Shown: positions 1 through 64,000 of the stretch, in pieces
How the letters are laid out: each line of letters starts with the position of its first letter
How positions within the stretch are numbered: position 1 is the stretch's first letter
Assembly: GCA_027045875.1 (NCBI GenBank)
Contig: JALUAG010000107.1
Coordinates: 1-64,000 of the forward strand
DNA length: 64,000 nucleotides
Direction of reading: 5' to 3'
DNA from: Alphaproteobacteria bacterium
GTDB lineage: Bacteria; Pseudomonadota; Alphaproteobacteria; Geminicoccales; Geminicoccaceae
Notes under the pieces: model-generated
What the model was told of the DNA's origin: nothing
Database searches by the model: none
The model's input: only the letters and a program-made list of their open reading frames with translations
Translations under genes and position numbers: made by a program

Positions 1-2
1 AC

Positions 3-263
3 CCCGCCGCCCTCGCCGAGATGGTGGTGGCGCGCGGGCTCAACGTCCGTCGTACCGAGGAGCTGGCGCGCGCCGAGCGAGAGCGGCCCGCCCGTCGCCG
101 CCGCCCGCCGCCCGACCCCGACGTCGAGGCCGCGGCCGCGAGCCTCAGCCGGCTCCTGGGGCTCGAGGTGGCGATCCGCCCGCAGGGACGGGGCGGCCGG
201 CTGATCATCCGCTATTCCGACCCCGAACAGCTGGAGGCGCTGCGCCGACGGCTCGCCGGATAG
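3..263 (+). CDS. parB: ParB chromosome partitioning protein, C-terminal end (partial)
   Basis: The reading frame is open from the first bases of the window, so the gene starts upstream; the ATG at 21 is internal. The visible residues match the end of ParB: a helical stretch (LAEMVVARGLNVRRTEEL), a basic linker (ERPARRRRPPP), then the C-terminal dimerisation domain with RLLGLEVAIRP and GRLIIRYSDPEQLEALRRRL. ParB binds parS sites near the origin, spreads as a CTP-dependent clamp and works with ParA to segregate chromosomes. The ParB-CTP and parS-binding domains lie outside the window. Identity is confident from the C-terminal pattern. Confidence 0.85.
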   Translation, partial: PAALAEMVVARGLNVRRTEELARAERERPARRRRPPPDPDVEAAAASLSRLLGLEVAIRPQGRGGRLIIRYSDPEQLEALRRRLAG

Positions 264-271
264 TAGAAAAC

Positions 272-280
272 GGTGGATAA
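272..280 (-). promoter_or_regulatory. DnaA-box-like 9-mer
   Basis: The minus strand reads TTATCCACC, 8 of 9 bases of the DnaA consensus TTATCCACA, nine bases after the parB stop. Alphaproteobacterial parB genes often lie near the origin, which makes it worth noting. It is a single site with no cluster of boxes and no AT-rich unwinding element beside it, so it is not evidence of oriC. Confidence 0.2.
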
Positions 281-299
281 CCTCTAGGGGTTGTGCCAT

Positions 300-530
300 T
301 TGCGGTTGACAGACCACATATGTTGTGAGGAGATGGCCGCGGGGTGATGCAAGGAAGGGTCGCGCTTCCACACCGCCCCCCGGGGTCCCGCCATCTCCTT
401 TCGGGATGGATCCAGGGTGGTGTGTGCGCAAGTCCCGCTGCCCGATGCGCGAAGACGCGAGTCCGATCGATGCGGGTCGCTGCCCGGCCCGCCAGAACAG
501 GGAAAGGCCGCCCGCCGGGCGGCCTTTCTC
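300..530 (+). ncRNA. Candidate structured small RNA or parB 3' UTR
   Basis: No coding frame here looks real. The plus strand can form a long-range stem, AGGAGATGGC (328-337) with GCCATCTCCT (390-399). Nested inside it is GGAAG (353-357) with CTTCC (365-369), and the stretch ends at a strong hairpin at 502-528 with a pyrimidine tail. A TTGACA hexamer lies at 306-311, but no convincing -10 is spaced from it. It does not show the conserved cores of SRP RNA, tmRNA, RNase P RNA or the common riboswitches I know. It could be an independent small RNA or a structured parB 3' UTR. Confidence 0.3.
502..528 (+). terminator. Intrinsic terminator hairpin after parB / candidate RNA
   Basis: A perfect 12-bp stem, GAAAGGCCGCCC with GGGCGGCCTTTC, has a three-base loop and is followed on the plus strand by the pyrimidine-rich TCCTT. 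The minus-strand side lacks a T tract, so it most likely ends plus-strand transcription from parB or from the RNA candidate. It may also act as a barrier for the convergent acyl-CoA synthetase transcript ending at 546. Confidence 0.65.
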
Positions 531-545
531 CTTGCCGGCGCGGGC

Positions 546-2327
546 TCAGGCCGCCTTGCTGCCGTAGAGGGCCTCGAAACGGTCGCGGTAGCGCTGATGG
601 ACGAGATGACGGCGGATCTTGAGGGTCGGCGTCATCAACCCGTCGGCGATCGAGAACAGCCCGTCCAGGATGTCGAAGCGGCGCACCCGCTCGCTCGCCG
701 CCAGACGGGCGTTGGCCCGCTCCACCGCGGCGGCGATGGCGGCCCGGAAACGCTCGTCGCCGGCCAGCCGATGGAGCTCCGCCGGCAGTCCGTGGCGGCG
801 GGCGAAGCCTTGGACGAACTCGGGATCGGGCACGATCAGCGCCACCAGATAGGGGCGCCGGTCGCCGTAGACCGCGGCCTGGGCGATCTCCGGCTGGAAG
901 GCCAGCATCCCCTCCACCTTCTGCGGCGAGATGTTGTCGCCGCCCGAATTGACGATGATGTCTTTCTTGCGGTCGGTGATGCGCAGATAGCCCGCGGCGT
1001 CGAAGCTGCCGATATCGCCGGTGTGCAGCCAGCCGTCGCGCACCGTCCGCGCGGTGGCCACCTCGTCCTTCCAGTAGCCCTTCATGACGATCGGCCCGCG
1101 CACCAGGATCTCGCCGTCCTCGGCCAGCCGCACCTCGACGCCTTCGAGAGGCGGCCCCACGGTGTCGATGCGGCAGCGGCCGGGCGGGTTGCAGGAAATC
1201 ACCGGGCTCGCCTCGGTCTGGCCGTAGCCCTGCAGGAGCGGCAGGCCGAGGGCGAGGAAGAAGACCCCCACCTCGTAGTTGAGCGGCGCGCCGCCGGAGA
1301 CGAGCGCCTTCATGCGGCCGCCGAAACGGGCCGCCACCTTGCGCCGCACCAGTAGCTCGAGGGCGCGGTCGACCACCGCCTCGGCCGGCGCCAGCCGGCC
1401 CCGCTCGTAGCGCTTGCGGCCGAGGCGCACCGCCGCCTCGAACAGCCGCGACTTGAGCCCGCCCTCGCGGCGCAGCTGGCGCTCGATGCGCTGGCGCATG
1501 ACCTCGAACAGCCGCGGCACGCAGGTGAGGATGGTGGGCCGCGCCTCGAGCAGGTTGGTGGACAGCGCCTCGATGCCCTCGGCGTAGTAGATCTGGGCGC
1601 CGATGACGATCGGGAACCACAGGCCGGCGGTGTGCTCGTAGGCGTGGGAGAGGGGCAGGAAGGAGAGGAACACCTCGTCCTCGAGGCCGATCTGTTCGAG
1701 CAGCCGCACCGCGCCCCGCACGTCGGCCAGGATGTTGCCGTGGGTCAGCATCACCCCCTTGGGATGGCCGCTGGTGCCCGAGGTGTAGATGAAGCAGGCG
1801 ACATCCTCCCGCCCGAGCCGGTCGGTGTGGTCCACCGCCGGCAGCGCCGCCGCCAGCGCCTCCTCCCAGGAAGCGGTGACGAGGGCAGGGCGGGGCGCCG
1901 GCACCGGCGGCTCGACGCACAGGCAGGCCGCCACCCCGGGCGCCTCGGCGAGGGCGGGGAACAGGGTCTTCTGCAGATCTCTGGTCGAGCAGATGGCGGC
2001 CTTTGCTTCGCTGTGGTTGAGAATGTAGGCGTGATCCGCCACCGTGTTGGTGGTGTAGGCGGGCACGGTGACGGCGCCCGCGCGCATGATGGCGAGGTCG
2101 GCGATACACCATTCGGGGCGGTTCTCGGAGACCAGCACCACCCGGTCGCCGGGCTCCACGCCGCGGGCCGCGAGCCAGGCGGCGACGGCGCGGCTCTCGC
2201 GATCCACCCGCTGCCAGCTCCAGGGCCGGTAGGCGCCCTCGCGCTTGGCCCAGACGAAGGGCTGCTCGCCGCGGCGCGAAAGCGAATCCCGGAAGGCGGC
2301 GGGCAGGCTGGGGGCGGCTGTCGTCAT
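546..2327 (-). CDS. Long-chain acyl-CoA synthetase, AMP-forming (FadD/FAA1 type)
   Basis: Activates fatty or other carboxylic acids to acyl-CoA through an acyl-adenylate. The ANL-family core motifs are clear: the phosphate-binding loop YTSGTSGHPKG near residue 180, the adenine motif GYGQTEASPVISCN, GWLHTGDIG, and DRKKDIIVNSGGDNISP before the C-terminal domain. Length is 593 residues, usual for the bacterial FAA1-like group. The start was placed at MTTAAPSLPAAF because the 39 residues of frame upstream are low-complexity and not family-like. It is divergent from pepF with 94 bp between the starts. Substrate chain length cannot be read from sequence; malonyl-CoA decarboxylase at 5628 also acts on acyl-CoA but is not in the same operon. 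Confidence 0.88.
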   Translation of the reverse strand: MTTAAPSLPAAFRDSLSRRGEQPFVWAKREGAYRPWSWQRVDRESRAVAAWLAARGVEPGDRVVLVSENRPEWCIADLAIMRAGAVTVPAYTTNTVADHAYILNHSEAKAAICSTRDLQKTLFPALAEAPGVAACLCVEPPVPAPRPALVTASWEEALAAALPAVDHTDRLGREDVACFIYTSGTSGHPKGVMLTHGNILADVRGAVRLLEQIGLEDEVFLSFLPLSHAYEHTAGLWFPIVIGAQIYYAEGIEALSTNLLEARPTILTCVPRLFEVMRQRIERQLRREGGLKSRLFEAAVRLGRKRYERGRLAPAEAVVDRALELLVRRKVAARFGGRMKALVSGGAPLNYEVGVFFLALGLPLLQGYGQTEASPVISCNPPGRCRIDTVGPPLEGVEVRLAEDGEILVRGPIVMKGYWKDEVATARTVRDGWLHTGDIGSFDAAGYLRITDRKKDIIVNSGGDNISPQKVEGMLAFQPEIAQAAVYGDRRPYLVALIVPDPEFVQGFARRHGLPAELHRLAGDERFRAAIAAAVERANARLAASERVRRFDILDGLFSIADGLMTPTLKIRRHLVHQRYRDRFEALYGSKAA

Positions 2328-2421
2328 CGGCGGGGGCTCCGCTGCGGCTGCCGGGCGCGGCGGCTGTGGATCGCCGCCTGCGCCGCCATATATCTGACCC
2401 GCGTCAAGAGGAGAAGCATCG

Positions 2422-4239
2422 ATGCCGGAGACCGCCACCGCCACCCGCGCCGCCGATTCCGCCGCCGCCCCGCCGCCCGAGTGGGACCTCGGCGATCTCT
2501 ACGCCGGCCCCGAGGATCCGCGCATCGCCGCCGATCTCGAGGCGGCGGCCGGGGAGGCGGCGGCCCTCGAGGAGGGCTTCAAGGGGCGCCTCGCGACGCT
2601 TCCGGCGGACCGTCTCGCGGAGCTCCTGCGCCGTTACGAGGCGGTCGAGGAGCGGCTCGGCAAGGTCTTCTCCTACGCCCAGCTCCTCTTCGCCACCCGC
2701 CGGCAGGACGAGACGGTGGGCCGTTTCTATCAGGGGGTGCGCGAGCGGGTCACCGAGATCTCGAGCCGCCTCTTATTCGTGACCCTGGAGTTCAACCGGC
2801 TCGAGGACGCCGATCTCGAGGCGCGTCTCGCGGAATCGCCCGACCTCGCCCGCTACCGCCCCTGGCTGCGCAACCTCCGCGCCTTCCGTCCGCACCAGCT
2901 CGCCGACGAGGTGGAGCGGGTGCTGCACGAGAAGTCCCTCACCTCGCGCGGTGCCTGGGTGCGGCTGTTCGACGAGACGACGGCCGCCCTGCGCTTTCCC
3001 TTCCGGGGCCAGGAGCTCACCAGCAGCGAGATCTTCGACCGCCTCCAGGACAAGGACCGCGAGGCGCGGCGCGAGGCGGCGGCGGCGGTGAGCGGGGTGC
3101 TGGGCGAGCATCTCAGGCTGTTCGTGCGGGTCACCAACACCCTCGCCAAGGACAAGCAGCTCGAGGACGGCTGGCGGCGCTTCCCGCGGCCCATCTCCTC
3201 GCGCAACCTCGCCAACCAGGTCGAGGACGAGGTGGTGGACGCGCTGATCGCGGCGGTGCGCGCCGCCTATCCCCGCATCTCGCACCGCTACTACGCCCTC
3301 AAGGCGCGCTGGCTGGGGCTCGAGCGGCTCGAGTACTGGGACCGCAACGCGCCGCTGCCGGAGGAGCCGGACGAGCGGCGCCCCTGGGAGGAGGCCCGCG
3401 ACATCGTGCTCGGCGCCTACCGGCGCTTCTCGCCGCGCCTCGCCGCCATCGTCGAGCGCTTCTTCCGCGAGCGCTGGATCGACGCCGCCCCGCGTCCCGG
3501 CAAGGACAGCGGCGCCTTCTGCCATCCCACCGTGCCGGCGGTCCATCCCTACGTGCTCATGAACTACCAGGGGCGCAACCGGGACGTCATGACCCTGGCC
3601 CACGAACTCGGCCACGGCGTCCACCAGATGCTGGCGGCCAGGCAGGGCTATCTGATGGCCGGCACCCCCCTCACCCTGGCCGAGACCGCCTCGGTGTTCG
3701 GCGAGCAGCTCACCTTCGGGGCGCTCCTCGAAGCCGAGACCGATCCCCTGCGGCGGCGAGTGCTGCTGGCCTCCAAGATCGAGGACATGATCAACACGGT
3801 GGTGCGGCAGATCGCCTTCTGCGAGTTCGAGATCGCCCTCCACGACCGGCGCCGCGAAGGGGAGCTCACCGCCGAGGAGATCGGCGCCCTCTGGATGGAG
3901 GTGCAGGAGCGCAGCCTCGGGCCGGCCTTCCTCCTGCGCGAGGATTACGCCGTCTGGTGGAGCTACATCCCCCACTTCGTCCACGTGCCCTTCTACGTCT
4001 ACGCCTACGCCTTCGGCGAGTGCCTCGTGAACGCCCTCTACGCGGTCTACGAGCAGCAGCCCGAGGGCTTCGTCGAGAAGTACGAGCGCCTGCTCGAGGC
4101 GGGCGGGACGCTGCGGCATCGCGAGCTCCTCGCGCCCTTCGGGCTCGATGCCGGCGATCCCGGCTTCTGGCAGCGCGGGCTGGGCGTGATCGAGGGCTAC
4201 ATCGACCGCCTCGAGGCCGAACTGGCGGAGGCGAGGTGA
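2422..4239 (+). CDS. pepF: Oligoendopeptidase F family zinc metallopeptidase (M3)
   Basis: Cytoplasmic M3-family peptidase that cleaves short peptides. The zinc site HELGH is at residues 394-398 within MTLAHELGHGVHQ, followed about 25 residues later by the third-ligand helix (TLAETASVFGEQL). Length is 605 residues, typical of PepF and its M3B relatives. The ATG is supported by AGAGGAG eight bases upstream. The last bases overlap the GTG start of the ABC1-kinase gene (GTGA), so the two genes are translationally coupled. Natural substrates are unknown. Confidence 0.92.
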   Translation: MPETATATRAADSAAAPPPEWDLGDLYAGPEDPRIAADLEAAAGEAAALEEGFKGRLATLPADRLAELLRRYEAVEERLGKVFSYAQLLFATRRQDETVGRFYQGVRERVTEISSRLLFVTLEFNRLEDADLEARLAESPDLARYRPWLRNLRAFRPHQLADEVERVLHEKSLTSRGAWVRLFDETTAALRFPFRGQELTSSEIFDRLQDKDREARREAAAAVSGVLGEHLRLFVRVTNTLAKDKQLEDGWRRFPRPISSRNLANQVEDEVVDALIAAVRAAYPRISHRYYALKARWLGLERLEYWDRNAPLPEEPDERRPWEEARDIVLGAYRRFSPRLAAIVERFFRERWIDAAPRPGKDSGAFCHPTVPAVHPYVLMNYQGRNRDVMTLAHELGHGVHQMLAARQGYLMAGTPLTLAETASVFGEQLTFGALLEAETDPLRRRVLLASKIEDMINTVVRQIAFCEFEIALHDRRREGELTAEEIGALWMEVQERSLGPAFLLREDYAVWWSYIPHFVHVPFYVYAYAFGECLVNALYAVYEQQPEGFVEKYERLLEAGGTLRHRELLAPFGLDAGDPGFWQRGLGVIEGYIDRLEAELAEAR

Positions 4240-5612
4240 GCAGCGATTCCGCTTCCAGCGCGCCGGCGGCGCGGAGCGAGAACCGCCTCGCCGCCCGCAT
4301 GCGCCGCTACGCCCGGGTCTCCGGGGTGGTGGCCGGCGAGGCGGCCCGCTTCGCCGGCCGGCGCCTCCTGGGCCGCGGCGGCGTCGACAGCGCCACCCAC
4401 GCCGCCGAGATCAAGGCCGCCCTCGGTGGGCTCAAGGGGCCGCTCATGAAGGTGGCGCAGATGCTGGCCACCATCCCCGACGCCCTGCCCGCCGACTATG
4501 CGGTCGAGCTCGCCCAGCTCCAGAGCAACGCGCCGCCCATGGGCCGACCCTTCGTGCGTCGCCGCATGGCCGCCGAGCTGGGGCGCGACTGGCGGCGGCA
4601 TTTCCGCGAGTTCCCCCTGGAACCGGCGGCCGCCGCCTCCCTCGGCCAGGTGCACCGGGCGGTGCTCGCCGACGGGCGCACGGTCGCCTGCAAGCTCCAG
4701 TATCCCGACATCGAGAGCGCGGTGGAGGCGGATCTCGCCCAGCTCCGCCTCGTGTTCGCCATCTACAGGCGCTACGATGCCGCCATCGACACCGCCCGCA
4801 TCTACGAGGAGATCTGCGCCCGGCTGCGCGAGGAGATCGACTACGAGCGCGAGGCCCGCCATCTGCGCCTCTATGCCGAGATGCTGGCCGACGAGCCCGA
4901 GGTCCACGTGCCGGTGCCGGCGGATCCCCTCTGCACCCGGCGCCTTTTGACCATGAGCTGGCTCGAGGGGCGACCGCTCCTCGCCTTCAAGACGGCGCCC
5001 CGGGAGCTGCGCAACGCCCTCGCGCTCAGGATGTTCCGCGCCTGGTACATCCCCTTCTACCGCTACGGGGTGATCCACGGCGATCCCCATCTCGGCAACT
5101 ACACGGTGCGCGAGGATTTCCATCTCAATCTGATGGATTTCGGCTGCGTCCGCATCTTCGAGCCGAGCTTCGTGGGCGCGGTGATCGATCTCTACTGGGC
5201 GCTCGTGCGCGGCGACCGCGATCTCGCCGTCCACGCCTACGAGACCTGGGGCTTTTCCCATCTCACCGACGAGGTCATCGACATCCTCAACGAATGGGCG
5301 GCCTATCTCTACGGGCCACTGATGGAGGACCGGCCGCGGCTGATCGACGAGAGCCGCAGCTCCCACGAGGGTCGTCGGGTGGCGATCCGGGTCCACCGCC
5401 GCCTGCGCGAGGCGGGCGGGGTGATGCCGCCCCGCGAATTCGTCTTCATGGACCGCGCCGCCATCGGCCTCGGCGCCGTGTTCCTCCATCTGGCGGCGGA
5501 GGTGAACTGGCACCGGCTCTTCCTGGAGCTGATCGACGGCTTCGACCTCGATGCCCTCGCTGCCCGCCAGCGGGCGGCGCTCGCCCGCCACGGCCTCGCG
5601 CCCGCCGCCTGA
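4236..5612 (+). CDS. ABC1/UbiB (AarF) family atypical kinase
   Basis: Member of the ABC1 atypical-kinase family (UbiB/COQ8), whose members act in ubiquinone or isoprenoid lipid metabolism; here the target is unknown. Family hallmarks are AAASLGQVH at 132-140 (the alanine-rich nucleotide loop), the catalytic-loop HGDPHLGN at 281-288 and the metal-binding DFG at 301-303. Length is 458 residues. There is no C-terminal membrane pair like that of E. coli UbiB, so this is probably the shorter AarF-like group. The start is GTG overlapping the pepF stop by four bases; the open frame continues far upstream, but only as the antisense shadow of neighbouring genes. Confidence 0.85.
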   Translation: MSSDSASSAPAARSENRLAARMRRYARVSGVVAGEAARFAGRRLLGRGGVDSATHAAEIKAALGGLKGPLMKVAQMLATIPDALPADYAVELAQLQSNAPPMGRPFVRRRMAAELGRDWRRHFREFPLEPAAAASLGQVHRAVLADGRTVACKLQYPDIESAVEADLAQLRLVFAIYRRYDAAIDTARIYEEICARLREEIDYEREARHLRLYAEMLADEPEVHVPVPADPLCTRRLLTMSWLEGRPLLAFKTAPRELRNALALRMFRAWYIPFYRYGVIHGDPHLGNYTVREDFHLNLMDFGCVRIFEPSFVGAVIDLYWALVRGDRDLAVHAYETWGFSHLTDEVIDILNEWAAYLYGPLMEDRPRLIDESRSSHEGRRVAIRVHRRLREAGGVMPPREFVFMDRAAIGLGAVFLHLAAEVNWHRLFLELIDGFDLDALAARQRAALARHGLAPAA

Positions 5613-5627
5613 ACCCCTGCGCGCCCT

Positions 5628-6947
5628 TCAGTCCGGCAGCGGCGGCAGCAGCGCCTTGACCGAGGGCGAGTGGATCACCTCGCCGCTCGCCACATAGGCC
5701 TCGTGGTTGCGCTCGATGCGGGCCGGATCGTAAAGATAGTTGACCAGTATGCCGTGGCTCTCGGCCAGCCCCTTGGCCGAGACGTCCGCCAGCCAGTTGA
5801 TCCGTTCCAGTCTGGCCCCATTGTGGAGGTGGAAGCGGGCCACCGGATCCCGCGGCCGGCCCCGCTCCTTCACCCGCACCAGATAATGGGCGCAGAGGCG
5901 CTTGAGGGGCGTCTCGAGGGCCTCGGTCGCCTCGGTGTCCCGGTGCCAGTCCGCCTCCTCGAGACGGGCGAGGGCCGCCCGTTCCTTCTCGCCGATCACC
6001 GGATCGTCCCGCTGGCGCGCCTCCTCGAGCCAGGCGGCGAAGCCGGGCACCGGCGAGAGGGTGGCGAACTGACGCAGATGCGGCAGCTCGCGCTGGAGAT
6101 CGGCGACCACCAGCTTGATCAGGAAGTTGCCGAGGGTGACGCCCCTGAGCCCCTCGTGGCAGTTGTTGATGGAATAGAAGATGGCGGTATCGGCATCGCG
6201 TGGCGGGAACACGGGCGCCGCCTCGTCGAGGAGCGGCTGCACCTTGTCCGCCATGCCCTTGACGAGCGCCACCTCGACGAAGATCAGCGGTTCGTCGGGC
6301 ATCGCCGGATGGAAGAAGGCGAAGCAGCGGCGGTCCTCGGCCAGCCGGCGGCGCAGCGCCTCGAGGGCCGGGATGCGGTGCACCTTCTCGTAGCGGACGA
6401 TCTTCTCGAGCAGCGAGGCGGGACTGTTCCAGTCGATGCGGGTGAGGCTCAAAAAGCCCGGGTTGAACCAGCCCGACAGCAGTCCGTGGAGATCGGAATC
6501 GACGGTGGCGAGCTCGGGATGGGCGCGGAGGTGGCCCATGAGCTCGGCCCGGAGCTCGACGAGGCGGCGCGTGCCCTGGGGGGCCATGTTCATGCGCCGG
6601 AAGAGCTCCTGGCGCGGCGCCTCGGTGGTGCGGTGGAGCGCCCGCCGCCGCTCGGCGTCGGGCGTCTGCAGATAGGCCTCGATGGCGGCGGCGATCGCCT
6701 CCGGATCGGCCTCGAACTCGCGCAGGAGCGTGAGGAAGAAGCGCAGCCGCGCCTCGCCGTCCATCGCCAGATAGGCCTCCATCACCTCGCGGGCGAGGGC
6801 GGTGCCCGAGGCCTCGCCGCGGGTCGACAGGAGATCCCGGCACAGGGCCACGATATCGCGGCGGCGGTTGCCGCGCAGGCGCAGCAGATCGCGCCCCGCG
6901 TCGGCGATCGAGATCAGGAGCTGGTTGACGAGACTGCCGGCGGGCAT
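5628..6947 (-). CDS. Malonyl-CoA decarboxylase
   Basis: Converts malonyl-CoA to acetyl-CoA and CO2. The protein aligns by eye over its length with the MCD family: an all-helical N-terminal domain, then the acetyltransferase-like catalytic half with FYSINNCHEGLRGVTLGNF and HLHNGARLERINWLADVS, followed by the SHGILVNYLYD stretch. Length is 439 residues from the ATG chosen (MPAGSLVNQLL); a further in-frame ATG 54 bases upstream gives a less family-like start. It is convergent with the ABC1-kinase gene 15 bp away. The matB/matC malonate-use partners are not adjacent, so a role in malonyl-CoA balance is equally possible. Confidence 0.9.
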   Translation of the reverse strand: MPAGSLVNQLLISIADAGRDLLRLRGNRRRDIVALCRDLLSTRGEASGTALAREVMEAYLAMDGEARLRFFLTLLREFEADPEAIAAAIEAYLQTPDAERRRALHRTTEAPRQELFRRMNMAPQGTRRLVELRAELMGHLRAHPELATVDSDLHGLLSGWFNPGFLSLTRIDWNSPASLLEKIVRYEKVHRIPALEALRRRLAEDRRCFAFFHPAMPDEPLIFVEVALVKGMADKVQPLLDEAAPVFPPRDADTAIFYSINNCHEGLRGVTLGNFLIKLVVADLQRELPHLRQFATLSPVPGFAAWLEEARQRDDPVIGEKERAALARLEEADWHRDTEATEALETPLKRLCAHYLVRVKERGRPRDPVARFHLHNGARLERINWLADVSAKGLAESHGILVNYLYDPARIERNHEAYVASGEVIHSPSVKALLPPLPD

Positions 6948-7020
6948 GGTCCGATCTTCATCCGGAGGGCCTCGCCCTCTCCCATAGAGCCGGGACGCCA
7001 CCCCGGCAACGCGCCCTTCG

Positions 7021-7512
7021 TCACCCCCGCTCCGACGCCTCCCGCAGCGCCGCCTCGAGCCGGTCGAGGAGCGGGATCTGGCTGTCGCGGATCTTGCGCC
7101 GGGCGGTCGCGAGATCGAACCAGGCGCCGCGATCGATCTCGGGAAAGCGCGCGATCCTGCCGGATCCGGGCGGCCATTCCATCGTGAACGGGTTGCTCCG
7201 CAGCCGGCCCGGGTCGGCGTCGCCGGCGAAGGCCCAGGCCTCGACGATCTTGCCGCCCCGCTGGCGGATGCGCCCGAGCGGCAGAAAGGGGCCCCGGGCC
7301 TCGAAGCCGGTCTCCTCGCGGAACTCCCGGACGGCGGTGGCCAGCGGTTCCTCGCCCTCCTCCGGCTCGCCCTTGGGGATCGACCATACCCCCTCGTCGC
7401 GGCGGGCGAAGAAGGGGCCGCCCGGATGGACCAGGAACACCTCGATGCGGCCGTCGCGCCGTCGGTACATGAGAAGGCCGGCGCTGCGCCGGTCCGTCGC
7501 GCCCGCGCTCAC
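7021..7512 (-). CDS. NUDIX hydrolase
   Basis: Small NUDIX pyrophosphohydrolase of 163 residues. The Nudix box (G-x5-E-x7-REUxEExGU) is complete, starting at PKGEPEEGEE and ending in REFREETGF. The preceding RSAGLLMYRRRDG and FLVHPGGPFF, and the DEGVWSIPKG turn, match the group annotated as predicted NTP pyrophosphohydrolases; the substrate cannot be assigned. The GTG start overlaps the TGA of the SixA-like gene (GTGA), so the two are coupled. Confidence 0.88.
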   Translation of the reverse strand: MSAGATDRRSAGLLMYRRRDGRIEVFLVHPGGPFFARRDEGVWSIPKGEPEEGEEPLATAVREFREETGFEARGPFLPLGRIRQRGGKIVEAWAFAGDADPGRLRSNPFTMEWPPGSGRIARFPEIDRGAWFDLATARRKIRDSQIPLLDRLEAALREASERG

Positions 7513-8072
7513 GGCGATGGCGGCTCCCGCGCGAGCATCGCCGGGGTGCGGTAGGCGAGCAGCCGCCCGGCATGAATCGCGATCTCCCGCCAGTCCTCGA
7601 TCGGCAGGCCGATGCGGGCGAGGGCGGCGGTGGGGAACTTGGCCTCGAGCCGGCCGCGCTCCGGATCCGCCTCGGCGACGAGCCGCAGAGCGAGGCCGTG
7701 CAGGCCCGGATTGTGGCCGACCAGCATCAGACGGCGCACCTCCCCCTCCTGGCGGCGGACGATCTCCAGCATGCGCCCCGGGCTCGCCAGATAGAGGCTC
7801 CGCAGGTAGCGGATCTCCGGCAGCTCGGCGAGCTCCGCGAAGGCCAGCGCCAGGGTGCGGCGCGCGCGCACCGCGGTCGAGCACAGCACCCGGTCGGGCA
7901 GGATCCCCTCCGATCGCAGCCAGGCGCCCATCGCGCGGGCGGCCCGGATGCCGCGCGGTGCGAGGTCGCGATCGTGATCCTCGACGCCCGGCTCGTCGTG
8001 GCGCGACTTGGCGTGACGGAACAGCAGCAGCTCGCGCAGCGGATCGCCTCCCCGGCCGGCGCCGGCTCCCAT
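7509..8072 (-). CDS. SixA-type phosphohistidine phosphatase (histidine phosphatase family)
   Basis: Histidine-phosphatase superfamily protein of 187 residues with the N-terminal RHAKS motif (catalytic His at residue 20), the [14 protein letters not shown] segment typical of SixA, and the second histidine in [10 protein letters not shown]. SixA enzymes remove phosphate from phosphohistidine carriers, such as phosphotransfer proteins; the partner here is unknown. The start is the ATG at 8072, about 100 bp from the divergent ppk. It is first gene of a two-gene unit with the NUDIX hydrolase. Confidence 0.85.
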
Positions 8073-8172
8073 GACAACGGGCCGGCGGCGGACTAGATTG
8101 CAGGATGTTCAGAGCCTATCGCCTCGCCCGCCGGACACCAAGGGCGACGGCGCCAATCGGGGAACGCGGATC

Positions 8173-10374
8173 ATGGCCACCGAACTTCGTGCCGAGGCCC
8201 CCGTCCGGGCGACGGCACGGGTCGCGTCGCGGCAGGAGGCGGAAAAGCCGGCCTTCGGCCCGGAACATTTCTTCAACCGCGAGCTGTCCTGGCTCGCCTT
8301 CAACGAGCGGGTTCTCGAGGAGGCCCGCAATCCCGCCTATCCGCTCCTCGAACGGCTGCGTTTCCTCTCCATCTCGGCGAGCAATCTCGACGAATTCTAC
8401 ATGGTGCGGGTGGCCGGCCTCAAGGCGCTGGCGCGGGCCGGCGTCGATACCGTGAGCGCCGACGGCATGCGCCCCGCCCGCCAGCTCGAGGCGATCCGCG
8501 AGCGGGCCAGCCGGCTGATGGCCGAGCAGCAGCACTGCTGGATCGATCTCGTCGGCCGGCTGCGCGAGAAGGGGGTGGTGATCAGCGACATCGCCGAGCT
8601 TTCGGAGGAGGATCTGGCCCGGCTGCGCGAGCGCTTCCTGGCCGAGGCCTTCGCCGTGCTCACCCCGATCGCCGTCGACCCGGCGCATCCCTTTCCCTTC
8701 ATCCCCAACTGCGGCATGGGCGTGGTGGTGGAGCTCGTCCGTCCGAAGGGCGAGCCGGTGGTGGGGCTCGTGCTGCTGCCGGCCCGGCTGCCGCGCTTTC
8801 TCCGGATCGACGGTCCCGGCCACCGTTTCGTGCGCCTCGAGCAGGCGATCGAGCGCTTCATCGACCTCCTGTTCCCGGGGTTCCGGGTGGCGGCGCTGGG
8901 CCGCTTCCGGGTGATCCGCGATTCCGACATCGAGGTGGAGGAGGAGGCCGAGGATCTGGTGCGGCTGTTCGAGACCCTGCTGAAGCGCCGCAAGAGGGGC
9001 AGCGTCATCCGCCTCTCGGTGGATGCCGGGGTGCCGGTCGAGCTCCGGGATTTCCTGCGCGAGCATCTGCGGGTCGCCGAGGAGGACGTGTGTACCCTCG
9101 ACAACATCCTCGGTCTCGCCGACGCGAGCCAGATCATCGAGGCCTGCGGGGAGCGGAGGGATCTCCTCTTTCCTCCCTACACGCCGCGCTTTCCCGAGCG
9201 CATCCGCGATTTCGACGGCGACTGTCTGGCCGCCATCCGCCACAAGGACTTCATCGTCCACCATCCCTACGAGAGCTTCGACGTGGTGGTGCAGTTCCTC
9301 CGCCAGGCGGCGCGAGATCCGGCGGTGGTGGCCATCAAGCAGACCCTCTACCGGACCAGCGAGGAAAGCCCCATCGTGGCGGCGCTGATCGAGGCCGCCG
9401 ATGCCGGCAAGTCGGTGACCGCCCTCGTCGAGCTCAAGGCCCGCTTCGACGAGGAGCGCAACATCCAGTGGGCGCGCAATCTGGAACGGGCCGGGGTGCA
9501 GGTGGTCTACGGCTTCATCGACCTCAAGACCCACGCCAAGGTGTCGATGGTGGTGCGGCGGGAGGGCGGCGGGCTGCGCACCTACTGCCATTTCGGCACC
9601 GGCAACTACCATCCGGTGACCGCCCGCATCTACACCGATCTCTCCTTCTTCACCTGCGATCCGGCGCTGGCGCGCGACGCCGCCCGCACCTTCAACTTCA
9701 TGACCGGCTACGCCGAGCCGCGGGGGCTCGAGAAGGTGGCGGTGGCGCCCGTCGACATGCGCGAGACCTTGCTGCGGCTGATCGAGGAGGAGATCGCCTT
9801 CGCCGAGGCCGGCCGCAAGGGGGCCATCTGGGCCAAGCTCAACTCGCTGGTCGACGACGAGATCATCGCCGCCCTCTACCGGGCCTCGCAGGCGGGGGTG
9901 AAGATCGACCTCGTGATCCGCGGCATCTGCTGCCTGCGCCCGGGCCTGCCCGGGCTGTCCGAGAACATCCGGGTGAAGAGCATCGTCGGCCGGTTCCTCG
10001 AGCACGCGCGCATCGTCTGCTTCGGTGCCGGGCACGGGCTGCCCAGCCGCCGCGCGCGGGTGTTCATCTCCTCCGCCGACTGGATGCAGCGCAACCTCTC
10101 GCGCCGGGTCGAGCTCATGGTGCCGCTCGAGAACGAGACCGTGCACCGCCAGGTGATGTTCCAGATCATGATCGCCAATCTCAAGGACAACACCAACAGC
10201 TGGATCCTCCACCCCGACGGCCGCTACGAGCGGGTGCGGGCGGGCAAGGAGCGCTTTTCGGCGCACGAGTACTTCATGACCAATCCGAGCCTGTCCGGGC
10301 GTGGCAGCGCCCTCCGCCGGTCGCGCGCCCGCCAGCTCCGCCTCGAGGCCGGCGGCGAGGTGGCCGCCGGGTGA
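8173..10374 (+). CDS. ppk1: Polyphosphate kinase 1
   Basis: Makes polyphosphate from ATP. The protein is 733 residues. It begins with the N-domain signature [19 protein letters not shown], continues through the head domain, and carries both phospholipase-D-like active-site histidines: His454 in THAKVSMV (the autophosphorylated one) and His611 in [22 protein letters not shown] is also present. The ATG at 8173 was chosen because the preceding 34 in-frame residues are not family-like. The stop overlaps the GTG of the exopolyphosphatase gene, so synthesis and breakdown of polyphosphate are translationally coupled. Confidence 0.96.
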
Positions 10375-11873
10375 ACGGCGCGCCCGAGCCGGGAATACGG
10401 GAGACGGCGCGCTTCGGCGTCGTCGACATCGGCTCCAACTCGGTGCGCCTCGTGGTCTACGACGGCCTCCACCGGGCGCCCCTCGCGCTGCTCAACGAAA
10501 AGGCCATCTGCCGTCTCGGTGAGGGCATCGAGGAGAGCGGCCGTCTCGATGCCGCGGGGGTGGGCCGGGCGCTCGCCGCCCTCGGCCGCTTCCGCACCCT
10601 GCTCGCGGGGCTGGGGGCGGCGGAGACGGACGCCTTCGCCACCGCCGCCGTCCGCCGGGCGGCCGATCGCGACCGTTTCCTCGCCCTCGCCGCACGGGCC
10701 CTGGGCCGGCCGGTGGCGGTGCTGTCCGGGGAGGAGGAGGCGCGCGCCACCGCCCTCGGCGTCGCCGGCGGCCTCCACGGGGTGCGTGGGCTGGTGGCCG
10801 ATCTCGGCGGCGGCAGCATCGAGTTCGCGCGGGTCGAGGGGGGGCGGGTGACGCCCCTCGCGAGCCTGCCCGTGGGCACCCTGAGCCTGCGCCCGGCGCT
10901 CGCCCGCGGCCGGCGGGCGGCCGCCGAGGAGGCGGCACGGGCGCTGGCGCCGCCGCCGGCGCTCGCCGAGGCGGCGCGGGACGGGCGCCTCTACCTCGTG
11001 GGCGGCGGCTGGCGGGCCATTGCCCGCATCCACCTCGGGCTCGGCCGGTCGCCGCTGCCGGTGGTGCACGGGCTCGCCCTCGGCCGCTCGGAGCTGCTCG
11101 CGCTGCTGGCCGAGATCCGCGAGCTGCGCCCCGAACGGCTCGCCCGTCTGCCGGGTCTCGGCCGCCGCCGCGTCGAGACCCTGCCGGCCGCCGCCCTGCT
11201 GCTCGAGGTGCTGCTCCGGCACCTCACCCCGGGCGAGCTCGTCTTCTCCGCCACCGGCCTGCGCGAGGGGCGGCTGTTCGCCCGCCTCGGGGAGGAGGCG
11301 ATGGCCCGCGACCCGCTGCTCGAGGGGGCGCGCCGGCTCGCCGCCGGCGAAGCCCGCGATCCCGCCTTCGCCGGGGTCCTCGCGGACTGGCTGGCGCCGC
11401 TCCTCTCGCCGCCGAGTTCGGATCTGGGTCGCCTCCAGCGGGCGGCCGTCCTGCTCTCCGATGTGGGCTGGCGCGAGCATCCGGACAGCCGCGCCGGCGC
11501 CACCTTCGCCCGCCTCTCGCGCTTTCCCTTCCTCGGCATCGACCATCCGGGGCGGATCTTCCTCGCCCGGGCGGTCTTCCTGCGCTACGGCGGCGCACCC
11601 AAGGACCGGGCGCTGCGACCCTTCCTCGAGCTGCTGGATCCCGAGACCCGCCGCGCCGCCGCCGCCCTCGGCGCCGCCATGCACCTCGCCTACCGTCTCT
11701 CGGGCGGGGTCGGGGAGCTCCTCGCCCGCAGCCGGTTGCGGCTCCTCGAGGAGGAGGTGCTGCTGGAGGTGCCGGGCGATCTCCTGCCGCCCGATCCCTC
11801 GGTACTGGGGGGGCGGCTGCGGCGTCTCGCCAAGGCCCTGGAGCGGCCGCGCCACCGGCTGCGGGCCGTCTGA
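10371..11873 (+). CDS. ppx: Exopolyphosphatase / guanosine pentaphosphatase (Ppx/GppA)
   Basis: Ppx/GppA phosphatase of the ASKHA fold that releases phosphate from polyphosphate ends, and in some members hydrolyses pppGpp. The phosphate-1 loop is [17 protein letters not shown] near the N-terminus, and the phosphate-2 loop is [16 protein letters not shown] around residue 140. The C-terminal half is an HD-like helical region. Length is 500 residues from the GTG that overlaps the ppk1 stop. The same frame is open for more than 1 kb upstream, but only inside ppk1. Confidence 0.92.
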
Positions 11874-11877
11874 AGGC

Positions 11878-11895
11878 GGGCCCGGCCGGGGGCCC
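11878..11895. terminator. GC hairpin between convergent ppx and htpG
   Basis: GGGCCC, a six-base spacer, then GGGCCC lies in the 43-bp gap between the convergent ppx and htpG stops. No T tract is present on either side. It may serve as a bidirectional stop but is weak on its own. Confidence 0.3.
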
Positions 11896-11916
11896 TCGCC
11901 CGTGCCGGGAGGCGGC

Positions 11917-13875
<1,959 letters not shown>

Positions 13876-13917
13876 CGGCGAAGCTCCGCTGCGTTTCCGG
13901 AAGACCGTCTGCCGCGG

Positions 13918-13946
13918 ATTTGGGAACGCCCCGGGACCGCTTCAAG
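13918..13946 (-). promoter_or_regulatory. Sigma-32 (RpoH)-type promoter of htpG
   Basis: On the minus strand, CTTGAA (13946-13941) is followed after 16 bases by CCCAAAT (13924-13918), close to the RpoH consensus CTTGAA plus CCCCATNT. It sits upstream of htpG, a classic RpoH target in proteobacteria. The exact transcription start is inferred. Confidence 0.6.
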
Positions 13947-14061
13947 CGGCTTACCGGTCCCCCCGGGTCCCACTGCCTGCTCGGTCATTGCATCCGGCCA
14001 CCGGCCTAAGTCGCTCTTGCGCGGACGAGCACGTTTTCCCGACAGCTTTTCCGAGGCGTTG

Positions 14062-14469
14062 TCAGCCGCTCCGGCTGTAGACGATCCTGGGCTCCTCGAC
14101 CCGAAAGAGGGGCTTCGTGGGCTTCTCGGTAGTCAGAAATTCATCGACTTCGGCCGTTCGCGCCGCGACAACGTGCAGGGCGTCCATGGCAGAGAGTCCT
14201 TTAATCCTGGCTAACTCCATTGCGGGTTTCACGAGGGCTCCGATGTCCGTTACGAAAAAGATGACGTTATCGAAAAAGGAGAGGTAGAAATCGGCTTCCT
14301 CGGTTTTCTTGTGGTACTGAGCCTTGGGAACCGTTTCCAGCCAGACCAGATGGCTCGACACGAACTCCCTTCTGTCGTCGTCGAGAAAATGCAAGGCACA
14401 TCGCGCGAGCTCGTGGTTTCCCGTTGCAGCGTCGAGAAGAACGCCCGAGTCGACGTAGGTTCGCAGCAT
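14062..14469 (-). CDS. PIN-domain protein (VapC-like ribonuclease candidate)
   Basis: A 135-residue PIN-fold protein. It shows the acidic metal-binding residues in the expected order: Asp7 in YVDSGVLLDA, Glu45 in LVWLETVPK, and Asp96 in LSAMDALHVVAA, with FLTTEKPTKPLF near the end. PIN proteins of this size are usually toxin ribonucleases that cut tRNA, rRNA or mRNA. It starts five bases after the stop of a small upstream gene and is the last of three tightly linked genes. Local GC and codon use are lower than the neighbours, suggesting transfer. The partner is not a recognisable VapB, so the toxin role is inferred. Confidence 0.75.
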   Translation of the reverse strand: MLRTYVDSGVLLDAATGNHELARCALHFLDDDRREFVSSHLVWLETVPKAQYHKKTEEADFYLSFFDNVIFFVTDIGALVKPAMELARIKGLSAMDALHVVAARTAEVDEFLTTEKPTKPLFRVEEPRIVYSRSG

Positions 14470-14474
14470 GGTGA

Positions 14475-14810
14475 TCAGGTATCGTCCACCGCCCTTCCCC
14501 GCCCGAGGCGGGCGTCGATTTGTTCCCCGTCCAGAGGTGTCGTGCCGGTGGCGAGGAGCGCGCGCCGAAGAGCGCGCAGTCTGGCTCCGAGAGGAGTTCT
14601 CGACGGCTCGTACGCGGGATCCGCCAATTCCTCCCAGTGCGCCATCGTGGCGGCCATCGCCGACGTGGTTTCAGGAAATACGTCCCCGCTCGCTGCTGTC
14701 GAAGCTGCCGTCGAAGGCGACGGTGCGACGCGAAATTGGAACCGCCGAAAGGCGTTCGTATCGGAGCTCCACTCGATTGCCGATCCCGTTCTTTCGCCCG
14801 CTGTCATCAC
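14475..14810 (-). CDS. Small hypothetical protein between TIGR04255-like and PIN genes
   Basis: A 111-residue protein that I do not recognise. It is Ala/Thr/Ser-rich in the middle and has a C-terminal basic helix (LGARLRALRRALLA), with no clear DNA-binding fold. The ATG overlaps the TGA of the upstream gene (ATGATGA), and the PIN gene follows after five bases. Position and size suit an antitoxin or adaptor, but that is inference from arrangement only. The second ATG, one codon later, is an equally possible start. Confidence 0.55.
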   Translation of the reverse strand: MMTAGERTGSAIEWSSDTNAFRRFQFRVAPSPSTAASTAASGDVFPETTSAMAATMAHWEELADPAYEPSRTPLGARLRALRRALLATGTTPLDGEQIDARLGRGRAVDDT

Positions 14811-15553
14811 TGCACCTCCTGCATACCGAGGAGTCCGACGGCCTCTCGGGTCAGGGAGCGGGCGAGGCTCTTTTCGATCCTCGCGTGGGCGCGTGTGAGC
14901 CAGTTGCCGAGTTCTTCCACTCCGACCTTTCCGAGACTTCCGGTCCAGAAATCCAGATCGATCATGAGTGCGCGCGCATCTCCGGTCGCGGTACCTGCCT
15001 GGTAGGTGAGCGTTCCGACCGGCGCGTCGTACGGAATCTCGAATCGCTCGAAGAAAGCGCTCGCATTCGCATCGAAGAATTCGCGGAGTGCCGGAAGCAC
15101 CTTCAACAGTGACGCAGCATCACTACCGTCGAGCTCGATACGGTTGATATACCGAAGGCCTACCCGATCGGTCACGGTGGACGTGAGGAATTCGGCGTGG
15201 AGACCGAAAATGTCCAGTATTTCCTTCAGAAACTCGTTCCATCCGGGATAAGGCTGTAATATGTTGACTGCGAGGAGACTTGGTCCGCTCTGAACGAGGC
15301 GCGTGCCGTCCTCCGACACGAACTGAAGTTTCTCCACCATCGGCGAAGGGGATGGAGAGGAATGTGGTGCCCCCTGTTGGCCGACGACGATGGATGGTGG
15401 GCGCACCTCTTTGACGACCGGATAACGTTTGTCGATCCTTTCGTGTAGCCGGCCCGGTATCGTCCAGTTCCAGCCACTTTCATTGGCGAAACGAAATTCG
15501 CACACCGCTTCCACGAGAGGCGGACGTTCGAACTTCAGTCTAACATCGTTCAT
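14807..15553 (-). CDS. TIGR04255-like protein of unknown function
   Basis: About 248 residues. The opening LKFERPPLVEAVCEFRF, the middle QSGPSLLAVNILQPYPGW and VTDRVGLRYINRIEL are the pattern I associate with the TIGR04255 family, whose function is unknown. No catalytic motif or membrane segment is visible. The start was placed at MNDVRLKFERPP; another ATG 27 bases upstream at 15580 is possible, and neither has a clear ribosome binding site. It is the first gene of a three-gene unit with the small protein and the PIN protein, in a lower-GC patch. Confidence 0.65.
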   Translation of the reverse strand: MNDVRLKFERPPLVEAVCEFRFANESGWNWTIPGRLHERIDKRYPVVKEVRPPSIVVGQQGAPHSSPSPSPMVEKLQFVSEDGTRLVQSGPSLLAVNILQPYPGWNEFLKEILDIFGLHAEFLTSTVTDRVGLRYINRIELDGSDAASLLKVLPALREFFDANASAFFERFEIPYDAPVGTLTYQAGTATGDARALMIDLDFWTGSLGKVGVEELGNWLTRAHARIEKSLARSLTREAVGLLGMQEVQ

Positions 15554-15825
15554 TTCGGTTTGGTCGTGCACTCGGTTCATGGGCGCGTCGGGAGTTTTCT
15601 ACGCCGTGCCCTGACGTAATGCGACCACGTGGTAGTCCTCGATGCAGGTCTCGCCGGCGCGATGACTGGCCGTAGGTACTCGCAGTAAGCCCGATGACTG
15701 ACGACACTAGGGATCCGATCATCCACGGTCAACGTCGCCCGCGCTTCTGTCGAAGCAAGGGACTCGGGCGAGGAAAGTTCGCGTGACGGCCGCGAGCTCA
15801 ACCTCGTTCGACGGTCGATCCTCTG

Positions 15826-15842
15826 CCCCCTTGCCAAGGGGG
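15826..15842 (+). other. Small hairpin just upstream of the helicase start
   Basis: CCCCCTT and AAGGGGG form a perfect 7-bp stem with a three-base loop, 23 bases before the ATG at 15866. The right arm resembles a ribosome binding site but lies too far from the chosen start, unless a GTG near 15842 is used. The rest of the 285-bp gap from 15581 shows no gene or other signal. Confidence 0.25.
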
Positions 15843-15865
15843 TGGTGGCGCACGATGGTTGGAGC

Positions 15866-18357
<2,492 letters not shown>

Positions 18358-18361
<4 letters not shown>

Positions 18362-18642
18362 GCGAGACCGCCGCCCTCCGTCTCGACCGCTGGCTCTGGC
18401 ACGCCCGCTTCGTGCGCCGCCGCGAGCAGGTGGCGCCGCTGATCGCCGCCCGTCGCGTGCGCCTCAACGGCCAGCTGGTGGCGCGCAGCCACCAGCGGGT
18501 GCGCGAGGGCGACGTGCTGACCCTCCTGCTCGGGCCGCGCCTTCTGGTGGTGCGGGTGGTGGCGCTCGGCGAGCGGCGCGGGCCCGCGGCGGAGGCCCGC
18601 CGGCTCTACGAGGAGGTGGATCCCGAGGCCGGGGGCGGCTGA
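18358..18642 (+). CDS. S4-domain RNA-binding protein (Hsp15/HslR-like)
   Basis: A 94-residue protein with a single S4 domain: LRLDRWLWHARFVRRREQ, then VRLNGQLV and VREGDVLTL, matching the Hsp15 (HslR) family that binds stalled 50S subunits carrying peptidyl-tRNA. The start is a TTG overlapping the helicase stop as TTGA, an uncommon form of coupled start; the S4 fold begins too early in the frame to use a later codon. Its 3' end overlaps the convergent yggS gene by 37 bp. Confidence 0.82.
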
Positions 18643-19340
18643 GGACGCTTGGGCGGCCGCGGGCCGAAGATGGCGGTGCCGACCCGCACGTGGGTGGCGC
18701 CGAAGCGGATGGCCACCTCGAAATCGTGGCTCATGCCGATGCTGAGGGCGGAAAGGCCGTTGCGCCGGGCGATCCTGTCCAGGAGCGCGGCGTGCAGGGC
18801 AACGTCCTCCTCGAGCGGGGGGATGGCCATCAGTCCCACCACCTCGAGCCCGTAGTCGCGCCGGCAGGCCTCGATGAAGGCGTCCGCCCGTTCGGGCAGC
18901 ACCCCCGCCTTCTGCGGTTCGCCGCCGGTGTTGACCTCGACGAACACCGGCAGCCGCCGGCCCTGCCTGTCCATCTCCCGCGCCAGCGCCGCCGCCAGCT
19001 TCGGCCGGTCGACGGTCTGGATGACGTCGAACAGCCGCACCGCGTCCCGCGCCTTGTTGGTCTGGAGCGCCCCGATCAGATGCAGCTCGACGCCCGGGAA
19101 GCGTTCGCGCAGCTCCGGCCAGCGCGCCGCCGCCTCCTGCACGTAGTTCTCGCCGAACACCCGCTGGCCGGCCGCCAGCGCGGCCTCGATGCGGGCCAGG
19201 GGCTGCGCCTTGGCGACCGCGATCAGCGTCACCTCGGCGGGATCGCGCCCCGCCTCGCGGCAGGCCTCGGCGATGCGGGCCCGCACCGCCGCCAGATTGG
19301 CCGCGACATCCACGGGCTGCGCTTGTTCGGCGGTCGCCAC
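18606..19340 (-). CDS. Pyridoxal phosphate homeostasis protein, YggS/PROSC family
   Basis: A 244-residue PLP-binding protein of the alanine-racemase N-terminal fold that buffers free pyridoxal phosphate. Lys44 in LIAVAKAQP is the expected Schiff-base lysine; [19 protein letters not shown] and [22 protein letters not shown] are the family signatures. GTG at 19340 is supported by GGAGG seven bases upstream. The last residues after IFGPR are a proline-rich tail that runs into the end of the S4 gene on the other strand. Confidence 0.92.
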
Positions 19341-19403
19341 GCTGTATCCTCCGGCTCCGAACCTTCGGTGAGCCAGTACGCCATAGCCTCGGGGTGTCAA
19401 GCG

Positions 19404-20606
19404 ATGAGCGGCAGGATCCGGAATTTCGACGATATCGTCGCGCCGCTGGGCGCGGAGCGGTTCCGGGAGGAGTATCTCCACCGGCGTCCCCTCTATCTCG
19501 AGGGGGCGGAGGACAAGTTCCGGGAGGTCATGAACTGGGAGATCCTGAACCGGCTCCTGGGCATGACCACCATCTGGTCGAACCGCTCGCTGATGCTGGT
19601 GCTCGACCGCGAGACGGTGCCCGTCGAGGCCTACGCGAGCCCGGCGCCGGGACGGGACGGCGGCCAGGTGATGCGGCCCGATCCGGTGCGCGTCAAGCGG
19701 CTCCTGGCCCGCGGCGCCACGCTGGTGGCCAACGATATCGACCAGCTCACCCCCGAGCTCTCCACCTTCGCCCGTCTCCTCGAGGAGACCCTGGGCGGCA
19801 AGGTGCAGGCCAATCTCTACATGAGCAGCCAGCGTCGCCAGGCGTTCCGGGTCCACTACGACACCCACGACGTGTTCGCCGTCCACGTGGCCGGGGAGAA
19901 GCGCTGGTTCGTGTTCGAGGGGCGGGCCGACGACCCCATCGCCCATCCCGCCTTCAAGAACCTGCCGCAGGAGGTGCACGAGAAGGCCAAGGGGGCGCTG
20001 TGGAAGGAGATCCGCATGACCCCGGGCGATCTCCTCTACCTGCCGCGCGGCCAGTACCATTACGCCCTGGCCGAGGACGGCGGCTGCATCCACATCGCCT
20101 TCGGGGTGACCTATCCGATCGGCATCGATGTCGTCAGCTACCTCTTCGACCGCATGGTCACCGATCCGCTGGCGCGGGCCAATCTTCCGCGGGGCGACCG
20201 CGAGGCGCTGGCGACCCGGCTGCGGGAGCTGGCCGCCCGCATGACGGAGATCCTCGCGGAGCCGCGCAGCCTCGAGGACATCGAGCGGCAGATGGCGGGC
20301 TTCCGCTGGCCGCGGGAGACCTACGATCTGCCGCGGATCCTGGAGCCCGAGGGCCAGCGCTTCGAAGTGCGCGGCGACGGGCTGCGTCTCGTCTCCCGCC
20401 GCGGCCGCTTCGCGCTCGTCAAGAGCGGTACCCGGCAGGGGGTGGAGGTGCCCAGGGAAATGCAGCCGATGGTCTCCTGGGCGCTCGAACGGACCGCCTT
20501 CACCCGGGCCGAGCTCGACCGCGCCTTCTTCGACCGGCCGGCGGAACAGCGCGCCAAGTTTCTGCGGGACATGGAGAAGATGGCGGTGCTGCGCCTCGCC
20601 ATCTGA
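19404..20606 (+). CDS. JmjC/cupin-4 family oxygenase (ribosomal oxygenase-like)
   Basis: A 400-residue cupin_4/JmjC-like protein. The metal site HxD is in FRVHYDTHDVFAVHV, followed by GEKRWFVFEGR and PGDLLYLPRGQYHYA with the distal histidine. This arrangement is that of 2-oxoglutarate/Fe(II) oxygenases such as the RoxA/YcfD ribosomal hydroxylases. The C-terminal part is a helical or winged-helix-like region. The substrate, possibly a ribosomal protein, is inferred. The ATG starts 63 bp from the divergent yggS start. Confidence 0.8.
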   Translation: MSGRIRNFDDIVAPLGAERFREEYLHRRPLYLEGAEDKFREVMNWEILNRLLGMTTIWSNRSLMLVLDRETVPVEAYASPAPGRDGGQVMRPDPVRVKRLLARGATLVANDIDQLTPELSTFARLLEETLGGKVQANLYMSSQRRQAFRVHYDTHDVFAVHVAGEKRWFVFEGRADDPIAHPAFKNLPQEVHEKAKGALWKEIRMTPGDLLYLPRGQYHYALAEDGGCIHIAFGVTYPIGIDVVSYLFDRMVTDPLARANLPRGDREALATRLRELAARMTEILAEPRSLEDIERQMAGFRWPRETYDLPRILEPEGQRFEVRGDGLRLVSRRGRFALVKSGTRQGVEVPREMQPMVSWALERTAFTRAELDRAFFDRPAEQRAKFLRDMEKMAVLRLAI

Positions 20607-20664
20607 GCTTGTTGCACGGGGAACACAGTGTTTTCGCTAGCCGTGCCGGCTCGGCGAAGGCGGC

Positions 20665-20693
20665 TTGCACGGCCGGATGGCTGTTCCGATAAA
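20665..20693 (+). promoter_or_regulatory. Possible porin promoter
   Basis: TTGCAC (20665-20670) and GATAAA (20688-20693) are separated by 17 bp, a fair sigma-70 match. This would give a leader of roughly 110 bases before the porin start. The rest of the 203-bp gap from 20607 shows no gene. Confidence 0.4.
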
Positions 20694-20809
20694 TCACGGG
20701 CCGATTGAGTGTGGCGGTCTTCGCCACCTCGTGACGTGCAGGGTCGGTGCGCCGGCCCGGTCGAAGAAATCGGACACGCGCCTTCGTGGCACGAAAGGAG
20801 AAAACGAGG

Positions 20810-21844
20810 ATGTACCTGAAAAAGGCGTTGTTAGGCACGACGGCCCTGCTCGGTGTCGGCGCACTCATGGTCGCCGATGCGGGACGGGCCAACGCACAGG
20901 CGTTCGAGGTCTCGGTGAGCGGCTTCTCCCGCTTCATGGCCGCCTTCGGCAACCTCGAGGATCAGAGCGGCACCGCCGATGCGCGGAGCTTCTACTTCCG
21001 CAACGACACCGAGGTCCATGTCAAGGCGCGCGCCACCGACGACGCCACCGGCATGCGCTACGGTGCCACGGTCGAGTTCGAGGCCGACACCAACGCCACG
21101 GTCAACACCGACGAGACCTGGATCTTCATCGGTGGCAACTGGGGCGAGCTGCGCTTCGGTGACGAGGACGGTGCCGCCGACAACATGAAGGTGGGCGGCT
21201 TCAGCGTCGCGGCCGGTACGGGCGGTATCGACGGTGCCGGCGAAGTGGCCAACGTCGGCGTGTTCTTCGACAACTCGAGCGACGCCACCAAGATCATCTA
21301 CTACTCGCCGAAGGTGTCCGGCTTCCAGCTCGGTGTCAGCTACACGCCGGATTCCGGCCACGCCGGTTCGACCACCTATCCGACCGACACCACGGCGACG
21401 GATCGCGAGGACTGGATCGAGGCCGGCGTCGTCTACGCCAACTCCTTCAACGGCGTCGATGTCAAGGCCTCGCTGGTCGGCAGCTGGGCCGACTACGAGA
21501 CCGGCAACAACGACTTCTCCGCCTTCGGCGGCGGCGCCACGGTCGGCTTCGGCGGTTTCTCGGTGGGTGGCGGCTACTTCACCGAGAACGACGACGTCGG
21601 TGGCGATCGCGACATCTGGAGCGTCGGTGCGGCCGCGAGCCTCGGCCCGGCCAACGTCTCGGTCACCTACGCGGCGATCGACAACGACGGCAGCAACATC
21701 GACCCGAAGAACATCGTGCTCAGTGCCGACATGGGCCTGTTCCCGGGCGTCGCCCTGCAGGGTGACATCTCCATCTTCGACAGGGACACCGGCACCGACG
21801 ACGACGGCGTGACCGGTGTGGTGCGGCTGCACATCGGTTACTGA
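20810..21844 (+). CDS. Gram-negative outer-membrane porin
   Basis: A 344-residue trimeric-porin-type protein. It has a Sec signal peptide: MYLKK, a hydrophobic core, and a likely cleavage after ANA at residue 29. The mature part is rich in Gly, Asp and aromatic residues in alternating beta strands and ends in LHIGY with a C-terminal aromatic, as needed for outer-membrane insertion. RDNT-like loops and the FGDEDGAADNM stretch resemble the L3 constriction region of Rhodospirillales porins. AAAGGAG nine bases before the ATG fixes the start, and a strong hairpin follows the stop, as expected for an abundant monocistronic transcript. Confidence 0.9.
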   Translation: MYLKKALLGTTALLGVGALMVADAGRANAQAFEVSVSGFSRFMAAFGNLEDQSGTADARSFYFRNDTEVHVKARATDDATGMRYGATVEFEADTNATVNTDETWIFIGGNWGELRFGDEDGAADNMKVGGFSVAAGTGGIDGAGEVANVGVFFDNSSDATKIIYYSPKVSGFQLGVSYTPDSGHAGSTTYPTDTTATDREDWIEAGVVYANSFNGVDVKASLVGSWADYETGNNDFSAFGGGATVGFGGFSVGGGYFTENDDVGGDRDIWSVGAAASLGPANVSVTYAAIDNDGSNIDPKNIVLSADMGLFPGVALQGDISIFDRDTGTDDDGVTGVVRLHIGY

Positions 21845-21868
21845 GTCCAGTCACCGGACCCGATGCGG

Positions 21869-21890
21869 GCGGCGGGCTTCGGCCCGCCGC
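21869..21890 (+). terminator. Hairpin terminator after the porin gene
   Basis: GCGGCGGGC and GCCCGCCGC form a perfect 9-bp stem closed by a TTCG tetraloop, 25 bases after the porin stop. The T tract is poor (TTCGCG), which is common at this GC content. Confidence 0.6.
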
Positions 21891-21960
21891 TTCGCGTCTG
21901 CGGCACCGGCCACCGCGGCGGCAGGAATGTCACGGCACCGGGTTTCGGAAGACGGTCGTC

Positions 21961-21990
21961 TTGCGATGGTGGAAAATCCACCGATATCGT
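21961..21990 (+). promoter_or_regulatory. Promoter with palindromic operator in its spacer
   Basis: TTGCGA (21961-21966) and TATCGT (21985-21990) are 18 bp apart. The spacer contains the perfect palindrome GGTGGA-AAA-TCCACC (21968-21982). A repressor bound there would block polymerase. It lies about 70 bases upstream of the outer-membrane protein gene at 22063. The regulator is unknown. Confidence 0.4.
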
Positions 21991-22062
21991 GCTATTGATG
22001 GGTTGCGATTTCGGATGCATCGTCGTCGATGCGTCGGCGCACGGACCAGCGGACGTGTAGGG

Positions 22063-22695
22063 ATGCGTAGCGGGCTTTTCCGGCTGATGTGGTCGCTGCT
22101 GCTGGCGGGCGGTCCGGTCGCCGGCGCCGCCCGGGCGGTCGAGCTGGTGCCCGGCGACTACGGTGCGCCGCCGTCCGCCCTCGCCGGTGACCCGGCCGCA
22201 GAGGAGGAGCGGCCCCTCACCCCCTTCATCATCGCCTTCACGCCGCGGGCCGCGGGCAAGCTCCGCTTCGGCGAGGCCTCGCGGGCGCTCGACGGCACCA
22301 GGCTCGATTTCGGCATCGGCAGCCGTGCCATTCTCGGCATCGACCGGCTGGGCCTCGGCCGTCCGCCGCAGCAGGAGGACGGAGACGACCACATGCTGGT
22401 CGGCGGTGGTTTCGAGTACAACGGTATCGCCTTCGGCGGCGTCTACGGTCGCTCCCCGATGTTCGGCCGGCCCGCGGATCTGGTGGCCGCCGGCGTCGGC
22501 TTCGGCGCCTTTTCGGCGAGTTTCGGTTACGCCTGGCGCGACGGCCGGGACGAGGCACCCTTCGACATGCTGATGCTGAGCACCGATCTCGTGGCCCTTC
22601 CCTGGCTCGCCTTCGAGAGCGATCTCGCGGTCGGCGAATCGGACGGGACGGATGCGATCGCGGTCGGTCGCCTGGGCATCCGGCTCAACTTCTGA
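22063..22695 (+). CDS. Secreted, probable outer-membrane beta-barrel protein
   Basis: A 210-residue protein without a family name I can give. It begins with a signal peptide (MRSGLFRLMWSLLLAGG, likely cut near ARA/VEL). The mature part alternates hydrophobic and polar residues in short strands (VGGGFEYNGIAFGGVYG, GAFSASFGYAW) and ends in GRLGIRLNF with a terminal phenylalanine, the outer-membrane sorting signal. It resembles the barrel half of porin-like proteins next to alphaproteobacterial porins. A palindrome-bearing promoter lies upstream. A barrel location is inferred from strand pattern. Confidence 0.65.
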   Translation: MRSGLFRLMWSLLLAGGPVAGAARAVELVPGDYGAPPSALAGDPAAEEERPLTPFIIAFTPRAAGKLRFGEASRALDGTRLDFGIGSRAILGIDRLGLGRPPQQEDGDDHMLVGGGFEYNGIAFGGVYGRSPMFGRPADLVAAGVGFGAFSASFGYAWRDGRDEAPFDMLMLSTDLVALPWLAFESDLAVGESDGTDAIAVGRLGIRLNF

Positions 22696-22800
22696 ACGTT
22701 CCGCCGAGCATTTCTCTCCACCGCGTCGATGCTGGAACTGCGTCCGGCGGGGCGCTATGTTGCGCCCGCGTCCGAACTCCTGCGCGCGCATCCAGAGGTG

Positions 22801-23367
22801 ATGGACAGCCCCATGCAGAAGCCATCCGCCCGGTCCCGCCTGCCGGTGTTGCTCACCGGTCTCGTCCTCCTGCTCCCGGCCTGCCAGGCCCCCAACGTCC
22901 AGCCGCCGGACATCGGCCAGGTGTTCGATCCCAAGGACCTCCGCGACCGGCAGAAATACGGGACCGTGTTCGGCGACGACGCCTTCGTGTTCAGCACCGA
23001 ACGGCGACGCCGGGACGACGCCGCGGGGGCCGCCGGCATCGGCGTCAACGCCTATCTCTGGCGGGCGACCCTGGAGACCGTCGATTTCGTGCCCCTCGCG
23101 TCCGCCGATCCCTTCGGCGGACTCATCATCACCGAATGGTACCAGCCCGCCGACGTGCCCGACGAGCGCTTCAAGCTCAACATCCTGATCCGCGACCGGG
23201 TGCTGCGCGCGGATGCCGTCAAGGTGTCGGTGTTCCGGCAGGTGCGGACACCGGACGGCGAGTGGGTGGACGCACCGGTGGCGCCCGGTACCGAACGGGC
23301 GCTCGAGGACAAGATTCTGACCCGGGCGCGGGAGCTCAGGATCGTCGCCGTCCAGGCGGGCGGCTGA
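22801..23367 (+). CDS. DUF3576 lipoprotein
   Basis: A 188-residue predicted lipoprotein of the alphaproteobacterial DUF3576 family. The N-terminus has a basic segment, a hydrophobic core and the lipobox-like LPAC with Cys28; Pro at -2 is not canonical. The body includes [27 protein letters not shown] and ITEWYQP, the conserved family core. The gene sits directly before leuS-lptE-holA, where the family is usually found, hinting at an envelope role linked to LPS export. ATG 22801 follows AGAGG very closely; ATG 22813 is an alternative start. Confidence 0.8.
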
Positions 23368-23443
23368 TCCCGGCCACCGCGGCCCCGCCGGCGGCTCGGC
23401 GGCGCCGGGACCTTCGCGCATCGCGGCATTCGAGGTAGGACGC

Positions 23444-26020
23444 ATGTCACGCTACCCCTTTCGGGCGAGTGAGCAGAAGTGGCAGCGCATCTGGGAGGAG
23501 AGGCGCTGCTTCGAGGCCCGTACCGACCCCTCGCGGCCCAAGTACTACGTGCTGGAGATGTTCCCCTATCCCTCCGGCCGCATCCACATGGGGCACGTGC
23601 GCAACTACACGCTGGGCGACGTGGTGGCCCGCGTCAAACGGCGCCAGGGCTTCAACGTGCTGCATCCCATGGGCTGGGACGCCTTCGGCCTGCCGGCGGA
23701 GAACGCCGCCATCCAGAAGGGCGTGCACCCCGCCGAGTGGACCTGGGCCAACATCCGGGAGATGCGGGAGCAGATCAAGGCCATGGGCTGCTCCCTCGAC
23801 TGGCGGCGCGAGTTCGCCACCTGCGATCCCGCCTACTACAAGCACGAACAGGCGATGTTCCTCGACATGATGGAACGCGGCCTCGTCTACCGGAAGGAGA
23901 GCTGGGTCAACTGGGATCCGGTGGACCAGACGGTGCTCGCCAACGAGCAGGTGATCGACGGCCGCGGCTGGCGGTCGGGGGCGCCGGTCGAGCGACGCAA
24001 GCTGAGCCAGTGGTTCTTCCGCATCACCGCCTACGCCGAGGAGCTGCTCGAGGCCATCGACCGGCTGGAGCGATGGCCGGAAAAGGTGCGGCTCATGCAG
24101 AAGAACTGGATCGGCCGCTCGGAAGGGGCGCGGGTCCGGTTTCCGATCGACGGACGGGAGGAGGCGATCGAGGTCTTCACCACCCGTCCCGACACCCTCT
24201 TCGGCGCCTCCTTCCTGGCGCTGGCGCCCGACCACCCGCTGGCCCAGAAGCTCGCCGAGGAGAACCCGGACCTCGCCGCCTTCATCGCCGAGTGCCTCCG
24301 AACCGGCATGTCGGAGGAGGTCATCGAGAAGGCCGAGAAAAAGGGCTTCGATACCGGCCTGCGCGGCCGCCATCCCCTGGCGCCCTGGGGCGCGCCCGAC
24401 GGACTTCCCATCTACGTCGCCAACTTCGTGCTCATGGACTACGGCACCGGCGCCATCTTCGGCTGCCCCGCCCACGACCAGCGCGACCTCGAATTCGCCC
24501 GCCGATACGGGCTGCCGGTGAGGCCGGTGGTGCTGCCGCCGGATGCCGATCCCGCGCGTTTTTCCATCGGCGAGGAGGCCTATCTCGGTGACGGCCGGCT
24601 CGTCAACTCGGCCTTCCTCGACGGGCTCGGGGTCGAGGAGGCGAAGCGGAAGGTGATCGCCTGGCTCGAGGAGCACGGGCTCGGCAAGCGGGAGATCACC
24701 TACAGGCTGCGCGACTGGGGCGTGTCCCGCCAGCGCTACTGGGGCTGCCCCATTCCCGTCGTCCACTGCGAGCACTGCGGCATCGTGCCGGTGCCGCGCG
24801 AGCAGCTGCCGGTGACCCTGCCGCAGGACGTCGATTTCTCGAAGCCCGGCAACCCGCTCGAGCGGCATCCCACCTTCCGCCACGTCGACTGCCCGGCATG
24901 CGGGCGGCCGGCGCGACGGGAGACCGACACCTTCGACACCTTCGTCGAGAGCTCCTGGTACTTCGCGCGCTTCTGCTCGCCCTGGGCCGAGAACGCCCCC
25001 TTCCTGCGCGAGGACGTGGACTACTGGCTGCCGGTGGACCAGTACATCGGCGGCGTCGAGCACGCGGTCCTCCATCTCCTCTATTCCCGCTTCTTCACCC
25101 GGGCGATGTCGGCCTGCGGCTACCTCGATCTCGACGAGCCCTTCGCCGGCCTCTTCACCCAGGGCATGATCACCCATCGCACCTTCCGCGACGCCGAGGG
25201 GCGCTGGCTCACCCCCGAGGAGGTGCGCCGCGACGAGAGCGGGCGCTGGGTGGCGGTCGCCGACGGCCGGCCGGTGGAGGTGGGCCGCGTCGAGAAGATG
25301 AGCAAGTCGCGCATGAACGTGGTCGATCCCACCTCCATCATGGAGGCCTACGGTGCCGATACCGCGCGGCTGTTCATGCTCTCCGACAGCCCGCCGGACC
25401 GTGATCTCGAATGGACCGACGCCGGGATCGACGGCGCCTGGCGCTACCTCAACCGCCTGTGGCGCCTGGTGGACGAGCGGCTGGGACTGCTGCCGCCGCC
25501 GGGAACGCCGCTGCCCGAGCCGCACACGCCGGCCGAGCGCGAGCTCAAGCGCTGGACCCACCGCACCATCGCCCGCGTGCGGGACGAGCTGGAGCGCTTC
25601 CATTTCAATAAGGCGGTGGCGCTGCTGCGCGAGTTCTCGAACCATATCGAGGGCTTCCGGCCCGAGGGGGAGAGCGGTCGGGCGCTGCTGCGGGAGGCCC
25701 TGGAGGCGCTGGTGGGCATGCTGGAGCCGATGGTTCCCCATCTCGCCGAGGAGCTGTGGGAACGGCTCGGCCACCGGCGGATCCTCGCCGAAACCCCCTG
25801 GCCCGAGGCGGACGAGGCCTGGACGGTGGCCGAAACGGTGCGGATCGCCGTGCAGGTGAACGGCAGGCGCCGGGCGGAACTCGAGCTGCCCCGGGGCTGC
25901 TCCGAGGAGGAGGTGCGGCGCCGGGCCCTCGAGGAGCCGCGCATCCGTCGCTTCCTCGAGGGGCGGGAGCCGCGGCGGGTGATCGTGGTGCCGGACCGCA
26001 TCGTCAATGTGGTGCTCTGA
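23444..26020 (+). CDS. leuS: Leucyl-tRNA synthetase
   Basis: Class I aminoacyl-tRNA synthetase that charges tRNA-Leu. The HIGH motif is HMGH at 48-51, the CP1 editing domain has [21 protein letters not shown], and the KMSKS motif is at 618-622. The zinc-like module PVVHCEHCG is also present. Length is 858 residues, as usual for bacteria. The C-terminal end overlaps lptE by 14 bp. Confidence 0.98.
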
Positions 26021-26534
26021 CGGGGCCACCCGCCGTCGCCTCGCCGGGCTGCTCCTGCTCGGTCTGCCGCTGCTGCTGTCCGCCTGCAACCTGCGTCCGC
26101 TCTACGGCGGCGCCGCGGGTGCCGAGCTCGACGCCCGGCTCGCGGCGATCGCCATCGAGACCCCGAAGACCCGCACCGGCTGGCTGCTGCGCGAGCAGCT
26201 CGAGCGCGATCTGCGTGCGAGCGGGCGGAGGGAGGAACCGCGTTATCTGCTGCGGGTGCGGCTCGAACGCCGCCAGCGCCCGCTGGCGATCCAGCTCGAC
26301 GATTCGACGACCCGCTTCGATCTCACCCTCGCCGCCTTCTTCACCCTCCTCGACCGGGCCGACGGCAAGCCCGTCTACCGCTCCTCGGTGCGGCGCATCG
26401 CCAGCTACAACGTGGTCGATGCGCCCTTCGCCACCCTGATCGCCGAACAGGACGCCGAGCGCCGGGCGGCGGTCGAGATCAGCCGCGCCATCCGCACCCG
26501 CCTCGCCCTGTTCTTCGCGGATCGCGAGCCGTGA
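26007..26534 (+). CDS. lptE: LPS-assembly lipoprotein LptE
   Basis: A 175-residue outer-membrane lipoprotein that plugs LptD and delivers lipopolysaccharide to the cell surface. The lipobox is LSAC with Cys27, followed at once by NLRPLYGG, the conserved alphaproteobacterial LptE start, and [21 protein letters not shown] later. The start overlaps leuS by 14 bp and the stop overlaps holA (GTGA), so the three genes are one operon. Confidence 0.9.
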
Positions 26535-27556
26535 AGATCCGCCCGGCCGAGATCGACCGGAGCATCGACGGCGGCGCCGAGTACGGTCTGTGGCTGTTCT
26601 ACGGCCCCGACGCGGGCCTCGTCGGCGAGCGCGCCCGGCGGCTGGTGGCGCGGATCGCGGGGGATCCGGGCGATCCCTTCCGGGTCGCGGAACTGGAGCC
26701 CGACAGGGTGGCCGCCGAGCCCCGGCTGCTCCTCGAAGAGGCGCAGTCCCTTCCGCTCACGGGCGGGCGGCGGGTGGTACGGATCCGCGGCGCGGGTGAT
26801 CGTCTGGCGCGGGCCGTCACCGCCCTGCTCACCCTTCCCGAACCGGCGGCGGTGACCGTGCTCGAGGCTGGCGAGCTGGCCGCCGGATCTGGCCTGCGCC
26901 GGGCGGTCGAGCGCAGCCCCCGCGCCGCCGCCTGTCCCTGCTACCGCCCCGAGGAGCGCCAGCTCGCCCGCAGTATCGAGGCGGAGCTCCAGCGGCTGGG
27001 CCTGCGCGCCACCGCCGAGGCGCGCGACTGGCTCGCCAGCCGGCTCGGGGCCGATTCCGGCGTCACCCGGGCCGAGCTCGAGAAGCTCGCTCTCTATCTC
27101 GGTCCCGATGGCGGCGAGGCGACCCTCGAGGACGTGGAGGCGGTGATCGGCGACAGTTCGGCCATCGGCACGGACGCCCTGGTGGCGGCGGTGCTGCGTG
27201 GCCGGACGGCGGAAGCCGCCCGTCTGCTCGATCGGCTGCTGGCCGAAGGGGTGCATGCGGTGGGCCTGCTGCGGGCGGTGTCACGGGCCCTCCAGCGACT
27301 CCTGCCCCTGCGCCACGGCCTCGACCGGGGCGAGCCGCTCGACCGGCTGCTGGCGGCGATGAAACCGCCGCTCCATTTCCGCACCCGGGCGGTGTTCGCC
27401 GCCTGCCTGCCGCAGTGGGACGCCCGCCGGCTGATCGCCACCCTCGCCCGGCTGCAGGAGGCGGAACTCGCCTGCAAGACCACGGGCGTTCCGGCGGAGC
27501 TGGTCTGCCGCCAGACATTGCTCGAAGCGGGCCGGCCCCGCGCTCCGGCCCGCTGA
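26531..27556 (+). CDS. holA: DNA polymerase III delta subunit
   Basis: Clamp-loader delta subunit of 341 residues that opens the beta clamp. It has the N-terminal AAA-like fold (GLWLFYGPDAGLVGERARRLV), the middle region LTGGRRVVRIRGA, and the C-terminal helical collar with LLDRLLAEGVHAVGLLRAVSRALQRLL. The GTG start overlaps the lptE stop by four bases. The leuS-lptE-holA order is conserved in alphaproteobacteria. Confidence 0.93.
   Translation: MKIRPAEIDRSIDGGAEYGLWLFYGPDAGLVGERARRLVARIAGDPGDPFRVAELEPDRVAAEPRLLLEEAQSLPLTGGRRVVRIRGAGDRLARAVTALLTLPEPAAVTVLEAGELAAGSGLRRAVERSPRAAACPCYRPEERQLARSIEAELQRLGLRATAEARDWLASRLGADSGVTRAELEKLALYLGPDGGEATLEDVEAVIGDSSAIGTDALVAAVLRGRTAEAARLLDRLLAEGVHAVGLLRAVSRALQRLLPLRHGLDRGEPLDRLLAAMKPPLHFRTRAVFAACLPQWDARRLIATLARLQEAELACKTTGVPAELVCRQTLLEAGRPRAPAR
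27526..27554 (+). terminator. Hairpin over the end of holA
   Basis: AGCGGGCCGG and CCGGCCCGCT form a perfect 10-bp stem with a nine-base loop, ending at the holA stop. TCTTTTCC follows about 15 bases later rather than directly. It is a plausible but not ideal terminator for the leuS operon. Confidence 0.4.
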
Positions 27557-27624
27557 ACGGGTTCCTTCGCTCTTTTCCTGCCTCCCGCGCCCGGTAAGAT
27601 GAGGGCGAGAAGAGGGGCCGTTCC

Positions 27625-28623
27625 GTGCTGCGATACGTGCTGCGTCGCCTGCTGCTGATGGTACCGACGCTGATCGCCATCAGCATGCTCACCTTCGTCA
27701 TCATCCAGCTCCCCCCGGGCGATTTCCTGAGCGCGCAGATGGCCGAGATGCAGGCCCAGGGCGAGAGCCTGCAGGGCGAGAAGATCGAGTATCTGCGCAG
27801 GCTCTACGGTCTCGACCGGCCGCTGTGGGAACAGTACCTCTACTGGGCCGCGGGGCTCCTGCGGGGGGATCTCGGCTGGTCCTTCGAATACGACCGGCCG
27901 GTCAGCGAGGTGATCGGCGACCGCATCTTCCTCACCTTCGTGATCTCCTTCGCCACCGTGCTGTTCACCTGGCTGATCGCCTTCCCGATCGGCATCTATT
28001 CGGCCACCCACAAGTACAGCTGGGCCGACCACGGCCTCACCTTCCTCGGCTTTCTGGGCCTCGCCACCCCCAACTTCCTGCTCGCACTGGTGCTCCTGTA
28101 CTTCGCCAACGTCTGGTTCGGCATCTCCATCGGCGGGCTCGTGGATCCCGAATATCTCGACCAGCCGATGAGCTGGGACAAGTTCGTCTCGGTGCTCCAG
28201 CATCTGTGGGTGCCGGTGGTGGTGATCGGCACCGCCGGCACCGCGGGAATGATCCGCCGGCTCCGGGCCAACCTCATGGACGAGCTCAGGAAGCCCTACG
28301 TGGTGACGGCCAAGGCCAAGGGCCTGCCGCCGGGCCGGGCGCTCGTGAAGTACCCGCTCCGCATGGCCCTCAACCCGTTCGTGGCCGACATCGGCAACCT
28401 GCTGCCCGAGTTCATCTCCGGCTCGGCGCTGGTCTCGGTGGTGCTCTCCCTGCCCACCACCGGCCCCATACTGGTGCGGGCGCTGCAGACCCAGGACATG
28501 TACCTGGCCGGTTCCTTCCTGATGCTCGAGGCCTTTCTGGTGGTGATCGGAGTGTTCGTCTCCGATCTCCTGCTGGCGGCCCTCGATCCGCGCATCCGTT
28601 TCGGCGCGGGGCAGGCGCGATGA
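27625..28623 (+). CDS. Peptide-type ABC transporter permease (DppB-like)
   Basis: A 332-residue inner-membrane permease of the oligopeptide/nickel (DppB/OppB) class. It has the N-terminal LRYVLRRLLLMVPTLIAIS helix, five to six membrane spans, and the EAA-type loop LRKPYVVTAKAKGLPPGRAL that couples to an ATPase. The GTG start follows AGAGGGG. Its stop overlaps the second permease (ATGA). No solute-binding protein or ATPase gene lies on either side, so the substrate is unknown and the partners must be encoded elsewhere. Confidence 0.9.
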   Translation: MLRYVLRRLLLMVPTLIAISMLTFVIIQLPPGDFLSAQMAEMQAQGESLQGEKIEYLRRLYGLDRPLWEQYLYWAAGLLRGDLGWSFEYDRPVSEVIGDRIFLTFVISFATVLFTWLIAFPIGIYSATHKYSWADHGLTFLGFLGLATPNFLLALVLLYFANVWFGISIGGLVDPEYLDQPMSWDKFVSVLQHLWVPVVVIGTAGTAGMIRRLRANLMDELRKPYVVTAKAKGLPPGRALVKYPLRMALNPFVADIGNLLPEFISGSALVSVVLSLPTTGPILVRALQTQDMYLAGSFLMLEAFLVVIGVFVSDLLLAALDPRIRFGAGQAR

Positions 28624-29768
28624 GCCGCCGGTGGGTCGATCCCGAGCCCTTCGATCCGGCCGCCGGCGAGCCGCCCCCCACGCCCGAGCAGGAGCGCTTC
28701 TACACCGCCTCCCAGTGGCAGCTCGTGTGGTGGCGCTTCCGGCGTCACCGGCTGGCCGTCTTTTCCCTGTGGCTGCTGGCCTTCGCCTACGCCTCGCTGT
28801 TGGTGACCGAGCTGCTGGCCCCCTACGGGAAGGACACCCGCAATCCCGCCTTCATCCTGGCGCCGCCGCAGACCGTTCGCCTGTTCCACGAGGGGCGCTT
28901 CGTCGGACCCTTCGTCTACGGCTACGACATGACCCTCGACATGACGACCCTGAAGCGGGTCTACACCGAGAACCGCGACAAGGTGCAGAAGCTGCGCTTC
29001 TTCTGCCGGGGCGATCCCTACCGCTTCTGGAATCTCTGGCCCGCCGATCTCCATCTCGTCTGTCCCGCCGAGGGCGGCACCCTGTTCCTGATGGGCACCG
29101 ACCGGCTGGGGCGCGATCTCTTCTCCCGTATCCTCTACGGCGCGCGGGTATCGCTCACGGTCGGCATCTTCGGCATCGCCGTGAGCTTCCTCCTCGGGCT
29201 CGTCCTGGGCGGACTGTCCGGCTACTACGGCGGCTGGGTGGACACCCTCGTCCAGCGCACGATCGAGGTCGTCCGCAGCTTTCCCACCATTCCCCTGTGG
29301 CTGTCGCTGTCGGCCGCCATGCCCGTCTGGTGGGATCCGCTCTGGGTCTATTTCGGGATCACCATCATCCTCGGGCTGATCGACTGGACGGGTCTCGCCC
29401 GCGCGGTGCGGTCCAAGATCCTGGCCCTCCGCGAGGAGGACTTCGCCCAGGCGGCGCGGCTCATGGGCGCCGGCCCGGCGCGGGTGATCGGCCGCCATCT
29501 GATCCCCTCCTTCGCGAGCCATCTCATCGCCTCGGCCACCCTCTCCATTCCCTCGATGATCCTGGGCGAGACCGCCCTCTCCTTCCTCGGGCTCGGGGTG
29601 CGGGCGCCGATGACGAGCTGGGGCGTGCTCCTCAACGACGCCCAGAACGTCAACGTGGTGGCTCTCTATCCCTGGCTGATGCTGCCGGTGGTGCCGGTGA
29701 TCGTCGTGGTGCTGGCCTTCAACTTCCTGGGCGACGGGCTGCGCGACGCCGCCGACCCCTACAGCTAG
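28620..29768 (+). CDS. Peptide-type ABC transporter permease (DppC/YejE-like)
   Basis: A 382-residue second permease. The N-terminus has SQWQLVWWRFRRHRLAVFSLW and one span, then a long periplasmic insert of about 120 residues before GTDRLGRDLFSRILYGARVSLTVG. The remaining spans follow, with the EAA loop ALREEDFAQAARLMGAGPARVI. The large insert makes it closer to YejE-like permeases than to plain DppC. The ATG overlaps the first permease stop. No ATPase or binding protein follows; its end overlaps the convergent accessory gene by a few bases. Confidence 0.9.
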   Translation: MSRRWVDPEPFDPAAGEPPPTPEQERFYTASQWQLVWWRFRRHRLAVFSLWLLAFAYASLLVTELLAPYGKDTRNPAFILAPPQTVRLFHEGRFVGPFVYGYDMTLDMTTLKRVYTENRDKVQKLRFFCRGDPYRFWNLWPADLHLVCPAEGGTLFLMGTDRLGRDLFSRILYGARVSLTVGIFGIAVSFLLGLVLGGLSGYYGGWVDTLVQRTIEVVRSFPTIPLWLSLSAAMPVWWDPLWVYFGITIILGLIDWTGLARAVRSKILALREEDFAQAARLMGAGPARVIGRHLIPSFASHLIASATLSIPSMILGETALSFLGLGVRAPMTSWGVLLNDAQNVNVVALYPWLMLPVVPVIVVVLAFNFLGDGLRDAADPYS

Positions 29769-30409
29769 GGCGAGGCGCGCGGTCCTCTCGGGCGCGTCCG
29801 GTCAGGGGGGAACCACTGGGAGAGGCACTGCCGCAAATGCCGGAAGGCAGGATCTTGGCAGCCTGCGAGCGATACCTTGCGAGCGATCCGTCGGTAGATC
29901 GAAGACGACCGCGGTACGTGTTTGTTTTCGAGCAACCGCTCGACGGCTTCCTTCGGATCCCCCGGTTTCGGGGATCCGGGCGGCCACAGGCCGGCATCCT
30001 CGAGGGTTTGCCGGAGCTCGGCGAAATTGTCGTATCCCAGGCCCTTCGCCACATGCGGGGAATCGACGAACAGCCATTGTTCGAGCTCGGGCTCGATGAC
30101 CAGGACGTCGCTTTTGGAGGCCAGGCCGTACCGCTCGAGACGATGGAGCAACGCCACCCGGAGATCCGCGGCGGTTTGGTGCTCGTGCCCCTCCCAGGCG
30201 AAATCCAGGCACAGGAGCAGATACTCGTGTCCGTGCTGCTGGGCTCGCAGCCATTCCGGCCCGTCCTTGTAGCAGCCCGGGTCGCGCTGCGGATGGACAC
30301 GGACATCGAAGTCGATGGAGCGGATCCCAAGCGAATGGCTCCGCTTCAGCAGTTCCTGGAATACCGCCTCCATGTTCTTGTCGGCGGCCAGGACGAGCGG
30401 ATCCTTCAT
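29765..30409 (-). CDS. TOPRIM-like (DUF4276/RloB-type) partner of an AAA ATPase, candidate
   Basis: A 214-residue protein without a firm family assignment. Its layout recalls TOPRIM-like partners of defence ATPases: a hydrophobic strand ending in Glu14 (LVLAADKNMEAVFQ), a second strand with Asp69 (YLLLCLDFAWEG), and VLVIEPELEQWLF at 102-114. The last resembles the E-x-W-L patch of DUF4276/RloB-like proteins. The ATG overlaps the stop of the upstream ATPase (ATGA), so the two form one unit. Local GC is visibly below the surroundings. A nuclease role is inferred from the pairing; a search against TOPRIM, DUF4276 and DUF4435 profiles would decide it. Confidence 0.55.
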   Translation of the reverse strand: MKDPLVLAADKNMEAVFQELLKRSHSLGIRSIDFDVRVHPQRDPGCYKDGPEWLRAQQHGHEYLLLCLDFAWEGHEHQTAADLRVALLHRLERYGLASKSDVLVIEPELEQWLFVDSPHVAKGLGYDNFAELRQTLEDAGLWPPGSPKPGDPKEAVERLLENKHVPRSSSIYRRIARKVSLAGCQDPAFRHLRQCLSQWFPPDRTRPRGPRASP

Positions 30410-31776
30410 CCGAGGAGGCCGCTCGCGAACAAGGTTCCGAGATCGAGCGTCCCGCGCCATTCACGCAGCCGCGGATGCCGGTCCCCCCGCACCACCTGTG
30501 TCGCCCCGGCGGTATTTTTCGCGAAACAGATCAGTTCCGAGGGGCGCGCCGCGGCCAGCAGCACGGGGGAGTGCGTGGCGAGCAGGACCTGGGAGCGATA
30601 AACTGAAGAAAGAGACTGGTAGATGCTCTCGAGCGCGCGGGGATGAAGCCCGTTTTCCGGTTCCTCGATCAGATAGATTCCGTCGGCGGATCCGTAAGCG
30701 AGCAGAGTAAGCGCGAGAAAACGGAGGGTTCCGTCCGACACCGTCCAGGAAGGCGTGTCGAGGGTCCAGGAAGGCGCCTCGCGCTTCGAGCGATAGCGGA
30801 CGACGAGGTACCGGTGCCGGTCCTCTTCCCGCTCCCGCGTGAACAACTCGTCGATGTCGGGGAGGGCTTCGCGGACGTGTTCGATCCACTGGGCCAGCCG
30901 TCGCGGATTCCCCTTTTCGAGCTCGTGGACCACCCAAGGGAGGTTCGACCCGTCGGGCAGATAGGGGCCGCGGCGGGTGGGCGGACTCGGCATCCGCAAC
31001 GCCTCTCCCGACAGGGCGAGCCGATGGATCCGTTCCCGAAGCAGCGATTTGAACCATGTCGCGGCAGGGAACCTTTCCTCGTCGTCGGGCAGGTTGGCGA
31101 GAGCGGATCTGTCGGCCCGGATCCGAAACGGATTCTGCCACTTCGTCCGCTCGGCGTAAAAGGTGATCCGCTCGGGGTCGTCCGTACCCCGCCGGATCAC
31201 CGCCTTCCACCCGTGCGGAGCATGGCGGCGTCCCGGGATGGTGATAGATGCCGACCTTTCCGCCCGCTCCTCGGGGAACAGGTCGGGTTGCTGCGATCGC
31301 ACTTTCTCCGGCGGCTTGAGCCAGAGACTTTCCCGAACTACCCGGAGGCTCGGTTCGACCTCGACCCGCAGGTCGTAGCGGCAGATCCGCCGCTGCCCGC
31401 TTGTACCGTTCTTGGCTCCACCCACCCGATCCTCCGGCAGGACCACCTCGACGGCGAGTTCGAAATGATTTCCCCGCTGCATCCAGACGAGGTGGCGGGC
31501 ATCCGAAGCACGCAGGGGAATGCTGAGCGCGCGGTCGCCCTCAATCGCGGCCTGTAGACCGCCGTTCACGAAATCTCCGAGAAAGGCGACGATGTCGAGA
31601 AGGTTCGATTTGCCGCTGGCGTTGGGACCGACGAGGACGAGAAAGCGTGAAAGATCGACGTCAAGATGACGAAAGCTACGGAAGTGCCGGGCCTGGATCC
31701 TCATCACACTCCCGGGAGGAACGTCCGGATTGTCCCGGGCCGGATCCGTCGCCTTTTCGTCGCGCACGGACGTCAT
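30406..31776 (-). CDS. AAA family ATPase (OLD/AAA15-like, SMC-type nucleotide-binding domain)
   Basis: A 456-residue ABC/SMC-type ATPase. Walker A is GPNASGKS at 50-57 after MRIQARHFRSFRHLDV, the signature-like region is SDGTLRFLALTLLAYG, Walker B is GIYLIEEPENGLHPRA, and the H-loop is VLLATHSPVLLAA. This is the core of the OLD, PARIS (AriA), RloA and Septu-type ATPases used in phage defence and DNA maintenance. It has no fused TOPRIM domain; the next gene may supply it. ATG 31776 has GGGAG seven bases upstream; ATG 31704 also has GGGAG and would start right at the fold. Confidence 0.85.
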   Translation of the reverse strand: MTSVRDEKATDPARDNPDVPPGSVMRIQARHFRSFRHLDVDLSRFLVLVGPNASGKSNLLDIVAFLGDFVNGGLQAAIEGDRALSIPLRASDARHLVWMQRGNHFELAVEVVLPEDRVGGAKNGTSGQRRICRYDLRVEVEPSLRVVRESLWLKPPEKVRSQQPDLFPEERAERSASITIPGRRHAPHGWKAVIRRGTDDPERITFYAERTKWQNPFRIRADRSALANLPDDEERFPAATWFKSLLRERIHRLALSGEALRMPSPPTRRGPYLPDGSNLPWVVHELEKGNPRRLAQWIEHVREALPDIDELFTREREEDRHRYLVVRYRSKREAPSWTLDTPSWTVSDGTLRFLALTLLAYGSADGIYLIEEPENGLHPRALESIYQSLSSVYRSQVLLATHSPVLLAAARPSELICFAKNTAGATQVVRGDRHPRLREWRGTLDLGTLFASGLLG

Positions 31777-31906
31777 CTCGCTTCTCCCTTGGTCGCGGCG
31801 GTCGCCGACCGGGACGGCCGATCGCGTGAAAGATTACCGTCCGGTCCGCCGCCGGGCAAACCGAACGGGTCTGACGACCGAGCGAGCCTTCCGGAGACTC
31901 TGAAGC

Positions 31907-32560
31907 TCAGGCGGCGGTGCGGAGGGCGGTGATCGCCTCGGCGTAGGGGGGGCGGCGGAAGATCGCCGATCCGGCCACCAGCACATCGGCGCCGGCCTCG
32001 ACGACGAGCGGCGCCGTTTCGGGGTCGATGCCGCCGTCCACCTCGATGCGGATCGTACGGTCGCCGATCATCGCCCGGATGCGGCGGATCTTCTCCACCA
32101 TCGCCCCGATGAACCTCTGGCCGCCGAAACCCGGGTTGACGGTCATCACCAGCACCAGATCGACCCGATCGAGCACGTATTCGATCGCCGTTTCCGGGGT
32201 GTGGGGGTTGAGCGCCACCCCGGCCTTCACCCCGAGATCGGCGATCGCCCGGAGGGTGCGATCGAGATGGGTGCAGGCCTCGACATGGACGGTGAGACGG
32301 TCGGCGCCGGCCCGGGCGAAGGCCTCGATGTAGGGATCCACCGGGGCGATCATGAGATGGGTGTCGAAGCATCTGTCCGAGCACGGGCGGATCGCCTTCA
32401 CCACCTCGGGGCCGAAGGTGATGTTGGGCACGAAATGCCCGTCCATCACGTCGAGATGGATCCAGTCGGCACCCGCCGCGTCCACCGCCCGCACCTCCTC
32501 GCCGAGGCGGGCGAAATCCGCGGACAGGATGGAGGGGGCGACGAGCGGCGTGCGGGCCAT
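31907..32560 (-). CDS. rpe: Ribulose-phosphate 3-epimerase
   Basis: Interconverts ribulose 5-phosphate and xylulose 5-phosphate in the Calvin and pentose phosphate pathways. A 217-residue TIM barrel with [15 protein letters not shown], the metal/catalytic [31 protein letters not shown] and [14 protein letters not shown] 32560 is preceded by GGAGG eight bases upstream. It is the last gene of the minus-strand carbon cluster, 20 bp after pgk. Confidence 0.96.
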
Positions 32561-32580
32561 GGCGTGATCCTCCCCCGGGC

Positions 32581-33795
32581 TCAGGCGGACATCCGCTCGG
32601 CTGCCTTTTCCAGCGCCGCGATCCCCGGCAGGGTCCTGCCCTCCAGCCATTCGAGGAAGGCCCCGCCGGCGGTGGAGACGTAGGAAAAGCGCTCGAGCAC
32701 GCCGGCGCGGGCGAGCGCCGCCACCGTATCGCCGCCGCCCGCCACCGTCTCGAGACGGCCGCGTTCGGTGAGCTCGGCCGCCCGACGCGCCACCTCGACC
32801 GTGCCGCGCTCGAAGGGCGGCACCTCGAAGGCCCCGAGCGGTCCGTTCCACAGCAGGGTGCGGCAGCGGGCGAGGCGCTCGCCGATCCGGCGCACCGTCT
32901 CGGGGCCGATATCGAGGATCATCTCCTCCGCCGCCACCCCGGTCACCGGCACGGTGCGGGTCTCCGCATGGTCGCGGAACTCGGTGGCCACCACGGCGTC
33001 CACCGGCAGCAGAAGCTCGGTGCCGCTCTCCCGGGCGCGGGCCACGATCTGCCGGGCGGTATCGAGCATCTCGTGTTCGCAGAGCGATTTGCCCACATCG
33101 ACGCCTCGGGCGGCGAGGAAGGTGTTGGCCATGCCGCCGCCCAGGATCAGGAGGTCGATCCGCGGCAGCAGGTGCTCGAGTACCGCGAGCTTGGTCGAGA
33201 CCTTGGCACCGCCGATGAGGGCCGCCGCCGGCCGCTGCGCCCCGCCGAGCGCCTTTTCGAGGGCGGCGATCTCGGCTTCCAGCAGCCGTCCGGCGTAGGC
33301 CGGCAGGCGCTCGGGAAGGCCGGTCACCGAGGCGTGCGCCCGATGCGAGCAGGAGAAGGCGTCGTTGACGTAGACCTCGCCCAGGGCGGCGAGGGCGTCG
33401 GCGAAGGCGGGATCGTTCCTCTCCTCGCCGGCATGGAAACGGAGGTTTTCCAGGAGCGCGATCCGCCCGTCGCCGAGAGCCGACACCACCCGCGCCGCCG
33501 GCTCGCCGATGCAGTCCTCGGCGAAGGCCACGTCCATGCCGAGGACGCGGGCCAGCACCGGTGCGATCGGCGCCAGCGACATGGAGGGTTCGCGCCGCCC
33601 CTTGGGGCGCCCGAAATGGGAGATGGCGATCACCCGTCCGCCCTTCTCCAGCAGTTCGCGCAGGGTGGTGGCGGCGCGCTCGATGCGGGTGGCGTCCATC
33701 ACCTCGCCGTCCTGCATGGGCACGTTGAAATCGACCCGGACCAGCACCCGCCGGCCCGCGGGATCGAGATCGTCGAGGGTGCGGAACCGTGCCAT
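32581..33795 (-). CDS. pgk: Phosphoglycerate kinase
   Basis: Phosphorylates 3-phosphoglycerate to 1,3-bisphosphoglycerate (Calvin cycle) or the reverse in glycolysis. The 404-residue protein has the [11 protein letters not shown] signature, [15 protein letters not shown], the [12 protein letters not shown] hinge and the C-terminal [10 protein letters not shown] nucleotide loop. The start lies four bases after the tkt stop, with a GGGAGG site inside the tkt end. Confidence 0.96.
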
Positions 33796-33799
33796 CGCC

Positions 33800-35815
33800 T
33801 CAGCCCTCCCCGCCGGAGAGACGCTGCCGCGCCCGCGCCGCCACCGCTTCGGCGGTGATGCCGAAATGGGCGTAGAGGTCCTTCCAGGGGGCGCTGGCGC
33901 CGAAGGAACGCATGCCGATCACATCCTCCTCGCTCGCCACGTAACGCGTCCAGCCGAAGGGCACCGCGGCCTCGACGGCGATGCGGGGCGCGCGGCCCAG
34001 CACCCGGCTCCGCCAGGCCGGATCCTGCCGTTCGAAGAGCTCGACACAGGGCAGCGACACGACGGCCGCCCGGATGCCCTCGCCGGCCAGCCGCTCGCGC
34101 GCCTCGAGGGCGATCCGCACCTCCGAACCGGTGGCGAGGATGGTAACGTCGCGTTCCCCCTCGGCCTCCGCCAGCACGTAGCCGCCGAAGGCGCAGAGGT
34201 TGTCCTCTTCCTCGCGCAGGCGGACCGGCGGCACGCCCTGGCGGGTCAGCGCCAGGACCGACGGCCCGTCGGCCCGCTCCAGCGCCACCTCCCAGCATTC
34301 GGCCGTCTCCACCGCATCCGCCGGGCGGAACACCCAGAGGTTGGGCATCGCCCGGAGCGCCGCCAGATGCTCCACCGGCTGATGGGTGGGGCCGTCCTCG
34401 CCGAGGCCGATGGAATCGTGGGTGGCGACCAGGATCACCCGCTGGTGCATGAGCGCCGCCATGCGGATGGCGGGGCGGCAGTAATCGCTGAAGACGAGGA
34501 AGGTGCCGCCGTAGGGGATCACGCCCCGGTGCAGGGCCATGCCGTTCATGACCGCCATCATGCCGTGCTCGCGCACCCCGTAGTGGAGGTAGCGGCCGGC
34601 GAAATCCTCGCGGGTGATCGGGCGCATGACCGCGGTGCGGGTGTTGTTCGAGCCCGTGAGATCGGCCGAACCGCCGATCATCTCCGGCACCACCGGGGTG
34701 ATCGCCTCGAGCGCCTCCTGGCTGGCCTTGCGGGTGGCCCATCCCGGCTTCTCCGCCACCAGCCGGCGCTTGTGGGCGGCCACCGCCTCGCGCAGGGCGG
34801 CGGGCAGGCGGCCCTTGAGCCGTCGTTCGAATTCGGCCCGCCGGTCGGGTTCCGTGGCGTCGAAGCGCCGGCGCCAGGCCTCGAAGGCCGCGCGGCAGCG
34901 ACCGCCGGCGGCGCGCCAGGCGGCGCGGATCGGCTCCGGGATCTCGAAGGGGGGATGGGGCCAGCCGAGCCGTTCGCGGGTGGCGGCCACCTCCTCGGGG
35001 CCGAGGGGTGCGCCGTGGGTGGCGGCGGTGCCCTCCTTGTGGGGGGCGCCGTAGCCGATCACCGTGCGGCAGGCGATCAGCACCGGCCGGTCCGAGCCCC
35101 GCGCCGCCGCGAGGGCGGCGTCGACCGCCTCGGGATCGTGCCCGTCGACGCGGTCGACGTTCCAGCCGTAGGCCTCGAAGCGTTTCAGAACGTCGTCGGA
35201 GCAGGTGAGGTCGAGGTCGCCGTCGATGGAGATGCGGTTGTCGTCGAACAGCACCACCAGCCGCTCGAGGCGGAGATGGCCGGCCAGCGAGCAGGCCTCG
35301 TGGCTGATGCCCTCCATGAGATCGCCGTCGGAGGCGATCACGAAGGTGCGGTGATCCACGAGATCGGGGCCGAACTCGGCCCGCAGATGGGCTTCGGCGA
35401 GGGCCATGCCGACGGCGTTGGCGAGCCCCTGGCCCAGGGGGCCGGTGGTGGTCTCGATGCCGGCCGCGTGTCCGTATTCGGGATGGCCGGCGGTGCGCGA
35501 TCCGAGCTGGCGGAAGCGGCGGATCTCCTCGAGGGTCATGTCGGCGAAGCCCGAGAGGTGCAGGAGCGCGTAGAGCAGCATCGAGCCGTGGCCCGCCGAC
35601 AGCACGAAACGGTCGCGATCCGGCCACTCGGGCTCGGCGGCGAGGAACCGGAGATGCCGCGTCCAGAGCACGGTGGCGACATCGGCCATGCCCATGGGCA
35701 TGCCCGGATGCCCCGATCGCGCGGCCTCCACCGCGTCGATGGCCAGAAAGCGGACGGCGTTGGCGAGATCGTGGTGCGAGACCTCGCTGCCGACCTGCCC
35801 GGGAATCGCTGTCAT
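33800..35815 (-). CDS. tkt: Transketolase
   Basis: Thiamine-dependent enzyme that moves two-carbon units in the Calvin and pentose phosphate pathways. The 671-residue protein has [17 protein letters not shown], the thiamine-binding [13 protein letters not shown], then [19 protein letters not shown] in the second domain. ATG 35815 has GGAG eight bases upstream; an in-frame GTG nine bases earlier lies against that site and is less likely. The gene follows prk by 21 bp. Confidence 0.95.
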
Positions 35816-35836
35816 GCCAGTCACTCCGAAGACGGT

Positions 35837-36757
35837 TCAGTTGGCGACCACGCCCTGCGCCGCCTTGATCATGTGGTAGGCGATCAGCAGCTGGGTGAGG
35901 GCGAGGGGGTGGCTGACGGTGCGGCCACCGCCCTCGAAGGTGCCGACATTACCCCGAAGATAGCTGGCCTCGGGAATGAGCGACCACAGCAGATCCTCCA
36001 CCCGGCGCGCACGGGCCTCGGGAATGTCGCCCGAGATCTCGAGCACGTCCACCGGTTTGCCGTCGATGTCGCGGGCCAGTTCGAGACGGATGCCGCTGCG
36101 GGGGTTGCCGTCGAGGATGGGCGACAGATCCGGATGCGGCAGGGTGGGCCGCAGGAGGTGGCGCACCGACAGCCGGGCGCCGGTCTCCTCGGGATCGTCC
36201 GCCGGCGGGTGGAAGGCGACGACGATGTCGGCGAACACGCGCTGGGGCCGGACGTGGGTCGCGGCGTCGCGTCGCTGCCGCTCCAGCTGGCGCAGCACCT
36301 GCTCGCGGCCGTAGCCCCGCCGCGCCGTGTCGCGGGCGAGCTTCCAGCGCCGCCTGAGCTCCTCCTCGGGCTCGAGGTAGATCTTGATGTCGCAGCACTC
36401 CCGCATGGCCCGGCTGTGGAAGGCCAGCAGGCCCTCCACCACCACATAGGGGCGCGGCTCCAGATACTCGGGCCGCACCAGCGTGCCGGCACGGTGGTCG
36501 TAGACCGGTTTGAGGATCGGCCGGCCCGCCCGCAGGAGCTCCAGATGCTGCTCGAGGATGGCGAGATGGTTGCACTCGGGATCGAGAGCGGTGAGCCGGC
36601 GCAGCGCCCGTTCGCGGCGGTCGTAGCGGAGGTAGTCGTCGCCGCAGACCACGGCCACCCGGTGGCGACCCAGCACCGAGGCGATGCCGGCGGCGAGGGT
36701 GCTCTTGCCGGCGGCGGAGTCGCCGACGATGCCGAGGACGAGGGGGCGTTCGCTCAT
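35837..36757 (-). CDS. prk: Phosphoribulokinase
   Basis: Makes ribulose 1,5-bisphosphate from ribulose 5-phosphate and ATP, the step specific to the Calvin cycle. The 306-residue protein starts with the P-loop GIVGDSAAGKST, then CGDDYLRYDRRERALRRLTALDPECNH, KPVYDHRAGTLV and VVVEGLLAFHS. The DDYxxYDR and LDP-x-NH pattern looks closer to the cyanobacterial/plant (type II-like) form than to the usual proteobacterial cbbP; that is a visual judgement. The ATG overlaps the stop of the upstream bisphosphatase gene (ATGA), so the two are coupled. Confidence 0.88.
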   Translation of the reverse strand: MSERPLVLGIVGDSAAGKSTLAAGIASVLGRHRVAVVCGDDYLRYDRRERALRRLTALDPECNHLAILEQHLELLRAGRPILKPVYDHRAGTLVRPEYLEPRPYVVVEGLLAFHSRAMRECCDIKIYLEPEEELRRRWKLARDTARRGYGREQVLRQLERQRRDAATHVRPQRVFADIVVAFHPPADDPEETGARLSVRHLLRPTLPHPDLSPILDGNPRSGIRLELARDIDGKPVDVLEISGDIPEARARRVEDLLWSLIPEASYLRGNVGTFEGGGRTVSHPLALTQLLIAYHMIKAAQGVVAN

Positions 36758-37767
36758 CGTCGGGGCGCTCCGCGGGAGGGAGTGGCGGGGAGATGGAAAC
36801 CGGTCAGCAGCTGGTGCTCGCCGGTGAGGCCGGACAGCATCAGGGTCTGGGTGCGCAGCCGGTCGGCCTGCCGCCGCACCCCTTCGAGCAGCAGCCCGTC
36901 GGTGATGCCGGTGGCGCAGAAGGTGACCTCCGGGGCCGTCACCAGCTCCTCGAGGGCGAGCCAGCGGGTCGTGTCGAGGCCCGCCTCCGCCACCCGGCGA
37001 CGCTCGCCGGCGAGCTGCGGGTCGAGCCGGGCGAAGCACACCCCACCGAGGGCGCGGACGGCGCAGGCCGCGAGCAGCCCCTCCACGGCGCCGCCGGTTC
37101 CCATCAGCGCGTCGATCCCGGACCCCGGGATCGCCGCCATCACGGCTCCCGCCACGTCGCCGGCCGGATGGAGCGCGACCCGCGCCCCGGCCCGTCGGAT
37201 CTCGGCGAGGAGACGGTTGTGGCGCGGCTTTTCGAGCAGGTAGACGGTGAGCCCGCGCACGGGCCTGTCCAGGCATTCGGCAAGCCGCTCCAGTTTCTCG
37301 CGGGTCGGCATCCGCGGGTCGAGGGCGCCCGCCGCGGCCGCCGGCGCGATCAGCTTTTCCATGTAGAAGCACGGGCCGGGATCGAACAGCGAACCGCGCG
37401 GGGCGAGGGCCACCGCGGCGAGCGCATTGGTGCGGCCGGGACCGAGCCAGGTGGTGCCTTCGAGGGGATCGAGGACGAGGTCCCAGGCCGGCGGATCGGG
37501 GGCCGTGCCGAGGATCTCGCCGGGGCGGAAGGCGGCATCGCCGCCGGCGGCGGTGCAGGCGGTCACCGTGCCGCGGAAGGGCAGCTCCCCGAGCCGTGCC
37601 CGCATGGCCGCCACCGCCGCCGGCCCGTCCACCTCGAGCCTCCCCTCGCCGAGCGGCCGGTGGGCGGCGAGGGCCGCCGCCTCGCTGGCGAGGCGCAGCA
37701 GAAAGGGCGACGGCGCCGTCGCGGATGGTCGGTGATCGGCCGAGCAACGCCGCAACGCTCCGGCCAT
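36754..37767 (-). CDS. glpX: Class II fructose-1,6-bisphosphatase (GlpX-type, possibly also sedoheptulose bisphosphatase)
   Basis: Hydrolyses fructose 1,6-bisphosphate and, in many autotrophs, sedoheptulose 1,7-bisphosphate. The 337-residue protein has DPLEGTTWLGPGRTNALA (the metal-binding D-x-x-x-GTT motif), FYMEKLIAP, and MGTGGAVEGLLAACAVRALGG, all GlpX signatures. The N-terminal residues before PFLLRLASEAAALAAHR are not conserved, so the exact start is uncertain. It is first in the glpX-prk-tkt-pgk-rpe order and overlaps prk by four bases. Confidence 0.87.
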   Translation of the reverse strand: MAGALRRCSADHRPSATAPSPFLLRLASEAAALAAHRPLGEGRLEVDGPAAVAAMRARLGELPFRGTVTACTAAGGDAAFRPGEILGTAPDPPAWDLVLDPLEGTTWLGPGRTNALAAVALAPRGSLFDPGPCFYMEKLIAPAAAAGALDPRMPTREKLERLAECLDRPVRGLTVYLLEKPRHNRLLAEIRRAGARVALHPAGDVAGAVMAAIPGSGIDALMGTGGAVEGLLAACAVRALGGVCFARLDPQLAGERRRVAEAGLDTTRWLALEELVTAPEVTFCATGITDGLLLEGVRRQADRLRTQTLMLSGLTGEHQLLTGFHLPATPSRGAPRR

Positions 37768-37838
37768 GGCTCGTCTCTCCGTTCCGCACTCCGCTCCCGG
37801 TTCCCGCCGCCCTCCCGGGGCGCCGCCTTCCGCCCGGC

Positions 37839-38486
37839 TCAGGCGGTGCGGCGGATGAAGATCTCCACCGCCTGGGCGCGGTTGCGGGCGCCCAGCTTGT
37901 CGAACAGGTTGCGCAGATGGAACTTGACCGTGTTGACCGAGACGCCGAACTGGCGGGCGAGCTCGGCGTTGGTCTTGCCGCTGCCCAGCGCCCGCAGCAG
38001 TTCCCGTTCCCGGGGTGTCAGGCGGGCCAGCGGATCGCTCATCACCTCCCGCACATCGAGCATCGGGAAGGCCATCCGCCCGTCGGCGGCCGCCCGCACC
38101 GCCTCGATCAGCCGCGCCGGATGCTCGCTCTTGCGCACGAAGCCGGCCGCCCCGAGCCGCATGGCATCGCGCGGCGCTGCGGGATCCGCGGTGCCGCTGT
38201 AGACGACGATGCGCGGCGCCCCCTCCCGCTCCCGGAGCGCCTCCAGCACCTCGCGCCCGCCGGCGAAGGGCATCTCCCAGCCGACGACCCCGATCTCGAA
38301 CGGAAAGCGGTCCACCGCATCGAGGAAGCGCTCGCCGTCGCTCGCCGTCACCAGCACGTGGAAGCCCGGTTCGGTGGCGAACAGGCTCCGCAGCCCCTGG
38401 ACCACGAGGGGGCTCTTGTCGGCGATGCCGATGTCGACGACCCTGTTGCCGGACGCCCGCCTGGTCTCGAGCACGGTGAAGAGCAT
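37839..38486 (-). CDS. LuxR-type transcriptional regulator with atypical receiver domain
   Basis: A 215-residue NarL/LuxR-type regulator. The C-terminal HTH is complete (LTPRERELLRALGSGKTNAELARQFGVSVNTVKFHLRNLFDKLGARNRAQAV region). The receiver keeps Asp23 of the acidic pair and the lysine in FVRKSE, but the position of the phosphate-accepting aspartate is Gly69 in VVGWEMP, and the second acidic residue is Lys24. It is therefore probably not controlled by phosphorylation. It lies between glcF and glpX on the same strand, and may regulate the carbon cluster in place of a CbbR. Confidence 0.85.
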   Translation of the reverse strand: MLFTVLETRRASGNRVVDIGIADKSPLVVQGLRSLFATEPGFHVLVTASDGERFLDAVDRFPFEIGVVGWEMPFAGGREVLEALREREGAPRIVVYSGTADPAAPRDAMRLGAAGFVRKSEHPARLIEAVRAAADGRMAFPMLDVREVMSDPLARLTPRERELLRALGSGKTNAELARQFGVSVNTVKFHLRNLFDKLGARNRAQAVEIFIRRTA

Positions 38487-38516
38487 GGCCGCGATCCCGT
38501 CGCAGGGCGAGCCGCG

Positions 38517-39866
38517 TCAGCCCGGAACCGCCGGCTCGCGCACCGGCGCCTTTTCGGGGGCCTCGCGAGCGGCGAGCCCGGCGGGCAGCGCCGCGGGCGG
38601 CGGGCCGCCGGTGGCCCAGTCGAGGAGCTCCACCGTGTGGCAGACCGGGATCGCGGTGCCGCTGGCGATCTGGGTGTTGCAGCCGATGTTGCCGCTGGCG
38701 ATCACCTCCGGCCGCAGGCTCTCGATGGCGGCGAGCTTGCGCGCCTTGAGGCGGGAGGCGATCTCCGGCTGCAGGAGATTGTAGGTCCCGGCCGAACCGC
38801 AGCAGAGATGCCCCTCCGGCACGTCCCGCACCTCGAAGCCGGCCTCGGCGAGCAGCCGCTTGGGCAATGTGGTGATCTTCTGGCCGTGCTGCATCGAACA
38901 GGCGGCGTGGTAGGCCACCACGAGACCGGGGCGACGCACGGGTTCGGGCAGGCCGAGTTCGCCGATCACCTCGGAGACGTCGCGGGCGAGGGAGGCGATG
39001 GTGGCGGCCTTCTCGGCCATCGCCGCGTCCTCCCGGAACATGAAGCCGTAGTCCTTGACGGTGGTGCCGCAGCCCGAGGCGTTGATCACCACGAAATCGA
39101 GAGGCTCGCGCCGATGCTCCCGCCACCAGGCCTCGATGGTCGCCGCCGCGGTGGCGTGCGCGGCCGCCGTCTTGCCCATGTGATGGGTGAGCGCGCCGCA
39201 GCAGACGGCGCCGCGCGCCACCACCACCTCGACGCCCATCCGCGTCAGCAGCCGGATGGTGGCCTCGTTGATCTCGGGCGCGATCACCTGCTGCGCGCAG
39301 CCCGAAAGCAGCGCCACGCGGGCGCGCCGTTGCCCCTCGGCCGGGAAGATGCGGGGCCGGTCCACCGGCGAGGGCGGCGGCAGCCTCCTGGGGGCGAGGC
39401 CCAGCATGGCACCGAGGCGGCCGCCGAACAGGGGTGCCAGGGGCCGCACGAGACCGGCGCCGATGAGGGCCAGGCGGAACAGGAAGGGACGCGGCAGGAC
39501 GGTGGCGAGGAGGGCCCGCAGCCAGCGGTCCGCCGCCGGCCGCCGGTAGGTCCGCTCGACGTAGCTGCGGGCGTGGTCCACGAGGTGCATGTAGTGCACG
39601 CCCGAGGGGCATGTCGTCATGCAGGAGAGGCAGGACAGGCAGCGGTCGAGATGGCGCACCACCTGCGGGCTCGCCGGGCGGCCGCTCTCCAGCATGTTCT
39701 TGATCAGGTAGATGCGGCCGCGGGGGCTGTCGAGCTCGTCGCCGAGCAGCAGGTAGGTGGGGCAGGTGGCGGTGCAGAAGCCGCAGTGCACGCAGGCGCG
39801 GAGGATGCGCTCGCTCTCGCGCATGTCGGGATCACGCAGAAGCTCGGCGCTGAAACCTGTCTGCAC
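38517..39866 (-). CDS. glcF: Glycolate oxidase iron-sulfur subunit
   Basis: Iron-sulfur subunit of the membrane-linked GlcDEF glycolate dehydrogenase. The 449-residue protein has two ferredoxin-type clusters, CVHCGFCTATCPTY and CLSCLSCMTTCPSG, and two CCG-type domains (GAVCCGALTHHMGK and GHLCCGSAGTYNLLQPEI). It passes electrons from the flavin subunits to quinone. The start is GTG with AGGGAG about eight bases upstream. It follows glcE by 12 bp. Confidence 0.95.
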   Translation of the reverse strand: MQTGFSAELLRDPDMRESERILRACVHCGFCTATCPTYLLLGDELDSPRGRIYLIKNMLESGRPASPQVVRHLDRCLSCLSCMTTCPSGVHYMHLVDHARSYVERTYRRPAADRWLRALLATVLPRPFLFRLALIGAGLVRPLAPLFGGRLGAMLGLAPRRLPPPSPVDRPRIFPAEGQRRARVALLSGCAQQVIAPEINEATIRLLTRMGVEVVVARGAVCCGALTHHMGKTAAAHATAAATIEAWWREHRREPLDFVVINASGCGTTVKDYGFMFREDAAMAEKAATIASLARDVSEVIGELGLPEPVRRPGLVVAYHAACSMQHGQKITTLPKRLLAEAGFEVRDVPEGHLCCGSAGTYNLLQPEIASRLKARKLAAIESLRPEVIASGNIGCNTQIASGTAIPVCHTVELLDWATGGPPPAALPAGLAAREAPEKAPVREPAVPG

Positions 39867-39878
39867 GGGCGTTCTCCC

Positions 39879-41093
39879 TCAGCACTCGCGGTACATGCGC
39901 CCGCGATTGAGGATGCGCTCGGGGTCGAAACTCGCCTTGACCCGCCGGGTGAGGGCGGCGAGGGCCGGGGGCTGGGGCTGGAACACCTCGACCGCCGCCC
40001 GCACCGCCTCCGGCGCCCGCACGAGGGTCGCGTGGCCGCCGAACGCCGCGAAGCTTTCGCGGATGGCGCGGGCCTCCTCCGCCGAAGTCTCCTCCATCGC
40101 CAGCCAGACGAGGCCGCCGCTCCAGTCGTGGAGGCGGGCGGCGGCGAGCCCGGACAGGCGCGAGGCGACCGTTTCCGCGGCCGACGGCGGCACCGACAGA
40201 CGCCACAGGCAGGGCGTTTCCGGCAGCAGGGCGAGATCCCGGATCTCCCGCCACAGGAGGCGCGAGGCCTCGGCATCGAGACGGGCGAACTCGCGACCGG
40301 GGGCGGTCAGCGTCCCGGTCAGCCGCTCGAGGCGGTAGTCCACCGAGGGCGCCGGACCCTCGACCCGGATCGCCGCCAGCGCCCGCCCCGCCGAACGCAC
40401 CGCGTCCACCGCCGACCGGGCGGCCACCGGCGCCGGCAGCAGGGCGGCAGCGGAGACGTCGTTGGGGGTGCCCATGGCCGCCCGCAGGGCCGCCAGCAGA
40501 TCCGCCTCGGCGGCTCCGGACAACAGCAGGGTTCCCGCCGTCTCGGCCGCCGGCAGGACCTTGAAGGTGAGCTCGGTGATCACCGCGAGGGTGCCGAAGG
40601 AGCCGGCGAGGAGCTTGCAGAGATCGTAGCCGGTGACGTTCTTCATCACCCGGCCGCCGGTCTTGATCTCCCGGCCGAAGCCGGTGACGCAGCGCAGCCC
40701 GAGGAGGTGGTCGCGGGCGGCGCCGGCCTTGATCCGCCGCGGCCCCGAGAGATTGCAGGCGAAGACGCCGCCGATGGTCTGACGGCCCGGCTCGCCGCCG
40801 GTGATGCGACCGTAGTCGGCGGGCTCGAAGGCCAGTTCCTGGCGGTGTTCGGCCAGCATCGCCTCGATCTCGGCGAGCGGCGTGCCGGCGCCCGCGGTCA
40901 TCACGAGTTCGCCGGGTTCGTAGAGGGTGACGCCCGCCAGCCGCTCGGTGGAGAGGGCGAGCCGCGCCTCCACCGGCCGGCCGAAGCCGCGCTTGCTGCC
41001 GGCTCCCAGGATCTCGAGCGGTCGCCCCTCGGCCAGCGCGGCGGCCACCAGCTCCTCGGTCTGCTGCAGGTTCTCCGGTGCCGCCCGTTCCAT
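39879..41093 (-). CDS. glcE: Glycolate oxidase FAD-binding subunit GlcE
   Basis: Second flavin-domain subunit of glycolate dehydrogenase, 404 residues. It has the PCMH-type FAD-binding fold, shown by LEILGAGSKRGFGRPV, GGEPGRQTIGGVFACNLSGPRRIKAGAARD and GGRVMKNVTGYDLCKLLAGSFGTLAVITE. The ATG is only two bases after the glcD stop and has no obvious ribosome binding site, suggesting coupling. The open frame upstream lies inside glcD. Confidence 0.93.
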   Translation of the reverse strand: MERAAPENLQQTEELVAAALAEGRPLEILGAGSKRGFGRPVEARLALSTERLAGVTLYEPGELVMTAGAGTPLAEIEAMLAEHRQELAFEPADYGRITGGEPGRQTIGGVFACNLSGPRRIKAGAARDHLLGLRCVTGFGREIKTGGRVMKNVTGYDLCKLLAGSFGTLAVITELTFKVLPAAETAGTLLLSGAAEADLLAALRAAMGTPNDVSAAALLPAPVAARSAVDAVRSAGRALAAIRVEGPAPSVDYRLERLTGTLTAPGREFARLDAEASRLLWREIRDLALLPETPCLWRLSVPPSAAETVASRLSGLAAARLHDWSGGLVWLAMEETSAEEARAIRESFAAFGGHATLVRAPEAVRAAVEVFQPQPPALAALTRRVKASFDPERILNRGRMYREC

Positions 41094-41095
41094 GG

Positions 41096-42589
41096 TCAGA
41101 ACCGCGGCAGGTCGGGAAAGCGCGTGCGGCCGTGATGGACGTGGACACGGCCCAGCTCGGCGCAGCGGTGGAGCTCGGGGAACATCTTGCCGGGGTTGAG
41201 GATCTGCGTGGGGTCGAAGGCGCATTTGACCCGCTGCTGCTGATTGAGATCCTCCTCGTCGAACATGGTGGGCATGAGATCGCGCTTCTCGATGCCGACC
41301 CCGTGCTCGCCGGTCAGCACTCCGCCCACCGCGACGCAGAGCTTGAGGATCTCGGCCCCGAATTCCTCGGCCTTCTCGAGCTCCCCCGGCCTGTTGGCAT
41401 CGTAGAGGATGAGGGGATGGAGGTTGCCGTCGCCGGCGTGGAACACGTTGGCCACGGCGAGACCGAAGCGCTCGCTCATCTCGCCGATGCCGGCCAGCAC
41501 CTCGGCGAGACGGCCGCGGGGGATGGTGCCGTCCATGCAGTAGTAGTCGGGCGAGATGCGTCCCACCGCCGGAAAGGCGTTCTTGCGCCCGGCCCAGAAG
41601 CGCAGCCGCTCCTCCTCGCTCTCGCTGGCCTTGGTGAGGAAGGCGCCGTGCTGGCGGGCGATGGCGGTGACGGTGCCGATCAGATGCTCCACCTCGGCCG
41701 CCGGCCCGTCGAGCTCGCAGATGAGGAGCGCCTCGGCCTCGCGCGGATAGCCCGCGCCGCAGAAGTCCTCGGCGGCGTTGATGGCCGGCCTGTCCATCAT
41801 CTCGAGACCGGCGGGGATGATGCCGTTGCCGATGATGGAGGCGACGCAGTCGCCGGCCCGCACCACGCTGTCGAAGGCCATGAGCACCGCCCGCGCCGTC
41901 TCGGGGGCTCTCAGGATGCGCACGGTGACCTCGGTGACCACCGCGAGCAGCCCCTCGGAGCCGGTGAGCAGACCGACGAGATCGTAGCCCTCGGCGTCGA
42001 GATGCTTGCCGCCGAGACGCAGGATCTCGCCGTCGGTGGTGACCAGCTCGAGGCCCAGGATGTTGTTGGTGGTGAGCCCGTACTTGAGGCAGTGCACGCC
42101 GCCCGAGTTCTCGGCCACGTTGCCGCCGATGGTGCAGGCGATCTGCGAGGAGGGATCGGGGGCGTAGTAGAAGCCGGCGTGCTCGACGGCGCGGGTGATG
42201 CCCAGATTGGTGACCCCGGGCTGGGCGGTCACCGTGCGGTTCTCGAAATCGATGTCGAGGATGCGGTTGAACTTCGCCATGCCGAGCACGATGCCGTCGG
42301 CCAGCGGCAGGGCGCCACCGGAAAGGGAGGTACCGGCGCCGCGGGGCACCACCCGTACCCCCTCCTCCCGGCAGTAGCGCAGGATGGCCGCCACCTGCGA
42401 GGTGGTGTCGGGGAGCACCACCGCCATGGGCGGGTTGCGATAGGCGGTGAGCCCGTCGCTCTCGTAGGCGCGCAGCTCCTCGGGATCGTCGATCACCCCC
42501 TCCCCGGGCACGATCCCGCGCAGATCGGCGACGATGCGGTCGCGTTTCGCGAGGATCTCCGGGTCCGGTTCGGGCAGGGTGATCTGCAT
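41096..42589 (-). CDS. glcD: Glycolate oxidase catalytic subunit GlcD
   Basis: FAD-linked subunit that oxidises glycolate to glyoxylate. The 497-residue protein has VVPRGAGTSLSGGALPL (FAD pyrophosphate loop), SSQIACTIGGNVAENSGGVHCLKYG, and the C-terminal VANVFHAGDGNLHPLILYD and GGVLTGEHGVGIEKRDLM metal/flavin motifs. ATG 42589 has GAGGAG just upstream. It starts the glcDEF block, which continues into the LuxR-type regulator and Calvin genes on the same strand. Confidence 0.96.
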   Translation of the reverse strand: MQITLPEPDPEILAKRDRIVADLRGIVPGEGVIDDPEELRAYESDGLTAYRNPPMAVVLPDTTSQVAAILRYCREEGVRVVPRGAGTSLSGGALPLADGIVLGMAKFNRILDIDFENRTVTAQPGVTNLGITRAVEHAGFYYAPDPSSQIACTIGGNVAENSGGVHCLKYGLTTNNILGLELVTTDGEILRLGGKHLDAEGYDLVGLLTGSEGLLAVVTEVTVRILRAPETARAVLMAFDSVVRAGDCVASIIGNGIIPAGLEMMDRPAINAAEDFCGAGYPREAEALLICELDGPAAEVEHLIGTVTAIARQHGAFLTKASESEEERLRFWAGRKNAFPAVGRISPDYYCMDGTIPRGRLAEVLAGIGEMSERFGLAVANVFHAGDGNLHPLILYDANRPGELEKAEEFGAEILKLCVAVGGVLTGEHGVGIEKRDLMPTMFDEEDLNQQQRVKCAFDPTQILNPGKMFPELHRCAELGRVHVHHGRTRFPDLPRF

Positions 42590-42662
42590 GGCTCCTCTCC
42601 GGCGTCGCGACGGTGACCGTCCGCCGAATATAGGGGGCGGCGGACGGCCTGGTAAGCCGCCC

Positions 42663-43553
42663 TCAGCCCTCCTCGCCGGCCACCCGGGTGCCGGCCAGGA
42701 ACTCGAGCGCCCGCACCATGGCCGAATGGTCCCAGCCCGCGCCGCCGTGGGCGCGGCAGGCGTTGAACAGCTCCTGCGCGGTGGCGGTGTTGGGCAGCGA
42801 CAGGCCCATCTGCCGGGCACCGTCGAGGGCGAGCCCGAGATCCTTCTGGTGGAGCTCGATGCGAAAACCCGGCTCGAAGGTGCGCTCGATCATCCGGAGC
42901 CCGTGCACCTCGAGGATCTTGGAGCCGGCGAAGCCGCCCATCAGCGCCTCGCGCACCTTGGCCGGATCGGCGCCCGCCCTGGCGGCGAACAGCAGCCCCT
43001 CGGCCACCGCCTCGATGGTCAGGGCGACGATGATCTGGTTGGCGACCTTGGCCGTCTGGCCGTCGCCGTTGGGGCCGATCAGGGTGATGTTCTTGCCCAT
43101 CAGTTCGAACAGGGGCTTCGCGCGGGCGAAGGCCTCCTCGCTGCCACCCACCATGATGGTGAGGGTGCCCGCCTTGGCCCCCACCTCGCCGCCCGAGACC
43201 GGCGCATCGAGATAGCCGCAGCCCAGGGCGCCGATGCGGGCGGCGAACTCCTTGGTGGCCAGGGGGGCGATGGAGCTCATGTCGATCACGAGCTTGCCCG
43301 CCGTGAGCCCCTCGGCGACGCCGTTCTCGCCGAACAGCACCTTCTCCACGTCGGGGGTGTCGGGCAGCATGGTGATGATCACCTCGGCCGCCGCCGCCAC
43401 CTCGCGCGGCGTGGTGTGCGGAATGCCGCCGGCATCCACCAGTTCCTGCGGCACGCCGGAGCGGCTCATGAGATGGACCTCGTGGCCGCCCGCGATGAGA
43501 TGTCCGGCCATGGGCCTGCCCATGATGCCGAGACCGATGAAACCGACCTTCAT
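42663..43553 (-). CDS. garR: 2-hydroxy-3-oxopropionate (tartronate semialdehyde) reductase
   Basis: Reduces tartronate semialdehyde to D-glycerate with NAD(P)H. It belongs to the beta-hydroxyacid dehydrogenase family (296 residues): GFIGLGIMGRPMAGHLI dinucleotide fold, VIDMSSIAP, DAPVSGGEVGAKAGTLTIMVGG (substrate motif) and GQTAKVANQ with the catalytic lysine. GGAGG lies close upstream of the ATG. Position between hyi and glcD supports the glyoxylate-to-glycerate role over other members of the family. Confidence 0.93.
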   Translation of the reverse strand: MKVGFIGLGIMGRPMAGHLIAGGHEVHLMSRSGVPQELVDAGGIPHTTPREVAAAAEVIITMLPDTPDVEKVLFGENGVAEGLTAGKLVIDMSSIAPLATKEFAARIGALGCGYLDAPVSGGEVGAKAGTLTIMVGGSEEAFARAKPLFELMGKNITLIGPNGDGQTAKVANQIIVALTIEAVAEGLLFAARAGADPAKVREALMGGFAGSKILEVHGLRMIERTFEPGFRIELHQKDLGLALDGARQMGLSLPNTATAQELFNACRAHGGAGWDHSAMVRALEFLAGTRVAGEEG

Positions 43554-43577
43554 GCCTCTCCTCCCCGCAAAGTGTCC

Positions 43578-44375
43578 TCAACCACCGTTGGCACCGTCGG
43601 CGCGCCAGCGGCTCAGCCAGCCGAGCCCGGCGCGGGTGTCTCCGAGCGGCTTGTACTCGCAACCGACCCAGCCGGCATAGCCCCGCGCGTCGAGATGCCC
43701 GAGCACGAAATCGTAGGCGATCTCGCCGGTGCCGGGTTCGTGGCGGCCGGGATGATCGGCGATCTGGACGTGGGCGATGCGGTGCTGCAGGCGGTCGAAG
43801 GTGGGGGTGAGATCCCCCTGCATGATCTGCATGTGGTAGAAATCGTACTGGAGATGGAGGTTGTCGCTGCCCACCGCCTCCAGGATCCGGAGCGCCTGGT
43901 CGGTGCGGGAGACGAAGAAGCCCGGGACGTCGCGGGTGTTGATGGGCTCCAGGAGGAGCCGGATGCCGGCATCGGCCAGGGCGCGGGCGGCGAAGGCGAG
44001 ATTGTCTACCAGCACCGCCTCGAGGCGGGCGGGGTCGGCGTCCGGCGGCGCGATGCCGGCCAGGCAGTTGAGCTGCCGGCACCCCAGGGTCCGGGCGTAG
44101 GCGATCGCCTTTTCGACCCCGCTCCGGAACTCCTCGACCCGGTCGGGCAGGCAGGCGATGCCGCGCTCGCCGGCCTCCCAGTCGCCCGCCGGCAGGTTGA
44201 ACAGCACCTGCTCGAGGCCGTTCTCCTCGAGCCGGGCGGCCAGGGTCTCCGCCGGAAAGGCGTAGGGGAACAGGTACTCCACACCGCGGAAACCGTCGGT
44301 GGCGGCGGCCGCGAACCGGTCGAGGAAGTCCCGCTCCCCGTACAGCATGCTGAGATTGGCGCAGAAACGCGGCAT
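43578..44375 (-). CDS. hyi: Hydroxypyruvate isomerase
   Basis: Interconverts hydroxypyruvate and tartronate semialdehyde. The 265-residue TIM barrel of the AP-endonuclease-2 superfamily begins PRFCANLSMLYGERDFLDRF and has GFRGVEYLFPY, LLLEPINTRDVPGF, YDFYHMQIMQGDL and VGCEYKPLGDT, matching Hyi. GGAGG sits seven bases before the ATG. It lies between gcl and garR, the usual glyoxylate pathway order. Confidence 0.93.
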   Translation of the reverse strand: MPRFCANLSMLYGERDFLDRFAAAATDGFRGVEYLFPYAFPAETLAARLEENGLEQVLFNLPAGDWEAGERGIACLPDRVEEFRSGVEKAIAYARTLGCRQLNCLAGIAPPDADPARLEAVLVDNLAFAARALADAGIRLLLEPINTRDVPGFFVSRTDQALRILEAVGSDNLHLQYDFYHMQIMQGDLTPTFDRLQHRIAHVQIADHPGRHEPGTGEIAYDFVLGHLDARGYAGWVGCEYKPLGDTRAGLGWLSRWRADGANGG

Positions 44376-44397
44376 CCGTATCCTCCCTTCGCTCCGC

Positions 44398-46149
44398 TCA
44401 GGCGTCCTCGAGCGCCAGATCGAGGACGGGCTCGTACTCGGTGATGCGGTCGATCTCGGGACCCATGGCGATGTTGGTCACCTTCTCGGTGATCACCTCC
44501 ACCACCACCGGCAGCCGCCGGCGCTCGGCCTCCTCCCGCGCCCAGGCGAGGGCCGGGGCGATCTCTCCGGGCGTGAACACCCGCCGGGCGATGCCGCCCA
44601 TCGCCTCCACCGCCTTCACATGGTCGACGCCGTAGGCGTCGATCTCCGGGGCATTGACGTTCTCGAAGCCGATCTGGACTTCGAAATCCATGTCATAGCC
44701 CATCTCCGCCTGGCGGATGAGGCCGAGATAGGCGTTGTTGAGCACCACGGTGACGAAGGGCACCCGGTACTGGGCGGCCACGGCCAGCTCCTCGATCAGG
44801 AACTGGAAGGAGTAGTCGCCGCAGATCGCCACCACCTCGCGCTCGGGTTCGGCCAGCTTGGCGCCGGTGGCGGCCGAGATCTCCCAGCCCAGCGGCCCCG
44901 CCTGGCCACAGATCAGGAACTGGCGCGGCCGGTACATCTCGAGGAACTGGCAGGCGGCGATCTGGTAGAGACCGATGGCGGTGACATAGCGGGTGTCGCG
45001 ATCGAAGGTGGCCATGATCTCCCGGAACACCCGCTGCGGCTTGATGGGCACCTCGTCGAAGTCGGTGCGCCGCCGCATGCTGCGCTTGCGCCGGGCGCAG
45101 GCCGCGACCCAGGCGCTGCGATCGGGCAGCCGGCCGGCATCGCGGCGCCGGCGCGCCTCCGCCACCAGCGCCTCGAGGGCGAGGCGGGCATCGGCCACGA
45201 TACCGAGGTCGGGCCCGAACACGCGGCCGATCTGGGTGGGCTCGATGTCGATGTGGACGAACCTGCGGCCGCGCCGGTAGACCTCGAGGGAGCCCGTGTG
45301 GCGGCTGGCCCAGCGGTTGCCGATGCCGAGCACGAAATCGCTCTCGAGGAAGGTGGCGTTGCCGTAGCGGTGCTGGGTCTGGAGGCCGACCTGGCCGGCC
45401 TGCAGCGGATGATCGTCGGGAATGGCCCCCCAGCCCATCAGCGTCGGCACCACCGGCGTCCGGGTGATCTCGGCGAATTCGACGAGGAGATCGCCGGCAT
45501 CGGCGCCGATCACCCCGCCGCCGGCCATGATGAGCGGTCTCTCGGCGGCCGCCAGCATGTCGAGGGCGCGCCGGATGGCCTCCGGAGCGGGTGCCGGACG
45601 CTGGATCTCGAGCCTCCGGTCGAGGGTCGGATCGTAGGTGATCATCGCCTTCTGCACGTCGATCGGGAGATCGATGTGCACCGGTCCCGGTCGCCCCTCG
45701 CGCATGATCCGGAAGGCCTTGCGGAACACCCCCGGCACCTGGGCCGGCTCCATCACGCAGACCGACCATTTGGTCACCGGCGCGGTGATGGCGGCCACGT
45801 CGACGGCCTGGAAATGCTCCTTGTGGAGTTCGGCACGGGGGGCCTGGCCGGTGATGCAGAGGATGGGGATGCTGTCGGCCATCGCCGAATAGAGCCCCGT
45901 CACCATGTTGGTGCCGGCCGGTCCCGAGGTGCCGACGCAGACGCCGATGCGGCCCGAGCGGGCGCGGGTGTAGCCCTCGGCGGCATGGGTGCCGCCCTCC
46001 TCGTGGCGGACCACGAGATGGCGCATGCGGCTTTTTCGGAGGGCGGCGTAGAAGGGCAGGATGGCGGCGCCGGGAACGCCGAACAGGATCTCGACGCCCT
46101 CGCTTTCGAGAACGCGCACGGCGGCTTCGGCGGCTGTCATCTGGGTCAT
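44398..46149 (-). CDS. gcl: Glyoxylate carboligase, with the canonical catalytic glutamate
   Basis: Thiamine-dependent enzyme that joins two glyoxylates to tartronate semialdehyde and CO2. The 583-residue protein follows E. coli Gcl throughout: [66 protein letters not shown] and [13 protein letters not shown]. At the E. coli Val51 position this protein has Glu50 (RHEEGGTH), the proton-relay glutamate normal in other thiamine enzymes. ATG 46149 has GGGAGG about six bases upstream. Context with hyi, garR and an IclR regulator supports the Gcl role; acetolactate synthase is less likely from the rest of the sequence. Confidence 0.92.
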
Positions 46150-46206
46150 GGCGACCTCCCGAGGATTGTCACCCCCCAGTGTATCCCTTTCGGCCGCCGG
46201 GTACAG

Positions 46207-46239
46207 CGTTTCGGAACACGATTCCGCATGGTGGAAACG
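46207..46239 (-). promoter_or_regulatory. Probable IclR operator upstream of gcl
   Basis: CGGAA-N5-TTCCG (46212-46226) is a perfect palindrome, inside a wider inverted repeat CGTTTC (46207-46212) and GAAACG (46234-46239). The GGAA/TTCC half-sites resemble known IclR-family operators. It lies in the 128-bp gap between the IclR gene and gcl, 58 bases or more before the gcl start. Control of gcl-hyi-garR by the neighbouring regulator is inferred. Confidence 0.5.
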
Positions 46240-46277
46240 ATACATCAACCAACTGAAAAAACGACGAAAAATGCTCG

Positions 46278-47120
46278 TCAAAAACGACTGTCGCGGTCCG
46301 GATGGAGGCCGCCGTAGGCGGCGGTGACCGCCCCGGCGGCGCGCGCCACCAGGGGGCCGAGCTCGGCCAGACGGGCATCGTCGATGCGGGCGCGGGGGCC
46401 GGAGATCGAGAGGGCGGCGATGGCGTAGCCCTGCTCGTCGAACACCGGGGCCGCCACGCAGCGCAGGCCGATCGCGTGCTCCTCGTCGTCGACGGCGAAG
46501 CCGCGGGCGCGGATGCGCGCCAGCTCCTCGCGCAGCCGGGCGGGACGGTCGATGGTGTGCTCGGTGGCCCGCGGCAGGCCGTGACGGCGCAGGATGGCGG
46601 CCAGCTCCTCGTCGCTCCGCCAGGCGAGGAGCGCCTTGCCGGCGCCCGAGCAGTGCATGCGCACGCGACCCCCGGGCCGGGCGATGGCCCGCATCATCTG
46701 CCGGCATTCCACCTGGCCGATGCAGACCGCCTCGCCCTCCTCCTCGACGTAGATGTTGGCGGTCTCGCCGCTGGCCTCCATCAGCCGGCGCATGTGGGGC
46801 CGCGCGGTGCGCACGAGATCGCGGGCGCGCACGAAGGCGCTGCCCACGATGAACGCCTGCACGCCGATCTGCCACAGCCCCTCGGCCGCATCGAAGCGCA
46901 CGAAGCGCGCCGCTTCGAGGGTGGTCAGCAGGCGGTGCAGGGTGGAGGGCGGCAGTCCCAGGATCTCGGCCATCTCGCCGAGGCTCATGCCGTAGGCGCT
47001 CTCCGCCAGCACCTCGAGGATCCGGATCGCCCGCTGCAGCGACTGCACCTGGCCGCGACGGTCGTTGGCCGCCGCCGGCGGGCGGGCGGAGGGGGGCTTG
47101 CGGGAGCGCGCAGCGCTCAT
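46278..47120 (-). CDS. IclR family transcriptional regulator
   Basis: A 280-residue IclR-type regulator. The winged HTH is [16 protein letters not shown] through [28 protein letters not shown]. The effector domain includes [14 protein letters not shown] and [30 protein letters not shown]. The first 20 residues are a basic, proline-rich extension. It precedes gcl on the same strand, so it probably senses glyoxylate or a related acid and controls the glyoxylate genes; this is inference from family and position. Confidence 0.92.
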
Positions 47121-47198
47121 GCCGGGAACGCGACGCGGGTCTCCGAGCGACGAAGGCCGGACGAGGCCGGCCTCCCGTTCACCCGGAGATGCCGCGGT

Positions 47199-47324
47199 TC
47201 AGCCCTGGCGGGCCTTGAAGCGCGGATTGGTCTTGTTGATGACGTAGACCCGGCCCTTGCGCCGCACCAGGCGGCAGTCCTTGTGGCGCTTCTTCAGGGT
47301 CTTCAGCGAATTGGCGATCTTCAT
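47199..47324 (-). CDS. rpmJ: 50S ribosomal protein L36, zinc-free type
   Basis: A 41-residue protein, [17 protein letters not shown] at the start and [16 protein letters not shown] at the end, matching the YkgO-type L36 with only one cysteine, not the four-residue zinc ribbon. The gene follows rpmE by 24 bp and may share its transcript. It is too short for most gene callers but the match is clear. Confidence 0.93.
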
Positions 47325-47348
47325 GACGGTCTCCGGCCGCGCCGCGCT

Positions 47349-47573
47349 CTACTTCTTGCGGCGGAACTGCTGGAAGCGGCGGTTGAACTTCTCGACCTGA
47401 CCCCGCTGGATCACCTGCATCTGGCCGCCCGTCCAGGCCGGGTGCGACTTGGGATCGACGTCGAGCTGCAAGACGTCGCCCGCCTTGCCCCAGGTCGAGC
47501 GCGTCTTGAACGTCGTCCCGTCGGTCATCACCACGGTGATCTCGTGGTAGTCCGGGTGAATGCCTTCCTTCAC
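47349..47573 (-). CDS. rpmE: 50S ribosomal protein L31, zinc-free type
   Basis: A 74-residue L31: [30 protein letters not shown] and [14 protein letters not shown], ending in a basic tail [12 protein letters not shown]. There are no cysteines, so it is the form that does not need zinc. The start is GTG with GGAGG eight bases upstream. The ABC exporter gene begins 128 bp away on the other strand. Confidence 0.93.
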
Positions 47574-47701
47574 CGATCTTTCCTCCGCACAGGGCGGCCG
47601 GTATATAGCCGCCGCGGGTACCGAACTCAAGGGTCGCGCCGCCGGTCGCGCGCGGCCGCCGGGTGGCGGCGCGCCGCGGCGGAACATCGAAGGGACGGGG
47701 C

Positions 47702-49504
<1,803 letters not shown>

Positions 49505-49595
49505 CGGCGCATTTCCGTTAACCCGGAATTCACACCGGTGGCCCAGACTGCCCGGAATACGCCCGCGGCTCGCGCCATCGCACATTGGGACGCCC

Positions 49596-51554
49596 ATGCT
49601 CGAACTCCTCCTGGTCGATCCCCGGCCGGACCTCGTGACCGAAATCGAGGCCCTGTTCGGCAGAGGCAACGCCACCCGGCTGGAGATCGCCAGCACCGCC
49701 GATCTCGGCGGCGCGGCGACCCGATGCCGCACCCGGCCGCCGGCCTGCGCCTTCGTCTCCTCGGCCCTGCTGACCCTCGACGAGCGGTCCGAGCTCGAGG
49801 CCCAGATCGCCGGCTTCGGCGAGACCCCGGTGATCGTTCTCGCCGAGCCCGAGCATGCGCGGGCGGCGCCACGGGTGCTGGCCGCCGGCGCCGACGACTG
49901 GGTACCGAAGAGCGGTCCGCTCTTCGTGGGCCTTCCCCGCTTCCTCGCCTACACCCTCGAGCGGGCGGAACTGCGGCGCAATCTGCGCGAGCTCAGGGAG
50001 CGTCAGCGCGCCGATCAGCGGCTGTTCCACGCCCTCATGGACAACACGCCGGTGGCCGTGCTGGCGCTCGACGGGGACGGTCGGGTGGCCCACTGCAACC
50101 GCGGCGCCGGCGAACTCCTGGACCGACCCATCGGCCGCATCGAGGGGCGGCGCTTCGAGGACTTCCTCGCCCCCTCGAGCCGCTGCGTCCTCACGAAGCT
50201 GGCGGCGGCACCGGCTTCGGAGGAGGAGAGCGAGACGCCGGTCGAGCTCGTCACCGCGAGCGGCCCGGAGAAGGTGCGGCTGCGACACTGCGTCGTGCCG
50301 TCCGGCACGGGCGGCGTGTGGCGCTTGGTCTGGCTGGTACCCGAAAGCCGGGAGGTCGCCCCCGCGCCGCCCAGCGACCCCGACGACGCCCTGCGCCGCG
50401 CCCTGCGCGAGGTGCTGGCGAAGGGCGACGGCCGGCTGCCCATGGCCCGCATCCACCTGCTCGGTCTGGACGAACTGCGCACCGCGCTGGGCGAACGTTG
50501 GGACGAGTTCGAGGCGCAGGTGCGGGACGTGGTGGAACGGGTCCTGCGCAGTCAGCTCGGTCCCGGCGAGCGGTTCTGCCGCGAGGCGGAGCTGGGCTAC
50601 GTGATCATCTTCGGTGGCGGCGACGAGCGGCAAGCCGCCGCCCGCATCGCCGCCATCGAGGAGGCCGTGCGAGCGGCGGTGCTCGGGGCCGAGGAGCTGG
50701 CCGAGAGCGGGCGGCTGCAGCGGCCGCCGCTGAGCGGGGAGGCCTACGAGCGTCTCGCCGCCCTCGAGACGAGCATCGAGGAGATCCCCATCGGCGCCGA
50801 AGACCTGGCGGCGGAGGCGGATCTTTGGGAGGTTCTGCGGGCCCGCAGTCACCAGGACGGTCAGGGCGGAGCGACGCATCCGGCCGGGATCATGGCCGAG
50901 CTGCGGAAGACCGCCCACGGCGAGTACGAGCCGGCCCTCGACGGGGACGGCGTCCCGGCACCGATCCTGCTCCTCGCCTTCGACCCCCGCACCCACCTCC
51001 AGGTCGAACGGTACCGGCGCAAGGCCGGCCAGGATCCGACGCTGCTGTTCGAGCTCGACAAGTTCGTACTGGAACGGCACCTGCTGCTGCTCATGGAGGA
51101 GCTGCGCATGGGCAGCGACGTGGCGCTCGTGGACGTCCACCACGAGACCCTGGCCAGCCGCTGTGGCGGTGACGCCTACATGGCCCTCCTGGAGGAGATC
51201 CCGGACGATCTGCGGGCCGTGCTCGGCTTCAACATCTGCGGGGTGCCGCCCGGCGTCTACGCTCCCAAGGTGGCGCGGCTGGTCTCCGCGCTGCGTCCCT
51301 TCTGCCGCCTGCAGGCGGTCGAGGTGGACATCCGCCGCCCGGAGCTGCCGGATCTTCCCACCATCCGGGCGCCGATGGTGACGGTCCCCTTCCACGCGCC
51401 CGCCGGGTCGGAGGCGCCCTGCAGCGAGCGTTTCCGCACCCTTCTGAACCGTGCCCACGCCTGCAAGGTGCGGGTGCTCGTCCGCCGCGTCCCGCGGGGC
51501 TGGAGCGCCTGCCTGCGCGAGCGCTACCCGGTCGATTTCACCTGTCTCGCCTGA
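49596..51554 (+). CDS. Multidomain signalling protein: pseudo-receiver, PAS, degenerate GGDEF/EAL-like
   Basis: A 652-residue cytoplasmic protein. Residues 1-120 look like a receiver fold (LLVDPRPDL; VIVLAEPEH; WVPKSGPL), but where the phosphate-accepting aspartate should be there is VSSALL. A PAS-like domain follows (LMDNTPVAVLALDGDGRVAHCNRGAGELL). The middle (FCREAELGYVIIFGGGDE) recalls a GGDEF fold without its catalytic motif, and the C-terminal part (FELDKFVLERHLLLLMEEL) an EAL fold without the EAL residues. The domain calls after the PAS are tentative. It is monocistronic and convergent with the large coiled-coil gene five bases away. Confidence 0.6.
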   Translation: MLELLLVDPRPDLVTEIEALFGRGNATRLEIASTADLGGAATRCRTRPPACAFVSSALLTLDERSELEAQIAGFGETPVIVLAEPEHARAAPRVLAAGADDWVPKSGPLFVGLPRFLAYTLERAELRRNLRELRERQRADQRLFHALMDNTPVAVLALDGDGRVAHCNRGAGELLDRPIGRIEGRRFEDFLAPSSRCVLTKLAAAPASEEESETPVELVTASGPEKVRLRHCVVPSGTGGVWRLVWLVPESREVAPAPPSDPDDALRRALREVLAKGDGRLPMARIHLLGLDELRTALGERWDEFEAQVRDVVERVLRSQLGPGERFCREAELGYVIIFGGGDERQAAARIAAIEEAVRAAVLGAEELAESGRLQRPPLSGEAYERLAALETSIEEIPIGAEDLAAEADLWEVLRARSHQDGQGGATHPAGIMAELRKTAHGEYEPALDGDGVPAPILLLAFDPRTHLQVERYRRKAGQDPTLLFELDKFVLERHLLLLMEELRMGSDVALVDVHHETLASRCGGDAYMALLEEIPDDLRAVLGFNICGVPPGVYAPKVARLVSALRPFCRLQAVEVDIRRPELPDLPTIRAPMVTVPFHAPAGSEAPCSERFRTLLNRAHACKVRVLVRRVPRGWSACLRERYPVDFTCLA

Positions 51555-51558
51555 CGCC

Positions 51559-54500
51559 TCAGCCGGCGGTCAGGGTGAGCTCGATCCGCCGGTTGAGGCG
51601 ACGGGCTTCCTCGTCGTGGCCGCGCGCCCGCGGTCGCGTGTCGGCGAAGCCCGCCACCATCAGCCGCTCGCGGGGAAAGCCCAGCGAGATCAGGTATTCG
51701 GCGACCGCCGCGGCACGCGCCGCGGACAGCTCCCAGTTGGAGCGGAACCGGCCGCCCACCACCGGCAGGCTGTCGGTGTGGCCGTCGATCCGGAGCACCC
51801 AGGGCAGGTCCCGGGGCAATGAATCGATCGCCCGCATGATCCGCAACGCCACCGCCGTGAGCTCGGCACGACTGCCCTCGCGCAGCTCGGCGCTACCCGA
51901 TTCGAAGAGCAGCGAGCTGCCGAGAACGATCTTGTTGTCGCGCAGGAAATCGACGTCCTGCGGCCCCGGCAGATAGGCACGGATGGCGCCGAGGACGCGA
52001 ACCTGCCGCTCCTCCGCCGCCGTCACCGCTTCCAGAAGCTCGGCGTCCAGCGGACGGAGGGAGACGGCGATCTGATCCCGGACCTCGTCGTCCGGCAGCG
52101 GCAGGCCGGCCTGCTCGAGCCGCGCCCGCAACGCCTCGCGCTGGCCGCGCAGCCGGGCCAGCTCCTCGCCCAGCTGCCGCAGCACCCGGCGCAGCGACTC
52201 GATCTCCTTTTCCCGTTCCTCCAGCGTGCGACGATAGGCCGCGAGCCGTGCCGCCTGGGCCTGGAGACGCCGCTCGGCACCTTCGGCACCGAGGGCCGGG
52301 GGCGGTTCCACGGGCGCGGGCTCCACCGCCTTGAGGGCCACGAGGGCCTTCGCCCGTTCGAGCTCGTCCCGGGTCGCCGCGAGCTCGCGGCGCGCGCGGT
52401 CGCGCTCCTCGGTGCGGGCTTCGAGGCTGGCTTCGAGCTCGGTGATGCGGGCATCGCGCGCCTCGAGCTCGCCGGCCAGGGCCTCGCGCAGCGCCGTCAC
52501 CCGCTCGAGCTCGGCCTCGAGACCGGCGGCGCGTTCCTCACCGGCGCGGAGCCGCGCGGCGAGATCGTCGCGGGCCGCCGTGACGCTCGCGAGTTCGGAC
52601 GCGAGATCGTCGCGGCTGCGGCGGAGCCCGGCGACGTCCGCTTCGAGGGCGACGATGCGGTTCGCGAGAGTCTCCGCCTCGCGTCTCGCCTGCGCCAGCA
52701 CCTGTTCCGCCTGGGTGCGCTTCGCACGCTCGGCCTCGAGGGCCTGTTCGAGCCCGGCGATACGGGCACTGCGGGCCTCGAGCTCGGCGGCGAGCCGGTC
52801 GCGTTCCTCGGCGGCTTTCGCGAGCCCGGCGTCGCGTTCGGCGATCCGGGCGCGCAGGCCTTCGGCCTCGGCGCGCGCCTCGGCGAGGGCCTTCTCGGTC
52901 TGTGCGAGCTTCGCCCGGTCGGCCTCGCGGGCGCGTTCGAGCTCGGCGATCCGGGCGTCGCGGACCTCGAGCTCGGCGGCGAGGCCGTCGCGCGTCCGCA
53001 CGAGATCGGCGAGCGCCCCTTCGAGTTCGGCCACGCGGGCGCGCAGGGTCGCGATCGCCGTCGCGTTCCGGGCGAGGTCTCCTTCGAGCTCGGCGATGGT
53101 CTTCCGCTCGGCCTCGAGGGCCCGTTGGAGCTCGACGATCCGGGCATCGCGGGCCGCGAGCTCGGCGGCGAGCCGGTCGCGTTCCTCGGCGGCTTTCGCG
53201 AGCCCGGCGTCGCGTTCGGCGATCCGGGCGCGCAGGGCTTCGACCTCGGCGCGCGCCTCGGCGAGGGCCCTTTCCGTCTCCGCGAGCGTCGCCCGGTCGG
53301 CTTCGCGGGCGTTCGCGAGTTCCGCGAGCTCCCCTTCCAGTCGCGTGCGCTCCCGATCGAGCCCGGCCCGCAGCCGCTCGAGCCGCTGCAACGTGCGTTC
53401 GAGCTCGGCGATCCGCATGCGCGTGGTCTCGAGCTCACCGCTCAGCCGCTCGCGCTCCCGCTCGCCGGCCGCGATCGCCTCGCGGCTTTCGGCCAGCCGC
53501 GCCGCCTGGGCCTCCAGCTCGGCGCGGGTGGCGGCGAAGCGCGCCTCGAGCTCCGCGAGCTCCCGGGCCCTGGCTTCGCGCTCGGCGACCAGTCCGGCGA
53601 TCCGCGCCTCGGCCTCGGCCAGGGCCGTGCGGGTGGCCTCGAGTTCCCGTTCCACCCCGGCGAGGCGCTCGCGCGTACGCGCCATCTCCTCCGTGAGCTC
53701 GGCCAGCCGCGCCGCCGCCGCATCCTCTCCGTCGAGGGCGGCTTCGAGGGAAGCGATGCGGCCGCGCAGCGCCTCGCGCTCGGCCTCCAGCTCCGAAAGC
53801 CGCGATTGCAGGCGCTCGGCCCGTTCGCGAGCGGCCCGTTCGGCCTCCTCGAGGGCGCCCAGCCGGTCGCGGGCCTCGGCGAGTGCCTTTTCGAGTCGGC
53901 CGCGCTCCCGCAGCGCCGCGTCCCGCTCCGCCTCCAGATCGCGGATGCGGCCGCGCAGGCGCTCGACGGTCCGTTCGGCGTCGGCCAGCCGGCGCTCGAG
54001 TTCGGTCTGCTGCCGCTGGGCCCGTTCGAGCTCGGCGAGGGTGTCCCGCTGCCGGGCCTGCAGGTCCTCGAGCCGGGCGAGGCGGGACGCCTGCTCGGCG
54101 AGCCGCGCCTCGAGCTCGGCGATCTCGGCCGCCCGCTCGCGTTCGAGGCGCCTCGCCGCCGCCACCTCCTGCTGGCTTTCCCGGAGCCGCGCCCGGGCGA
54201 CTTCGAGGGCCCGGCGGCCGCGCCGCAGATCCCGCTCGCGGGCGGCCAGTTCACCGGCCAGCCGGTCGCGCTCGCGCTCGAGATCCGCGCGCGCCCGGCG
54301 GCTGTCGGCGAGCGCCGCCTCCGTGCGCGCCAGTTTCGCCACCACCTCGGCGAGCGTCCGTTCGGCAGCCGCGAGCTTCGCCTCCGTCTCCGAGACCGTC
54401 CGCGCGAGTTCCCGCCCCTCGCGCTCGGCCGCATCGAGGGCGGTCCGGAGCGCGTCCCGTTCGGCCGTCCCCTCGGCCGTCACCCGCGCGAGCTCGGCGG

Positions 54501-55164
54501 CCCTTTCCTCGGCCGTCCGCCGGCTGCGCGCGAGTTCGGTATCGAGGGCCGCGATCCGCGCCTTGGCGGCGCCGAATTCCTCCGTGACGGCGACGAGCTC
54601 GGATTCGAGGGTCTCGATCCGCGCCTCCGCGGTGGCCAGTCTTTCCCCGGCGGCGGCCAGTTCACCGGCCAGCCGGTCGCGCTCCGCCACGAGGGCGTCA
54701 CGCTCCTCCATGAGGGCATCGCGTTCCGCTTCGAGGGCGTCGCGTTCGGCCCGCAGCGCGCCGCCCTCCCGGGTCAGCGCCGCCAGCCGCTGCCCGAGGT
54801 CCCGGCGGTTCGCCTCGAGCTCGGAGATCTCCCGCTCGAGCTCGGCCAGCCGCGCCTCGGCCGCTTCTCGCGCCGCCGTCTCGGCGGCGAGCTTCTGCGG
54901 CAGCGGGCGCAGGGTGGCGAGTTCCGACGCGGCCGCCCGTGCCTCCTCCAGCAGCCGTTCCGGATCGGCCTCCGCGGGCGCACCGCCGAGCACGGCCACC
55001 GCCTCGCCCATGGCCGCGCGCAGGGCCGCCATCCGGTCGTAGGCGTACCAGCCGCCGCCGGCCGCCACGAGGAGCAGCGCCAGGACCGCCAGCGACCGGC
55101 GCCAGCGGTGGCGGTGCTCCCATTTCCGTGCGCGTGTTTCGAGCTGCTCGAGGGGATCTTCCAT
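51559..55164 (-). CDS. Giant coiled-coil OmpA-domain envelope protein
   Basis: A 1201-residue protein. One membrane span lies at about 24-44 (SLAVLALLLVAAGGGWYAYD) after a short cytoplasmic N-terminus. About 950 residues of nearly unbroken heptad coiled coil (AELEAR, AEERDRLAAEL repeats) follow, and then a C-terminal OmpA peptidoglycan-binding domain: [29 protein letters not shown] and RLNRRIELTL. The coil contains a duplication of exactly 126 residues. It could reach from the inner membrane to the cell wall. It is last in an operon with a MotA/ExbB-like and a MotB-like gene. Function is unknown. Confidence 0.75.
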   Translation of the reverse strand: MEDPLEQLETRARKWEHRHRWRRSLAVLALLLVAAGGGWYAYDRMAALRAAMGEAVAVLGGAPAEADPERLLEEARAAASELATLRPLPQKLAAETAAREAAEARLAELEREISELEANRRDLGQRLAALTREGGALRAERDALEAERDALMEERDALVAERDRLAGELAAAGERLATAEARIETLESELVAVTEEFGAAKARIAALDTELARSRRTAEERAAELARVTAEGTAERDALRTALDAAEREGRELARTVSETEAKLAAAERTLAEVVAKLARTEAALADSRRARADLERERDRLAGELAARERDLRRGRRALEVARARLRESQQEVAAARRLERERAAEIAELEARLAEQASRLARLEDLQARQRDTLAELERAQRQQTELERRLADAERTVERLRGRIRDLEAERDAALRERGRLEKALAEARDRLGALEEAERAARERAERLQSRLSELEAEREALRGRIASLEAALDGEDAAAARLAELTEEMARTRERLAGVERELEATRTALAEAEARIAGLVAEREARARELAELEARFAATRAELEAQAARLAESREAIAAGERERERLSGELETTRMRIAELERTLQRLERLRAGLDRERTRLEGELAELANAREADRATLAETERALAEARAEVEALRARIAERDAGLAKAAEERDRLAAELAARDARIVELQRALEAERKTIAELEGDLARNATAIATLRARVAELEGALADLVRTRDGLAAELEVRDARIAELERAREADRAKLAQTEKALAEARAEAEGLRARIAERDAGLAKAAEERDRLAAELEARSARIAGLEQALEAERAKRTQAEQVLAQARREAETLANRIVALEADVAGLRRSRDDLASELASVTAARDDLAARLRAGEERAAGLEAELERVTALREALAGELEARDARITELEASLEARTEERDRARRELAATRDELERAKALVALKAVEPAPVEPPPALGAEGAERRLQAQAARLAAYRRTLEEREKEIESLRRVLRQLGEELARLRGQREALRARLEQAGLPLPDDEVRDQIAVSLRPLDAELLEAVTAAEERQVRVLGAIRAYLPGPQDVDFLRDNKIVLGSSLLFESGSAELREGSRAELTAVALRIMRAIDSLPRDLPWVLRIDGHTDSLPVVGGRFRSNWELSAARAAAVAEYLISLGFPRERLMVAGFADTRPRARGHDEEARRLNRRIELTLTAG
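52780..52858. repeat. Internal direct repeat, copy A, in the coiled-coil gene
   Basis: A 79-bp stretch identical to 53158-53236. The offset is 378 bp, or 126 residues, which is exactly 18 heptads, so the coiled-coil register is kept across the duplication. Similarity continues at lower identity on both sides. Confidence 0.9.
53158..53236. repeat. Internal direct repeat, copy B, in the coiled-coil gene
   Basis: Second copy of the 79-bp perfect repeat at 52780-52858. Both encode the stretch that reads RIAERDAGLAKAAEERDR and the AAEL that follows. Confidence 0.9.
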
Positions 55165-55175
55165 GACCGTGCCGC

Positions 55176-55559
55176 CTATGCCGTGATCCGGGGATCGTAG
55201 AGACGCTCGAGGAGACGTGCCGCGCGCGACGGGCCTTGCGGGCCGGTGCCGGAGGCGTTCCGCACCCGTTCCCAGTCCCCCGCCAGCGCTTCGAGGCCGC
55301 GCGCGCGTTCGCCCTGTTCGGCGGCCTCCACGAAGGGCAGGAGGGAGAGCACGAGGGTGAAGGCGCCCGCCGGCAGCAGGGAGGTCCGAACCGGCGCGTC
55401 GCCGAGATAGCCGAGCACCAGCAATGCCGTCCCCGCCGCCGCCAGCAGCAGGCCGAAAAGCAGGTAGAAACGGCGCGCCCGGGCATGGATCCTGATCACC
55501 GGCAGGAAACCGTACAAGTCGCGCCCGCTTCTCGTCCCGTTCCGCCGCTCGGATGTCAC
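55176..55559 (-). CDS. Small membrane protein, unknown function
   Basis: A 127-residue protein I do not recognise. It has a basic N-terminus (HARARRFYL), two adjacent membrane spans (FGLLLAAAGTALLVLGYL and SLLPAGAFTLVLSLLPFV), and a soluble C-terminal tail. It sits between the MotB-like gene (95 bp upstream) and the giant coiled-coil gene (11 bp downstream), all on one strand, so it is likely part of the same envelope complex. Confidence 0.6.
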   Translation of the reverse strand: MTSERRNGTRSGRDLYGFLPVIRIHARARRFYLLFGLLLAAAGTALLVLGYLGDAPVRTSLLPAGAFTLVLSLLPFVEAAEQGERARGLEALAGDWERVRNASGTGPQGPSRAARLLERLYDPRITA

Positions 55560-55654
55560 GCCCGTATCGCTCCCTTCGCTTGTCCGATCACCACGATGTT
55601 CGACGGGACTGTGGCGGCTTATCGGCGGGAAGGCAATCGTCGCGTCACCGTTAT

Positions 55655-56809
55655 TCAGCGGGTGGTGAGCTTGATTTCGATGCGGCGGTTGCGTCGGTAG
55701 GCCTCTTCACTGTCGCCGGGGTCGAGCGGCTGGAATTCGGCGAACCCGCGGGCGGCCACCCGCTCGGGCGGGATGCCGCGCGAGATGAGGAAATTGGCGA
55801 CGGCGATGGCGCGCGCCGCGGAAAGCTCCCAGTTCGAGGGAAAGCGCGGGGTGTGGATGGGCCGCTTGTCGGTATGGCCGTCGATCTGCAGCACCCAAGG
55901 CAGATCGTCCGGGATCTCGGCCATGATCTCCTTGAAGGCGTCGGCGAACTTGGCGAGTTCCCGCTTGCCGCTCTCGCCGATCTCGGCCTCGCCGGTGGCG
56001 AACAGCACCTCCGACTGGAAGACGAAGCGGTCGCCGACGATGCGGATGTCCGGACGGTCGCCCAGCACCTGCCGCAGCCGGCCGAAGAAGTCCGAGCGGT
56101 AGCGCGACAGCTCCTCCACCTTGCTCGCCAGCGCGAGATTGAGGCGGGTGCCGAGTTCGGCGATGCGCGCGCTCTGCCGCTCGATCTCCGCCTGCCTCGC
56201 GTCCAGCAGGCCGCTGAGGCCGACGAGCTGCTCCGAAAGCGCCGCGATCTGCTCGCGCAGGCTGCGCACCCGGGCCTGCGCCTCTTGGGCGGTCAGCGTC
56301 GCCCGTTCCCGCTCCCCGCGGAGCTGTTCCAGCATGCCGTTCAGCCGGGCGATCTCCTCCTCGCGCACTTCGAGCCGTTCGGCGAGCCGGCTCCTCTCGG
56401 CGGTGACGTCGCGCAGGCTCTGTTCCAGCACCTGCTGTTCGCCGCGCAGCCGCACCAGCTGACGGTCGAGCACGTCGCGGTCTGCCTCGCTTTCCGAGAG
56501 GCGCGCTTCGACATCCTCCTTCTCCGCCCGCAGGGCCTGGAGTTCGGCCGTCACCCGGGCGAGATCGCCGCGCAGTTCGCTCGCCGTCTCCCGTTCGAGA
56601 TCGAGCTGCTGCTGGAGATCGGCGATGCGGCTCTCGAGACGTTCCAGGGTGACGTCGCGGCCCTGCAGGATCTGGCCCAGGAAGAACTGGGCCAGCACGA
56701 ACACCACCAGCAGGAACATGATGACCAGCAGGAGGGTGGACAGGGCATCGACGAAGCCCGGCCAGATGTCCACCCGGTCGCGATGTCCGCGGGTGCGGCC
56801 GACGGCCAT
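55655..56809 (-). CDS. MotB-like OmpA-domain protein
   Basis: A 384-residue inner-membrane-anchored protein. A short N-terminus runs into the membrane helix VDALSTLLLVIMFLLVVFVLAQ, then about 180 residues of coiled coil (RIADLQQQLDLERE onward), then an OmpA domain with QIDGHTDKRPIHTPRFPSNWELSAAR context and YRRNRRIEIKLTT. The MotB-type proton-carrying aspartate may be the one in GFVDALST, just before the helix. It starts one base after the channel-like gene ends. Likely paired with it as a proton-driven unit; non-flagellar from context. Confidence 0.8.
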   Translation of the reverse strand: MAVGRTRGHRDRVDIWPGFVDALSTLLLVIMFLLVVFVLAQFFLGQILQGRDVTLERLESRIADLQQQLDLERETASELRGDLARVTAELQALRAEKEDVEARLSESEADRDVLDRQLVRLRGEQQVLEQSLRDVTAERSRLAERLEVREEEIARLNGMLEQLRGERERATLTAQEAQARVRSLREQIAALSEQLVGLSGLLDARQAEIERQSARIAELGTRLNLALASKVEELSRYRSDFFGRLRQVLGDRPDIRIVGDRFVFQSEVLFATGEAEIGESGKRELAKFADAFKEIMAEIPDDLPWVLQIDGHTDKRPIHTPRFPSNWELSAARAIAVANFLISRGIPPERVAARGFAEFQPLDPGDSEEAYRRNRRIEIKLTTR

Positions 56810-56810
56810 G

Positions 56811-57971
56811 CTATTCGCCCGCCACCTGCGGCTCGCCGGCGGCGATGGCGATGGTCCGCGCCACCACCCGGATCTCGTTGGCGAGCTCCCGGGTCACCTC
56901 GTCGCGGCTGCGCGCCACCTCCTCGAGCAGGCGGGCGAGCTGCCGGTCGATGCTGCGCAGGTGATCGAGGGTGGCGGCGTCCAGCGGCGACTGCCGCTCG
57001 CCCAGCTTCTGGACGGTGGCCCGCTGCGCCTCGGCGAGACGCGCCAGAACCTCCTGGTCGCGCTGCAGCCGCTCGTTGAGGGCGCCGATGGCGTGGTTCA
57101 GGGCCGCCACCTGCTGGTGGAAGACGTTGCGGGCGCGCTCGCCCTCCTGCAGCACCCGCTCGATGCGCGACAGCCCCTCGGCGGTCTGCTGGAGAAGGGC
57201 CTGGACATAGGCCGGCATGGGCCGGCCGGGCACCGCCATCGCCACCGGCCCGGGACCCGTCGCCGGCGCTTCCTGGGCACTGTGGCGGGCGAGGCCGGAC
57301 AGCCATTCCTCGACGTCGTTGTAGAAGGAGTTCTGGGCCTGGGTCGCCTGCAGATCGATGAACCCCAGCACGAGCGAACCGGCGAGACCGAACAGCGAGG
57401 AGCTGAAGGCGGTGCCCATGCCGGAGAGCGGCGCCGAGAGACCGGCCTTGAGATCGTCGAACACGCTCACGAGGTCGCCGGTGCCGAGCTGCAGTTCGCC
57501 GATCACCAGCGCCACCGCGTTGATGGTCTCGAGCAGCCCCCAGAAGGTCCCGAGCAGGCCGAGGAAGATGAGGAGGCCGGTCTGGTAGCGGCTGATGTCG
57601 CGGCTCTCGTCGAGACGGGCGCTGATGCTGTCGAGGAGATAGCGCATCGACAGGGTGGAGAGCACCTCGCCGCTGCGTTCGCGATCGCCCAGCACGGTGG
57701 CCACCGGCGCCAGCAGCCGGGGCGGCTCCTGCAGCGAGAAACCGGGGGCGGCGGAGCGGAAGGCCTCGATCCAGCGCACCTCCGGCCGCAGCATGATGAT
57801 GCGGCGCACCGCATAGGCGATGCCCAGCGCCAGCACGCCCAGGATGAGCCCGTTGAGGGCCGGGTTGTGCATGAAGGCGCGCCACAGGATGTCGTAGACC
57901 GCACCGATGACGACGAGCGTCGCCAGCAGGAACAGGGCCACGCGATTGAGGAAACGCTGGGGATTGGTCAT
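56811..57971 (-). CDS. MotA/TolQ/ExbB-like proton-channel protein
   Basis: A 386-residue membrane protein. Two spans near the N-terminus (NRVALFLLATLVVIGAVYDI; LNGLILGVLALGIAYAV) are followed by two more (IFLGLLGTFWGLLETINAVALVI; GTAFSSSLFGLAGSLVLGFID). The last pair carries the MotA/ExbB signature. The C-terminal 180 residues form a predicted helical or coiled cytoplasmic tail (RIERVLQEGERARNVF onward), much longer than in ExbB or TolQ. No other flagellar or Tol gene is near. First gene of the envelope operon. Confidence 0.8.
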   Translation of the reverse strand: MTNPQRFLNRVALFLLATLVVIGAVYDILWRAFMHNPALNGLILGVLALGIAYAVRRIIMLRPEVRWIEAFRSAAPGFSLQEPPRLLAPVATVLGDRERSGEVLSTLSMRYLLDSISARLDESRDISRYQTGLLIFLGLLGTFWGLLETINAVALVIGELQLGTGDLVSVFDDLKAGLSAPLSGMGTAFSSSLFGLAGSLVLGFIDLQATQAQNSFYNDVEEWLSGLARHSAQEAPATGPGPVAMAVPGRPMPAYVQALLQQTAEGLSRIERVLQEGERARNVFHQQVAALNHAIGALNERLQRDQEVLARLAEAQRATVQKLGERQSPLDAATLDHLRSIDRQLARLLEEVARSRDEVTRELANEIRVVARTIAIAAGEPQVAGE

Positions 57972-58166
57972 ACGCCTGTATTGTCCGAAGCCTGCGAAGT
58001 CGCGGCGACTTTAACGCAGCACGTGCATCGTCGCATCGCAAAAAAACCATGCCGCGTCGTGCGGTCGCCGATGTCGCGGCGCCCGCGTCTCCTCTTGCCT
58101 CGCCGCCCCGATCATCGCAATAAGCTCGAGGCGGGGGGCCGCGAGAAAGGCGAGGGAGTGGGCGTC

Positions 58167-58553
58167 ATGATCACCATCGATCCCGACAAGGTATGCCACA
58201 TCATCGTCAAGGCCAGGGCCTTCGACGCCAAGGAAGAGGTGGTCGAAGAGGATTACGCCTCCAATCCCGCCGACGAGGACATGCGGGAGGTGCTGCAGGA
58301 CTATCCCGACGATCCCACCTACGACGAACTGCGGGAGTTCATCAACGGCCTCAACGAGGACGAGCAGATCGAGCTCGTGGCCCTCTCCTGGCTCGGTCGC
58401 GGCAGCTTCACCGCCGACGAGTGGGAGGAGGCCAAGGCGGAGGCCAGCCGCGCCCACAACGAACGGACCGCCGAATATCTGCTCGGGATGCCGCTCCTGG
58501 CCGACTATCTGGCCGAGGGGCTCGCCGCCTTCGGGGTGAGCTGCGAAGAGTAG
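58167..58553 (+). CDS. DUF3775 family protein
   Basis: A 128-residue acidic cytoplasmic protein with ITIDPDKVCHIIVKARAFDAKEE, LREFINGLNEDEQIELVALSWLGRG and YLLGMPLLADYLAEGL, the DUF3775 pattern found across alphaproteobacteria. Function is unknown. ATG 58167 has GGGAG eight bases upstream. It is divergent from the MotA-like gene with 195 bp between the starts. Confidence 0.85.
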   Translation: MITIDPDKVCHIIVKARAFDAKEEVVEEDYASNPADEDMREVLQDYPDDPTYDELREFINGLNEDEQIELVALSWLGRGSFTADEWEEAKAEASRAHNERTAEYLLGMPLLADYLAEGLAAFGVSCEE

Positions 58554-58635
58554 AGGGCCGCGGCCACGGGCTTGACCGACGTTCGCCCCGGTTCGAGACT
58601 GCCGTCGGACCACGACCCTGAACGGGAGGCGAACC

Positions 58636-59676
58636 ATGATCACGAGGCGGCGGGCCTTGAAGAGCACGGCGGCGGTCGCGTTCGCGCTGGGGTTCCCCCG
58701 TGTGCTGCGCGCCAGGCCGGTCATCGAGCTCAAGCTCAGCCATTTCCTGCCCACCGGCAACGGCATGCACTACGATTTCATGGAGCCCTGGGCGCGGGAG
58801 CTCGAAGCCCGCACCGACGGGCGGGTGAAGGTCACCATCTTCCCGGGCGGCACCCCCCTCGGCAATGTCGCCAAGCAGTACGACCAGGTGCGCGCGGGGG
58901 TGGTGGACATCGCCCACGGGCTCCACGGCATCCCCTCCGGCCGCTTTCCGCGCACCTCGGTGATCGACCTGCCCTTCATGACCGAGAGCGCGGATGCCGC
59001 CACGCGTGCCCTGTGGACGTTGCACGATCGCTACTTCGCCGTCGAGTATCCGGGCGTGAAGGTGCTCGCCGTGCACGCCCACAACGGCGGGCTGATCCAC
59101 ACCCGCGACAGGCAGGTGGTGGCGATGGAGGATCTCAGGGGGCTGCGGATCCGCTTTCCCAGCGCCGCCACCAAGATGATGCTCGAGTATCTGGGGGCGG
59201 TGCCCGTCGGGCTGCCGCCGTCGCAGATCTACGAGAGCCTGCAGAAGGGGGTGATCGACGGGCTCGTCATGCCCTGGGATCCCATGTACAGCTTCAAGCT
59301 CGCCGAGCTCATCGACTATCATCTGGACGCCCGGGCCTACACCGTCTCCTTCTACTTCGTGATGAACCGGCGGCGCTACGAGGGCCTGCCCGAGGAGGTG
59401 CGAGCGGCGATCGATTCCATCTCGGGCGACAATCTGATCCCGAAGTTCGGCCCCTGGTGGAACGCCTGGGACGATCTCGGCAAGAAGGCGGCGCTGGCCG
59501 ACGGCGGGGTGGTGACGCGTCTCACCGCCGAGGAGCGCGACCGCTGGCGCGAGACCCTGGGGCCGATGATCGACGCCTATCTCGCGGGCCTCGCCGAGCA
59601 GGGCGTCGAGAATCCGCGGGAGATCTACGAGGCGCTGCGCGCCGAGATCGACGCCATAGAGAAGGCCAAGGGCTGA
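58636..59676 (+). CDS. TRAP transporter solute-binding protein (DctP family)
   Basis: Periplasmic binding subunit of a TRAP transporter, 346 residues. The N-terminal TRRRALKSTAAVAFALG suggests a twin-arginine signal. The DctP fold shows LSHFLPTGNGMHYDFMEPWAREL, GVVDIAHGLHG, and the RxRFPS substrate segment (LRIRFPSAATKMML). TRAP ligands are usually carboxylates bound by that arginine; the exact ligand is unknown. GGGAGG lies six bases before the ATG. Followed by the small and large permease genes. Confidence 0.92.
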   Translation: MITRRRALKSTAAVAFALGFPRVLRARPVIELKLSHFLPTGNGMHYDFMEPWARELEARTDGRVKVTIFPGGTPLGNVAKQYDQVRAGVVDIAHGLHGIPSGRFPRTSVIDLPFMTESADAATRALWTLHDRYFAVEYPGVKVLAVHAHNGGLIHTRDRQVVAMEDLRGLRIRFPSAATKMMLEYLGAVPVGLPPSQIYESLQKGVIDGLVMPWDPMYSFKLAELIDYHLDARAYTVSFYFVMNRRRYEGLPEEVRAAIDSISGDNLIPKFGPWWNAWDDLGKKAALADGGVVTRLTAEERDRWRETLGPMIDAYLAGLAEQGVENPREIYEALRAEIDAIEKAKG

Positions 59677-59710
59677 GCGGCCCCTCCCCCTCCGTCCGGG
59701 AGACGCGTCG

Positions 59711-60232
59711 GTGATGGCCGAGCGGCTGAACCGCTGGGCGCGCGCCCTCGCCTGGCTCGCCCTCCTCTGCCTCGCGGGGGCGACCCTCGTCACCCTCGCC
59801 GACATCGGCCTGCGGGCGCTGTCGCGGGCGCTCGGGCTCGTCACCGGCACACCACCGGGCCTCGCCCTCGTGGGCATCGTCGATCTCATGCAGCTGGCGG
59901 TGATGGCGGCCGCCTATCTCGCCATCCCCTTCACCTTCGCCGGCGAGGGCCATGTCACCGTGGACATGCTCTATCTGCGCCTGCCGTACCGTCTGCAGAC
60001 CCTGCTGCGGGCGCTGGCGGCGCTCCTCTCCTGCCTGTTCATGGCCATGATCCTGCGCTACGGCATCGAACAGGCGCTTCTCGTGGCCTCCTACGGCGAC
60101 CGCTCGGCCACCCTCGGCATCCCCCTCGTCTGGTACTGGGCACCGCTGCTGCTGGGCGCGGCGCTATCGGTGGCGATCACCGGCCTGCAGGGCGCGAGCC
60201 TCCTCCTCCGCGCCTTCGCGCCGCTTCGCTGA
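59711..60232 (+). CDS. TRAP transporter small permease (DctQ family)
   Basis: A 173-residue inner-membrane protein with four predicted spans (ALAWLALLCLAGATLVTLADI; DLMQLAVMAAAYLAIPF; LLRALAALLSCLFMAMIL; WAPLLLGAALSVAITGL), the DctQ layout. GTG 59711 has GGGAG eight bases upstream; the next codon is an ATG. Located between dctP-like and dctM-like genes, with the large permease nine bases downstream. Confidence 0.88.
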   Translation: MMAERLNRWARALAWLALLCLAGATLVTLADIGLRALSRALGLVTGTPPGLALVGIVDLMQLAVMAAAYLAIPFTFAGEGHVTVDMLYLRLPYRLQTLLRALAALLSCLFMAMILRYGIEQALLVASYGDRSATLGIPLVWYWAPLLLGAALSVAITGLQGASLLLRAFAPLR

Positions 60233-60240
60233 GGTCGCCC

Positions 60241-61545
60241 GTGGACGGGCCGCTGCTCGGGGTCGCCGGCTTCCTCGCCGCCATCCTGCTCATCTTCCTC
60301 CGCGTGCCGGTGGCGGTCGCCATGGGGCTCGTGGGCGCCGCCGGCTTCGGCATCACCAACGGCTTCTTCGCCGTCGGCTTCGTCATGAGCTCGGCGGCCT
60401 TCGAGGCGGTGTTCCCCTATTCCCTGTCGGTGGTGCCGCTGTTCGTGGCGATGGGGGTGTTCGCCGCCCACGCCGGCCTCTCCGCCGCCCTCTTCAACGG
60501 CGTGAACGCCTTCGTCGGCGGCTGGCGGGGCGGCCTCGCGATGGCCAGCATCGGCGCCTGCGCCGGCTTCGGCGCCATCTGCGGCAGTTCGCTCGCCACC
60601 GCCGCCACCATGTGCCGGGTGGCCTTTCCCGAGATGCGCCGGTGCGGCTACGACCGCAGCCTGGCCGCCGCCGCCGTCGCCGCCGGCGGCACCCTCGGGG
60701 TGCTGATCCCGCCCTCCATCCTGCTCGTCATCTACGGCCTGCTCACCCAGCAGTCGATCGGGGCCCTGTTCGCCGCCGCCATCCTTCCCGGGCTGCTGGC
60801 CACCGCTCTCTACATGGCGGCGGTGCGGGTGGCGCTGTGGCGCCGTCCCGAGCTCGCCCCGCCCGGCGAACGCCGGGACTGGCCGACGCGCTTCGCCACC
60901 CTGCGCGAGGTCTGGCCGGTGGGGCTCCTCTTCCTGGTGGTCATCGGCGGCATCTACGCCGGCCTGTTCTCGCCCACCGAGGCGGCGGCGGTGGGGGCCG
61001 CCGGGGCGCTGCTCCTGGCCTGGGCGCGGCGCCAGCTCTCGGCCCGCGTGCTCGCCGACTGCATCGTCGAGACCGCGCGCATCACCGGGATGATCTTCCT
61101 CATCCTGGTGGGGGCGGCGGTGTTCAACTACTTCGTGGAGACGAGCGGCCTGCCGCAGGCCATGGTGGGCTGGATCGAGGCCAGCGGCATGACGCCGCTC
61201 GCCGTGATGCTGGCGCTGCTCCTGTTCTACATCCTGCTCGGCTGCTTCATGGACAGCCTCAGCATGATCCTGCTCACCGTGCCGCTCGTGTTCCCCCTGG
61301 TCACCGCCATCGGCTACGATCCCGTATGGTTCGGGGTGATCGTGGTGACCGCCGCCGAGCTCGGTCTCATCACCCCGCCGGTGGGCATGAACCTGTTCGT
61401 CATCCAGGGCACGGTACCGGGCCTGCGGCTTGCCACCATCGTCCGCGGCCTGCCGCCCTTCCTCGCGGCCGACGTCCTGCGGCTGCTGCTGCTGCTGGCG
61501 TTCCCGGGTCTCGCCCTCGCCCTGCCCCGTCTCCTGGGTTTCTGA
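60241..61545 (+). CDS. TRAP transporter large permease (DctM family)
   Basis: A 434-residue permease of the DctM class with about twelve spans. Signatures include GAICGSSLATAATMCRVAFPEM, GGTLGVLIPPSILLVIYGLLT, FSPTEAAAVGA and LITPPVGMNLFVIQG. Uses an ion gradient to drive uptake of the DctP-bound solute. The start is GTG nine bases after the DctQ-like stop. Completes a three-gene TRAP operon. Confidence 0.93.
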   Translation: MDGPLLGVAGFLAAILLIFLRVPVAVAMGLVGAAGFGITNGFFAVGFVMSSAAFEAVFPYSLSVVPLFVAMGVFAAHAGLSAALFNGVNAFVGGWRGGLAMASIGACAGFGAICGSSLATAATMCRVAFPEMRRCGYDRSLAAAAVAAGGTLGVLIPPSILLVIYGLLTQQSIGALFAAAILPGLLATALYMAAVRVALWRRPELAPPGERRDWPTRFATLREVWPVGLLFLVVIGGIYAGLFSPTEAAAVGAAGALLLAWARRQLSARVLADCIVETARITGMIFLILVGAAVFNYFVETSGLPQAMVGWIEASGMTPLAVMLALLLFYILLGCFMDSLSMILLTVPLVFPLVTAIGYDPVWFGVIVVTAAELGLITPPVGMNLFVIQGTVPGLRLATIVRGLPPFLAADVLRLLLLLAFPGLALALPRLLGF

Positions 61546-61687
61546 GGGCCGCCGGCCCGTTGCGGGGCGTGCGGCGGCGACATTATCACGCATCGGACCA
61601 CCGGGTACGAAAACGGTTGGAAATCCCCATATGAGAAGTCGCCGCACGGTTGCGGGCACTCGCGCGAGGCGATAAGAGTCGGGGAAC

Positions 61688-62962
61688 ATGCAGGAACGGG
61701 GAAGGATCGCCATGGCCGGGCGACGCGACGATCGCCGGGAGCATGTCGCCGGACTGCGGATCGCCATGGTCGCCGCGTGCCCCTTTCCGGCCCGTCGCGG
61801 CACACCGCTGCGCATCCAGCGACTGGCGGAGACCCTGACGGGGCGGGGCCATCGGGTCGAGGTGTTCACCTACGACGTCGGGGATCCGGACCCGCTTCCG
61901 TTCACCGTGCACCGTACCGGCCGCGGCCGGCGCGACGAGGCCATGCCGCCCGGCCCCAATCTCCGCAAGCTGCTGCTCGATCCGCGGCTGGCCTCGGTGC
62001 TGGCGCGCGGTCTCGCGGCGGCGCCCTTCGATCTCGTCCACGCCCATCACGTCGAGGGGCTGCTGGTGGCGCTCTGGGCACGGCGTCGGCGTTGCCTGCC
62101 GGTGATCTACGACGCCCACACCATGCTGGGCTCGGAGCTCCCGACATACGGCCGCGGCCCGATCGCCGCCACCGGGGCCTGGATCGGCCGCTGGATGGAC
62201 CGCCGGCTGCCGCGCCTCGCCGACGGTGTGATCGCGGTCACCGAGGACATCCGCGACCGGCTGGTGCGCGATGGCGGCTGCCGCCCGGAACGGGTGGTGG
62301 TGGCCATGAACGGGGTCGGCGTCGAACAGTTCGCGCCGCCCCCCGGGATCACCGAGACGCCGGGCCGGGTGATCTACACCGGGACCCTGGCCGGCTACCA
62401 GGACGTCGATCTGCTGCTTAGGGCCTTCGCCCGCGCCCGCGCCGAGCAGCCGGGCATGTCCCTCTGCCTGTCGGTGAGCTCCAGCTTCGCCCCCTTCGAG
62501 CCGATGGCCCGGGAGCTCGGCATCATGGACGCCGTCGAGGTGGTGGAGGACCGTTTCGAGCAGCTCCCGGCACGCCTCGCGGCCAGCGCCATCGCCGCCC
62601 TGCCGCGCACCCGCTGCGACGGCATCCCCCAGAAGCTCCTGAACTACATGGCGGCCGGCAAGGCGGTGGTGGCCAGCGCCGGTTCGGCCAAGGTGGTGGA
62701 GCACGGTCGTACCGGGCTCGTCGTGCCCGACAACGACGTGGCCGCCTTCGCGCGGGCGCTTTCGACCCTCGCCGCACGGCCCGAGCTGGCCCGTGCCCTG
62801 GGTCGGGCCGCCCGGGAATTCGTCGAGCGCCACTGCACCTGGCAGGCGGCGGCGGAGCGGGTGGAGAGCCTCTACGCCCTGATCTGCGGACAGGCCTCCC
62901 GGCCGCGCACCGCCGCCGAGGGAACCGCCACCCCCAGCATGGCGGACACGCCCGGCGCCTGA
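61688..62962 (+). CDS. Glycosyltransferase family 4
   Basis: A 424-residue GT-B glycosyltransferase. The N-terminal half starts LRIAMVAACPFPARRGTPLRIQRLAETL, and the C-terminal donor-binding half has VIYTGTLAGYQDVDLLLRAF, PQKLLNYMAAGKAVVASAGSAKVVEHGRTGLVVPD. This is the GT4 pattern. Acceptor and donor sugars are unknown; a surface polysaccharide role fits the methyltransferase next door. Starts at ATG 61688 or 61712 are both possible. It is convergent with the methyltransferase gene ten bases away. Confidence 0.87.
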   Translation: MQERGRIAMAGRRDDRREHVAGLRIAMVAACPFPARRGTPLRIQRLAETLTGRGHRVEVFTYDVGDPDPLPFTVHRTGRGRRDEAMPPGPNLRKLLLDPRLASVLARGLAAAPFDLVHAHHVEGLLVALWARRRRCLPVIYDAHTMLGSELPTYGRGPIAATGAWIGRWMDRRLPRLADGVIAVTEDIRDRLVRDGGCRPERVVVAMNGVGVEQFAPPPGITETPGRVIYTGTLAGYQDVDLLLRAFARARAEQPGMSLCLSVSSSFAPFEPMARELGIMDAVEVVEDRFEQLPARLAASAIAALPRTRCDGIPQKLLNYMAAGKAVVASAGSAKVVEHGRTGLVVPDNDVAAFARALSTLAARPELARALGRAAREFVERHCTWQAAAERVESLYALICGQASRPRTAAEGTATPSMADTPGA

Positions 62963-62972
62963 AGGTCGTCGC

Positions 62973-64000
62973 TCAGAGCGGCACGAGCTCGGGCGTCAGT
63001 CCCCGCGCGTCGAGATCGCCGCGGATCTCCTCGGTGTAGATGGGGTTCATGATCACCACCACCTCGGGACGGATGTCCGCGAGACGGTCCGGGGAGACGA
63101 TCTCGTGGCCGGTTCCGGCGAGGTACTTGCCCCATTTGTGGGGGTTGATGTCGACCACCGCGGCGATCTCCTCGCCGAGGCCGAGGGTGGTGAGATAGGA
63201 GACCGCCTTCGAGCCCGAGCCCCAGACGGCGACCCGCCGGCCCGCCCGCCGCCAGCGCTCGAGATCGCGGCGCAGAGCGTCGAGACGCTGGCCGATCCCT
63301 TCCCGGAACCGGTGCACCCGTGCCCGGGTGGCGGCGAGATCGTCCTCGAGCGGCAGCCGCGCCCGCGTGGCCGCGGCGGCGGGTCGTCCCTCCAGCATCA
63401 GATACTGGTCGCCGTAGGCGCGGTAGAGATGCTCCACCTCGAAACGGGTGGCCCGGAACAGCCGTGCCAGCGAGCCGGCGGTGAAGTAGCTGCAATGCTC
63501 GTAGTAGATATCCCAGAAGGCGAGCTCGTCGAGTACCCGCTTCATGTCGGGCAGCTCGAAGAAGACCACCGTGTCCTCGCGGGGACCGATCGCCTCGCGC
63601 ACGAGGGTCACGAACTCGTGTACCGGCTGGATGTGCTCGAGAGTGTGCCGGCAGCAGACGTAGTCGGCCGCGAGATGGGCGTATTTCGGCCCGTAGAAGT
63701 CGCGGACGAAGGTGATCCGCTCGAGAGCCGGCGAGGACAGGCGCTCCGGCCGTACCCCGGGATCGATGCCGATGCCGCGGCAGCCGGTGGTCTCGCACAG
63801 CCGCAGGAGGAACTCCCCCTTGCCGCAGCCGATCTCCAGCACCGTCTTGCCGGCGAGGCGGTACTTGCGGTCCTGGTCGGCGCAGATCTCGTCGACGAAG
63901 CGCATGAAACGCGGCGAGAAGGCCTGGGTCTCCTCGTAGTCCGGCGAATAGTTCTCCTTCGCGGGATCGAACAGCCGGTTCTGGATGAAGCCGCAGTCCT
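62973..64000 (-). CDS. SAM-dependent methyltransferase, C-methyltransferase type (5' end outside window)
   Basis: Class I methyltransferase; the frame remains open to the window end, so the ATG at 63905 is internal and the N-terminus is missing. The upstream residues (NRLFDPAKENYSPDYE) are conserved in this family. The SAM loop is VLEIGCGKGEFLLRL; further on are YVCCRHTLEHIQPVHEF and, in the C-terminal domain, RVAVWGSGSKAVSYL and VDINPHKWGKYLAG. This layout matches sugar C-methyltransferases (Methyltransf_13/23/14 type) in surface-glycan clusters. Substrate is inferred. Confidence 0.85.
   Translation of the reverse strand, partial: DCGFIQNRLFDPAKENYSPDYEETQAFSPRFMRFVDEICADQDRKYRLAGKTVLEIGCGKGEFLLRLCETTGCRGIGIDPGVRPERLSSPALERITFVRDFYGPKYAHLAADYVCCRHTLEHIQPVHEFVTLVREAIGPREDTVVFFELPDMKRVLDELAFWDIYYEHCSYFTAGSLARLFRATRFEVEHLYRAYGDQYLMLEGRPAAAATRARLPLEDDLAATRARVHRFREGIGQRLDALRRDLERWRRAGRRVAVWGSGSKAVSYLTTLGLGEEIAAVVDINPHKWGKYLAGTGHEIVSPDRLADIRPEVVVIMNPIYTEEIRGDLDARGLTPELVPL

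Follow-up and report, generated by a model that had tools for sequence, protein, structure and literature searches.

The methylation-associated defence system (MADS) is a bacterial anti-virus system of eight genes, MAD1 to MAD8. In TOPRIM domains of the OLD type, metal is bound by an acidic pattern that consists of a glutamate, a DxD motif and a T/E-x-E motif. The OLD nucleases and Gabija GajA carry the ATPase and the TOPRIM region in one protein, whereas PARIS (AriA/AriB, class 4 OLD) has adjacent genes for an ABC ATPase and a TOPRIM protein. The PARIS ATPase is described as keeping its nuclease inactive (PMC12409363). BREX and BREX-related systems are described as having TOPRIM-linked OLD-ABC modules as back-up effectors (PMC12839542), and the idea that DNA-modification defence recruits an ATPase-TOPRIM unit is already published. 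The modules in that work are recruited ones, and its main text does not contain the word MADS; the MAD3-MAD4 pairs described here are mostly free-standing in the loci examined. The open-licence literature yielded no description of a free-standing MAD3-MAD4 pair, although the paper on MADS (Maestri 2024) or the 2020 classification of ABC ATPases might contain one.

The window (the whole stretch of 64,000 nt that was analysed) harbors such a pair on its minus strand. The first gene (30406..31704) encodes a MAD3-type ABC ATPase, SMC/Rad50-head-like and OLD-related, without a TOPRIM domain (NCBIfam, Pfam, AlphaFold). The second (29765..30409) encodes a MAD4-type protein with a predicted OLD-like TOPRIM fold, a putative nuclease effector (NCBIfam, AlphaFold). 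The MAD4 reading frame runs from an ATG at 30409 to a stop at 29765 (214 amino acids), and the ATGA at 30406..30409 on the minus strand combines the stop of MAD3 with the start of MAD4, an arrangement suggestive of translational coupling. MAD3 had been started at an upstream ATG at 31776 (456 amino acids) in the first-pass annotation. The NF047739 model covers residues 24-455 of this longer frame; because the added residues fall outside the match, 31704 is the likelier start. The remaining anatomy in that annotation, i.e., two genes overlapping by ATGA, with lower GC than their flanks and lying between housekeeping and transport genes, was borne out. The pair has 64.8% GC vs. 70.5 and 71.9% in the flanking 5 kb on either side, and its third-position GC (0.76-0.78) ranks fifth and sixth lowest among 50 called genes (own script). 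It adjoins rpe-pgk-tkt on one side (by eye; rpe is also supported by search) and two ABC permease genes on the other, one with matches to permease models of the peptide type. Family E-values of 6.5e-63 and 1.2e-144, together with dN/dS values of 0.38 and 0.18 for the two genes against a congener, exclude chance reading frames. The pair is under purifying selection.

Both proteins belong to named families, and the statement that the partner matches no named type clearly has to be withdrawn: MAD3 passes the curated cut-off of NF047739 (482.7 bits, cut-off 420) and MAD4 that of NF047734 (212.5 bits, cut-off 160). MAD3 also matches Pfam AAA_21 (4e-29), and the best structural matches of its AlphaFold model (pLDDT 92.6) are the heads of SMC, Rad50 and PtuA, in agreement with the proposed OLD-like ATPase core without a nuclease domain. 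The OLD ATPase 6p74 occupies row 16 of the Foldseek matches. AriA and GajA do not appear among the 50 matches listed in the second-look structural alignment, which excludes nothing. All ATPase motifs are present on the minus strand and were compared in an alignment of 64 rows that omits truncated loci and some others. The Walker A motif (GPNASGKS, residues 26-33, 31606..31629) has G26, N28, G31 and K32 invariant in 64/64. The ABC signature-like motif (VSDGTL, residues 322-327, 30724..30741) shares S323 and G325 in all 64, the Walker B region (residues 344-352, 30649..30675) shares E347, E348, P349, E350 and N351, and the H-loop histidine H378 (30571..30573) is equally invariant (64/64).

MAD4 is predicted to adopt a TOPRIM plus helical fold of the OLD type. 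Its AlphaFold model (pLDDT 94.9, pTM 0.88) aligns with the C-terminal regions of OLD proteins (6nk8, 6njv, 6njx, 6njw) at Z 10.3-9.4 over 169-179 residues with an rmsd of 4.2-5.0 Å, BpOLD being the best match (Z 10.3). The hypothetical protein 2p62 scores Z 10.1, and the first unrelated fold Z 7.4; GajA, at Z 6.2, lies inside the range of unrelated folds. The OLD proteins topped the ranking only in the second-look alignment and were absent among the 50 matches that Foldseek listed for MAD4. With Foldseek alone, no PDB entry reached an E-value below 0.001, and a family-profile search of PDB sequences found nothing. The sole phmmer match in the PDB with E<0.01, a respiratory-chain subunit (E 0.0024), was taken as a chance hit. 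The structure prediction thus points to a separate TOPRIM-type partner, as the first-pass annotation had proposed, although the residues that it singled out fared unequally. The lack of a TOPRIM-like fold, which would have counted against the proposed module, is not what the predicted model shows.

Candidate active-site residues were sought in an alignment of 82 MAD4 rows (L014 and the contig-cut L061 left out). Residues were mapped onto BpOLD (E400, T506-x-E508; PMC6755086) from their spacing and the aligned chain ranges rather than from a coordinate superposition. Asp69 (30203..30205, minus strand), named earlier as a TOPRIM-like acidic position, is invariant (82/82) and is the candidate first residue of the DxD motif, whereas Glu14, named with it, is a glutamate in just 49/82. 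In the proposed E-x-E-Q-W-L patch, Glu108, Leu109, Glu110 and Trp112 are all invariant in the 82 relatives; Glu108-Leu-Glu110 (30080..30088, minus strand) is the candidate second-metal motif and may correspond to BpOLD T506-x-E508. The candidate equivalent of the TOPRIM glutamate is Asp10 (30380..30382, minus strand), which is Asp in 79/82 and may correspond to BpOLD E400. At position 71, 50/82 relatives have Glu or Asp and the window copy has Ala. Because Asp replaces Glu at position 10 and Ala occupies position 71, compared with the usual TOPRIM pattern, nuclease activity of MAD4 is uncertain.

The resemblance to PARIS noted at first sight, a split ATPase/TOPRIM pair, holds in the coupled genes, the ATPase motifs and the predicted TOPRIM-type fold, and the two systems likely share a way of working. 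However, MAD4 has no DUF4435 match in Pfam and, as had been suspected by eye, no AriB match in PADLOC, both at E up to 1, and the AriA model (no curated cut-off) scores 106 bits on MAD3, under the 143 bits of HEC-01A. Membership of the partner in PARIS is rejected; MAD3-MAD4 is best read as PARIS-like in its working but not as PARIS. The other families suggested for the partner gave no better result: DUF4276 is insignificant (12.4 bits, E 0.19, gathering score 30.2 bits), and neither RloB nor DUF4435 appears in the Pfam results within E up to 1. The PADLOC system HEC-01 (Hma-embedded candidate) is close in that HEC-01A is the best PADLOC model on MAD3 and some relatives lie within Hma loci. 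It differs in that HEC-01B is marginal on MAD4 (15.2 bits, E 0.0033), and among the window genes no neighbour of the pair was recognised as Hma. With the OLD nucleases (class 2 C-terminal region) and GajA, MAD4 shares the TOPRIM plus helical region, but in those the ATPase and TOPRIM parts form a single protein and in the window they are two genes.

MAD3 and MAD4 are co-inherited as a pair. A MAD3 match lies directly upstream of MAD4 in 80/80 loci (the best 80 of 227 relatives), partial or cut by the contig end in some (e.g., L016, L044, L087). Of 83 distinct related loci, 70 have a four-base overlap of the two genes (ATGA, GTGA or TTGA), a count derived from 71/84 rows, two of which (L010 and L015) represent the same stretch. 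Furthermore, the MAD3 and MAD4 trees agree, with a distance correlation of 0.64 vs. 0.18 for the best of 999 permutations. No third conserved gene accompanies the pair within five places in the pair-only loci. Five non-MADS neighbour families are each common to four loci; two are Rhodothermales neighbourhoods, and the others are an ATPase, a dehydrogenase-like family (by eye) and the type III-like restriction gene.

The window pair resembles the one in MADS in its families, both over the curated cut-offs, in gene order and in the coupled overlap. However, the other six genes are missing: tblastn with the eight proteins of locus L014 matched MAD3 and MAD4 alone in the window (MAD1, 2, 5, 6, 7 and 8 absent), and MAD2 and MAD7 have no match in the whole genome. 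Among the best 80 of 227 relatives, 73 loci contain the pair without MADS and 7 lie in MADS (with MAD2, 5, 6, 7 and 8). Since this selection may favour pair-only loci, a separate draw of 349 genomes was made, in which 8 of the 11 strong places have the pair alone (3 of 14 places, scoring below 100 bits, were dropped). Six of these eight belong to one family (f171), five of them to one genus, so that the count per family is three pair-only vs. two MADS. The draw overlaps the 80-locus set, as G295 is the same contig as L069 by match coordinates. In all three trees the eight MADS copies group together as a single clade, with the window outside it. A MADS-like operon was also seen to lack MAD3-MAD4; the pair is separable both ways.

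Elsewhere, MAD3-MAD4 pairs occur in or beside Hma, BREX (L023, L040), type III-like and C5-methylase restriction-modification systems, at several separate positions of the tree. The minimum numbers of changes are 5 for the 5 Hma tips, 2 for 2 (BREX), 2 for 4 (type III-like), 1 for 2 (C5) and 1 for the 8 MADS tips, with short-flank loci scored as lacking a system. The Hma tips include L041, which has only a DUF499 fragment (four tips without it). The type III-like group includes L056 and L064, whose restriction-type gene resembles that of L047, the L056/L047 model match being below the cut-off. In L016 and L017, MAD4 runs in frame into an Hma methylase, a fusion seen twice. Several DNA-modification defence systems thus appear to have taken up the pair separately. 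Contexts were judged by eye and in part checked with models; by eye, a DNA-modification system was recognised in 7 of 43 pair-only loci with 2.5 kb on both sides, and most pair-only loci have housekeeping neighbours. The 142 immediate neighbours (76 non-MADS loci) match 193 PADLOC families at E 1e-10, vs. 29 for 142 genes at a distance of five or six places (a random 142 of 175, 60 loci), a control that demonstrates an excess close to the pair and nothing further, because overlapping families, not loci, are tallied.

On balance, and with moderate confidence, the pair is a free-standing split-OLD module in which MAD3 would act as sensor and controller and MAD4 as TOPRIM nuclease effector, most likely against phages or invading DNA; for the window pair the role is probably anti-phage. 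MAD3, with its SMC/Rad50-type head, would sense a trigger and control MAD4, presumably within a physical complex. MAD4 may be a metal-dependent nuclease acting on DNA or RNA, so that the trigger would stop the infected cell or lead to degradation of nucleic acid. Beside modification systems the pair is plausibly a back-up effector once those are disabled. A more specific reading, offered tentatively, is that MAD3-MAD4 is an independent guard unit that watches DNA modification or its failure and stands alone in most genomes. It would have been plugged some ten separate times (by the tree) into five kinds of modification defence, sometimes fused to a methylase, and would perhaps be older than MADS, a conjecture since the trees have no true outgroup. 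Stand-alone chromosomal pairs would then guard the methylation already resident in the host, or the state of its genome, and this would account for their long-lasting vertical inheritance outside defence islands.

Defence was expected to be doubtful if the pair occurred mainly outside defence regions and was conserved vertically, and the evidence is divided. The window copy is vertical in its genus, at the same place in congeners, and housekeeping neighbours prevail (by eye); within some lineages neighbours are shared, as in four loci of Rhodothermales and three of Planctomycetota. These features would suit a non-defence factor in genome maintenance or the cell cycle, as proposed for the archaeal OLD-family protein Cran1, described as apparently having no antiviral role (PMC12796447). 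Such a role is nevertheless unlikely: the pair is patchy (5 of 24 genomes examined in the family, 2 of 190 in the class), within one family, distant versions lie at different places in two genera, and pairs are linked or fused to DNA-modification defence. The pair tree also mixes phyla, and low GC and patchy distribution together suggest acquisition. No clean empty site was found around the pair, because in genomes outside the genus different genes flank rpe. There was no match among 50,697 phage records, and a scan of viral contigs, reaching only close relatives, gave six pattern matches, none confirmed.

Less likely still is that the pair works like a toxin-antitoxin unit or interferes with plasmids, with MAD3 restraining MAD4 and plasmids rather than phages as the target. 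The coupling of an effector-like gene with a regulator-like one fits this arrangement, as does the inhibition described for the PARIS ATPase (PMC12409363), but the ATPase-first order, the chromosomal persistence in the genus and the rarity in plasmid records (one match among 72,556, a full MADS) lend it no special support. That the window pair is a remnant of a MADS locus after loss of the six other genes is very improbable and was rejected chiefly on the tree, since the single MADS clade excludes the window; both proteins carry MADS family names, but pair-only loci outnumber MADS among the best 80 of 227, purifying selection acts on the window pair, and neither MAD2 nor MAD7 is matched in the genome.

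The free-standing module has consequences for annotation. The curated cut-offs would label the pair as MADS in a genome without a MADS locus, so that MADS counts by gene name would be too high. Separability also yields a minimal two-gene unit that is testable alone, and makes the role of the ATPase and TOPRIM parts inside multi-gene methylation systems directly testable. In the 349-genome draw, one genome (G342) carries both the pair-only and the MADS form.

The window pair is a real, conserved two-gene unit of ATPase and TOPRIM-like protein, belonging to a catalogued family and present in free-standing form. Both genes lie on the minus strand (ATPase, 30406-31704; partner, 29765-30409) and overlap through a common ATGA (30406-30409), as the first-pass annotation had described. 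For the ATPase, 31704 is a more probable start than 31776: in the longer form the NCBIfam model alignment begins only at residue 24. The lower GC content and the position between housekeeping and transport genes, both claimed earlier, are confirmed: the pair has 64.8% GC vs. 70.5% and 71.9% for the 5 kb on either side, and third-position GC falls below that of the pair genes in only 4 of the 50 called genes of the window. One side is flanked by rpe, pgk and tkt (named by eye, rpe with further support), the other by two ABC permease genes oriented towards the pair, the nearer of which matches peptide-type permease models. Elsewhere in the window, a small cluster of three called genes (14062-15580, GC 0.57-0.66) shows the three lowest third-position GC values and was perhaps acquired; it encodes a member of the TIGR04255 family (114.7 bits vs. 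a cut-off of 30) and contains a gene, PIN-like by eye, that matched no NCBIfam model.

On profile scores, NCBIfam unambiguously assigns the ATPase to MAD3 (482.7 bits vs. a cut-off of 420) and its partner to MAD4 (212.5 bits vs. 160), both from the methylation-associated defence system (MADS), so that the partner does fit a named type, contrary to the earlier impression. Pfam detected AAA_21 in the ATPase and no significant family in MAD4, and DUF4276, named earlier as one family to check for the partner, scored 12.4 bits vs. a gathering score of 30.2. PADLOC ranked the ATPase as HEC-01A (143 bits), then mad3 (109) and AriA (106), and the partner as mad4 (27 bits), with a marginal HEC-01B score (15 bits).

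The MAD3-MAD4 pair, however named, is not MADS. A Piscinibacter gummiphilus plasmid record contains a complete system, MAD1 to MAD8 each scoring above its own cut-off; in searches of the window with these eight proteins MAD3 and MAD4 were the only matches, and the window genome gave no match to MAD2 or MAD7. Among the best 80 of 227 relatives, MAD2, 5, 6, 7, and 8 are carried by 7 loci (MAD6 is shortened in one, L077) and absent from 73, 43 of which have at least 2.5 kb of flank on both sides; a weak 41-bit MAD2 match at L040 falls inside a PglX gene. Because these loci are the best of the 227, a separate draw of 349 genomes of the phylum was made. MAD4 matches occurred at 14 places in 13 genomes; 11 places, including the window, exceed 100 bits, all with MAD3 adjoining, 8 being pair-only (without MADS) and 3 in MADS (one cut by a contig end). 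Since 6 of the 8 pair-only places belong to one family, the count per family is 3 pair-only vs. 2 MADS. MAD7 matched in 6 of the 349 genomes, in 3 above cut-off. The separation works in reverse too: genome G235 carries a MADS-like operon (locus L154, 10910-19409; MAD6-MAD7-MAD2-MAD5-MAD8, with <100 bases between the MAD2 and MAD5 matches) without MAD3-MAD4, and a search of this genome for MAD4 gave no match. Distant MAD7- and MAD6-like genes also occur on a short contig (L155) of another genome without a MAD4 match, G354. A search of open-licence literature found no description of MAD3-MAD4 commonly standing as an independent two-gene unit. The window MAD4 passes the NCBIfam model NF047734 and would thereby receive a MADS protein name in the absence of MADS; the 160-bit cut-off of this model excludes pair-only MAD4s at 129-156 bits (L098-L103, L107).

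The two genes form a unit. A MAD3 match lies directly upstream of MAD4 in all of the best 80 of 227 relatives (partial or contig-cut at some, including L016, L044, and L087), the four-base overlap is present at 70 of 83 distinct loci, and MAD3 and MAD4 distances correlate at 0.64 vs. 0.18 for the best of 999 permutations. The MAD3 structure, predicted from 64 relatives (pLDDT 92.6), has an SMC/Rad50-type ABC head, with SMC, Rad50, and PtuA heads in the top rows. The MAD4 model (82 aligned relatives, mean pLDDT 94.9) appears TOPRIM-like, as had been proposed: in a second-look alignment it matched OLD proteins best, in their C-terminal TOPRIM regions (6nk8, Z 10.3 over 179 residues, rmsd 4.6; 6njv, 9.8; 6njx, 9.6; 6njw, 9.4), together with the hypothetical protein PH0156 (2p62, Z 10.1). 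OLD entry 6p74 followed (Z 7.9), and lumazine synthases were the first unrelated fold (from Z 7.4). This likeness depends on one aligner, because plain Foldseek gave no hit with E under 0.001, and OLD entries were missing from its first 50 rows.

All 64 MAD3s compared share the same residues in Walker A, the signature, Walker B, and the H-loop. Across 82 MAD4s, D43, D69, E108, E110, and W112 do not vary, 79 have Asp at position 10, and Lys occupies positions 148 and 153 in 80 each; position 71, the expected place of the second DxD acid, is Glu/Asp in 50 and Ala in the window copy. The proposed E-x-E patch and Asp69 are thus conserved, while the proposed Glu14 is Glu in only 49. In the OLD nuclease BpOLD, one metal is bound by E400, D455, and D457, and a second by E404, T506, and E508 (PMC6755086). 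By chain range and spacing rather than superposed coordinates, MAD4 D10, D69, and E108-x-E110 may correspond to E400, D455, and T506-x-E508.

The likeliest mode of action is that MAD3, as a sensor ATPase, would control a TOPRIM nuclease, MAD4. This is comparable to PARIS, whose ATPase hexamer, AriA, is described as restraining AriB until a phage trigger binds, whereupon AriB cleaves tRNA; the same source already catalogues ATPase-TOPRIM association for OLD, Gabija, retrons, AbiL, MADS, and PARIS (PMC12409363). Of the suggested two-gene defence module, the ATPase-TOPRIM unit is real and conserved, and a defence role is probable. A role outside defence is a serious alternative: cell-cycle progression involves an OLD protein in an archaeon (PMC12796447), and most pair-only loci have housekeeping surroundings (judged by eye). 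Of the 43 pair-only loci with good flanks, 7 have a recognized DNA-modification system. Inheritance within the genus is vertical, a second species having the pair and flanks in synteny (~83% DNA identity) and a third a contig extending into the pair. Synonymous divergence of the pair genes (0.45 and 0.67) is similar to that of the flanks (0.36 to 0.89), and their dN/dS is 0.38 and 0.18. Within some lineages the loci have neighbours in common (for example four Rhodothermales and three Planctomycetota loci). At wider range the pair is patchy (5 of 24 examined genomes of the family, 2 of 190 of the class), and another genus of the family has a distant version at a different place, beside a C5 methylase. 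Genus-level synteny and wider patchiness fit acquisition followed by long retention.

That BREX-type systems recruit ATPase-TOPRIM units to serve as back-up effectors is already published (PMC12839542). On trees of 82 pairs the MADS copies (n = 8) group in a single clade, with support of 0.86 in the MAD4 tree and 1.0 in both the MAD3 tree and the tree of the two genes joined. Links to Hma require at least 5 changes for 5 tips (4 without the fragmentary L041), and the minimum is 2 changes for 2 tips for BREX, 2 for 4 for type III-like systems and 1 for 2 for C5 methylases. By model, the pair is adjoined by BrxC (883 bits) and PglX (846) at L040, BrxD (642) and BrxH (804) at L023, a type III methylase (439) at L055, HmaC (193) at L051, and a C5 methylase (497) with Vsr (101.6, cut-off 97.85) at L012. 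MAD4 of L016 reads in frame into a complete Hma methylase (HmaB, 1472 bits); that of L017 runs into the same methylase for ~340 aligned residues, and then the frame ends. A C5 methylase adjoins the pair at both L011 (9303-13580) and L012 (8418-12038); the Vsr mismatch endonuclease of L012 is model-confirmed, and a further gene of L011 has no NCBIfam match. Near MAD3-MAD4 at L040, L035, L028, and L050, additional genes for AAA-type ATPases are recognized by eye, some of which have small partners.
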